NCBI GenBank assembly: GCA_010645155.1 | Contig: CM021321.1 | Coordinates: forward strand, 3,771,651 to 3,835,650 | DNA length: 64,000 nucleotides | Direction of reading: 5' to 3' | DNA from: Tigriopus japonicus | Taxonomy: Eukaryota; Arthropoda; Copepoda; Harpacticoida; Harpacticidae | In this document: piece after piece, positions 1 through 64,000 of the stretch | How positions within the stretch are numbered: the first letter of the stretch is position 1 | How the letters are laid out: each line of letters begins with the position of its first letter | Translations under genes and position numbers: made by a program | Notes under the pieces: model-generated | Told to the model about the DNA's origin: nothing | The model's input: the letters and a program-made list of their open reading frames with translations, nothing else | Databases searched by the model: none

Positions 1-17
1 AATGCCGGAGCGAAGAT

Positions 18-392
18 TTATGCCTTCTCAAACTTTTGTATTGAAGAGAGCATAGAATGAATGAGTTCGCCCCTTTTTGCTATAGGGTAAAGTTTTTGTT
101 TACCTTCTTCGTCGGAATTCAATTTTGCTGCCGTTCCATTGCACATAAAGATTTCACCCTTGGGGTCAACGTCGAAGAAACTTGGATCCTCAACCAGGTC
201 AATGATCAAGCCAGGAGGAGTTTGTTGCAAAGCCAGATGGATCTTTCGTGTGTCATCTCGATATCGGAGGTCCATGTCGGATCTGGTTAGTGCGGTGTAT
301 TTGTGCAGCACATCTTTCAGGTCAAATCGAATTTCCCAAGATGAGGTCAAAGGGATGAGTCCTACGATGCAGAAAAGAAACCTGGCGCACAT
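18..392 (-). CDS. small secreted protein, unidentified
   Basis: A 124-residue open frame starts at the ATG at 392 and ends at a TAA at 18-20. I chose this ATG over upstream in-frame ones because it is followed at once by a hydrophobic segment (MCARFLFCIVGLIPLTSS) that looks like a signal peptide cleaved near residue 18. The mature part is hydrophilic and rich in D, K and R. It has a potential N-glycosylation site (NGT) and a single cysteine next to it, so no intramolecular disulfide is likely. No introns are visible. I recognise no family. The protein is probably exported. The next gene lies on the other strand and starts more than 800 bp away, so the two are divergent. It could also be the last exon of a longer gene, with the signal-like stretch inside it, but the clean start and stop make a single-exon gene more likely. 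Confidence 0.5.
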   Translation of the reverse strand: MCARFLFCIVGLIPLTSSWEIRFDLKDVLHKYTALTRSDMDLRYRDDTRKIHLALQQTPPGLIIDLVEDPSFFDVDPKGEIFMCNGTAAKLNSDEEGKQKLYPIAKRGELIHSMLSSIQKFEKA

Positions 393-1256
393 TTTGAGGC
401 CGTTTGAATGAAAGGAAATGCTGTGAAGTCGAACAGGAGGTTTTAAGGGAAGACATTGCTCCTTTTTCGTGAACTTGATAAGGATGGAAATCTCCTTTTT
501 TCTTTTGGCAAAGTAGGTCATCGAAAACACGTTCCAGGAAAAGCGAAGAATCCAAAGACACATATACATACAATTAGGGCTTTGACGTCATTTCTTAGAG
601 GTCGTGTTCACTGACCAAATGGTTCGTTGGAACTGGTGGTAACAAATTTGACTTTCTACATCCTTTTCATATCTAGTGTACATGGGATAAAAGGTGTAAT
701 TTTAGCTAACAATTGAATCAAAGGAGACTCTTCTTCCTTAAGCGTTTTCCTCGGTTTTGATGCAAAGAAGAAAAGCATCCTTTTGATGATAGCAAGATTT
801 TATATATTCATTGAAATTTTGATGGACAAGACATTCAGAGCAATGTGGGAAAAGTGTTTGATAGGTCATTTTAAAATCCCAAGGGTTTTGAGGATGAAAA
901 GCGCCACCTAGTGTGTTCAGTTTAGAGATCTAAAGAGGACTGATATTGCTTGATTTGTGCTTTTTGTCCTTCCACAAATTACTAAAAAAATCCGCTCTTA
1001 CGAGTAAGGCCCTAATAATGCATATACGCATCGTGAGGACCGTTGATTGTACAAATCTTGATTCACACAAAGGACGGATTTTCAAATTAATAGTCATTTT
1101 TTCAATCAAATGTTGTTTGGTTCAAAACGTTCTAGACGTGACAAATGTCAGAATTGAAAGTCAAGCCCGAATGAATCATTATTTTTCTTTCTGTCGTGTC
1201 CTTGACGCGTTTCATCTTGGTTTTGTCTCGCCCTTTTTCTTCCTTCAATTTTCTAG

Positions 1257-3703
1257 GCTGTCAATGGGCCTTCAAATACCCATTCATCACCTTCAGACCG
1301 TCCAGATTTGAGCTCCTACTCAAAATTGGATCCAACCTTGGTCTTGTCTGAGATTTTCGAATCCCCTCGCCACGAACTTCGGGACGAAATCAACATTCCC
1401 ATTGAGTACCAATCGCCACCCGAACTTTTGGGTCGGATTTTGGCCACTCCAGCTGGAGGTCGAGTGGGTCTAGATTTCCTCATTCGTCTCCAATTGGACC
1501 AACAAGAAGTGGAAACAAGGTAGGAATAATCCTTTTGCGTCGGTCCTTGGGACATGGTTATGACGTCATGGCTTTCACGGACCTGGGAAAGGGCACTTAT
1601 TGGATTGGGGAATGGTGGGGTGCGTAGCATAATATGCCAGACACAGACAGGGTGCGCAAATTGAAACGGGGCAAAGAAAAAGTATTTGAATGAAGAATGT
1701 TTTTAAAATATTTTTTGTTAAGTTTTTTCAAAATAAAAAGGGAAGATTAGGAAGATTTTCATGTTCAGTCAAAGTTGGATAAAAGAATACTTGATTTAAG
1801 AGTAAATCTTGACATGTGCTACTGACATACGGTGTAAATACATTTCGTTCATCAAGTCTCTGGATAAGAAGTGATGTTGATGCCGACCAACAATTCTTAC
1901 ATCGAGCTTTAATTGCAGTTTGTTTTAGGACACAATAATTAAAGAGTAGAGTCTTAAAAAGTGCAGTCATCAGGTGCTTTTTAAGTGACCACAGCTCGTC
2001 GATTCAATGAAGTGCAATGATCCTCTTATTTTATGATTCACCAATGCTAAACCCTAGTCCATCGTTTCATTAAGGCCATTCCAAGAGGAAAAATTGACAG
2101 GAACAATAATAACAATTTGCCATCATTGAGTGTGAAAAAAGTCAAAAAAGTCAGCAAAAATTTGGTCATCTGAATGGAATAACGCATAAATAAGAGAAAA
2201 AAACGTTAGAAAAAGTGATTTGAATCATTTAATAGATATAGAAATAGATACAATTTAAAAGGTACATTTTCTTTGTCCAGTCTTAAGCAGTGCACCCTGT
2301 AGTAGGATAGAGAGGAGCAGATTGCGGTCATAGCCTAGCTAGACTTGGTAGACCTGCATGGATAGAAATAAGCCCACTTCCGTCTGCTTCAAATGGTTAT
2401 CCTGGCCTCTTAAATAAAGCCTTGAGCTCTTCAGCCAGACAAGACCAACGGAATACAGGCATTTTTGCTCACTTTGAAGTGCGCCGTTTTCCTTTGATGG
2501 AATGACGTCAAACTGAATTTAACTCAAAAGTACTTTAACGATGCTCATAAACATTGCTTCGAAATTAGACAAAAAGTTGAATAGATTCCATTCCATGCAC
2601 TTTTGGAGGGGCCCAAAATGTATCGATATTTTTCACTTGTGACACTTTTGGACATGCTGTCGATTTTGAATCGATGTGTTTGAATGACTTTTCAATGTAA
2701 CGATGCTCCAACGCTCAAAAGCTCGTCATGTGCCGAGGCCATTTTCAAATTATTGGATACTCAGCTGTGTGGAAGAAAACGAAAGGAGGAAAATTGTGTG
2801 TGCTTTTACAAACTGCAAAAGAAGCCTTTGATCTTAGGAGCTTTTGGTCGATATTATTTAATCATTTCAACTAGAATGGGTTCCTTGTTTAAACCCATTG
2901 TCACTTGTTCAATGCGTTAGACGAATCCATCAAAAAATTATGCTCTATCCTATTTTGACACACTTGAACTGATGATCGCTAAAGATGGAATTTTAGATAT
3001 TTAGGAAATCAAAAGTAAAAATAATGGGCATGATTTTGACGAATGACTGGTTTTGAATGTAGGTTTGATAGAAAAAAACACTCGTAAAAAATCACACCTT
3101 TTGGAAAGCTTATTCTCATTTAACTTCAAATACATTAATTTAACAAGTATCTCAGTGTATTCTAAACATGTATTTTTTTCTTTTTGTTGCGGATTTTGTA
3201 CTACCGCTACAAGGAATGCGATTCCCTGTAGACAAGGATTTCTCCCGACAGCTTCAATCTGATCCCCATCAGGATTCGAACCTACGCCGTCTGGGGAAAC
3301 ACTTACACTCGGCACTTTTAAGACTAGTACGCGTGGCCATTCTGGCTTGGACTATATTTAAAGAATACATTTAACTCTATTATGTTTGTAGATTCTGAAC
3401 TTGTTTTTGGCCCTTTACATGATGCCAACAGTTTGTTTTTGGTCACAGGGTGTTTAAAAACATTAGCTTGTTCGAACACTGAGGAGAGGGTGAATTTCTC
3501 AGTCTCAATTTTCTTTTTCTAGATACGCTAAAGGCACTCAGAGCGAGGCTGATGAGTCCGTGAACTTGATTTTCATCCCCTTGGACAAGGTGAAGGATTG
3601 GTCCATGGATCAAGACATGATCCTAAACATGACGGATCATTGCTTGGGAGGTTTACGATTGCTTCATCTCCTCTTGAGACGATCAAGTAACTCACATCAA
3701 TGA
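1257..3703 (+). CDS. unidentified protein, last two exons (5' part not found)
   Basis: Two exons join in frame. The first (1257-1519) follows a TTTTCTAG acceptor, begins in phase 0 with AVNGPSNTHSSPSDRP and ends in phase 2 before GTAGGA. The second (3523-3703) follows a TTTTTCTAG acceptor, restores the split Arg codon and ends at TGA after SSNSHQ. Together they give about 147 residues. The middle is acidic and hydrophobic, with patches such as PPELLGRILATPAGGRVGLD and NLIFIPLDKVKDW, and the last 20 residues are basic and leucine-rich. Splice phases and the open frame support a real gene. I found no convincing first exon between 393 and 1256, so the 5' part is missing or lies outside the window. 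The intron (1520-3522) holds a tRNA-like repeat. I recognise no family and give no function. Confidence 0.55.
1520..3522 (+). other. intron of the unidentified gene
   Basis: AT-rich sequence between the two exons. It contains a degenerate tRNA-like repeat near 3262-3348 and no other open frame that looks coding. Confidence 0.45.
3262..3348 (-). repeat. tRNA-like sequence, probable SINE head or tRNA pseudogene
   Basis: On the - strand a box B match (GGTTCGAATCC, 3272-3282) lies about 60 bases downstream of a box A-like TGGCCACGCG (3331-3340). The part between resembles a type-II (Leu-like) tRNA, with a CTTAA stretch where the anticodon loop would be and a long variable region. The acceptor ends do not pair, so it is not a working tRNA. 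A tRNA-derived SINE or an old pseudogene fits best. Confidence 0.45.
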
Positions 3704-4750
3704 CTGGATAACCTACTTAATAACTAAAGTTTTGAAACATTTTGGTATTCTGGCGTCTAAATTTTCTTCGCCTTGGATTACAAAAAAGAAGATTTGCCCC
3801 AGTTTATTGAACACGGAAGTCGGTTTGAGTGGTTTTGAAATTGTTTTCCCCAAAGATTCCCTATACAGTGCAAACTTGAACGTAAAGTGTGATGTGTTGT
3901 AGCAAAGTGTTTTTGCCAATAATACAAAAACCTTCATTTGATGGGCAACAAAAAGCATTGTTGATGGAGTCTTAGCTCAAATGCTTCTGAATATGTGAGC
4001 ATTCTTCAAAGGTAATGTTCTAAAGTATCCAAAGGTAAAGAACCAAGGATAATTGAAGCCAAGATTACTTTCAAAAAACACCTTGGATCCAATAAGCACT
4101 AAGGAGATTCAATGAAGCAATATATTTGTTGCAAAACCTCACATTTTAGTACAATGACCCATAGATATCTTATAACTGGATATCATACGACAGACCGCTT
4201 GGTTGACAAAACAGTGCAATAAATCGGTTTGTCATCAATGACCTCTGCAAAATGTCATCGCCACTTGTATTTACAGTACGTCCCAAAATTTTTAGTTTCA
4301 CTAGAAAGGTATTCTAATGCCATTAGGGTGTACACTATTGAACAGTATTTATTTAACAATGGAGCCGACGTTAATAAACAAACCCAAGTCGTGGCCAAAG
4401 TCAATCAGGGTTGCTAAAACATGCTACACACATGACAGTTAGTAGAAACACGTGTTTCTTTCAGAAATCATATTGTGATAGTATTTTTGTTTTATTCATT
4501 CAATAACTAGGCAAGTTCTCTCCATAATATCCATTGTAGGTAGATAAAGACTGAACCCTTTTTAGTTCCTAACCCATGCTTGAACTTGGCAACATTACGT
4601 ATCTATACGTAAATGGTGAAAGAGTTGTGATGTCATGGGGAGCTATATACCTGGTATGGTAGTCTTGCAAGTTTGGAAGTGTTTTTAGAGGTGCCCCTCT
4701 TTTCAGGGAATTTTACTATTCCAAAATAGTTAATGTTAAGGTTAATAGGT

Positions 4751-5694
4751 AATGGTGACGATGTGAGGTCTGGATGAAATAACAACAAAGCAGCGTTGTC
4801 AAATCAGATTTTCAAAATCAGTAGTTTTAAGTTAATTAATGACAAATGCCAATTTGTATCAAACCTTTCACACCTGTGTACCTTTCACATTAATTATATT
4901 CCACTTTCAAAACAGAAAAACAAATCATAAGATATTGCCCAATGGAAAAGTTTTATTGTTTGAACAAGCCAAGGATCACTAAACACCTGGATGCCTTGGC
5001 TACCGGCAAAAGCCATTTTTCAAATTCTGTGTTAGACAGAGAAAAATCTTATCAAAACTAAGTGTTTAATTGGTAATGCAAAGCTCACATGCTTAATTTC
5101 AACTTGATCGACTGAAATTTGTGGCAGTTAGCGTAATTTGAAGCGTAGAGCATAGGTCGCTCTTCCGACCAAACATTTGCACCTACAATCGTCCTTTTGG
5201 ACGATTGTAGGGTCAATTTTTCTCTCGTTTCCGCGCGTATGTATTGCGACTGTAGCAAATTTGGAAACGTTGTTTCTCGTGGATGGAGTAATGTACCATG
5301 CTGAAATTCAGCAAACGACATCTTTATTTGATTGTTTAATCATTCTTATCAAAACAAAGTCATTTACTTGAATGGAATTCGATTTATAAAAAATCCACAG
5401 CTGAACGCCTGAGCGGAGGCTTCCATGTCTTACGATTTCCTTGAACAAGCATATTTGACCTGAAATTCATTCTTGAAAGTAAAGTATTCTATCTAGAACG
5501 TCTGAACTGTTTTAAATTATTACTGCTTTAACTTACAAATTTGTTTGCTGAAGTGCCAAAACATGACAGTAATACAATTTTTTTCCATCTAGCTGAATCT
5601 GACCCTCTTTTTGATATTTTGTTGGCACAATTGGTTCATAAAGTTCTGGTAACACTGGTTCACTCTTTCGACCGCACCTCACATCGTCACCATT
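4751..5694. repeat. 19-bp perfect inverted repeat pair about 0.9 kb apart
   Basis: AATGGTGACGATGTGAGGT at 4751-4769 recurs inverted at 5676-5694, and both copies are flanked by GGTTAA-like bases. The pair may mark the ends of an old transposon, but I could not define a target-site duplication. Confidence 0.4.
5182..5211. repeat. perfect 13-bp stem hairpin with TTTT loop
   Basis: CCTACAATCGTCC (5182-5194) and its exact inverse (5199-5211) surround TTTT. There is no coding context. Confidence 0.7.
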
Positions 5695-7985
5695 AACCCT
5701 TCCTCTTGTTAAAGATTTCCTTGATTACAACACCAATTGAAGGGGCTCTTCCAAATTTTTGAATCAAGAACGCCTAACTTGGAAAAAACAGATGGCCAGA
5801 AGAGACATGTTCTTGTGGCAACAAGACATAATAGGAAATCATTTGCTCAATTGCACGTTTCCAATTTCTTCTTGTGTTTTGTATTTATTCTGCAAACTCT
5901 TCAACATACCCATGCCATTGGTCTTAAAATGCAACGTTTTTCGAAAACCTGGCTCTTGGAAATACGGTTCATTATTGGCAAGCCTTGACTGTCAACCCCA
6001 TCTGGTCCCTAACGTGATATGGTTATCACTCCTAGAGACGTGTCTAATCACTCCCAATGTAATGCTTCGACGTCTATTTTTGCGTGCTCCCCGTCTTACC
6101 TCTCTTCCATCAAACTTGTAAACTCAGGCAGTTTACAAGAAATTTCCTTTCAAAAAGTTTTGTGAAGGACTTTTCAGGTTTTATGCTCCAGTTCATACCA
6201 AGCATATCATTGACGCTAAAATTCCTCCTAATCATTAAACAATTAAACTTTCTCAAGATATGAAGGGGTTAAATCCCCCAAGGTTGGATTATGTTAATCG
6301 CCATTCAAAACTTTAGAAACTGGAAATTCCGAAATTTACAAAATGTAATGAGGTTCTGGACGTCCTTGAAAATGCAGTCGTGTATTTTGTTTTCAATCAG
6401 TCAGCCTTATTAAACGGTTTAGGCTTATTTTCCGATCGTACAATCTCGAAACTTTGCTTCGTCTTACTTCAAATACCTGACATTTTTAACAAGGTCTGAA
6501 TTGCACTTTTCACGAGCTTTTCCTGTCCAGGTTTTGCAGCTTCTTCTCATCAAATAGCGTGAGATAGGCAGATCTTGACTGGGAAGACATTCCTTTGCAC
6601 AACTTCTGACAAATGAATAATAATACCCTGACCAAATCTCAGGCCCTCCAACGACGAATCTCTTGAGGCAAATGCTGATCTGTTGTACGTACATATGTCC
6701 AAAGGAGAAATCGTTAGGTCAACCAGTACCAATCAAAATGACCCTCACTGACTTTAGAATGAGCCAAGAAAATATACTGTTTGGCAAACTTGGACAATGC
6801 TTCAAGGCCTTCGTTGTATGACATTAAATCGAATTCATGGAAATGAAAAATTACGCCCGTGACCTCTTCTTTGCACTTGCCGATATATAACCCAACGGTT
6901 TTCAGTTTGGCTTGAATTGGCCGAGTTCTTCGCATTTGATGATTCTGATCGAGAAACGAGCAACAGGCCAGGTTTCATATTGGTCCGTTTGGTATGTCAT
7001 GTGCTTCCAGGGGTCTACGTAGATAGTGAAGCAACGAGAGAAAATGCCTGTTTATATGCGAGAACAATAGAGGCTGGCTGACTGGCTGGACTTCTAAATA
7101 ACATAAATTCAAGTAAACGAAGTAAAGAACGACGGAATAAAATTCTTCAAATCTATAGACGAGTATTTTCTGACGGTACAAAATGGATCTGAAGGTAAAT
7201 TGAGGACACCAGATGACGGATCAAGTATTTGTTTGCGTTAATTTGCATTTTATCAACGAAATTGAGTGAACTTTTCGTCAATACAAAGGCAAAATAAGTG
7301 AAGTAATGATTTGAGCCCACGACAATTTTTGTCTTGTTAGTAAAATTGACGTTGAAACAAGGCGGAAAATTTGTTCCTTTCATGTTTTTTTTTTCAATTT
7401 AGCAAAACCTGCTTACTTTAGAAAATAAATTGCACTTAAATCTGGAATTTTTTTTCTTCATATGCAATTTCCCTTCACCTAATTTTTTGGTCTCTGTGAA
7501 GAGCTTTTTTATTTCCTCACCAATGGTCCTTTAAAACACCAAATTCGTGACACTACTATCCTACCATACCATACTAAACTTCTTTTATAGGTACTATTTA
7601 CTATTACTTACTTACTATTATAATAATATAGGACTATACAAGGAACTTTTTCACGCAGTATTTAAGAGCATATTTATTACTAAAATTTTAACAACAAAAT
7701 CCACCGCTTGGATTAGTTGAGAGCTACAAACCCCGTCGTTCAACATGTCATGTCAAATTCAAAAGAAATGAGAAACCTTCATCGAGCGAAAAGATCCGTC
7801 TCGTCATTATGGCAACCACTCAAAATGAAGAAGAAAATCTGTTGAATTCGTGTGTAATTACGGAATGTGGTGGCTGTCTGACAGAGACCAACTCGATGGT
7901 TTGTCTGACGAGCCGCAAATCTCACCCATTTGCAAGAGGTCCATTATTGCCTCCCTGAGTCCCTGAGGGTTCTAGAGTACAGCAC

Positions 7986-8348
7986 ATGTGGAAGTTTCCA
8001 CCTGACGATACTTCTGACTTGTGTGAGTCCCGTCTCCACCAGCAAACCACACGGGTAAACGTGGTTGGTTGGATGGTTGGTTGGTGGCCCCCTCGCTGGC
8101 AAAACCTTACTTATTCGTCGTCTTCCACGCTCACTTGGATATTCATTCCCGTCTTCTCAGTCTGTTGGTTGTGGGAGGGTGGTAAACGTCAAAAGTTCGT
8201 GACTCGTCTTCTTCCTTTGCCGTCTTGATCTTGATCATCATTTCCAACCAGCCACCAAAAAAACTAAGATCGCTCGTCTCGCTCGCGCAGAATGTGCCAT
8301 TGAGAACGGCGGGGAGAAAAGAAAGTTGTTGAAGAACGACAACACATC
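7986..8348 (+). promoter_or_regulatory. presumed promoter and 5' UTR of the GXYLT gene
   Basis: This non-coding stretch lies before the glycosyltransferase ATG. No TATA box or other clear core element is visible. It is assigned by position only. Confidence 0.25.
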
Positions 8349-11300
8349 ATGCCCCGTCTGAAAGACAAGCCCGTGAAGATCAATGGTCGGGACGTTCCGA
8401 ACCCTGGATTAAAATGGAACCACGTGTTATCCCGATTGGCACTCATCCCTATTTGTGTGTTGGTTTCGTTTCACTTGGTGCGATACCTTCAATACCCAAC
8501 CATCGAATTGCGGAGTCTCAATGCCGCCATGGCCGGGATTCAGAGTGTGTTGAAACAGGATTATTCCGAGGATTTTTTGACTGGCAATCGGAGCAGCGAA
8601 GCTCAAGTGATCACGATTGCCTTGGTGGCTTGTGGCAGCAAGGATCGCTTTGGTGAAGTGTCCGTGATCCTCAAATCTCTGCTCTTGTTTTCGACCTCCC
8701 CGTTCCAATTGGTCGTTTTCACGGACTCTCTCCGATCGGAAATCAGTGAGCTTCTCGAGCCGATTCGGACGCAGAAACCCCGGCAATTTGTCGATTTTAC
8801 CTATGAGATCAAGGAGCCCAATTATCCGGTGTCCGTGGAGAATCAAGAGATCAAGAACACGTTTCAAATGTGCGCCAGTTTGAGGCTGTTCTTGCCGGAT
8901 CTCTTGCCCCATGTGGATAAGATCTTGTATCTTGACACGGATATTGTCCTGTTGGACTCGTTGGACAATATTTGGAACCAGTTCCATATCATGAACGCCT
9001 CTCAAATGGCTGCTATGGCTCATGAGAACCAGGTCGAGATGTAAGTTGGGTGTGTTTACTTTCGATTTCGAGAAGCACGAATGCTAAACTAGTCACTATT
9101 GCGTGCAATTATGGTACGCTTCGTTGGAACCCTGAAGGAGAGTGATAAATTGGTTTCTAAATGCAGTCGTTGCAACGAAGCTTCAGAATTCAGCGCAAGA
9201 GTCTAAGATTTGCACCTCAAAATGATCGAAAGTTCGGATGTTCAGACAAGCGTCAAACTTTTCTTTTCTTGACAGTCCTTTTGTGTGTCGAACATGTTTC
9301 TCATCTTGAATAGTCCTCCAGATGGCGCCATTAATATTTATGGTTATTTGGCCACTTTGATCGAGCAGATGTAAAATTTAATTTTGCAACACCCACACCG
9401 AATTGAAAACCAATATATTTCTCATTCAACCAATTTATTGTCATGAAAAACGCAATTGATTTTTTGTTTGGAAAGATAGATATTTTCCCAAAGGACATAG
9501 TATTTTGACGTTTGTTAGTGATTTTATCTTCAACCCCTTAAGATCCTTGCGACTGTGATCCTTCGTCATTGTTAGACAAGCAACTTTAAAGTACCATATG
9601 TAACCCCAAAACCTCAAACAAGCACCAATCTTGCAACACGTGGCTTTTAAAATGTATGATCATATCGATGATTATTTTTCTTATATTGTAGCTTAGTGGT
9701 TACGGACAGATGGCGCTAAAGGCGACTTTTTATAAGAAAGCGCCAATTTCAAAAGGTTTAATAAAAGAAATTGTTTATTTTTTTTATCAATTTTAGCCTG
9801 AATGTATATTCGTATGCCAATTATCCCACAGTGAAGTTGGGTTTCAACTCGGGTGTGATGCTTATGGATCTGGAGAAGATGCGGCGCTCGTTTTGGATTG
9901 ACAAAAACTTGGCCATCTACAAACATCTGAGTGAACATCTAATCTTTGGAGATCAGGTAAATTCAACACATAAGCTCGCAGCGAAACAGGTTCTTCTCGT
10001 CGTTTTTTTTGCAGTAAAAGAACAATGTGAATCACCAGTAACATTTAAATCATATTAAAAATCTCTTAAAAGAATTAGGATCACGCGAAAGCAAATTTGG
10101 AATCGTGTGGGATGGACTACAATGACAACTTTAGCTTGGTTCTACATCTCTTTTTACTGGGTCAACCTCCAGACTTTTGACCTAGATCTCAGAGCGAGAT
10201 TAATGTAGTAGATGTCGGAGAAAGATCACAAAAAAGGAGAAAAAACGATCCACGTAATTGATCGCAGATAAACGAACATCGCAGGTATTTTTGATGGCGT
10301 ATTGCTGCAAGCCAAAGTTTGATGAACACTCATGGAAAATATTAGTTGTAATTCTGGCTTGAAATTGAAGCAAAGGAGATTCTTCTTTCTTTTCCATTTT
10401 CTCAGTCTTATAGCAATGAAAGGAAAAAGAGTCTTCTTGATGAGAGCAAGAATGCTAATCAAGCTTATTGTATTCGTTAAAATTATACTTGTGTTCTCCT
10501 CTCAATTCTTTTTAAAAGCAAGGTATAGAGAGCCTGGTTCTCATCTTATTTTTAATAGAAGTTTACATCAAGGTCAGTTTTCAAAGCCGGCAAAAATTTA
10601 CTCTCTCAAAAAGGGCCCTCATTGACGTGCTGTATTGTAATGTTTTACAGAGAGAATAGCCAAGGTAATTCAATTTGTAGTTTCAAATGAAGTTGATTCA
10701 TGAAAATGAATATGTTTGAATAAAACATTTGTAAAAAAATAAAAAATCCATGAACGAGAACTCAGTCAAGAAAAATACTCACTTGTACAAGGCCAGGATT
10801 AGGGAGTAATTGTTTAGACGATGTAATTGTTATAGTAATTGATTAAATTTTTCGACCAAGTAATCGCAATTGTAATCAATAACATTTTTTAAGTTTTTGA
10901 CCCAACCCTGAACAAGGCTATATAGTGACGGCAAAAAGAGTGCACCACAAGTAACTATTCTCAAGTCTAGTATCAGAACAAAAGCTACATACGTATTCGA
11001 AATCGAAAAAAGGCAGCAGAAGTGCAGTTATTCGAGCATGACTCCATGAAGGATTTACAATAGAATACCACTTATGACCTTGTTACTACAATGACAATTC
11101 AACGCACATGGTGTTTCTATAAGCGGACGAAGTTATCTATAAATTCCTAAAATATTTGAGACCAGTTTTGAGGTGTGAATGCAATACCGCACAGATACTG
11201 AAATTCTGTTAAGTAGGTCACGGGCAAAAAACTATGTAAGATGAATTTAAAACATGCTGAAAGATAATTTTTTGAATTGAACAGTTTTTCAAATCAAGTC

Positions 11301-13298
11301 TCAAGTAGTGTCATGAATGTGTTTACTTAAAATATTGTCGAAATCTTGGAAAAATTTGTGTAAATTGATGTAACGACTCTCCTGTTTGGTCCTTCGAGAA
11401 TGCCAAACTAAAATGCCATTGACAATAGATCCTCGAAATTGATTTTCGAAATATTTTAGCACAGGACTGCTCTTAGTACATCGAAGACTTTCTTCAAAGT
11501 AAATTTTCAAATATTTGTTTTAAGCACATTATAAGTGTAACACTATAAAGTTTTGCCCGTGGCCTATTCAACCGAATTCAAGTAAATGTTCGGCATTGCA
11601 TTTAGCTCAAAGAAATATCATGGAAATTAATAGCTTGTTTGCAATAGCTTCTCATTGTAGGAAATCTGTCGTTAATTTTTGTAACTCATTCTGAGAAATA
11701 GAGTATAACTGTATAGTATATATATAGCGGAAGTTGTTTGCACTTTAACTTTCATTGATGTCAAAATCCCATCATACGTCCACAAGAGACATATTTCCGC
11801 AGACACTGTCGCTTATTGTGAGGTCATAATACTAATGTAACCCATTGGGTTTTATTAATACCAGAGGGAGTGTAAGCCTAAAAATGTGTCTTCGGTCGCC
11901 AACTGTTGAGTGGACAAAAGTGCGGGAACATTTGAAATGTGTGACCAGGCAAATGACAACTATGCAATTGATGAATCAAAGGTGGAATTGAGTAATGTTT
12001 TTGGGTCATTTTTTCCTATTGCTAGTGGTCACTTTACCGAAAGAAACGAAAACGTTACTAGGTGACCATGTCTAGGATTTGAATACTACAACTTGGAACT
12101 TTTTTGCCAATACATGAAATAAGTCACTGATAGGAAAAAATACAAATTTACCCCTTCGTGTCAGGTAACATTAATCCAATATAAATATGGACAAAAATTG
12201 CAATAGCTTCAAGAACGAGTTTAAAAAAGTTGGAGTTGATTCGCATGTTTGGTCACACTATCTGTCCGCTCAACAGTTGTAAGGGCGACATTTTCCTCAT
12301 AAATTCAACGCATTCCGCCCCGCTATCCAAATCAGCCTGACTAATCCTTGCACGCTATCTAATGATTAATAAATGATCTAAGATGTAACCTCAAACCTTG
12401 ACACAAAAGTTTGCCCTGTTTTAGAACTTATCAGTACTGATAAAAGTTTAAATGTTTCCAGGTCTTAAAACGATGATCAGGCATTTTGTTGGTAAAAGCA
12501 TGAAAAATATCAGTTTGATTTATTTTTCCACACGTTTTAGATCATTCAAAAAGTGCATTTCGCAATTATCCTTTTGGTATGTTTCTGTTTTTTTTTTTTT
12601 GTATTTAAAATATGTTTAACCACTCTGCAGTACAAAGACGTCTTTCTAGGTTCGCTTGTCAAGTGTGAATGTATGTGAATATCATCAGCTCGCGCATTTC
12701 CTCAATTTGAATTTCAAAGCAAACATCGCCTCAGTACGGTTAACCAAACACGAGTCAAAATGCTAAATCCCTGTTAACAAATACTTGAGAACCCGGAAAA
12801 AGAAATCTCGTCTCATTCTCGTTGCAGGACATCATCAACATCTACGCACATTACTATCCCGAATCGATCCACGTGTTGCCTTGTACCATGAATTTTCGTC
12901 CTGATTTGTGTCTCCGTCCAGATGTGTCTTGTCCTGAAGTGCGAAGTGGCGATCGTGTGATGCTCCTCCACGGAAATCGAAGGGCCTTCATGGAGCAGTG
13001 GCAATTTGGAGGATCGCTCTTTACCTACTTATTGCAAGTGGTGCGTTGGTACTTGAAGAATGCCAACATCATTCCCTACTCGATTCGTGTAATTCCCACA
13101 GTGTACCAACAGAACGTCTACCAAGCCGTTCAAAGAACTTTCAATCAAATAGACTTGCGCAATCCCAACGTCAAGAAAGATGTGGAGCAGTTGTTCCTCC
13201 AGGGACTCAGCTCCTATTCCAATTTGGAAGGTGATATTTGTGCTGGAATTGTGGGCTCACTCAAGACCTCGTTCAAAGACAACTATGCCCTGTCCTGA
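8349..13298 (+). CDS. GXYLT: glucoside xylosyltransferase (GXYLT family, GT8)
   Basis: Three exons, 8349-9040, 9797-9956 and 12828-13298, join in frame to 440 residues, the length I recall for vertebrate GXYLT1. The protein is a type II Golgi/ER enzyme: a short basic N-terminus, a membrane anchor at about 29-46 (LALIPICVLVSFHLVRYL), a stem, then a GT8 fold. The metal-binding DXD is D196-T-D198 in ILYLDTDIVLLDSL. LGFNSGVMLMDLEKMR and the exon 2/3 junction FGDQ-DIINIY match the family's sugar-nucleotide and acceptor region, and MLLHGNRRAFM lies near the end. The family adds xylose from UDP-xylose to O-linked glucose on EGF repeats, for example in Notch. Splice donors are GTAAGT and GTAAAT. Intron 2 (2.9 kb) contains a hAT-like element at 11843-12382. 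A candidate poly(A) signal ATTAAA is at 13327-13332. The family call is firm; GXYLT1 versus GXYLT2 cannot be decided. Confidence 0.93.
10020..11830. other. part of GXYLT intron 2, no gene
   Basis: AT-rich intron sequence. Around 10800-10900 there is a patch of AATTGTAATTAC-type repeats like one at 38380-38460. This looks like an old dispersed repeat. Confidence 0.35.
11843..12382 (+). mobile_element. 540-bp hAT-like non-autonomous element, copy 1
   Basis: It is bounded by an exact 8-bp duplication ATGTAACC (11835-11842 and 12383-12390). A second copy of the same 540-bp length lies inverted at 47051-47590. Both copies start with CATTG and end with GATCTAAG. It lies inside GXYLT intron 2 and has no coding capacity. 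Confidence 0.8.
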
Positions 13299-13326
13299 CC
13301 CTAGTGGGTGACTTCCACCTATTTAC

Positions 13327-13332
13327 ATTAAA
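13327..13332 (+). terminator. candidate poly(A) signal of the GXYLT gene
   Basis: ATTAAA 29 bases after the stop codon. It is the nearest poly(A)-like hexamer. Confidence 0.4.
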
Positions 13333-13498
13333 GTTAATTATATGCAACGGATTGAACCAAATGATAAATACAACCAAACATTAGGGGAACAGCCAGGTAT
13401 TAACGCCCTCTAAGATAAACAAGCTAAACTTCCACTTCATTGACTAGAGGCGTTACGAATTTAAAAGTTTGTTGTCGTCATCCCGAGTCATTCTAGAC

Positions 13499-14331
13499 CA
13501 AGAGTCGGCAACCTCTTTTGGGTGAAGTCCCACAAAATTTAGTTAAGTGTTGTCAAAGGCCCTGTAACGGCTGTAAGAGAATCTGTGATCACGGAAGCTT
13601 CAGTGGCAGCTTCAGTGACAGACCCGTCTACTCATACTTCTAGTCTAATGGGCAAGCTCATCCAAACGGCGTCAAACATCGTAGAGAACGGTGGACGCAG
13701 AAGAAGTACTTAGACGAGTGGTAAGCCTGAGGTGCAAGAAAGGAGAAGTACGAGGAGAAGCGGCAAGGGCATGCTTGCCCTGAACGCTGTCAAACGACGT
13801 AGAGAACGGTTGAATTACAAGAACAAGAAAGAAGTGCAAGGAGAAGCGCCAGCAGCAGCTAGGCAGTCAAGACTAAGAGAGAGAGTGCAATTAAAGAGAT
13901 GGCAGGTTTGCAAGCAACAAAGGCTGGCTTGCCCTGAGCTGACTTCAAAGTGCTTCTCTCAAGCCACCTAAGTAGTTCTGTTGTCTGCTCCCAAGGAGCG
14001 AGCTCGGGGTTAGCCCTTAGTGGCTCCAAAGGTGATTGAGGTAGAGACGCCTCTAGCGATCCCCTCTCTCCTTACGCACAAAAGCTGCTCTGAAAAAGCA
14101 AGCTGCCGTGACTACGAATTCTCTTACAGCCGCTTATACAAAGGCCCACCAAACAAACGTTGGTAGGTTCAGGGCCCACAAATTGGCGATCAAAGAGCTT
14201 GGGGCCTGCGAGTAAAGTTCTAAGAATGGCTCAGGGGTCCACTATTTTGGCTTTTGTCTACGGCTCCTGAGCCCACCAACGACCACCCTTGGGCCCCATG
14301 TGGGTTCGAGCCCACAAGTTGCCGACCCTTG
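13499..14331. mobile_element. 833-bp hAT-like MITE (CAAGGGTCGGCAA ends)
   Basis: Terminal inverted repeats CAAGAGTCGGCAA and, on the other strand, CAAGGGTCGGCAA are flanked by TTCTAGAC and TTCTGGAC, an 8-bp duplication with one mismatch. The interior has many GGCCCAC blocks and no open frame of note. A shorter relative lies at 19134-19365. Confidence 0.75.
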
Positions 14332-14339
14332 TTCTGGAC

Positions 14340-15462
14340 GATACAAAATACGGTTTTCGAACAAATAGGGCCATCTTCAATTAGAGCTCAGTTCTTTTCT
14401 TGCTTCCCCTTTTCCCAGAAGCCATAAATCAGGATTAAGGACAATATATTGTGAACAAGATCCAAGTTCAGAACTATAAAAAGGGAAGGCTCGTAAAGCA
14501 CGTTCCAGAACAGGTTGGAGCTGTCTTTCTGCTGTACATTCTGAATTGGTTGGGACAAATGGGAACAGTGCAGCTCACTTCTCAGACATTTGTTGGCCTC
14601 TTTCTCCTTCCCAAACGCCATTACGGACCTTGGGGCTCATCTGGTCGCAAGTTGGAACAACCTCGAACTAAAGGGACACAAAGACCAACTGTTCCACTCA
14701 TTTGCTACAGAAGAAAAATAAGCTTTTTTTTTAAATGGAGCCCGCAATTGAAATGATGGAACAACCAGAAAAACAAGGAGAAATCCCACCAGCATCCTTT
14801 GCGCAAAGTCTATTTGCTCAGGGACATCAAGTGTGCCCATCGTCTGATACCCTCAAGCCAGCAAGACAAGCCTGGTGTGATTCTTGGGGCTGGGAAACTG
14901 AGAACTAGCTTCACTATCGAACGTCATTCGGGAGCAAAGCCATATTATTTTGGCTCACACCTCCAGATCAGCTTGTGTTTGAACAAGGCACGGTCCTGAC
15001 ATGTACACAATTTAATATTTGAGTGCTTGAGTTAGCAGGAAGACCGTGGCATCCACGGCAATTCTATCAGTGGTCTTGAGAGTGGCCTTTAGGAATCTGG
15101 AACTTTCCCCACTTGGTTCTCTCCTTGCCGTTGTGCCTGGGATGCGAGCTTTTGATAAGAATTGAAGAGCTCTTTTCTCCTCTCGGTGTTTTGGGGAGAG
15201 AAAGAGGGGAAACAGGGAGGCTCAAGCAAGGCCTTACCCTCGTAAATGAGGGTCATACACTCCCTCTACACGGGTATATCAAAGGGCGAAGTTTCACTAA
15301 CCTGATGCCGAGATTTCATTGGTCTTTCCCGTTTTGTGCATCTTGGTGCCTCACGAGGACCTAGAGCCAAGGCCAGAAAAAGGCTCTCCTCTGCCAAGTT
15401 TGGCTTCAGTAGACGAAAGCAGGTCTTGGAAAGAGGAGATCCCAGTCCAGTTTGCCAAAAAA
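14340..15462 (+). other. non-coding region upstream of the peptide-precursor gene
   Basis: No gene was recognised. Its 3' part should hold the promoter and 5' UTR of the precursor starting at 15463. No clear TATA box is seen. Confidence 0.3.
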
Positions 15463-17602
15463 ATGAAGGCTTTCATCGGAACGGTCTCTGTCCTGTTGGC
15501 CTTGGCCCTCAGTCACCACCCTCATGTCGAGGCCAATCCTGTGGGCGTGGAGGAGGATTTGGCATCACCTCAAGCTGAAGATGCCCGAGGTAAATTTGTT
15601 TTTTAGTTTTCGTTTTTGATCTCAGGAAATTAGCATTCACCCTTTTACCATAATTAAAGGATTATGAGAAAAAAGGAAAGAGCTTAGTTGAAAGTGTTTC
15701 CATTACATTTACAATTGAATCGTGAGGCAACTTTAGCTCTCAATTTTTCAAATACAAAACACACATAAAAAACGTAAGAATGGACAGGTTGTGACAAACC
15801 ATGAAGGACTCTGATCGATACGGTGAGATTTATCGTTTTCTATTTTTTACGACCAATGCCAGTTTTCCGTTACATGAATTGGGGGACTTTCTTGTGAAGA
15901 ATCCATACATTAATTTTCAACTCAATCGAATGGATGAGTCAAAACTTATGCTCTCTCAAACCTCATTGTAGAATGCAAAGTAGAATGAATAAGCTAGCCC
16001 CTTTCTAGTGATTCTCCCACAAAAGGGCGGAGCTTATTCAAGTGCAAATATCTAAAGAGACATAACTCCGGCATTCGATTGAACCGAAATTTGAAATGTG
16101 CAATCAATTCAACCCAACATTGCATTCATTTGAAAACCAACTCCTTTCTCGTCGATTGCCACCTCGTCCAGTAATTTCAGTGTTTTTTCTCCTAACTGAC
16201 CATAGTGTCCAAAAATATCCCTGATTAATCATATTCTCATCTCCCTAGATCTTTATGGAAGTGGGTACTATCCATTAGGCAAACGTGGAAGTGTCAGGGA
16301 CAGCTTAAGAGACCTCCTTCATGCTTTGGAGACCGAGGCCTCTCTTGAAGCCGCCGAGGATGGAGAAGTCGAAGGTACGTACGTACGCACCAAGTGTTAG
16401 ATGAATGCTAGTGAATGGATGTAGTATGGAAGAAAGGATACATACAATTTATTGGTTTTTGTAGGAGACGGCTCTCCAATGATGATGGCACCTGGTCCCA
16501 TGTCGGGCCCCTCTGGCAACCTTCATTCCGTGGATAAAAGAAGACGTAAGAGCCGTTACGAGAAGCTGAAGCGTTAGTACCAACAATGAATTTTGTCTTT
16601 TTTCAAGTTTGGCCATGATTGCCGAAACTTTGTTGTTCTGTACTGTACTGTTCTTGTAGTTTATGAGCTTGGTTTGAGTTTGGAAATACTGTACCAACGC
16701 CATAATTTCCATTCATAATGCTCTTTGATTTGCATTTCCAGGTCGCCGATATGGATTCTGGGTGACTGCCATCAACAAAATGGGTAAGTGGTTCTTCTTA
16801 TTTCTTCATTGAGGGTCACTTTGGGTAAGACACATCCTGTAAGACCTCAATTTTGAAGCAATCAGCACTGTGTTTTCGACCTCAATTCCCAACAGTACAG
16901 GGGTGTCCTTGTGCTTTTGCGAATGCAATGAACGATTTTTGCTTCTACTTCAGATAACAACCACCTGAGTGGGTTCTTGGGCAAACATAGAAATATCTAT
17001 AACGTATTCAAGCGATCACAGGTAGATGTCTCGTTGCCACCACCTAAATTGAAAAATCATCTTTTGAAATTCCCCGACTTCTACGGTCGGATTTGCTGCT
17101 TTGCTTTGAGTTCCTCGCGTCGTTTCATTAAATCACTGTACTTCTTGGATTCTTTGTACAGACTGCATTTTTCCTCCATGGACTAGCAGACAAAATCTCC
17201 TTGTGATTTCTTCAGCTTGGTGTGAATTAGTACGTAGTGCAGCATGCATGCTTCATAGACTGGCCAAAACACTGACCTACATCCGCTTAAACCGCCTCAC
17301 CAATGTTTCGTACTTTCGCTCACTTGCAACATTGTTCGAAAAATTGTCGTCTCACCGGTGTTTTTTGTGCTCTTTTGCAGGGAATGTGAAGCGGGGTAGG
17401 CCATTTATCCCAGCTTTAGGCCAACCGATGGCCGACTTTCACAAAGAAAGTGAGTAAATTTCCAATTTTAACACAACCAAGTCGCCGAGGTTGCGTGAAA
17501 AGTACTCGGAACCTAGGCTTTATGTTCCCCAAAACCTAGTCAAATTATGGTGTTTGAAATTGTGAATTGACCCTGACCCTCTTTTCAGAGTACTTCGGTT
17601 AA
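15463..17602 (+). CDS. neuropeptide-like secreted precursor, family not recognised
   Basis: Exons 15463-15589, 16249-16374, 16465-16545, 16742-16783, 17381-17449 and 17589-17602 join at phase 1 throughout, giving 152 residues. The ATG at 15463 is chosen because it starts a signal peptide (MKAFIGTVSVLLALALS). After it come LYGSGYYPL-GKR (a dibasic site with an amidation glycine), an acidic spacer, then a basic run K-R-R-R-R-R before YGFWVTAINKM. The last exons add GNV-KR-GRPFIPALGQP and end in KYFG, where the final Gly could amidate Phe. An extra exon at 16954-17021 has good splice sites; its inclusion replaces the tail with DNNHLSGFLGKHRNIYN and leads to a stop three codons into the next exon. 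Reading through the third exon's donor gives RKSRYEKLKR and a stop at 16575-16577. There are no cysteines in the mature part. I could not match it to a known neuropeptide family. The exon model is inferred from splice signals. Confidence 0.62.
15911..16030. repeat. dispersed repeat copy (pair with 27199-27320)
   Basis: TAATTTTCAACTCAATCGAA, then a spacer and AATAAGCT-GCC, occurs here in intron 1 of the peptide gene and again near 27199-27320. The copies are similar but diverged. No ends were defined. Confidence 0.45.
16954..17021 (+). CDS. alternative exon of the peptide precursor
   Basis: It follows a CTACTTCAG acceptor, ends before GTAGAT, and adds DNNHLSGFLGKHRNIYNVF then KR-SQ. Its 68-bp length shifts the frame, so the next exon reads GM and stops. 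The encoded segment carries GK-HR and KR cleavage-like sites. It could be a cassette exon producing a different peptide. Confidence 0.5.
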
Positions 17603-17949
17603 GTACCATGGTGGTTGGAAAAGTCACAAAAATACCCAGTTCTAAACCATACCATTATCGTCGTCTTCCACTGAACCAAGTCTTCCAAATCAACGATCAA
17701 TGTCTTCCTACAAGTACTACTAATAATCATGATAATTCGTTCAAGTGTTAAAGATGCCAATCTCAGCTTTCAACAATAACTCTGAAACGGGAACCAATTC
17801 CATGCGTGTATGTTCTACTTAAAAACAAACAACAACTTCTATCACTACAACGACAACAATAACCAACACTTCTTACTCCTCTATTACCAGTACAACCATT
17901 CCTACATCTTCAAACTTCTTCAGAATTGCTCAAAGCCGTTGAATGATAA

Positions 17950-17963
17950 TAATAAACCTTTAT
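17950..17963. terminator. palindromic poly(A) signal shared by convergent genes
   Basis: AATAAACCTTTATT reads AATAAA on both strands. It lies about 350 bp after the peptide-precursor stop (+) and about 150 bp after the kinase stop (-). It could therefore serve both convergent transcripts. Confidence 0.6.
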
Positions 17964-18113
17964 TGAGTCAACTAACCAAAACTTGAAACATGTATACTTT
18001 GAACTACATAAATACAATCTTGAAAAGGCAAAGGAGAATCGGGGGGGACACAATTAGGGGAAGTTGCCAACGTCATTCCCAGCATGATCTACTACTGAAA
18101 GTAACAATGCCTC

Positions 18114-25861
<7,748 letters not shown>

Positions 25862-27198
25862 CTAGTTGAAGTAGGCCTGATCACAGCCACACTCAATCAG
25901 GTCTCTGAGATTCGCATTTCCTAGGCCCCTAGGTTTCCGTGATCTTATCTGCTTGTATGGAGAGCCAATTGGTTTGAATCCCAGTCAGTGGCACTCAAGA
26001 ATAGAGCGGGCTTTCTATCTATGGTTAACACAGGTATGAAAGTTTTCGGGTCGTCGCCGTTGTCGTTGTCGTCACTCCGAAGGGAACAACAACTTCCTGG
26101 AGCAAGCGATCCAACGAACACAACGAATCCTACCTACGCACCTCCAAGGATTAGATGGAACAAAGGAAACGCTCCAACCAAGCAGCCGCAATAACATCGA
26201 AAGAAAAGACAAGATTTTCATGTTTAACTAGAGGGGTTCTAATGGAACCATTGGACTTCTTACCGGCCAACAAAAATCGACAAGATTTTAGTGCGAATAC
26301 CCCTACTTCATTTTTTTGACAATTTTGATCTAAAAATAAGTTTATCAATGCTTTCAATAGCAATGACTACAGGGCCCATTACCTAATTTGCAATTTTCCA
26401 AAAGAAATTATCCAAGTCAGGTTTATCATAAAACATATAAGGGTGGATAGATAGGGTGCAGAATGGTTTAGCAAACAAGATTTTGTTATTCGCTTTTTAG
26501 TCATATTTGCCAACTTAGAGTTGATTTGCAATTTATCATCCTGGTCTGACATTTATGAACCTCAAAATAAAATGAGAAAAGCTTCTGATCAAACATAGAG
26601 GCTGAAAAATTATTATATGAAAACGAGACCCAAATTTTATGTAACATCCAATTCTGAAAAATGTAAAACTTGAAGGGTTCGTATCCCCTTTCCTTTGCTT
26701 TTTTCGGGTTTACTTATCTTTTCTTTCCCAGTTAGGTCATCTTTGTTAGCCAGGCATCTGCATCTTTAAAAGTGAGGCTACTCATATCGAAATTGCAATG
26801 GTTGTCGCCATGGTTTTCAACATACGTGTGAATCAAAGGCAGATTAAATCCTCTGATATCGACCACCCTTTCCCCCCGTTATTCCCTCATCCACCCAACC
26901 AACCAACCACCAAATCTGGCCTCCGCCCTCTGATTCTAAAGTGGAACTCCAGCCAAAAAGGTGAGCTCAATGTGTGGTACATGTGTGAGAGTGAGTGTGT
27001 GCTTGAGGGAGAGAGAGAGAGTTGTGTCGTACTATCAATCGTACACATTGAACAAGTGTCTCAGCTTGACAAACGGGGGAGGGAGACACAAAAATGACTC
27101 ACTCCAAGAACCACTGAAATTCTCTGGACGACCATGCAAGCAATAAGATACTCCAATACTTTTGCGAATGGGACCTTGCTGATTTGGGTTGACTATGG

Positions 27199-27320
27199 AT
27201 TTTAATTTTCAACTCAATCGAACGTCTAGAGTTTTATTGTCCCAAAGCCTGCTTCATAATCTTACACAAAATAAATAAGCTGGCCAGCCCTCTTCTGGCA
27301 ATTGTCCAAACAAAAAAAGG
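27199..27320. repeat. dispersed repeat copy (pair with 15911-16030)
   Basis: It shares the TTTTCAACTCAATCGAA start and the AATAAGCTGGCC block with the copy in the peptide gene's intron. Confidence 0.45.
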
Positions 27321-28104
27321 GGTTCTCTTAGTACCTCGCTTGGAGAAGGTAAAACTTTTCACTCTGCAGTTTTATTGAACTTAAAGTTGAAATACATCGT
27401 CAATCCAATGTATGCCAGGTCTCATTTCCAATTTTACATCATAACTGTTGTCGGTAGCCTCGACGTCCAGAGACTTCAGTGGTTCTTGCTCACACATAGA
27501 GTTGAGGGGAATAATGCATGGTTGAGCCATAACTTCTTCTTCGAGCCACTCTTGGTATTTGAAGAGAAAGTGGTCTTTCCACTTTCGCTATTATTCACTT
27601 TTTTCAAAGAAATTATGTTCATGTTCAACGGGCTTTAGACCTCATCTCCGTTGGTTCAAGACCACTTTATCGAGAGCCATAGATGACGAGGAGGAGATAT
27701 TGATTGACAACCACGCGATTTCCTTGTTCGAAGATCCTCGGGTTTTGGTGTGTTGTTTTCCCATTCGGTGGCTCATTTAACCTCGAGAGAGGTGTCTGAT
27801 GGAACCTCAGTTGGTTGATTGGTTGGTGCCAGGGGAATGAATAATCACAAAAATCATAATCAACAACGGCACAATTGTTATTTTTATTTGTCTCAGAGGT
27901 GAGGTTGATACCTACCGTTTTTATTTCATTTTTGGTTGGGAACACCTTGTCAAAAATGGTAACCAGGGCAAAATGCAACTTGCAAAAATGCAACTTTCTG
28001 ACAAGGACAAAGTCCTACTTCATAGCTTGGAATAGCTGAAAAACTAAAACACACTGTTACAACTGCAATAAATCCTGAATGTGTCTTTTCTTATTTTAAT
28101 TTTG

Positions 28105-28237
28105 ACATCCTCTTGCCAGATCATTCTAAACGAAATAAACAATTGTCCCAGATTATTTTGAAATTTTCCCAATTTTGTAACTTTGGACAAAAATTGCACA
28201 TTTTACAATTAAATTTAAAAAAAAAATTACATGTATC
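28105..28237 (+). mobile_element. degenerate end of a CAGGGCCACCA-type MITE
   Basis: The order of blocks (TTTTCCCAATTTTGTAA, TTTGGACAAAAATTGC, TTACATGTATCTGGTAGCAAC) follows the right end of the element at 43399-44148, with many changes. Confidence 0.5.
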
Positions 28238-30429
28238 TGGTAGCAACAAAGGATCAAGATTCAACCTCAGCATTTCAGCAAAGTGGCCTTCAAAATTGCC
28301 CAATTTTTGTGTTTTGGTAATTCCCAACTGAAGAAGTTTAATACCAAAAGGGGTCTAAAATTATCTAGATTTTGGTAATATTACCTTAACCTGAGAGCAA
28401 TGACAGTAGTCATTGCTGCTGGACTTCGATTTGGCATTGCTGCCAAATTTTACTGGAAAATTGCTTTATTACATATTAAAACATATTACATATTATATTA
28501 CAAGTGTTAAGCTTTTTTCACTCTCAAAACCAAAATGGCAAAACTCTGCCAACAATTGAACTCGAAACACATTTGTATTCAGTATTATTGGCATCCTAAA
28601 ACTTCTTCTTGGGGTACTTGACACTTTCAGGGTAGGTTTCTTGACTTAAAAAACAATTTAGCCACTTTACAGCTCCCATTCCTTTTCTCATTCCCTTATC
28701 CCAAAATGAGGAACCTCTTACTCCTGAATTCCCTTTCAAAAATTCGAATGATATTACTTATGGCTAATTATTTCTTTTTTTTAAATAGCCATTAATCTCA
28801 CAGGTGATTAAGAAATGAACTTCATATTTGTGCAAAATCTTGAGAAACCTCCCAAGAAGCTTTCACTTTGCAAAGCCAAATGAAAAGCTGATTGTGATAA
28901 ATATAAGCTTGTCGAACGAACTTTCTCATCTAAGTTCCCAATAACACGATGAATTACAATGCATACAATGAGAAAATGATCAAGTAATGAGTAATGACCT
29001 GCTTAGAGGACATAGTTGACGGGAATTAGAATTAGAAAAATGGAATTAAAGAAACCTAAACGGAACCATGATAGAAAGTAGCAACACAACCCAACACGGA
29101 ACACAGTTTGACTTTATCACGCAACAAGTTAATATAGTACCACCATGGTTGATTTCGGGTCCCATTGAGCTTCTTTCAGAAGCTCACGGGCAAGAAGCGT
29201 CATCAGGGCACTAGCAACAGGGGCTTTAACGTGAAGTTTTAAAAAGGCCCAACAAACCAAACAATGCAACAGAATAAAATATCAATGCAAGGGCTTGAAC
29301 ACATCATATTTTGTGACATCATGACTGGATCAATTCTTATTGGCATGATCTACCACCCCCCGGCCATTGTTGAATGTTCACTACCCTTTCACTCTGTATT
29401 CCCCTGACATGTTTTTTAAGTTCAAATGTTCATACTAATAATACAAATTTGATTTTATTACCAAACGAGTCATTACTTTATCAGTTTAGAGCAAACTAAG
29501 AAACCTGTGGGAAGTGATTGGGAGAAAATGGGGCGATCGTAAACTGATCCTTTTTTGCATATCATCAGGAATATTTGCAAACGGATGTTGGGTGTGAATA
29601 GTCTAACAAAACAAAAGATAACAAAATTGTTACCAATTATGTGGGTGAAAGTTTATTGAAATATGAATTTGATTGTTTCATAACAATATGACATTGGTTT
29701 TCATTGCTTCAAAAACCATTTTTAAATGCCATTATGTTTCCGGGTGAGGTCAGAAAACAGCAAGATTTGACTACTTCTTGTTCCTATGATGTAAAACCTC
29801 AAAACACTAGGGGATCATAATAATGCTTTCTTATAGCGTCTACAACTTCATATTTTGAAAATCTTGAACACGAATTCGTCGTGAATTATCCTGCGCTTTA
29901 TGTTAAAAAATAGTGAGGTGTTTTCTGTCCTCTGATTGACGCAGAGGACAGGGTGTCAAAGAATGCAGCATGTTCAAGCCAGAAACAGAGAGACGGGATG
30001 AAAATGTTTAAATAGAAAAGAATCTAAAAATCTTACAACGACCTAATTAGCTCTTGCTAGGATTCAACCTAGTTTTGGGAGATCCTTGCTTCGTCATGGC
30101 CGGGGGTGCTACATGACTTGCTTGCAAAATCAAATTTCGTTTTAACTTGATGGCGCCTCTTTCCCATGAGGTGCTTTAACCATTATTACTAAATCATTAC
30201 CGCCACTTTGTTTCATAAATAGGGACGTGCAAAAAGTGCAAATAAGGATAGGCTTTTAGTTACCTTAAGTTCCAGAAAACCAGCCCAAAATAGAACATTA
30301 AATAACAGAAAGGTCGAAATCGCAAATACCTCCATAAAATTGCCAAAAGGAACAAATTTCTCATACATGAAACCTTAAATCCTTTGTCGTCTTCAACATC
30401 TTTTAATTTTGACGAGCAAAATTTCAGAG

Positions 30430-30634
30430 ATTGATGTTGTTTACAAAAAATACGCCAGTGTGGCGTGACATGAGTTTGCGTTCAGAACATGCTAATGAAT
30501 ACCACATGATTGACCGAGAAAAACGGAATAATAAAGGGATTCAAGTACTGACGGATCTTAAGGCTACATGCTTTCATTTGAGGTCCCAACACTCTGAAGC
30601 AGACTTTGCTAAATACCACAGTGGCGACCCCGAC
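30430..30634 (+). mobile_element. LTR end and primer-binding site of a Ty3/gypsy-like element
   Basis: Sequence ending TTTGCTAAATACCACA is followed by a primer-binding-site-like TGGCGACCCCGAC (30622-30634) and then a gag-like frame. The same LTR end recurs at about 32690-32757. Confidence 0.55.
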
Positions 30635-30672
30635 ATCAAACTCCGAAGAATTTTGTTACGTTGACTGCAATC

Positions 30673-30867
30673 ATGATGGACCAAGCAACCGCTGTCCAAG
30701 CTGTGGCTCTCATACTGCCCCCATTCTGGCGGCAAACACCTGAGGTTTGGTTTCTTCAAAATGAGGCCAAGTTTGTAACCCTTCAAATCACGGCTGATGC
30801 AACCAAGTGCTCCTATGTGGTAGCCGCGTTGGATCAAGACACAGCCACTAGCCACTCGCTTGCTTGA
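30673..30867 (+). pseudogene. gag fragment of a Ty3/gypsy-like retrotransposon
   Basis: A frame of about 64 codons starts with MMDQATAVQAV and runs through PPFWRQTPEVWFLQNEAKF and YVVAALDQ. That pattern is typical of arthropod gypsy-type Gag N-termini. It ends early at a TGA, so it is a broken remnant. It lies just downstream of an LTR end and primer-binding site. Confidence 0.65.
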
Positions 30868-30946
30868 TATCTTACAAAACCCGCCACGTGACGGAAAATA
30901 CGCTAAATAATAATGGGATTCAAGTACTTGTATTATCACCGAAACG

Positions 30947-31733
30947 CTCTAGCTTACAAAACCACCCCGCAATGCGAAGCGCAACCTCACGTGAGAAAGG
31001 AATGAAAAGGGTTTAAGAACCAACTTTCCCCCGGAAACTCCCCAGATCTAAATGGGGAGTTTTATTGCACTCATCCATTTACGTAAAGACTTATAAAGCC
31101 TTTACCATTTAACCAACTTGAACAACCTAAGAATAGCCTACTTGAACGCAAATTCCTCTTGAAAAGGGATTTAGAACCAAATTTCATCCAGAAAGTCTCC
31201 CGTGTCCCAAAAAGAGGCAGTTTTATCGCACTCGTCGATTGCACAATTACAACTTAACAACTTAACAATATCTTACCATTCCTTGAATTATCAACAACAA
31301 AATGGCGTTTTTCCCGAGCTCATCTATAACCAAACTTGGACAACTTATAAATATCTTCGAACTTACTATGAAACCCATCCTTATATTATCCTGAACTTAA
31401 TTAAGAAATGCCAACCTTTGTAAGAAATCGAGGTTGTTATAGGTTGTGTCACATTGGCATAAATTCATGTTCTGGAAATTACGGTCCATCTTCGAATTTA
31501 TTTCATGTCTTTTTGTTTGGGAACATCCAAGGACAGCTAAGACATTCTTAAGTTGTTCAAGTTGTGTAATGGATAGGTGAAATAAAACTCCCCATTTAAA
31601 TCTGGGGGAAACTGTCTTCGTAATGAACTTACCATAACGCGAGTTTCCGGGGGAAAGTTGGTTCTTAAACCCTTTTCATTCCTCGCTCACGCGAGGTTGC
31701 GCTTCGCATTGCGGGGTGGTTTTGTAAGCTAGA
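30947..31733. mobile_element. 787-bp element with about 140-bp terminal inverted repeats
   Basis: Both ends read TCTAGCTTACAAAACCACCC inwards and continue as long imperfect arms to about 31080 and from about 31585. CCGAAACG and CCGAATCG flank it (7 of 8 equal). It is inserted in a Ty3/gypsy LTR-like sequence: the LTR stretch ATCACCGAAACG...ACTCAGTAAGACG is uninterrupted at 32575-32600. A related, shorter element is at 55326-55802. Confidence 0.75.
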
Positions 31734-31742
31734 CCGAATCGC

Positions 31743-32757
31743 GGACTCAGTAAGACGTTCAAGAACCAACTGCTTTATTCAGAGAACAATGATGAATACT
31801 TTAATTAATAATATAATAATTTAATACAATAATTAACTATTGACTGCGTTAATCAAGATTGAACACTTCCCACTTTTGATGTCCCACGAAAAATGTTCCC
31901 ACTGTTTTTGATACAACCGTGCGGCGTGGTACTGAGGTAATCTCTTGGGATCTTTTCTGTCCTTCAGAGCAAAGATTATGGTCTGATACTCGGGATCTGA
32001 TTTTGCACTTGCTGAAAGAGAGCACATTGCTGGGTCGTTTATAGTTTTGAGCGTTTGAACGAGTGTAAGAGCAAGTGGTTCATTTTGGTCTTCACTGGAA
32101 GGTTCACTAGTCGGAGATCTTGACAGCGCGTCGGCTATTAGATGCTTTTTCCCAGGAGTCCAAACAATGTCGAACGTGTACGGAGCAAGCTTTTCTAACA
32201 CCCTTTGAAGGCGTGAATTGTCAATTGCGTCCAAATTTGACCTCTTGAAGACGCCAAGTAACGGTTTATGGTCAGTGATGACGCTGAATTTGGCACCAAT
32301 CTAATACATGCCACAACTGAATATTGCCCACTGGATAGCCGGGGCTAAGCGACGAGACTTGCCTGGAACATGTCGATGGTTTCGAGACATCGTTGACAGT
32401 GAGCATCAAGGTCAGAAAGAACCTCAATTGGGATATGATCCAGGTTTGAGTCTTCGGACACGGCCCAAAAGTCTGACAGCTCTGGTAACGCTACTTCTGT
32501 AGCCCCTGTGACTTGCACGTGCACGGTCTCCATTGGGATATGTAAATCCTACCGGCTACGCCATGTTGTTTTATCACCGAAACGTGCACTCAGTAAGACG
32601 TTCAAGAACCAACTGCTTTATTCAGAGAACAATGAATGATAAATACATTAATTATTGATTGCATTAATCAAGATCGAACAGTACTGACTGATCTTAAGGC
32701 TACATACTTTCATTTGAGGTTCCAACAATCTGAAGTAGACTTTGCTAAATACCACAC
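31743..32757 (-). mobile_element. Ty3/gypsy retrotransposon remnant with LTR pieces
   Basis: A pol remnant on the - strand (31833-32300) lies between two copies of an LTR-like stretch containing AACCAACTGCTTTATTCAGA (31743-31795 and 32584-32640). On the - strand these contain an AATAAA. Confidence 0.55.
31833..32300 (-). pseudogene. RNase H / linker part of a Ty3/gypsy pol gene
   Basis: On the - strand the frame reads TDHKPLLGVFKRSN, then LQRVLEKLAPYTFDIVWTPG and KKHLIADALSRSP. This is the usual end of a gypsy RNase H domain. It continues as a less conserved linker to a stop near 31833. Reverse transcriptase and integrase are not seen nearby, so the copy is truncated. Nearby LTR-like repeats support the assignment. 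Confidence 0.8.
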
Positions 32758-32868
32758 TAGCCAGGGATAACCTATATAATAGTATTTCAGTGGTTCCTGC
32801 ACTAGCATACGCTGGGAATTTCAAAGATTTCCAAGTTAACTTTCGTAGACCAAAACGGAGGGATTTTA

Positions 32869-33446
32869 ATGTTTTTGATCAAGCTTAATGAAAAAGGTGA
32901 GCAAACTGGTAAGAAGATATTCATTGTCGAATCAGTTAAGGAGGTCAAGGGGGTCTACAGGACCAGACACCCGGCCCAGGTGATGGTCCTGGGGGTCGTG
33001 GCCTCCGACGGCAAGAGGATGCCGCCGCACTTTTTCAAGGCCGGGGAGAAAATCGGCGCGGAGGCCTATTATAAAATCCTGAGGTTCATTGTTTTGCCCT
33101 GGCTCAAGACCAACTACCCCATAAACAACTACGTGTGGACCCAGGACGGCGCACCGGCACACGCGGCAAAGAGGGTGCAGAAGTTCTGTTGGGAGAATTT
33201 TGTGGATTTCTGGCCGGCCGACATGTGGCCGGCGTCATCACCAGATTTGAACCCTTTGGACTTCGGTGTGTGGGGCAATTTGGAGGAGACCAACAAGACA
33301 AGACCCCTCATCCCAACACCGAGGCATCAAAGTCCAGCATTATGGAGGCATGGACCGGCATGTCCAAGGCCTTCGTGATCAAAAGCTGTGCGACTGTCCG
33401 ACCTCGTGTGGAGGAGGTTGTACGTCAAATTTGGAGGACACATTGA
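32869..33446 (+). pseudogene. maT-type mariner transposase (DD37D), truncated and frameshifted
   Basis: The frame starts inside the catalytic domain near the first-Asp region (KKIFIVESVKEVKGVYR). It runs through VLGVVASDGKRMPPHF, WTQDGAPAHAAK and SSPDLNPLDFGVWGNLEE. Between the Asp of TQDGA and the Asp of NPLD there are 37 residues, as in maT elements. After GNLEE the frame breaks; the C-terminal part continues in another frame (SSIMEAWTGMSKAFV to a stop at 33446). The helix-turn-helix N-terminus is missing. A terminal-repeat-like CACCCTGTA lies at about 33568-33576. A separate N-terminal piece of a similar transposase lies at 45574-45789 on the other strand. Confidence 0.8.
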
Positions 33447-33579
33447 ATAAAAGTTGTCTAAAATTAGCAAAATAAAAATTTGGATTAAATAATTTAAGAG
33501 GACCATTATTTTAGATAGTATGCATTTTATGCTTTTAGAATTAATTTTCGGAAAAATTTGTTCAAACACCCTGTATAGC

Positions 33580-35230
33580 GCATTTTGTAGGGAAAATTAG
33601 ACAAACTCCATTGCCAGATGGATACAAAACAATCCAGAACGACAAAAAAACCATGTATTTCGAACTTCACTCATTTAAGACTTCCACATTCACAACAGAC
33701 TTTGTATGTTCTGATATTTCATGTAAAGAGATTCATGAAAGACCCTGTAGAAAGCAGAAATTGAACACTAGAAACAAAAACTCTTGTTGAATTGAGGAAA
33801 CTTGTCTTCATTTTTTTAGATTTCTCATCTTGAGTCATTGAAGATCCCGTTATTCCTTAACATGAATTTATCATGCCAAAATTATTATTTTTTTAAACTA
33901 CTTGTACCATAGAGCACGTAGTTTCGGAAATTTTGTAAATTAATAAGCAAAATCACAACAAAATGAAAACATTTTTTTCGGTTTTGGTCGATTAATCCGT
34001 CCAATTTATCCGCTTCCAGAGCATGAATCGATTAATCCGTAAATCCAAGGAAGCCCTAGTGAAGATTAGGAAAGAGGACGCTCCAAAAGGAAATTGTTTA
34101 ATGAAAATGAAGGGCACCCAATTCAAAGAATTCAAACATTTGTGAAGTTTATTTTGCCAATGACAAAAGTTGCCAACAAAGAGTGGCTAATGATCAAGCT
34201 CCAGATGCAAAACATTCGACATGAAATTGGCCGTTTTGAATAAGTTTTTCTATGTCTCCCAATGAAGTGAACATAATACCATTGCTTAATATTTTCACTA
34301 TGAACAGAGTTCCTAAACGTAGATGAATAAAAATTTAGGTTTAAGAAAACATAATCAATACTGAGCTCCGACTGGAATGGCCCAGAGCTATATTTCTTAA
34401 AGAATGAAATATGTTTTCAAAATATTTCGCCATGTTCCCTTGATTTCTTAAATATGTTAGTTTTTCCGAGGAAAAAAAGAACTACTTTCACCGTACAAAA
34501 GGCCGAAGAAAGGCTATTTTGATGGGGTCTTTGACTAATTAAACTTGACATATCGATATTCTACGACACCCTGAGTTCTTCCTGAAGTAGTGACGAGGGT
34601 ATTTGCCAATACAGACCTCTGTAATTCAGCCAGAGAAGCACTTATTGATCAGAGGGAACAACTCATAGTTGCGCCTCATTATTTGTAGGATTCCGATGGA
34701 ATCGGTTGTGAAGCTATAGCGGCCTCCACCCTCCTCTCCCACTGGCTCTAGCATCCCATAGTCACATGAATATATATACAGTAGATCATTTTTACTTCAC
34801 ACTTCACAAGGGCGTCTAATTGACGCCGCCAGCTACAACTTCATACACAAGCTAGGTCTCTCTCTAACAACGCCTTCACGTTCCAAGCATGGAGTCAATT
34901 TAACTATGCATAGACATCGCCTTTCGTACACTAGGTAGGTGAAAGTTGCGTTTCATTTATGAAATAACAGTTTATAACTATTTAGACAACGAAAATATTT
35001 CGGAAAAAATTGAGCAAAATGAGTGCATGGTCAATCCACAATATGGCTTACCTAAAATGAACCAAAAATGTCTACAAAAGGACATTTGTTCTCATATGTA
35101 ACACTCAGAAACTTAACTCTTGTCATACAGACAAAAAACTGCGCCAAACGGAATTTCGTTTCTCGAGACAAAAATGTGAAGATGCGGCTCTTCAAGATTT
35201 AGTTTCGCCTGCTTCTAGAAAACTTGACAT
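33580..35230. other. intergenic, no gene seen
   Basis: AT-rich sequence without open frames or repeats that I can assign. Confidence 0.4.
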
Positions 35231-35259
35231 TAGTATGGTCCCTGCCATTCCAGAAGGAG

Positions 35260-35655
35260 ATTTTGAAGATCGGAGCAATTCAAAGGAAATTTATTCGTCT
35301 CATTCCAAGAATGGAGGATCTTTCCTACGAATCACGTTTGCGGGGATTGTCCCTCGGCTCAAAGAGTTCGATCTGAATAGAGTTTACAACATCCGAGATG
35401 CAGGCACACTTGAATTAAATCTTGAGAAAGTCGAATTTGATGGATTTGAACTTTCAGTGAAAAACCTGCGCAGTGGATTCAAGCAACCGATACGTCGACT
35501 ACTTATTAGTTCGCGAAGACGAAGCTCAATCCTGTTTTGCCCTAAGAGCGTTGAACTCATGGAATGAAATTGATCAAGAGATACGGGAATCTGGTTCTTT
35601 CTCAGAGATCAAAAGTGGTCTGGAATCATGCAACCTAAGTATCCCAGAGTCTTAA
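35260..35655 (+). pseudogene. 3' end of a LINE reverse-transcriptase ORF, frameshifted
   Basis: One frame gives FIRLIPRMEDLSYESRLRGL, a typical sequence downstream of non-LTR reverse transcriptases. Another, after a frameshift, gives FALRALNSWNEIDQEIRESG and a stop at 35655. It is a decayed fragment, different from the LINE at 39875. Confidence 0.55.
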
Positions 35656-35659
35656 AAAT

Positions 35660-36617
35660 AACCGACCTTTAGGTGGAAATTGTAGAAGATTGTACTCAGA
35701 TTTGATGCAAACCTTTCAAAATATCTTAAATTTGGCTCATTACAATGTTATTGTGAGTTTCAAGTACTAACTTTTAGACCTATCAGTCACCTTTCAAAGA
35801 CCAAGGGGAAGATGAGAGGGAAAAAGGGAAAAGGGGAAGACCCTTTTCGTTGCACTTGCGTGACTCTGAATGATCATTTTCAGACACACTCCAAAAAGAG
35901 CATGAAGTCTTCAGTGCAATGCTTTTTTTATTTGTGTGACAAACTCAAGCCAAGCAATATTGGTTGATCTCCAGAACATTAAACTTCAAGTTTGAATTTT
36001 GAGCTGCACAAAGAGATGCAAATAAAAACACCAAACATTTATGAACTGTGCATGAAAGGTACAAGAACATAGAACATAAAATGGCTTCCTTAGTACTCAT
36101 TGGCAGTTCAGTTTTGAATTTCGACGGTCCATCGTCGCCTTGGTCTGCTTAGAACCGAAAAGTCTGGGGCTTGGTTTGTGCGTTGGCCTCAGAATCATCC
36201 TAAAACGAGAGAGGGGGCCCTGGCCCAAACTTTAGGATTGGCCCAGTTTTTTTTAGATTTGGAAGCCTACTCGCCAGGGTGGGTATTTGGTTTTTGGATA
36301 TCTTGTCCACCCCTGTCCAAAAGTGGATAAATTATAATTCTAATTATAATTCAAAATAATAATTCGAAAAATAATGGTTAAGAAATTCTTAAAATTACAT
36401 TCTTCAAACTTTCTGTCCAAAATAAAGTCACTTGACGAAATCTCATCAAGAATAATTTATTCAACATAAAAAAAACTTAAATTTAATGCATTAAATGAGC
36501 CAATTATTTGAAGGCCAAACTGGACATTTGAACTTCCCACTCTTCTTATTTGACGACCAAGCGTCGTCCAAAACTTGGGAAAAAGCGATCGACCAAAGGA
36601 ATGAACGAACAAGACTG
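35660..36617. other. intergenic, no gene seen
   Basis: AT-rich sequence with no coding support. Confidence 0.35.
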
Positions 36618-36625
36618 GGACTACC

Positions 36626-38355
36626 CAAGGACTCCTGAAAGAGGTGGACGCAAACTCCGATTTTTGAAAAAATGGTATGAGGCCGAGGCTTTATTTTGAC
36701 CCAACGGCGTTTATTCCTTTTTAATGACTAAAACTGTTGAACATGCATCTTGAAAGAATTCATTCCAACTTATTGTGTGAATATTTATCGACTGAATGTT
36801 CTCCACCTCGGATTTAGAGTCCCAGCACCCTTTTTACTTGTCCCATGAAGATTTGACATTCAGCTCTCTGAAGGATTTTAGTCCTTATAACAATGGGGGA
36901 AATACATAGATGGAATCTTACCCCACCCATTAGTCCAAGTTCTGGGGCACGATGCTCAACAGATGTATCTGGTGGTATCTGGCGTGTTACTCCTCTTCCA
37001 TCCCTATCAACACCGTTAACAGCTCCACAATGCACGTATCATTTTCATAGGAAATGAAGAAATGGGAATGGTCTCATTTTGAAAGATGTAGTCCAAGTTG
37101 GAGACGTTGTTGGCTATAACCATTGCAGGGCACTTTTGATGGGTCTGGATGAGATCAGTCATCTGATCCAAATTGGAATTGAAGCAAAGGCAAATCAAAT
37201 TGGTTGAAAAGCTGACATTCTGTGAGCAAAATCAAAACAATGTGGTTCAGAGTCAAAAGCATCGTGGGAGAAGTAGGCTGGACAACATTTGGTTCAAAAT
37301 AAACCTCGGTTGAATGGCAAAGAATCTTCAGTTTTATGCACACTTTTTCAGCTTCCAGCTCACTTAATCACCTTATCAATCACGACGTCCTTGAGACTAA
37401 ACAGGAGAAAAATATAAGGATTAAATCCTGGATCATGGATTTGATTCATTTGAATGCAAATGTTTGAAGTCTTGGGGCTCAAGAAGGTCAGGACCATGCA
37501 GGACTGGGGTTAAAGGTCCTTCAGGGCCAGGGCATCATGTCTTTTGATTGCAAGGATGGGCTCCATATGCTTGATCGGGTTTGATTGATCTTCTTAGATC
37601 CCCTTGTCCAGTGACAGTTTTAGTATTTGTGACAGTCAGATTGAGTAAAAAATGCACACAATGAAATATTGCTGGTATCATTTCCTTCAGAAGACTTTGA
37701 GAGGGTCCATGTAATCTGAGTCAGATTGTCAAATCACCAATTTGGGGCTGGCTGACTCCAAAGTTAAAACAAAATCTTGAGCCCATCCAATTGTTGAAGG
37801 TCCACCTCACATGTTTCAAACTCATCTTGACTTGTTCTTCATTTGCTCAAATTCTTGACACTAGAGTACTTTTCTTCTTTTGTGTGATTTGCTTTCGTTA
37901 GGGCTATCATACATCCAATGGTTGTGGCCACCCAATTATCAAACCTCATTCAATGAACATTTGACAATTGGTAATCTTGAGGAGCAAACACCTTGCGGAT
38001 TCAGTCACTCACACTTGTGACAAATGATGTAGCCCTCCCTGATGTCATCCACCTAATCTTCACTCATCCATGGCTGAAGTTGAGGTCCTGGAAACACCAA
38101 CATCAGACTAATTTTTGGGCATGGGGTTGACCTTTAGAAAGTCTATGAGTTGGCTGGACCCCCTTGGGACACAGGAAACACTGATTAGCGCACTATCTCT
38201 TGGAGTTTCGGTCGATTTCCATTTGATTTTTGGCCCCCAACATGGCCGTTTGTAGTTCTTTGTTCATGAACTTTCAGCCTCATACGTGAAGGTTTTGTGA
38301 CCAAAAGTTCCGCGAGTTCCTATCCAGTATTTATACTATTGTATAGGTTATCCCT
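36626..38355 (-). mobile_element. 1.73-kb hAT-like element (CAGGGATAACC end), copy P
   Basis: It is flanked by an exact 8-bp duplication GGACTACC (36618-36625 and 38356-38363). On the - strand it starts AGGGATAACCTATACAATAG. A second copy at 54176-56372, with its own duplication GGATTACC, shares both ends. It contains several open stretches on the - strand (for example 37016-37198 and 36814-37035) whose protein reading is partly kept in the other copy. No transposase motif was recognised. Confidence 0.75.
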
Positions 38356-38361
38356 GGACTA

Positions 38362-39280
38362 CCAAAGTGGGGCCAATTACTTCGTCGCAAAATGTAATTA
38401 ATTACAATTACACCATCCAAAAATGTAATTGACTTCAATTACAATTACATGTCAATCACAATTTTTCCGTCTCTTTCACCCTTTTGCCTTTTCAAAACGA
38501 TGAAAAATAAACAGATCTGCCTTTTTCTAAGTAGCAATGCACCTGGCAACTTATAATGTCTAAAAGGTTAATATGAAAGAATGATTTACAAAAAACAATA
38601 GCTTATGAACCGGCTTAAATTTAAAAAAAATAGTATGCCATCAATCACAAGCCATATTTTTTTCAGGAATCATGAACTTTGTAGTTCCCTGGTATTTTGA
38701 TTGATATTCCCAAGTATATCATTGTAAGCGTTTTCCATCCAAGAGACAAGAAGTCTTTTGAACTGGCTGTCTGAAAAAATGAATAAATAAATTATGCAAA
38801 TTACGTTTCTGTTTTACAAATGGAAATATAATATTACTGTGATCAGTGATTGAAGTAATCATGGCAAGGTTTACTTTGCCAAGTAATGCTTCCAATAATA
38901 GGACTATTTTTTTGAGTATACCTAGAACAACCATTCATTCTTTAGAATTCAATTACTTTTGGAGTGTAAGTGGTTTTTGTCTGATTTGTAGAACTTCCTT
39001 TAATTTCTTTTATGTTTATTGGACTTTTGGACAGCTTCTTGGTATTTTTGGATAACTTTTGGACACCTTTGGACACTTTTGGACAGTAGGGTGTCCAAAA
39101 TTCTAATGCCTACCCTGCCACTCACTCCATAGAAAACATTTTGTGTTTCTGGCAGTTTCTAGTGAGAACCGTTGAAAAGACGTGAAAAAGGTTCCTCAGA
39201 TCTGAATGACCAAATTTGTACGCCCTAACATTCAGACACTTCGTCGACCCAAATTCGTTAGCATTTCGAATCTGTCTTTT
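38362..39280. other. intergenic, no gene seen
   Basis: AT-rich. It has an AATTACAATTACA-rich patch at 38380-38460 and, before 39288, the presumed promoter of the next gene. Confidence 0.35.
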
Positions 39281-39287
39281 GTTCACG

Positions 39288-39401
39288 ATGGAGTTAAAGT
39301 TTGTGGTCACATGGCTGGCAATTCATCTGTTCACTTGTTTGATTGGAAATCTAATGGCGGAAAATAATAATTCTGAGAGAGTTTTGAACTTTTCTTTTTT
39401 G
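39288..39401 (+). CDS. signal-peptide exon, probable exon 1 of the collagen gene
   Basis: The ATG at 39288 opens MELKFVVTWLAIHLFTCLIG, a clear signal peptide likely cleaved after NLMA. It is followed by ENNNSERVLNFSFL and a strong donor (GTAAGTG) in phase 0. The collagen exon at 48307 begins in phase 0 on the same strand and lacks its own signal peptide. No other host exon lies between, so I infer that the two are spliced together across an 8.9-kb intron full of transposons. A separate short gene is the alternative. Confidence 0.6.
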
Positions 39402-39874
39402 GTAAGTGAATTTCAATGAGCTTCTTACAAAAAGGCACTACTTTTCTTCAATATTATTGTATGTTTGTTATTCTCAAGGCTTTAGCTGTTCCTCGAAAAT
39501 AAGATCGGATTACAGTTCCCGTTTCATCCTCCATAATGAGGAACGCGTTACTGCGGAATTCCTTTTTGAAAAAAGGAATGGCATTACAAAGTACAAAGTA
39601 CTTTTTTGAAAGGGCACATATTCAAGATGGTTGAAGGTGTGACTTTAAACATCTCAATCACAATAATTAAGTTTTAAACTTAAAATTTGAGGCTTCTAAG
39701 AAGTATTTTAAGACAATGCCATTCAACGCTTATCTGATACTTTTTATAAGTTTTGAAAACCATGTGATTTAATAGTCAAATCCTAACCTAACCTAACCCA
39801 AGGACTCTTGAACAGGAGGGCCCCTGCCTAACCTAACCCTTTGGATCCCTTCCTCGACTGATGAGAATGGGATT

Positions 39875-41494
39875 GATAGTCAGTATAATCAACTGGAGGA
39901 TCTGGTAGTCACAGATCAAGATGCTTTTGAGGCCATCAAGAGCTTAAAGCTCTCGAGTTCTCCTGGACCTGATGGTATGACATCTCAGTTTCTGATGAAA
40001 TGTTCACAGATTCTTGCCCCAGTTTTCTCCTACTTGATGCGTTGCATCTTTGATCAAGGCAATTTTCCCTCTTCTCTAAAAGTAACTCATGTCGTTCCAA
40101 TATTTAAGGGCAGAGATAAGTCACTCCCTAGTAATTATAGGCCCATTTCTCTTACCTCCAGCGTTGCAAAGGTTTTTGAGAAGATTATGAAGTCCAAGCT
40201 TGTAGATTTTTTGGAAGTCCATGATTTAATTCCTTCTGGACAGCATGGGTTTCGAGCTCATTTTAGTACAGTAACCCAATTGGTTGATCATATTGAGCAA
40301 ATCATTGAAGGGCTCGAAAGTCACGAGTCAGTTGATGTAGTCTATCTTGACTTTGCCAAGGCCCTTGATAAGGTAGATCATTGTCTTTTGCTTGATCAAC
40401 TCAAAGAGCTTGGAATCCAGGGTAAGGTCCTGAATTGGATTGATAGTTTTATGAGCGAAAGGAAGCAAATAGTTTAAGTTGGAGGATCTTTTAGTGGCAA
40501 GTATGATGTCAAGTCAGGTGTTCCGCAAGGTTCAATTTTAGGTCCGGTCTTGTTTATTCTCTTTATTGCTCCTCTCCAGAAGTTTAGAACAAAAGCCAGT
40601 ATTTCTTCATATGCTGATGACACAAAATTAGTTTGTGGAAGGAATGGTCAGGACTCAAAATATTTAGTTCAGGGCTTAGAGAAAATCTACTCTTGGGTTG
40701 GCGAGAGTAATATGGCATTGAACGAGATGAAATTCCGCACACTGACGTATGAGGCGTCAAAATTAGATGTTTCACTCAAAGACAACGGAGGTCGTGATAT
40801 TGAGCAGGTATCCTCCATGAGGGATTTAGGAGTTGTCGTCCAAAATGATGGAAAGTTCGATGAGCATATCCAGTTGAAAGTGGGGAAGGCATTTCAAACG
40901 TGCGGCTGGATCTATCGCACTTTCAATTTCAGAGATAGTATTACGATGCTAACTCTGTACAAGTCGATTGTTCAGCCTCATCTTGAATATGCCTCCCCCA
41001 TTTGGGCTCCAATGAGTTCGGCAGGTTTGCAAAAGGTCGAGCAGGTCCAAAGATGTTTCACTAGGAACATCACAGGAATGAGAGAGCTCTCGTATTGGGA
41101 GAGGCTCCAAAAGTTAGGGATGTACAGTACTCAGAGAAGGTATGAAAGGTATCTGATACTGTATGTTTTCAAGAGCGTTCATGGGTTCTGTCCTAACCCG
41201 GGATTTGAAATCAGTTGTAGTGATCGTAGAGATTTTACGTGCGTTTTGAGAGCACCTCCAAATCCAAGGGAATCAAGGCTAGTTCGAACAATGAAGTCCT
41301 CCTCTCTTCTTTATCGGGCTCCTTCATTGTTCAATTTGTTGCCTATTTGCCTTCGTCGGGAATTTGTAGGAGCTGATCCTCTAACAGCATTTAAAAGAGG
41401 ATTAGACAAATTTTTAAAAACTATTCCTGACCAACCCACTGAACAAGGCCCCCCCAAAAAAGAACGATGTCAAGTTACAAGTGAGATCTCGTAA
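39875..41494 (+). pseudogene. LINE (non-LTR) reverse transcriptase with one in-frame stop
   Basis: One frame runs from about 39875 to the stop at 41492-41494 and is broken only by a TAA at 40475-40477. Before it: SSSPGPDGMTSQ, NYRPISLTSSVAKVFE, GQHGFRAHFSTVTQL and VYLDFAKALDKVDH. After it: SGVPQGSILGPVLF and the catalytic YADD (SSYADDTKL), then a thumb and C-terminal region. The endonuclease and ORF1 are absent, so it is 5'-truncated. The stop sits at a position usually Gln in RT 'RKQxV' contexts, consistent with a single C-to-T change. A second, shredded copy is at 49505-52003. It lies in the sense direction inside the collagen gene's presumed first intron. Confidence 0.9.
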
Positions 41495-41499
41495 GTAAT

Positions 41500-42190
41500 T
41501 TGCGAATCTTTATATGCAATTTGACTGCAAGGTTTTAAAAATAGAGAAAAGGCAAAAGGTCTAATTCTTTATGTGAAGGGAAAAGGGACTCATTGCAAGC
41601 AATTCTGATAATGCCTATTTATCAAATCATGCGCAGAAAAAGTTGGCTTCCATGAAATGTCATTTTGGCCCAAATAGAAAAATTCCTTGTTTCAAAAACG
41701 GTAGGCACGGTACTGAAAACTTCATATCAAGTTTTTATGGAAATATCCAAGCACTGAGATATGTTTCAGACCCTGGAAACCTAACAGAAAAACTTACATC
41801 CTGAAGTTTTGAAGGTCACGTCTAGATTAAGTCTACTAAAAGGCTATTAAAATAGCTATTTTTTGTAAAGCTACATAGTAAGCTTTTAGAAAATATGTAT
41901 ATACTTCTCGAATCGAAGTTACTGAAAAAAAAGTTTCTCTGGTGCTGAGTTATTTGAGTTTAATTGGTACGTTTTTGTCTTAAAAGCGCAAAAACACCCC
42001 AGGTATACGAAAACTCAAATGTTCAAGGCAAAAGAATGGATTTTTGAATTGGCCAGTACAGTGTAGGAAGGATTACGGTGGATTGCGATAAAAACACTTT
42101 GTTTTCAAGATTGAGCCAAATATCAAAATTAGACTGATGTGAGATTTTTAGCCAAGAAAAGACAAGCATCACTTCAAAGATGTACGTACC
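41500..42190. other. intron sequence, no gene seen
   Basis: AT-rich. A stretch near 41860-42000 resembles the sequence inserted at 50871-51283 (CTGAGTTATTTGAGTTT-like blocks), perhaps the same diverged repeat. Confidence 0.35.
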
Positions 42191-42192
42191 TA

Positions 42193-42548
42193 TAGGTTGT
42201 GAAGAATTGATTGTTGTCTTTCGTTGTGGACCCTGCCCAGACCTGCCGCGTAGACATCGCTGTTGGCCAGCCAGCACTGTCCAGGCACTTAGGAAGAGAC
42301 AAATTACCTAATATTTCAAGTAAGTTTGCCAACAATATCACCAACCAATGTCCTTTTCCATCGGTAAACAATTATGATACTTATTTACAGGGACAATGTC
42401 ACACATATTGCGAAATAGTTAAAATTATGTTGAGTTTTGTCTCTTCCCGAGTGCACGGACAACGCTGGCTGGCCTTTAGCGATGTCTACGCGGCAGGCTG
42501 GTGGGGCGGGAATAGAGCGGGACAACAAACAATTCTTCACAACCTCTA
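42193..42548. mobile_element. TA-flanked MITE with about 110-bp inverted arms
   Basis: The arms AGGTTGTGAAGAATTGATTG... and the inverse at 42540 downwards pair over roughly 110 bp, including GATGTCTACGCGG-like and GCTGGCTGGCC blocks, and end in TA. The inner sequence GAGACAAA...TTTGTCTCTT also occurs in the element at 46641-46973, which suggests one superfamily (Tc1/mariner-type). Confidence 0.7.
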
Positions 42549-43398
42549 TACTCTTGAAAAAAACTCCCAAAAGGTGTGGCATCAAAGTTAGACAAATTTA
42601 TTTTCTGTGACTAGGCTGGCAGTTTTTTGGAAAGTCGCTCGTTTAAGTCCACAATAAGAAAAATAATCAAAATTAATGCAGTTGGAAAAGGAACGCGTTA
42701 CGAGTACTTTTTGGGTTTTGAAGCTGTTACAATTACAGAATTTTTGAAATGTAATGGCATTCCAGTCACTTTTTCGAAAAAAGGAACAAATTACTTTAAT
42801 TTCGCTACTTGTAATTTTGCTACAACTGACCTGGTTATTCTTAAGCATTTAAGATAGAGAATTGGTTTGAGAGCCTAATCACTATTTGTGTTTTGTGAGC
42901 CTAATTACTAATTGTATTTTGTGAGAAAAAATGCAACTTTGTTGCTTTGTTAATAAGCGAATTCACTTACTTTGCAAAGACTTAAAGACTGTAAAGAATT
43001 ACAAATAAACGGGATACTATTTAATCCTATGCCTGATAATCATCATTGGCACAAAATGAAAAGATTGAGGCAATTCTGCCTTGTGAAACATTAACATCTA
43101 ATTAGATACGCAATTGATTTTGAATATTTAGAACGTCAATTGAAGCCATTTGAGCGTTTTTCATGTGCACACTATTGCATTGTCATCTGAAATGACTTTT
43201 TTGTTGAACAATTGTCTGGCAACCCTGGTAAAGTTGCGTATTCGTAGCAGTCGTCAGGTTGACAATGCCACAGACTGTTATGCCTAACTTTGTAAAAAGT
43301 TTTGATATTTTGTACTTATGATGTACAGTATATGACAGAAGTTATTTAAGTAAGTTTTTGCCATTCATCTATTAATTTTTGACTTTGTCACTGATTAC

Positions 43399-44148
43399 CA
43401 GGGCCACCAAATTTTGGTAAAAAAAATTGCCAAAAAATGTATTTTTTTTTGGTAGTTTTTTCTTGAAAATAATGTAATGAAATTGGATTTTTTGGTAGTT
43501 TTTTTGGTTGTTTGGTAGTTCTATTTTTAGAGCTTTTTCTCATTTATTAACATAAATACAGTGCGCTACAATCAAATTTATTTAAGATATTAAACATGCT
43601 TTATTTTTGGTAGTTTTTGAGAAATAACGTAACAAAATTGGATTTTTTGTTAACATTTTTAATACTTTTCTCGTTTTATTACCTAAAAACTGCCCTTTTT
43701 TCTTTCATAGCTAGGAACAGATGCTGAAATGACCATATTTTGTCACAATTGTTGCAAATATAACAGGTTCTATTCTTATTTTGATTTTTGACATCACTCT
43801 CAATGGACGAGGCATTTTTCCTACATTCTCTCGAAATCTTCCCAATTTTTGTAGTTTTCAATAAAGAATTGCACGTTTTTGTGACAACAATGTAAAATAC
43901 CATTTATAACAGTCTAGCGGGCCTGATGATAAACTAAATATACTTGTTAAAAATAATTCAAAACACTGTTCTTGCTTCTTTATCTTGACTTTGATGTAAA
44001 ATCAAGTAATTTTCCATATCATATCCATCAAAACGGCAATTTTTGCACGTTTATTTAATTTTTTCCTCATTTATGTAATTTTGGACAAAAATGGCAGATT
44101 TTGGTAATTACATTGTAAAATGTAATTTACATCTATCTGGTGGCCCTG
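43399..44148 (+). mobile_element. 750-bp hAT-like MITE (CAGGGCCACCA ends), copy 1
   Basis: Both ends read CAGGGCCACCA inwards. CTGATTAC and CTGATTCC flank it (7 of 8 equal). The interior has TTTTTGGTAGTTTTT repeats and a small frame without known motifs. Copy 2, nearly identical and in the opposite orientation, is at 49800-50547. Confidence 0.85.
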
Positions 44149-44699
44149 CTGATTCCGTGAAACTAAATAAGCTCATGGGAAAGAAGTGTCATTTCAACTA
44201 TTGGACTTGATATATAGCCCCCACCACGACACACACAAAAGCCTGCATTTGAAGGGTACATGGGAAGTCGAAAAAAGGAACAACAAAATAGGTACCCTGG
44301 AGCTGATGCATAAGCTCAATGATTACTGGATAACAACTGATTCATTCAGATAACAGGGTTGCCAGGCACTACATCTCTATCATCTACAATTCAAAAATTA
44401 TTTGTGCAGTTTGACTTGAACATTACCAACAAGATATTTCTGCCACCATACAATTTTAATGTTTATGCCAAAGTGAACACCAATCCCACACTATTGAACT
44501 TTGGTAAGCAAAGGATTATAAGAAAACTCCAACTTGGATTTAAAAAAAGATGATGAACTGCAAATAATATATCAAAAATGAGAAAATGATTGAAAGTAAC
44601 AAGTGAAAGATAAAAAATACTGAGAGTATTTTTCCCCCTGCCTCTTTCTGCCTCTTCACCTCTGGATGGGGGTATGTGTGACACTTAAATTATCATGTT

Positions 44700-45425
44700 T
44701 AATAACTTCTATATGTCTTATTCGTAATCCTGATAAAGGTCCTGATGATGTCCTGATATCTTCGACCTGATGATAACTTCAAGTTATTTTACTAAGGGCC
44801 TCTTAACCCCAGTTTTACGAGGTCCTGACCTTCTCGAATTTCTATCATTTTTATTCAAGATACTTTTTACTCGTTTATGTCTCAAAGACGTCGTGATTGT
44901 GAAAGTGAAGTTTGCTGACAACTAAAAATCTTAATTGCGGGACAAAAATGAAGATTCCGTGCGCTCTAACTTGGGGTTTTCTGAGCCAAAAATTGGCAAG
45001 ACTACTTCTCAGATGTTGTTTCCAATTCTGAATCCCTTTTCGTGGTTTTGTTTTTGCCTTCTAACATGTCAGGTTTTAACGAATTCGATTTCCTTCTGTT
45101 CCAATTCTAATTTGGATCAGATGGCTATGTGATCTAAACCCGCCAAGAGTACCCTTAAAGAGTGCCTTGTTTTAGCCAATATCTTCGACTTGGACTACGT
45201 CTTCTATGAAGACGTTCTTTTAGACGTTCTATTCTTTCAATTTCTTATGATAATAATAATTTCGGCATTGTTTTGGTCTTGAGAAGAATGAATATCGTCA
45301 TCATAATCAAGATACCATCAGAGATCTTTCAGTTGAGTATTGTTTCGCCGAACTTGGACTAATGGGTTGAACAAGGTTTTATCTACAGAGTTGAACAGAT
45401 AAATTGGCCGTTTCTTATAGAACTG
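44700..45425 (+). mobile_element. CAGGGATAACC-family element, first part of an interrupted copy R
   Basis: Blocks such as TCAAAGACGTCGTGATTG and the FNSNLDQM-like reading match copy P (36626-38355, inverted). The rest of this copy resumes at about 47935-48220; a LINE, a maT piece and MITEs lie between. The 5' end is not defined. Confidence 0.55.
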
Positions 45426-45573
45426 AAAAAAAGCGGACAAAAAATAATGCCTAAATGAACAGTTTCATTGCCCCTGCAAAGTCCAACATTCATCCTCCTC
45501 CCCACCCTTATTTCTGGTGGGGAATGTTGGAGAGGGGAAAGTCTCCTCTGTCGGACACAAAATTGTTGTCGAC

Positions 45574-45789
45574 CTAAAGAGTTCCGTCAATGGTAAATGG
45601 GCCAAGGTTTATCCCGCGGACCCCATTAACGCCTGCGGCAATTTTCGTCCACACGTGGTGACCATGTTGCCCGCAGGGGGAAGACTTCGAGGCCCTGGGG
45701 TACTCGGTTGACTTGATGATGGCTCTGGCGTCGTTGCCGTCCGAGAGCAATTCAGCAATCACTTTACGCTTTTGTTCCTGGGGCTTCAT
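45574..45789 (-). pseudogene. N-terminal fragment of a maT-type transposase
   Basis: The - strand frame MKPQEQKRKVIAELLSDGND continues ARAIIKSTEYPRASK. It resembles the first helix-turn-helix of maT transposases. After that the sequence is no longer collinear with a transposase. No catalytic part is present here. Confidence 0.45.
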
Positions 45790-46640
45790 ATTTCCCGATT
45801 TAAACAAAAGAAATTAACAAACATTCAAAACCGGTTTTTGGTCAAACCAGAAAAACGCGGGAAATAAAAGTATTCCTCTTGCTGCAGGAGATATACGTCA
45901 TCCAAGTTTTGTCTGGATATATCTGCCCCTCCCCGTACAACAGGAAAAAGAGCGGTGAAAGGACGCTCCCTTGAGGATATCCACTTTCCATGTACGTTGT
46001 CTCAGACATTGAGTCGTCAAGAAATACGTACCGTTTGTGTCCTCCCTTCTAGGAACGATCTCACCCACGAAACACTGTGTCTGTCAAAGCCAAGCACCTC
46101 GAGCTTTTTGCAAAGTACACTGGCATCCATGCAGTTAAATGCAGATGTAAGGTCAAAGAGTATTACCCCCACTAGGCCATCAATCGCTCTTCTTTTACCC
46201 TAGTTGGTGAGCATGGAGAGAACCGCTGAGTTTGTTGATCTTTTTGGCAGAAAGCCGTGTTGAGAGGATGAGACAAGTTGGAAAACCTCCACCTAATCCA
46301 TAGTCTGTTCGCTAACGATCGATTTCAGTACTTTTGAGGTTATGAAGAACGTTAATTGAAGGTTACAAAAATTGCCACTCGATGGAGCCAAAACAGGGGC
46401 AAAGTCCCTTGATTTCAGATCCATCCTCAACTTTGATTTGTTACAAAAATTGCAGCTTCCATCTTAAAATGGATTTCTCTTCATATTTCGAGCCTTTTGG
46501 AGCTCAGCTACGATATTATTGTGCTCAAAAAGTAAAAAGTCACAATGAGTAATCACAAAATTGAGGCTAAATATTTACCACAAGCACCCACAAATGTTTC
46601 TATCTCAAGATGTCGCTGATTGTCATTTTTCTCTTTGATA

Positions 46641-46973
46641 GGACAATTGAAGTGTGGCTTTGTTGTGCCTTTTCATGGAGCGAGAGAGTCGACATCTGCC
46701 ACGGCTAGCTCGCATTGTGCAAGCACATGAAAAGAGACAAAATTCAGCATTTCTCAAGCAAATTTGCCAAACTTGTAACAAAATTTCTTATTTGATGTAG
46801 CTAAACTATCATTACATTGCTAGAACAAGTCAATGCAACATATTTTGCACAATTTCGTGAATTATGCCAAATTTTGTCTCTTTGCAAGTGCATGCATAGT
46901 GCTGGCTAGCTGTGGCAGATGTCGACGCTCTCGCTCCATGAAAAGGCACAACAAATCCACACTTCAATTGCCC
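46641..46973. mobile_element. 333-bp TA-flanked MITE with about 90-bp inverted arms
   Basis: TA at 46639-46640 and 46974-46975 flank GGACAATTGAAGTGTGG... and its inverse CCACACTTCAATTGCCC. The arms pair through CCTTTTCATGGAGCGAGAG and GTCGACATCTGCCACGG-like blocks. Inserted in the LINE remnant. Confidence 0.8.
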
Positions 46974-47050
46974 TAATCTCAACTTTGCTTCCTTCAGAGG
47001 GCTTGCTCTGACGGGAGAGTTGTTCATTTTGAGAACAAGAGGGGGCACCC

Positions 47051-47590
47051 CTTAGATCAATTATAATCACTAGATAGCGTGTAAGCTTTAGTCTGGCTGA
47101 TTTGGCAAGCGGGGCGGAATGCGTTGAATTCATGAGGAAAATGTCTCCCTCGCAACTGTTGAGCGGACAGTTAGTGTGACCAAACATGCAAAACAAGACC
47201 AACTTTTTAAAACTCATTCTTGAAGCCACAAGTTAATTTTTGTCCATAAATGTATTGGATTAACCCTACATAACGCAAAAGCTTACACTTGTGTTCTTCC
47301 TACCAGTGGCTTATTCAATGTATTGGCAAAAAAGTTCCTAGTTGAAGCATTCAAATCCAAGGCATGGTCACGTAGTGACGTCTTCCGTTCTTCCAAGAAA
47401 GTGACCACTAGCAATAACAAAAAGTGACCCAAAAACATAACTCAATTCCACATTTGGTTCATCAATTGCATGGTTGACATTTGCCTGGTCACACATTTCA
47501 AATGTTCCCGCACTTTTGTCCGCTCAACAGTTGGCGACCGGAGACACATTTTTAGGCTTACACTCCCTCTAGTATTAATAGAACTCAATG
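47051..47590 (-). mobile_element. 540-bp hAT-like non-autonomous element, copy 2
   Basis: It is flanked by exact GGGCACCC at 47043-47050 and 47591-47598. Same length and ends as the copy at 11843-12382, in the opposite orientation. Inserted in the LINE remnant next to the TA-flanked MITE. Confidence 0.85.
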
Positions 47591-47934
47591 GGGCACCCTG
47601 GTAGGATGTGTTAAGGGCATGCTAAATTATGCTATGGTGAAAAGAATGTTAGTTTTCGTTAAAATCCTAAATTGGTAACAACGATATGGGACGATAATTT
47701 GATATCTCTTCCTTTTTCCCTTTCTTGTGAATGGGGATCATTTTTGCGGCTTTCCACGTTGTTGGAAACATACCATCCCTCAATGATGTATTTATGATTC
47801 TCGTTAGTGGAAGGATCAGGACTTGCAGGCTCTTTCTCTAAACGTGTGATCTTAATTCATCTCATATCGTGCTATTCGAGCTTATGAGAGCGTTGATGTG
47901 TTTTCTGACCGTTTGTTGTCTAACTGTACGTAAC

Positions 47935-48220
47935 TCTTCATTGTCATAACTCATAAGGACCAAAGTCCATTTGAAAGTTAAATTTCAAACGTTCATGAGA
48001 CAAGTTAAAAGAGTGTTTGAACCTCTGAAACCAAGGCGGAGAGCATCCAGTCATATGCTTATCAACACAAGAAAGCTGAATGAATTATTTCAAGGCCCAT
48101 GTTTAATAGTGTTAGCTGTTAATAAAGTATAAATCACGTTATGTCAAAATCTAGTCTCGGCCTCATAACGTTTCTTCAGATATCGGAGTTCCTGTCCACC
48201 CCTTTCAGGGGTCTCTGCAT
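47935..48220 (+). mobile_element. second part of interrupted element copy R
   Basis: It matches 56150-56372 (copy Q) in order: ACACAAGAA-TGAATT, TAATAA-GTATAAAT-ACGTT, CTCGGCCTCATA and CCACCCCTTTCAGGGG. Confidence 0.6.
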
Positions 48221-48279
48221 TGTGTAACCCTCGAATTAACACCAGTTTGGACCTTCATGAATTTCCAAACCTGTTCTAA

Positions 48280-49239
<960 letters not shown>

Positions 49240-49799
49240 TAAGTACATCCCATCTCACGCCGGGATGTTTGGCTAAGAGTTATCAAAGTGTCGTGAGATC
49301 AATCTCACCATTTCCAAGAAAAAACTACTGTACATGTGGGCAGAGGAATGAAATTGGCAGGATATATTATTTCAACTTCTGGGTCAAACCTGACCCGGAG
49401 GAAATGTTGGCCCTGAAAAAAAATCCCCCCAAGAAAAGATATATCTTCCCTTTGTTTTTCCCTAGGTTTGGCAAGTCACTTAAGTATTTTTGTCAGATTT
49501 GGCTCAAATAACCAGGGGTATGAGATCTTTACTTAAAAAGGATTCTGCGTATATATGGTCACATGAGATTTCAGAAGAATTTGACAAGTCAAGAGAGCTT
49601 TCAACAATGTGTTTACCAACACAAAGAGGAAATGAAACATCCAGTAGGACCTTTTGAGTACGACGATAAAACTGCTTATGATAGTGAAGTTATGGCCAAT
49701 ATGCTTGGAGATCAGTTCTCAAGTGTATTTTCAATTCTAAAAAGGATAGGAAAGGCTAGTATGACGCGATGACATGATGCTAGTATTGTTGTTGATGAG

Positions 49800-50547
49800 C
49801 AGGGCCACCAGATAGATGTAAATTACATTTTACAATGTGATTACCAAAATCTGCCATTTTTGTCCAAAATTACATAAATAAGGAAAAAATTAAATAAACG
49901 TGCAAAAATTGCCTGTTTTGATGGATATGATATGGAAAATTACTTGATTTTACATCAAAGTCAAGATAAAGAAGCAAGAACAGTGTTTTGAATTATTTTT
50001 AACAAGTATATTTAGTTTATCATCAGGCCCGCTGGACTGTTATAAATGGTATTTTACATTGTTGTCACAAAAACGTGCAATTCTTTATTGAAAACTACAA
50101 AAATTGGGAAGATTTCGAGAGAATGTAGGAAAAATGCCTCGTCCATTGAGAGTGATGTCAAAAATCAAAATAATAATAGAACCTGTTATATTTGCAACAA
50201 TTGTGACAAAATATGGTCATTTCAGCATCTGTTCCTAGCTATGAAAAAAAAGGGCAGTTTTTAGGTAATAAAACGAGAAAAGTATTAAAAATATTAACAA
50301 AAAATCCAATTTTGTTACGTTATTTCTCAAAAACTACCAAAAATAAAGCATGTTTAATATCTTAAATAAATTTGATTGTAGCGCACTGTATTTATGTTAA
50401 TAAATGAGAAAAAGCTCTAAAAATAGAACTACCAAACAACCAAAAAAACTACCAAAAAATCCAATTTCATTACATTATTTTCAAGAAAAAACTACCAAAA
50501 AAAATACATTTTTTGGCAATTTTTTTTACCAAAATTTGGTGGCCCTG
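49800..50547 (-). mobile_element. 748-bp hAT-like MITE (CAGGGCCACCA ends), copy 2
   Basis: It is flanked by exact TTGATGAG at 49792-49799 and 50548-50555. Removing it and one duplication gives a sequence collinear with LINE copy 1 (CTGATGAGAATGG), which confirms the insertion. It is inverted relative to copy 1 at 43399. Confidence 0.92.
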
Positions 50548-50870
50548 TTGATGAGATTGACATTGATTGTCAGGATAATCGATTGGAGGATCTGGTAGTC
50601 ACAGATCAAGATGCTTTTGAGGCCATCAAGAGCTTAAAGCTCTCGAGTTCTCCTGGACCTGATGGTGTGACATCTCAGTTTCTGATGAAATTTTCACAGA
50701 TTCTTGCCCCTGTTTTCTCCTTTTTCATGCGTCGCATATTAGATGAGGGCGGGTTTCCCTCCTCATTGAAAGTAGCTCATGTTGTTCCAATTTTTAAGGG
50801 CGGAGATAAGTCTCATTCTTGTAATAATGAGCCCATTTCACTAACTCCAGTATAGCAAAAGTATTTGAGA

Positions 50871-51283
50871 ACACGGTGTTCCGAATGGCTTTTTAGGTTT
50901 GATACAAAAATACCCAAAGACATTATGGCGGTTTGGAATCACAATTCAATGGGAAACAACTTTATCTTTATTGTATTATATAAGTTTAGGTCCAGGGAAA
51001 AAGTTATATACCTAAAAACCTATTAATTATAACACTTTTTAACAAACTATTTAACCCATATTTAAAAACCATTTAGTTACCTTATGAATTCAAATTGAAT
51101 AAAAATTCATTCAGCAACAGCTCAGTTATTTGACTTTGAATGGTCCATTTTTGACCCCAAAAAGCCGAAAAACGTTAGTTATATGAAAAAACAAATTCCC
51201 AAAGATTTCACATAGCTTTTCAATATTGCAAAAATAAATTGAAACTCAAAATAGCTCAAAATAAGAAAGAATATCACTAAAAG
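50871..51283. repeat. unassigned insertion in LINE copy 2
   Basis: About 0.41 kb without LINE similarity lies between RT pieces and replaces about 175 bp. AT-rich; it shares CTCAGTTATTTGA-like words with 41930-42000. Ends are not defined. Confidence 0.45.
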
Positions 51284-51555
51284 TGCATTTACTTGTCTTG
51301 ACTTTGCCAACGCCTTCGATAAGGTAGATCATGGTCTTTTGCTCAATCAACTCTAAGAGTTTGGAATCCAGGGTAAGGTCCTGAATTGGATGGGTAGTTT
51401 CATGAGCGGGAATGAGCATTGAACGGGATGAAATTCCCCACAAAGACGTATGGGACGTCAAAAATAGATGTTCCACTCAAAGGCAATGGAGGTTGTGATA
51501 TCGAGAGGTATCTTCCATGAAGGATTTAAGAGTTGCCATCCGAGATTATTGAAAG

Positions 51556-51905
51556 TAGTAATGGACCGAAAGCGCTTTCGGCCGAAATTTCGGTTTCAGT
51601 TTCGCTTTCGGTTACGGTTATTCCTACCGAACTACCGAAACCGAAAGCAGACATGCACTATAAAAAATGGAGTTTGACGACAAAATCGAAGTTCCTTTTG
51701 GTCCAAAAACCTCTGAAATTTAATTTTTCGGTTTTTACAAAATTTGCGACTACCAAACATCGAACACATGAGCAATTCAAATTTTTGAGGTGAATTTTAA
51801 ATTTATACAATTTTGAAGTCAGCTGCTTTCGGTTTTGGTTTCGGTTAAGCCCTCTTTCGGTCGAAACTTTCGGTTTCGGCTATGACCCCTTTCGTTCCAT
51901 CACTA
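51556..51905. mobile_element. 350-bp hAT-like MITE (TAGTAATGGACCGAAAG ends)
   Basis: It is flanked by ATTGAAAG (51548-51555) and TTTGAAAG (51906-51913). The ends are inverted repeats, and the interior is rich in CCGAAA/TTTCGG words. The LINE resumes right after it (GTTCGATGAGCATATCCAG). Same family as 20156-20393. Confidence 0.88.
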
Positions 51906-52009
51906 TTTGAAAGTTCGATGAGCATATCCAGTTGAAAGTGGGGAAGGCATTTCAAACATGTGGCTGGATCTATCGCACTTTCAAGTCCAGAAATAGTATT
52001 ACGACTTCA

Positions 52010-52520
52010 TTCAGCCCAGAAGAATCCATTTCTAGTGGGGCATTACCGGGGCTTGTTAGTACCCTGACAATTAATAACAACATTTTGGATCATAGGAATG
52101 TCGGGAAAACTTACTAAAATCGCTACTATCAATGAGCGCTCAAAATGCCTTTTATGTTTAGTCATTGGTGACCTTGTACTTAAACAAAACCCAGTTACAA
52201 ATATCTGGGGAGATTAACTACGGTCAAAAACATCCTTCATTTTGGACGCTCGTATGACCTCGAATGTTGCCGAAGGGGCAAATTGTTTCGGCGCAATCGA
52301 AAATATATTCGATTGAGCATTGAGAACAAATTCTCCGACTAAACAATTGAAGCTGATGGTCGTAGCCGTGATTTAAATGACCCTGCACCTCAAATGGTCC
52401 CAGTAGTTTCTCGTCGTTCACGTCGAATTCGAGATCAAAAGTAAAAAGAATCCATTACTTACGTGGGCTGATCCAACAAGAACAACACGAAAGCCATAAT
52501 TTCATAGAAAAATGAGAAAT
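52010..52520. other. intron sequence, no gene seen
   Basis: Follows the last LINE piece. No coding support. Confidence 0.35.
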
Positions 52521-52528
52521 CAAAAAAA

Positions 52529-52850
52529 GTTTATTCTAAGACTTTCCAACGTAGTCTCCTCCTAGGTACTTTTCACAACGTTTCAATCACGCCTCAAAGA
52601 CCGGCAAGAAGCCATTAGCCGCTAGGACTTTCAAGGACCCCTCCGTTGATTTCTTGAGTTCATCATCGGCCATGAAACGAGTTCCAGCCATCAATTTCTT
52701 CATTTGAGGGAAGAGATGAAAGTCGCAGGGTGCCAAATCAGGGGAATAAGCAAGATGCTCCAACAACTTGAATCCTTCTTGTTCAGAAATGAACGTGTCA
52801 CCTTGCTTATGTGCCGCCTAGCATTGTCCTGATGAAAAAGCATGTCAGAA
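52529..52850 (-). pseudogene. mariner transposase C-terminal fragment (DD34D type)
   Basis: On the - strand the reading goes from FHQDNARRHISK through a frameshift to KLLEHLAYSPDLAPCDFHLF and MKKLMAGTRFMADDELKK, then a stop after LPVFEA. QDNAR and SPDLAPCDF are the second and third catalytic-Asp regions of mariner transposases. The N-terminal half is missing. Confidence 0.8.
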
Positions 52851-52869
52851 ATGGATTTGCCTCTTCATT

Positions 52870-53390
52870 TCGATGAAAATCCCCTTAAATCAGCTCCCCT
52901 TAATCAGCTTAAATAAGCTCCTTTTAAAAGCTTGAAGGATTCAGTGGCTGATTTGCCGGTCTTCACAGAGGTTTTGATCGCACCACGTTGCGCCATGCTC
53001 CATATTTTGAAAATAACAAAAATCCGTAGGGTGTCTTCCATGAACCTTACTTTGGCATCACTTTGTAGGAGAACGGTGGGAAATTTGAAAACTGCGCATA
53101 GAAAAACAATGGTAGAATCATGTCAAAGCTACAAAAGTTAGAAAAATAATTTTCCACAAGAACCCCTCATTAAAGCACAATTGAACCAGTCTCATTGTTG
53201 TTGAATCAACCCAAGTTCAAAAAATGTGCCAGCACGCAGGGAGGGACATGGATGCTTTCTGCAATTCCATGTCACTTCGGTTGGAATGGGTGCATTCGGC
53301 GTCATCGCGATCCTTGTCCTCCTGCTGCTGCTTGTTTTTTGTTGCCTGAACAGGGCCCGCCATGAGACGTTTCGAATCTTTTATCAGGCC
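52870..53390. other. intron sequence, no gene seen
   Basis: No coding support. The frame across 53226-53537 is an artefact of the repeat that follows. Confidence 0.35.
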
Positions 53391-53399
53391 CAATGCAAT

Positions 53400-54057
53400 C
53401 AGGGTTGCATCGGAGAAAAACCCGCCCGGGTTTTTCGGGTGGGTTTTTCGGGCGGGTTTTTCGATTCTGGGTTTTTCAGGTTTTTCGGGGTTTTTCAATA
53501 TTTTTGGTTTCTTTTATATTTTGTTTCATATTCTTAACTCTTCGTGCTATTTTCTTGATATTGGATCACATTAGCACATCACAACTAAGTTTTTGACGAT
53601 ATACGACACAAGGAGCAACAACTTTTGCCATTTTTTGTCTCTATTTGTCAAGGTAGTCCTATGCTAAAAAAGACAAATTTGCGATGAATACATTTGCCCA
53701 GAATTGAGACATATCTTTGGCCTAATTTGACATTTCTATGTCAACAAGTAACATTTTAAAATCAGAAAATGGCAACTTATTAACACCTTTCCTCTCATCG
53801 AATGCAACTTTTAACAAAAATGAGCAACTTTATCCGTGCCCTATCTATAACGTACAGTATTCTCAAAATTCATATCTTCTTCAAGAGATCCAGGAAATGC
53901 AAGTTCCACGAGCATTGACATTAAGCCGCATAGAGGTGAGCAAATTCTTAGAGACAAATTTAAGACTAAGTAAAGAAAAACCCGAAAAAACCCGAAAAAC
54001 CCGCCCAGGCGGGTTTTTCGGGTTTAATGTCAACCGGGCGGGATTGAAGCAACCCTG
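53400..54057. mobile_element. 658-bp hAT-like MITE with CGGGTTTTT-rich ends
   Basis: Terminal CAGGGTTGCATC and (other strand) CAGGGTTGCTTC are flanked by AATGCAAT and AATGTAAT (7 of 8 equal). Inside each end, blocks of CCCGAAAAACCCG are repeated in opposite orientation, giving strong GC-rich hairpin potential. Confidence 0.8.
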
Positions 54058-54326
54058 AATGTAATCCCGCTTCCCCTCTATCATGGCAACCCCCTTCTCA
54101 ATTACACCATAGATAAATAAAATAGAGATATCTCAATTTTGACGTCGCCAAAACCGCCCTCTTTGAGGGATTACCCAGGGATAACCTATATAATAGTATA
54201 AATACTGGATAAGAACTCGCGGAATTTCTCCGGCACGCAACCTCCGGTATGAGGCCGAGATTCGTAAACAAGAAGTACAAACGCCGGCCATGTTGGGAGC
54301 GGAAAATCAAACGGAAATCGGGTTAA

Positions 54327-54925
54327 GTTCTGGTATTACGGACCGGGCGTGCGTAAGGGAAAGAAGAGGTTGGCAAAGCTCTAGGAGAACTTCAGGGTGG
54401 CCAAGTCTTGTTAGGTTGTGGTAAAGAAGCTTCTTTTGAGTAGTAAATGAAAACGCCTGCGCTTGAACGAGTAGCTTTATTGGCCTAAGATAACTACGTG
54501 CCTACTTGCACGTAGTTATGTTTCCTCGAATGCCCTTCCAAATATGTAAATATATTCATTGCAAAGTTCCCATCTCTAAATCTTTACTTTGTGCAGTTCT
54601 TCGTTGTTCAAACTTTACAAATTCCCCTCGTCAGGTGATATCGAGAGCAACCGTACTTAGTTTCCAAGCAAGGCCCACTGTCGCCTCCTTTTGACCACAG
54701 ACCATATAATGTCATTATATGATCTGTGCTTTTAACTCCCTTGAGAGGCAGAGTTGTGTTAACAAAGCCAAGCAGTACAAGAGTAGTCCAACAGAGTTCA
54801 CCAGTTTTTTGGACGAGAGGTTTGGTCAACCTGACACTCAATACATTAACAGAATAAGGACGAACAGGCCACCGTCCACCATCAACTTCTTTTCCTTACG
54901 CACGCCCGGTCCGTAATACCAGAAC
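54327..54925. mobile_element. 599-bp piggyBac-like MITE with TTAA duplication
   Basis: TTAA at 54323-54326 and 54926-54929 flank perfect inverted ends starting GTTCTGGTATTACGGACCGG, about 32 bp long. The interior has two more small palindromes (TAACTACGTG...CACGTAGTTA, 54491-54518; CATATAATG...CATTATATG, 54703-54721). No transposase. Confidence 0.88.
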
Positions 54926-55325
54926 TTAACCGGAAATCGACCAAAACTCCAAAAGATAGTGCGCCAATCGGTGTTTCCTGTGTCCCACGGGGGTCCAGCC
55001 AAGTCCTAGCCTTGACAAAGGTTAACGCCACGCCCAAAAATTCGTCCGATGTTGGTGTTTCAAAGACATCAATTTCAGCCATGAACGAGTGAATGAAAGA
55101 GTGAATATTACATGATGGATGACATCAGTGAGGCCAACATCATTGGTCACAAGTGCCAATGAACCCGCAAGATGTCTTTTCTACAAGATGACGATCAAGT
55201 GATCAAGTGAAATCTGATGACTAGGTGACCTGCTACATCCTTCGGAAGTGATAGACCTAACTAAAGCAAAAAGAACGAATAACAAATTTGGACCTTAATC
55301 GGAATGTCAACTTCCTGTTGAACAA

Positions 55326-55802
55326 GGATTAAGAACCAACTTCCCTCCAAAAACTCTCCCCGGACCATAACGGGGAGTTTAATCGCACTCATCCATGACA
55401 CAACTTGAACATATTAAAAATATCTTACCATTCATTGAAGTATCGATGACAAAATGGCGTTTTTTCCGAGCTCATCTAATATCCGCCTTGACTGACTTAT
55501 GAATATCTTTGAACTTACCATCGAACCATTCATGTATTATCCTGAACTTACTTGAGACATGGCAATATTTGTTTGAAATTGAGATTGTTATAGGTTGTGT
55601 CACCTTGGCATAACTTCATGTTCTAGAAATGATGGTCCATCTTCGAATTTCTTTTATTACATGGTTGTGCCTTTGAGTTCAGGATAATCCAAGAACAAGC
55701 AAAATATTCTTAAGTTGTTCAAGTTGTGTAATGGACAAGTGCGATAAAACTCCCCGTTTTGATCTGGGGGAGAGTTTCCGGAGGAAAGTTGGTTCTTAAT
55801 CC
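55326..55802. mobile_element. foldback element related to 30947-31733
   Basis: Ends GGATTAAGAACCAACTT and its inverse. It shares AAACTCCCC, GCACTCATCCATG, TTATGAATATCTT and AGGTTGTGTCAC blocks with the larger element. Nested in copy Q. Confidence 0.7.
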
Positions 55803-56389
55803 CCCTTTCATGAGGATTTTTCGTTCGGATTGTCAGATGGATCACATGGCTGATCTGATCCAGACCCGTCAAAAGTGCCCTTCAATAGTTACAGCCAACA
55901 ACATCTCCGACTTGGACTCCATCTTCTTTCAAAATGAGACCATGCTTGTTCTTTCATTTTCCTATGGAAATGGGTCCTGCATTGTGGAGGTGTTGAAGAG
56001 GATGGAAGAGGAGTAACCCTCCAGATACCACCACAGATACTTCTGTTGAGCATTGTTTCACAATAGTTGGACTAATGGGTGGAGTAAGATCCCATCTAGG
56101 TATTTCCTCATTGTTAGGAGGACTAAAATCGTTTGGAGAGCTGAATGTCAACCGCTTCATGAGACGAGTAAAAAGGGACCCCTAAAATCAAGGTGAAGAA
56201 CATCCAGTCCCTAAATATTAACACAAGAAGTTTGACTGAATTCTTTCAAGACACATGTTCAACAGTTTTAGCCATTAATAAGGAATAAATGACGTTGTGT
56301 CAAAATAGAGCCTCGGCCTCATACCATTTTTTCAAAAATCAGAGTTCGTGTCCACCCCTTTCAGGGGTTCCTGGATTACCTAACAAAAT

Positions 56390-57650
56390 TAGTAAAAATG
56401 ATTGTTTCATAAGGAACTGAGCAGTCTGGGGCTAGTTTGTGATTACACGTACATATGCAAAGACCGATTCGTACCAGGTGATCAGTTTCGCTACATCGAC
56501 ATCGTACAAGTTCTACATCTCCTAATTTAGTGGCCCATTTTGCAATAATATTGCCAATTTTCGTGTTTTTTGCCTATTTTTTGACATTTATCTGCTTATT
56601 GGGCAGAAATCTGCACCCCGAATGATCACTAATCACTAGGCTGCCAAAATCTGGTTTATCCTTTTTAGGTTTGAAAACAAGTTGTGGGCATTTAAAGGAT
56701 ACATGTATTTGTGTTTTCAAGCATATTTTTAGGCATAATTTAAGTTTGCGCAAAAAAAAAGTGATAAAAATTGCAACGAAAATTACAAAAACCGCCTCAA
56801 GTTTCCAAAATTCGACCAAAATTCCCGCTAAATTTGACCACGGCTGTTTTCGGATTGTTATTGTTCTTTAAATGATTGTGCACATATGTCCATGCTTTAG
56901 TACGCAGAATTAAAATTGGCCACGGAAATTTAGCCTCGAGAAAATATTTTCAGTTTTGCTTTTTCGCCTTTTTCAGCCTCTTTCCTGTCAATTTTAGCTT
57001 TTTTCAGCATTTATTGCACTTTCATTGAAACCAAGTTTTGCTACTCATAAAAAATTGCAGCATTTTTTCCAACAGCATTTTCGTCACTATCAGCAAAAAT
57101 CTTGTTATTGCTGGTGAAATCAAACTTCAAAAACAAAGAGTCAAGGTTTCGGGGATAGTTCCTGTAGGTTTTTTTACTTTTTGTGTTTTCTTTGTGGATT
57201 TGCAGCAGCAGAGCCAAAAGAAACGACATCAAGTTTTCTTTTTTTCATCAGAATCACACAAAATTATTAAAAAAGTTCAGTAATTTAAAAGGCTTCAAAT
57301 TTTTTAATCTCCCCAAATGTTTGGATTCATGAAGGGAAAAATGAGTCCAAGTTCAACCCCCTCATTTTCTCGAGAAATCCTTTTTCCCAAGAAAACATTG
57401 AAAGTTTAGCCTTTTTCAGCCATTTTGGCCCCAAAGTTGTCATGGCAACTAAATCCTTTACATTGATCTTGCAACATCCCGTAAATCATGAGAAAACTTG
57501 AAAGATGTTCATCTTTTCTTGTTTTTCCCGAATTTTAGCTTTATTTTCCCAAATCTAGGTTTTATTTCACTAATTTTGCTTTAAAGCTTGGGTGGGAATT
57601 GTTCACTTTGTTTGGTGAGCCTTTTTCATTCGTTTAAATGTCCTGACCCA
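56390..57650. other. AT-rich intron or intergenic sequence, no gene seen
   Basis: T-rich with many GCCTTTTTCAGCC-like words. No exon recognised. Confidence 0.35.
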
Positions 57651-57700
57651 CTAGCATGGAGCATTGGTAACCTTGGTAAGCTTCTTTTTAATCTTTTCAG

Positions 57701-59164
57701 GAACACTTCAAGTTTTGCATGCCTTAACTTTGCAACCGATTAGTGGGGCCAGCATCTCGTTTCGATCTGCTAAAACGGGTCAAGTGTTTAATGGAGTCAC
57801 CAACAACAATGGACTTTTTACTTTTGAGGGACTCTCCATTGACCAAGAGGGAACTGTAGACGTTGTTCAAGACGGCTTTGTCACTTTCGAACAATTTCCC
57901 ATTTCCGCAGATACCACTGAATCCGGAACATCTGCGGCAATACACATGTCCCCTGTTCTAACGGTGTGTAGTAATTCTGCAAATTGGGACTGAGTCTAAA
58001 AATTATTTTAAATGTTTGAATCTTTTAGACGAATCAAAACAAACGTGTCATTTTGAATTGGAGACCCTCTTTGGAACTGGATCTCCATGTTCTTCAACTT
58101 GACTCCCTAAGCAATCGATTGAATTGTTTTGTCTTTTGGAGTAATTATAGATGTGGAAACGCAGTGCTTTACCAGGACTCTTTTGTGAGTGTAAAATCAA
58201 CCAATTGCATTGAAAACTCGCATATTCATTCTTGTCTTGTTCTTACAAAAGGGTGGTTTCGCCGCTGAAGTAATAACTTGGAACCAACCAGACAATTTCC
58301 AATACGCCATAGTAGTTCATCTTTTTAACAATGCGGGTGTACCTTTGCCTGAAACTGATGCCAAAGTTGCTCTTATTGGTAATGATGGATCTACCAAGTA
58401 TGTGACAATACCCCAAAAGGAGCCTGTTCCTGACAGCAGGTAATGTGGTATCACGTTTTTATGTTATGCATGACCACGGTAAGGTCATATTTTGAACAAA
58501 TATGCTGCCCATCCTATTGGTACTTTTGCTCAATGTCTCAAAAGGAAAGATTTACCCTTAGATATTCATCAGGAACAATGAATACTCATCCTAACTCTAA
58601 AGTCTACATTAGGGATCGGTAGGGATGGGGAGCAATAATAATTGCTACCTTTCTATCTATCTATCTCTTCAGAAGCACTAGAATTTGCCAAAAAGGACAA
58701 AATGAAGAGCTTTTGAGCAAAATACATTTGGCCACCTGGCTTCTCCGACCAAACCCTATTGAACTTCAATCCAAGCTTGAAAAATTGGCCAATAGAGGGT
58801 GCGAAAGAGGGGGCAAGTCGGGCAAGTGCTGTGTCCTAAGCTCACCAGTCGTTTCTCTTTTCTTGCCCTACCTTCCCCGCCATCTATAGGCGTCTATTTA
58901 AAGCTGGGGTTCAAATCTTTCATAGGGACTCTTCCTTCTTAGGCCAATGCAGATCAGCCTCAAAACCTGTTTGTGATTTTTACTTTTGAGGTCTTGTATC
59001 CTTCTTTTAGGATGTGGTTGGTAGGATGTGTCAGTGGCTCCAATGGAATTGAGACATTCGAAGAAATTGACGAAATTCTTGCAATAGGATCCGGTGCAGA
59101 CCTCTCTCCAAATGAAATACAGGCCATCTGGGAGAATAACGTTGCTCCGTACTGTCTCACGTAA
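57701..59164 (+). CDS. secreted carboxypeptidase-regulatory-like plus YfaP/DUF2135-like 3' exons
   Basis: Four exons, 57701-57963, 58029-58184, 58252-58439 and 59011-59164, join in frame to about 253 residues ending in NNVAPYCLT and TAA. The first encodes a beta-sandwich like the carboxypeptidase regulatory domain (LQPISGASISFRSAKTGQVF, then NNGLFTFEGLS). The next two resemble the YfaP/DUF2135 fold: NWRPSLELDLHVLQLD, a Cys (NCFVFWSN), Cys (YRCG), then AAEVITWNQPDNFQYAIVVH. The last exon carries MWLVGCVSGSNG and the final Cys. Four cysteines suggest two disulfides outside the cell. The first exon begins in phase 1, so it needs an upstream exon; the collagen gene on the same strand is the only candidate seen. 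The YfaP-like call is based on memory of the family and is moderate. Confidence 0.75.
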
Positions 59165-59203
59165 TCATTCACGAGTCTTGACTCAGGACAGGAACTTTAG
59201 ACA

Positions 59204-59209
59204 AATAAA
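59204..59209 (+). terminator. candidate poly(A) signal of the collagen/YfaP-like gene
   Basis: AATAAA 40 bases after the stop at 59164. Confidence 0.6.
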
Positions 59210-59414
59210 CTCATTCCCTTTTTCCGTTTTTTTTTGGCTTCATTCGTCGCAAAAATATTACTCGTCTAATTTGGATTTCAAAATCAGGACTTTTCTTGGA
59301 TTTAAGCTTTAAGTTTTTTTTTTTTCAAAGAAAAATAATGTCTTCAAAAAAGTCTAAAGTCAAAACTTTGGACAAAGTAATATTTCGATTCTCAGTTATT
59401 AGAAATATTATTTA

Positions 59415-59567
59415 TACACCTGCAAAGGAAGGGAGTAATGGCCAAAATCCGGCGGAGGGAGTTTCATTTTATTGGCGACCCGAGGGCCTCAGCCCGAGGG
59501 GCGTCAATTAAAATGAAACGAGTGATGTCGGATCTTGACCATTCCTCCCTTCATTTGTGGGTGCATA
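59415..59567. mobile_element. about 150-bp foldback MITE, near-complete hairpin
   Basis: Almost the whole unit folds on itself: CACCTGCAAAGGAAGGG pairs with CCCTTCATTTGTGGGTG, GTTTCATTTTA (59461-59471) with TAAAATGAAAC (59509-59519), and the loop side has CCGAGGGC/GCCCGAGG. The flanks may be TA. An alternative is a structured non-coding RNA hairpin. Confidence 0.65.
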
Positions 59568-59688
59568 TGGTATTTTGTTGACCAACTTATCCTTTTTGGG
59601 ACTTCCGTTACAATTTTTCAACCCTGAAAATCAGTTCAACCACGGACATTCGTACTATCCAACTAGCATGCTTTGCTTACTCAATACT

Positions 59689-59765
59689 CTTGGCCATTTT
59701 CTACCAGGACTCGGGGTAAAGGTTGCGCGACTTTCAAAATTCAACGTTCCGAACAATTCAGTTCC
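59689..59765 (+). repeat. 77-bp direct repeat, copy 1
   Basis: CTTGGCCATTTTCTACCAGG to CAATTCAGTTCC occurs again at 61905-61981 with three differences that I count. Confidence 0.8.
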
Positions 59766-59769
59766 ACTC

Positions 59770-61900
59770 TGACTTTTTAAGTCTTGGCATAGAGGACTGT
59801 AACCTGGAGACCGCTCCTCATTTCGCCGTTTACGTTAGTAGGGAAGTCTTTCCCAAGCACAGTGGGTTGCTTAGCTCTCATTGATGAAATGCCAAGATTT
59901 TAAATACTTTTTTCAACGTCAAAGTGTCAAAATGAACAACTTTCATTAAACTTATTATCAAATGTTAGGTTAAATAAAGTAATTAAATCCCTAAAACAAG
60001 TTGCTAACATTTCCAAAACTGAAGTGTTAGCTATCAAAAGAGGCTATAGATTGGCGTAGACATAACATTTTACCCATAAATTTCGAACAGATGTTCAGCC
60101 AGATTAATACAATGAAATCTCAAATGATATTCTTTATTCATATGAAGACATAAATTGTAATATCTTTAATTTTTCTACATCTTTCATTGGTTTCCTATAT
60201 CAATAGATATAAACTAATTTTGTTGGCTTGATGTTGGATTTTTTATAACTTTATCAATCAGTATTAGACAGCTAACAAAGTTTATTTCCTCAATCTTTTT
60301 AACACTATATTAATTCTTTTAGTTATAGGAAGAGCTTACTTCTTTTCAATCCAGGCAGAGTGCACTTTCTTACTTCCCCATTCCCATTACATGATCAAGC
60401 ACATGAGTTTCTCATTTGTTTCACTCCTATGAAAGGACTCAAATAGTTATTAGTAGTCAATATAAATCACACTACCAGTTTCATGATGTGCTTAAAAATA
60501 TTTCTTTGTGTGCATCAAGTAACACTTCATTGTTGGGAAGCATTACAAGAACCACTATCAAATAAAAATTCTTTCTTTGGTGACTTGATCAATGGACTAA
60601 ATGCATTTGTGTTGAAATTTTGGGCAAATATATGATATATGCTAAGAAAATAATCTGTTTTGAGCTTGAAAGATGCCCAAAATTAAGCCTCACACAATGC
60701 AAACACTGAAATTGATCTTACTCTCTTGGTTCACTCATATTTAGAAAAAGTAAATGGCCTTTTGGTATGTGGCTGAATCACCAACAGAACAAGCCCCGCC
60801 ATCAAGATGAACTCACACACTATGAAGAATCTATCAGTAGTTGAGACTTGACTGATTCCCAAAATAACTTTGGGTGTGAATTTGCTCCTGTCACTAAAGT
60901 GTATCAAAGGTGGGTGTGCCATCAACCATAGACTGTAACACTATAGCAGATGAAGGAGTACTGCTACGAAACAAATGAACTGAACTTACAATTTAAAAAA
61001 AAAACTTGAAAGGCACTGCACAGATGAATATATCACATTTCAAGATGATCTTTCAAGATGTTTGTAATGTTGTGAGTGAGAAGCAACTGGCAAAACAAAC
61101 AAGGGTGACTGCAAATTGGAGGCTTTCTATAATTGTGATTTGGATCTTGCAAAAAGAATTAAGTCTCAAGTCATTTCTTTAAACAATAGCAGCCTACCAT
61201 GAGCCTATGAATTGCACGAGGAACTTAATACTCAAAATAAAAAAAGCTGTTGTGCTGCTATCAGGAAAAATCATGTTGTCTGATGGTCAATGATTTCGTC
61301 ACCTTTTGAATGGCAAATGTGGCCAACCCTGCCCAATGAGAATTGGCTTGGGTTGCCTGAATGACACATAATTTGAGACAGGCACTTTTTCTGATGTGGT
61401 TTCAAATCCTTTAAATTAAGAAATCCTTGTCTAGAGGTATGGTTGACAACTTTGCAGGGACAGCAATACAATCTCAGCTTGAAGTTGGTACTAATTTTCA
61501 GTGGTAAAATACCTTACCTTGGTAGGCCTTTGTTCCCTATAATACCTTGGTTCTTACATGAGGAAAGCTTGGCTTATGGGTTCAATCTTGCTTCTTTTAT
61601 TGGACTTTCATCCTCCCCAACAATCAGCCTGCTTTGACTTTTATTTTCAGAGAGAGGTTGGATTTGAAAATTTCCAGGACAAAACATTCAAATTTAGGGA
61701 TCAGAATTCAACTTTTACACTTTCAGAGGGTAGTCAGTGTTGTGGCATGGGGCTAAGCACGTAAGACTCATTCTCAAAGGGACTTAAAACCACTTTTCTT
61801 GGACAATTGCGTTCTTCCGCCACAATCTGTTTCTTCCCTACTGATGTAAGAGAATCTGATGATTGGCGGCGGCAGCGCAGTCTAGGAATTCAGTGGTCTA
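59770..61900. other. intergenic, no gene seen
   Basis: AT-rich sequence between the two 77-bp direct repeats. No coding support. The repeats may frame an old 2.2-kb insertion. Confidence 0.4.
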
Positions 61901-61904
61901 TGGT

Positions 61905-61981
61905 CTTGGCCATTTTCTACCAGGACTCGGGGCAAAGGTTGCGCGACTTTCAAAATTCAACATTCTGAACAATTCAGTTCC
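61905..61981 (+). repeat. 77-bp direct repeat, copy 2
   Basis: See copy 1 at 59689-59765. It ends 48 bp before the left arm of the next inverted-repeat element. Confidence 0.8.
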
Positions 61982-62029
61982 TGTTAGTAAACACAGCAAA
62001 ATCTCGGCAGATTGAATGTTGAATTGGAT

Positions 62030-63242
62030 GTAAACACTAATTGCCACAAGAATGATCACGTCGGAACGGCAAGATAGGTTGCGTGGCAAAAATAATCTTG
62101 TTCCGTGAGCACGTCGTTAAATCAGGGAAAAACGGGGAGAATCACAGATATTGACAAAAGGGGAAAGGTTAGAATATCTGAACCTAAATTAACCAATTCT
62201 AACATTTTACAAACTTACCTAACCCAACCAATCTTAACCTTTTACAAACTTACCTAAACTTACATAAAAGCAAACCATTTTGCCAATTCATGACAGAAAA
62301 AGTTTATTCCAAAATCCCTTATAGCAGTGGAAACCCAAAATTATAACCTATGAGCTTCGTGCATTGCTGCAACGCTATGCTATTGTGTTGGAGAAAGAGA
62401 AGATTTAAACATAAGTAGTGCTGCTCCAAGTTGTCTCCTGAATCAGAGGACATTTAGGGAAGATAGAAAAAAAATGTTTCCATGTTAGCAAGACCAAAAA
62501 TACTTTTTTTAAGTTCAAATTTGACCCTAAAAAGGATTGCCATTTTTTTCATAGTGAAAGAACGTAAACAAAAATCTAGAATCTTAGGACAGAAAATGCA
62601 GACAGAAGTTATATGAAAAATTACTTTGGCCCATGAAGAAACAAATTAAGCAGAAAAAAACTTTATTTGTCCAATTCCAGCTGGAATATTTTTTGGCAAA
62701 TTTGAAACTTAAAAAAAATGTTTCTGGAACTTTCCAAATCTGTTCCACTGTGTAGTCATTAATTTAACATAAAAATAGCCAGAGCATGATCAGTGATCAT
62801 TGATCACCTAAATTGGTAATAAGGTAGATGAAGACTTGGGACATCCAGTGCATGAGTGAGATGTGTGAAAAAGAAATGATTTTCATTTAAGTATTATTAA
62901 CATGTCGAGGAAGTAACAATGGTATGCCGGAAGTATAGTGTTTGCCTCCATTTAAAAATCCAATAACAAATTATTAAGTGCAGCCAAATTCAGCGGGAAT
63001 TCTTATGCATTTTGAATCATTAAAATTCTGTTTATCAATTCATTTGAATGAAATTATAGGGATGAAAACTCGTTCTAAAGCCTGAATAGATTTTTTCACC
63101 TCACTTTTGGTTTCATAGTCCTTATTTACTTATCTTATTTCTGTTTCACCCAGTAGGTTTCAATGCCAAAACAACATCATTTTTGTCACGCAACCTATCT
63201 TGCCGTTCCGACGTGATCATTCTTGTGGCAATTAGTGTTTAC
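62030..63242. mobile_element. 1.2-kb element with perfect 56-bp inverted arms
   Basis: Arms 62030-62085 (GTAAACACTAATTGCCACAA...) and 63187-63242 are exact inverses over 56 bp and remain similar a little further inside. The 1.1-kb interior is AT-rich with no recognisable gene. Confidence 0.75.
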
Positions 63243-63278
63243 ATGAATTTGACTATCGTGAATGCAAGGAACGAATAA

Positions 63279-63389
63279 ATGGAACAAGCCGACCCCGTGC
63301 CTATGTGTTATTTTCATTGTCTACGTTGCAAGAAAGTGTTTCTGTCACTTCGAAAGAAAAGAGCCCATGTGAAACAAAACAGTTGCTCG
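63279..63389 (+). CDS. short first exon with a C2HC zinc-finger-like motif
   Basis: ATG at 63279, then 37 codons ending in phase 0 before GTAAGT at 63390. The peptide has C14-x2-C17-x12-H30-x5-C36, the spacing of a degenerate C2H2/C2HC finger (HCLRCKKVFLSLRKKRAHV). It could be the first exon of a zinc-finger gene continuing past the right edge, possibly joined to the CDS that starts at 63907. It could also be part of a mobile element, since an inverted-repeat element ends just 37 bp upstream. Confidence 0.45.
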
Positions 63390-63478
63390 GTAAGTAAAAT
63401 AAGTAGAAGCTGGATCTTGCAGAGGTTACAACACGAGGGACCGCATAAAAACGAGGGAGCGGAGGGAGGGTGGGGAGA

Positions 63479-63720
63479 ACAGGCTATCTGTGCCACTGAA
63501 CGAGGAAGAGAGTAATACCCCTCCTTGCTATGAGCGAGTGAGTAAGCGAGCAAGCGAGTGTAGGGTATCTGTACCTCTGAGCGACGAAGAGAGTACTGCC
63601 TTCTCCTTGCTATGAGCGAGCGAGTGAGCTTAGCATGGCTGAGGGAAGCAAGAGCAACTTGCACCAGCATAGGTTGTACCTCCTTGCGATGAGGGAGCGA
63701 GCGAGCGAGCGAGCGAGTAA
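63479..63720. repeat. imperfect tandem array, about three units of about 85 bp
   Basis: The unit includes CTATCTGT-CC-CTGA-CGA, then GAAGAGAGTA and CTCCTTGCTATGAGCGAG-GAG. It ends in GAGC/GCGA microsatellite runs, the longest at about 63692-63715. Confidence 0.65.
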
Positions 63721-63906
63721 GTCATTTTGCCAAGGCGTGGACAAGCGAACCTCGCAGGAAAGCAGATTGGAAATCGCAAGTGACCAGTTTTATGTAACAA
63801 TAAAGACCAAAAGGGCGACGAACGAAGAATGACACGCGCAGAAGTCTCAAGGTGACCAGAATATTGTACCCAGGAAGAGAGCAGCGCGACTTCGAACGAA
63901 TTAAAC

Positions 63907-64000
63907 ATGCCTTTGACGGAGATCGTTCCCTTTAACGAGATCCTGACACGAGATCAAATCCGTGAGGAAAACTTGACATTTCGGGAGGTGGTGGAACTCA
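63907..64000 (+). CDS. start of an unidentified CDS, cut by the window edge
   Basis: ATG at 63907 (context TTAAACATGCC) opens 31 codons without a stop, MPLTEIVPFNEILTRDQ and onward, to the last base. Acidic and charged, with no signal peptide. It may be a separate gene or a later part of the unit starting at 63279. No family recognised. Confidence 0.45.
   Translation, partial: MPLTEIVPFNEILTRDQIREENLTFREVVEL

What the first reader, a model, noticed from the sequence alone, without database searches (positions are those of the whole stretch)
15463..17602. Unassigned neuropeptide-like precursor with a splice switch between two different C-terminal peptides
Seen: a signal peptide, GKR, a run of five Arg after Lys, KR sites, and phase-1 junctions throughout. 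Skipping the exon at 16954-17021 gives a tail ending KYFG (possible Phe-amide). Including it gives NNHLSGFLGKHRNIYN and a near-immediate stop. Retaining the third intron gives a third end, YEKLKR. I could not place YGFWVTAINKM in any known arthropod neuropeptide family. One gene may thus encode two or three alternative peptide sets.
Basis: partly seen in the sequence, partly recalled or inferred. Interest (0 to 1): 0.8.

Follow-up and report, generated by a model that had tools for sequence, protein, structure and literature searches.

The report
Splice-switched peptide hormone gene in copepods
A small-crustacean (copepod) gene appears to make a secreted peptide whose front half stays the same while an optional exon swaps its back half, and the same gene with the same switch recurs in relatives, yet it matched no peptide family in the searches made here.

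Summary
Window 15463-17602 is a seven-exon gene with GT-AG junctions, probably from a Tigriopus-like copepod: the closest protein is T. californicus LOC131891372 isoform X2, 'uncharacterized', 89% identical. Skipping exon 5 (16954-17021) gives isoform A...RRRRR-YGFWVTAINKM-GNVKR-GRPF...KYFG. Including it gives isoform B, YGFWVTAINKM-DNNHLSGFLGKHRNIYNVF-KR, then SQGM-stop.

Both forms recur: among 100 related proteins fetched, 19 are A-type and 63 B-type; 11 of the 19 A-type have a B-type partner at least 97% identical upstream. P0058-P0060 end in KRSQGM, the frame-shifted exon 5-exon 6 junction predicted here.

No known family matched convincingly in Pfam, NCBIfam, PDB sequences or 28 recalled motifs, and four paper-string searches found nothing. 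Best reading: a new copepod peptide-hormone family whose tail is switched as in CHH/ITP, without detectable homology to CHH. Receptor, tissue and processing are unknown.

The parts
15463..15589 (+). exon 1: start codon, signal peptide, first part of propeptide
   Evidence: matched in T. californicus P0001
16249..16374 (+). exon 2: DLYGSGYYPLGKR peptide and spacer predicted helical in a relative
   Evidence: exon-level match; helix 55-90 in P0059
16465..16545 (+). exon 3: acidic/Met-Pro spacer and HSVDKRRR convertase site
   Evidence: HxVxKR conserved
16546..16572 (+). 27-nt in-frame extension of exon 3 (alternative donor AGC|GTTAGT) adding nine residues (RKSRYEKLK) before RRRYGFW; inferred
   Evidence: weak donor, score 1.47, 26% of window GT sites score as well; inserts at this point in 19 of 82 relatives
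16742..16783 (+). exon 4: shared head YGFWVTAINKM (16750-16782)
   Evidence: mean 97% identity to 63 B-type and 95% to 18 A-type relatives
16954..17021 (+). exon 5, optional (68 nt): tail DNNHLSGFLGKHRNIYNVFKRSQ of isoform B
   Evidence: mean 71% identity over 21 residues to 63 B-type relatives; exon-5-only reading frames P0086-P0096
17381..17449 (+). exon 6: in isoform A codes GNVKR-GRPFIPALGQPMADFHKE; in isoform B read in another frame, GM-stop (TGA 17387-17389)
   Evidence: SQGM end shared by P0058-P0060
17589..17602 (+). exon 7: KYFG-stop, predicted amidated end of isoform A
   Evidence: KYFG also in T. californicus P0001
17951..17956 (+). candidate polyadenylation signal AATAAA
   Evidence: position only

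Best explanation
A single-copy prohormone gene of a so far undescribed copepod peptide family. Shown: one gene structure can give two precursors that share everything up to YGFWVTAINKM. Skipping exon 5 gives a short peptide, YGFWVTAINKMGNV in this species, plus a downstream peptide ending KYF-Gly. Including exon 5 replaces the tail with a conserved 19-residue extension and a dibasic site, and shifts exon 6 out of frame so that translation stops at once. Inferred: the precursor is secreted, furin/prohormone-convertase-type enzymes cut at the K-R5 and KR sites, the shared head contacts a receptor and the tail chosen by splicing sets receptor preference, stability or tissue role, as CHH/CHH-L and ITP/ITP-L do. 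A weak alternative donor at 16572 probably adds a third, in-frame option just before the head.
For: Exon/intron structure and both frames. Relatives of both types: 19 A and 63 B of 100 fetched. Same-gene pairing: 11 of 19 A-type have a B-type partner at 0.97 or more upstream identity; five score 1.0 (P0004/P0053, P0007/P0054, P0008/P0052, P0011/P0028, P0015/P0035; P0011 is 4 residues longer than its partner). The unusual frame-shifted end SQGM in P0058-P0060. Identity is concentrated in the predicted mature peptide: B-type means are signal 0.22, pro-region 0.27, exon 4 head 0.97, exon 5 tail 0.71. T. californicus: 16 of 152 residues differ, none between residues 99 and 144. One copy in the assembly. 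Exon 5 precedes exon 6 in one reading frame of P0086, which looks like unspliced DNA.
Against: No RNA or peptide data from the window's own species. The relatives are mostly unnamed assemblies; that they are spliced RNA is inferred from short contigs (for example 908-1111 nt for P0058-P0060) that encode the whole precursor. Only the Tigriopus isoform X2 model was seen, not X1. In the window the short peptide ends GNVKR and would not be amidated, whereas 15 of 19 A-type relatives have GKR there. The isoform-B stop lies 60 nt before the last junction, close to the usual limit for nonsense-mediated decay (recalled rule). Relatives P0025, P0047 and P0084 show still other ends, and the window shows no third-party proof of neuronal use.
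Confidence: 0.75

Rival explanations
1. A strongly diverged member of a known arthropod neuropeptide family (for example tachykinin, given SGFLG in exon 5) whose defining motif has been lost or hidden.
For: Precursor layout is typical; exon 5 contains SGFLG, which recalls tachykinin FxGxR-amide (recalled). The short-word search would miss very distant relatives.
Against: 0 of 28 recalled family motifs match either window isoform; no Pfam family for either isoform, and in the 23 B-type sequences of A1 only single-member chance-level Pfam and NCBIfam hits, best E 0.022 and 0.0077; no PDB sequence match at E up to 10. The head and tail are fixed and unlike these motifs.
Confidence: 0.1
2. A secreted non-neural peptide, such as an antimicrobial or epithelial factor, in which the basic runs are part of the active peptide.
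For: Cationic, predicted helical (three helices at residues 124-158 of P0059, block pLDDT mostly 65-82, overall pTM 0.27). Expression site unknown.
Against: The mature segment is nearly fixed (60 of 91 heads identical) while flanks diverge; alternative tails and, in relatives, GKR amidation sites are typical of signalling peptides.
Confidence: 0.13
3. Only isoform A is functional; exon 5 inclusion is a poison-exon event that lowers expression by nonsense-mediated decay.
For: Exon 5 shifts the frame and brings an early stop 60 nt before the last junction.
Against: Exon 5 is conserved as protein with its own KR site, B-type relatives outnumber A-type (63 to 19), and tails after YKR differ as coding ends rather than as one stop.
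Confidence: 0.04
4. For the third form only: true intron-3 retention gives a precursor ending ...RKSRYEKLKR with no YGFW peptide, rather than an alternative donor.
For: The intron is short (196 nt), the stop follows directly, and the alternative donor scores poorly (1.47; rank 41 of 131 GT sites).
Against: 19 of 82 relatives have inserts exactly here that read through into RYGFW, 5 of them ending LK before RRR as the window extension does, and 11 of the 19 have insert-free partners identical over the last 60 upstream residues. No relative fetched ends at this point.
Confidence: 0.2

Closest known systems
Crustacean hyperglycemic hormone / insect ion transport peptide genes (CHH/CHH-L, ITP/ITP-L)
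   Same: One arthropod gene; an optional exon placed before the last coding exon; shared N-terminal part of the mature peptide and a different C-terminus; the long form has its own stop and, in CHH-L, is never amidated (PMC7560641, section 6 read in full).
   Different: No cysteines in either window isoform, no Pfam match, an 11-residue shared head rather than 40 residues, and the stop comes from frame-shifting into the next exon rather than from within the optional exon. So an analogue, not a member.
Arthropod tachykinin-related peptides (recalled)
   Same: SGFLG string in exon 5 and dibasic processing.
   Different: No FxGxR-Gly-basic ending in the window or in 91 relatives.
T. californicus LOC131891372 and L. 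salmonis 'uncharacterized protein' P0085
   Same: Orthologue-like: same head and K-R5 site; P0001 is isoform A of the same gene.
   Different: Uncharacterized in the names shown by the database; L. salmonis was seen only as the A type.

Membership tests
neuropeptide/peptide-hormone precursor (general) | N-terminal signal peptide | tested here: inconclusive
   Hydrophobic start MKAFIGTVSVLLALALS...VEA-N seen in the sequence; no signal-peptide predictor was run. Helix 4-24 predicted in relative P0059.
neuropeptide/peptide-hormone precursor (general) | basic convertase sites around a conserved mature segment | tested here: met
   K-R5 before and KR after; head identity 0.97/0.95 against 0.22-0.28 for signal and pro-region.
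neuropeptide/peptide-hormone precursor (general) | expression and release from neurosecretory cells | not testable with these tools
   No expression data held.
CHH/ITP superfamily | six conserved cysteines in a roughly 70-residue domain (recalled) | tested here: not met
   0 Cys in both window isoforms; 0 of 91 relatives match the six-Cys pattern; no Pfam family.
CHH/ITP superfamily | optional exon switches the C-terminus of the mature peptide | tested here: met
   Gene structure, paired A/B relatives; comparison text PMC7560641 section 6.
arthropod tachykinins | FxGxR-amide ending (recalled) | tested here: not met
other arthropod neuropeptide families (26 further recalled motifs) | family C-terminal or core motif | tested here: not met
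   0 hits in the window isoforms; among 91 relatives only Cys-spacing patterns hit (2 for the CCHamide-like spacing, 11 for any two Cys). Motifs are recalled, not from a database.

The most novel reading that the evidence does not exclude
A previously undescribed peptide-hormone family of copepods in which one single-copy gene makes a short and a long hormone with the same 11-residue head and different tails, plus an optional third insert (in several relatives with a CxxC motif) just before the head: an independent invention of the CHH/ITP splice switch, with three combinable modules in one hormone gene.
Probability: 0.55. Interest if true: 0.8.

Novelty: new variant of a known kind. Interest (0 to 1): 0.68.

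Why it matters
Copepods are among the most abundant animals, and their endocrine control is poorly known. A conserved, single-copy, splice-switched peptide gene that matches no known family would be a new signalling system, a ligand to match with orphan receptors, and a clean case for asking how alternative splicing re-targets a hormone. Its presence in the salmon louse lineage gives it applied interest as well.

Tried and rejected
Rejected: known-family membership by Pfam/NCBIfam/PDB sequence/recalled motif. Weak hits in NCBIfam (10 families, one member each, best E 0.0077) and Pfam (4 families, one member each, best E 0.022) were treated as chance. Rejected as unlikely: poison-exon reading of exon 5.

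Led nowhere: Rfam (0 matches) and tRNA scan (0); paper searches with peptide strings or the locus name (0 papers in each); viral-contig scan (428 pattern matches, no relative). Topic searches were seen as listings; from PMC8301441 I saw two passages, which name no such peptide. No structure search was run on the model because pTM was only 0.27. Supplementary files, subscription journals and preprints were not searchable, so the peptide may be in print elsewhere.

Limits: one search scored only the 7982 candidates sharing most words; all protein searches need shared 5-residue words, so absence outside copepods is not shown. P0101 (unnamed EukProt entry, RYGFWISAINKAGNVKRS, E 0.2) may be a distant member. 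In one search, 18 of 100 fetched proteins were left out of the A/B count: 7 with other ends (P0025, P0047, P0084, P0097-P0100) and 11 with only exon 5 (P0086-P0096). P0101-P0103 were fetched later and are not in that count. P0079 could not be parsed for inserts.

Full report
What is there. The window holds a seven-exon gene on the + strand at 15463-17602. Exons 1, 2, 3, 4, 6 and 7 join in phase 1 and give a 152-residue precursor (isoform A): hydrophobic start, DLYGSGYYPLGKR, a spacer, HSVDKRRRRR, the head YGFWVTAINKM, GNVKR, and GRPFIPALGQPMADFHKEKYFG. Exon 5 (16954-17021) has good splice signals, is 68 nt long and ends in phase 0. Including it gives isoform B: the head followed by DNNHLSGFLGKHRNIYNVF-KR-SQGM and a stop in exon 6.

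Whose gene. The best match is T. californicus LOC131891372 isoform X2, 'uncharacterized', 89% identical over the whole length. Of 152 residues 16 differ, none from residue 99 to 144. The source is therefore a Tigriopus or close relative (inferred). The whole assembly has one copy: four exon matches at one place and one hit of the head's coding pattern with none in the control.

Recurrence. Three protein searches gave 103 proteins. Of the first 100, 19 are A-type, 63 B-type, 7 have other ends and 11 show exon 5 alone. Named members are T. californicus (P0001), Oithona nana (P0050) and Lepeophtheirus salmonis (P0085). For 11 of 19 A-type proteins there is a B-type protein with 0.97 or more identity upstream; five score 1.0 over the aligned part, one of these differing by four residues in length. 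That is what one gene with two splice forms gives. P0058, P0059 and P0060 end SQGM, which is exactly exon 5 read into exon 6 in the shifted frame, so this odd junction exists in relatives. P0086 reads exon 5 and later an exon-6-like GNVKR...FIPALG in one frame, as unspliced DNA would.

Where selection acts. Mean identity of 63 B-type proteins to the window: signal 0.22, pro-region 0.27, basic site 0.79, head 0.97, exon-5 tail 0.71. Of 18 A-type other than T. californicus: head 0.95, GNVKR 0.71, last 22 residues 0.24. The head and the B tail are the conserved products; the KYF peptide is not, although 12 of 19 A-type proteins end in Gly and so may be amidated. In 15 of 19 A-type the head is followed by a GKR amidation site; in the window and 4 of 19 it is GNVKR.

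The third form. Reading into intron 3 gives RKSRYEKLKR-stop. The same stretch also allows a donor after 16572 (AGC|GTTAGT) that adds 27 nt in frame. In relatives, 19 of 82 carry an insert exactly here; 11 of those have an insert-free partner identical over the last 60 upstream residues, and 5 end LK before RRR as the window extension would. Eight carry CxxC (P0050, P0054, P0056, P0069-P0071, P0074, P0077). The donor is weak: score 1.47, rank 41 of 131 GT sites in the gene, and 26% of GT sites in the window score as well, using recalled consensus frequencies. I hold the alternative donor more likely than retention, but unproven.

What it is not. Neither isoform has a Pfam match; 23 B-type sequences gave only isolated chance-level hits in Pfam and NCBIfam; no PDB sequence at E up to 10; 0 of 28 recalled neuropeptide motifs. 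Peptide strings and the locus name occur in none of the held papers.

How it may work. The model of P0059 gives short helices over the peptide (124-133, 136-145, 147-158), with modest confidence (mean pLDDT 66.6, pTM 0.27). By analogy with CHH/CHH-L, where exons 1, 2, 4 or 1, 2, 3, 4 give two peptides alike for 40 residues and different after that (PMC7560641 section 6), I infer that the constant head binds and the tail directs. It works like CHH/ITP but is not a member, as it has no cysteines.

Verdict. A real, conserved, splice-switched precursor, most likely a new copepod peptide-hormone family.

Noticed in passing
14133-14336 and 19209-19280: A dispersed repeat of about 200 bp upstream of the gene: 40 scored matches out of 1606 first-look candidates in the assembly; a 72-nt stretch of it recurs at 74% identity downstream of the gene.
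   Followed up: partly
8304-9044: Glycosyltransferase family 8 exon on the + strand (Pfam E 1.8e-11); the reading frame at 12789-13298 had no Pfam match.
   Followed up: partly
23603-23956 and 24211-24663: Protein kinase exons on the - strand.
   Followed up: no
48280-49242: Collagen-repeat reading frame on the + strand.
   Followed up: no
39812-41494 and 50427-50855: Reverse-transcriptase remnants: two adjacent reading frames separated by a stop (RVT_1 in the second), and a similar fragment further on.
   Followed up: no
32806-33378 and 31833-32300: Transposase-like (DDE_3) and RNase H-like pieces, both below the curated Pfam cut-off.
   Followed up: no
relatives P0025, P0047, P0084: Further ends after the head (MER, MGK, MGIQPYLPYQFLRH) that fit neither isoform; possibly retained introns or other exons.
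   Followed up: no
relative P0101: Unnamed EukProt protein with RYGFWISAINKAGNVKRS, E only 0.2; perhaps a member outside the copepods seen.
   Followed up: no
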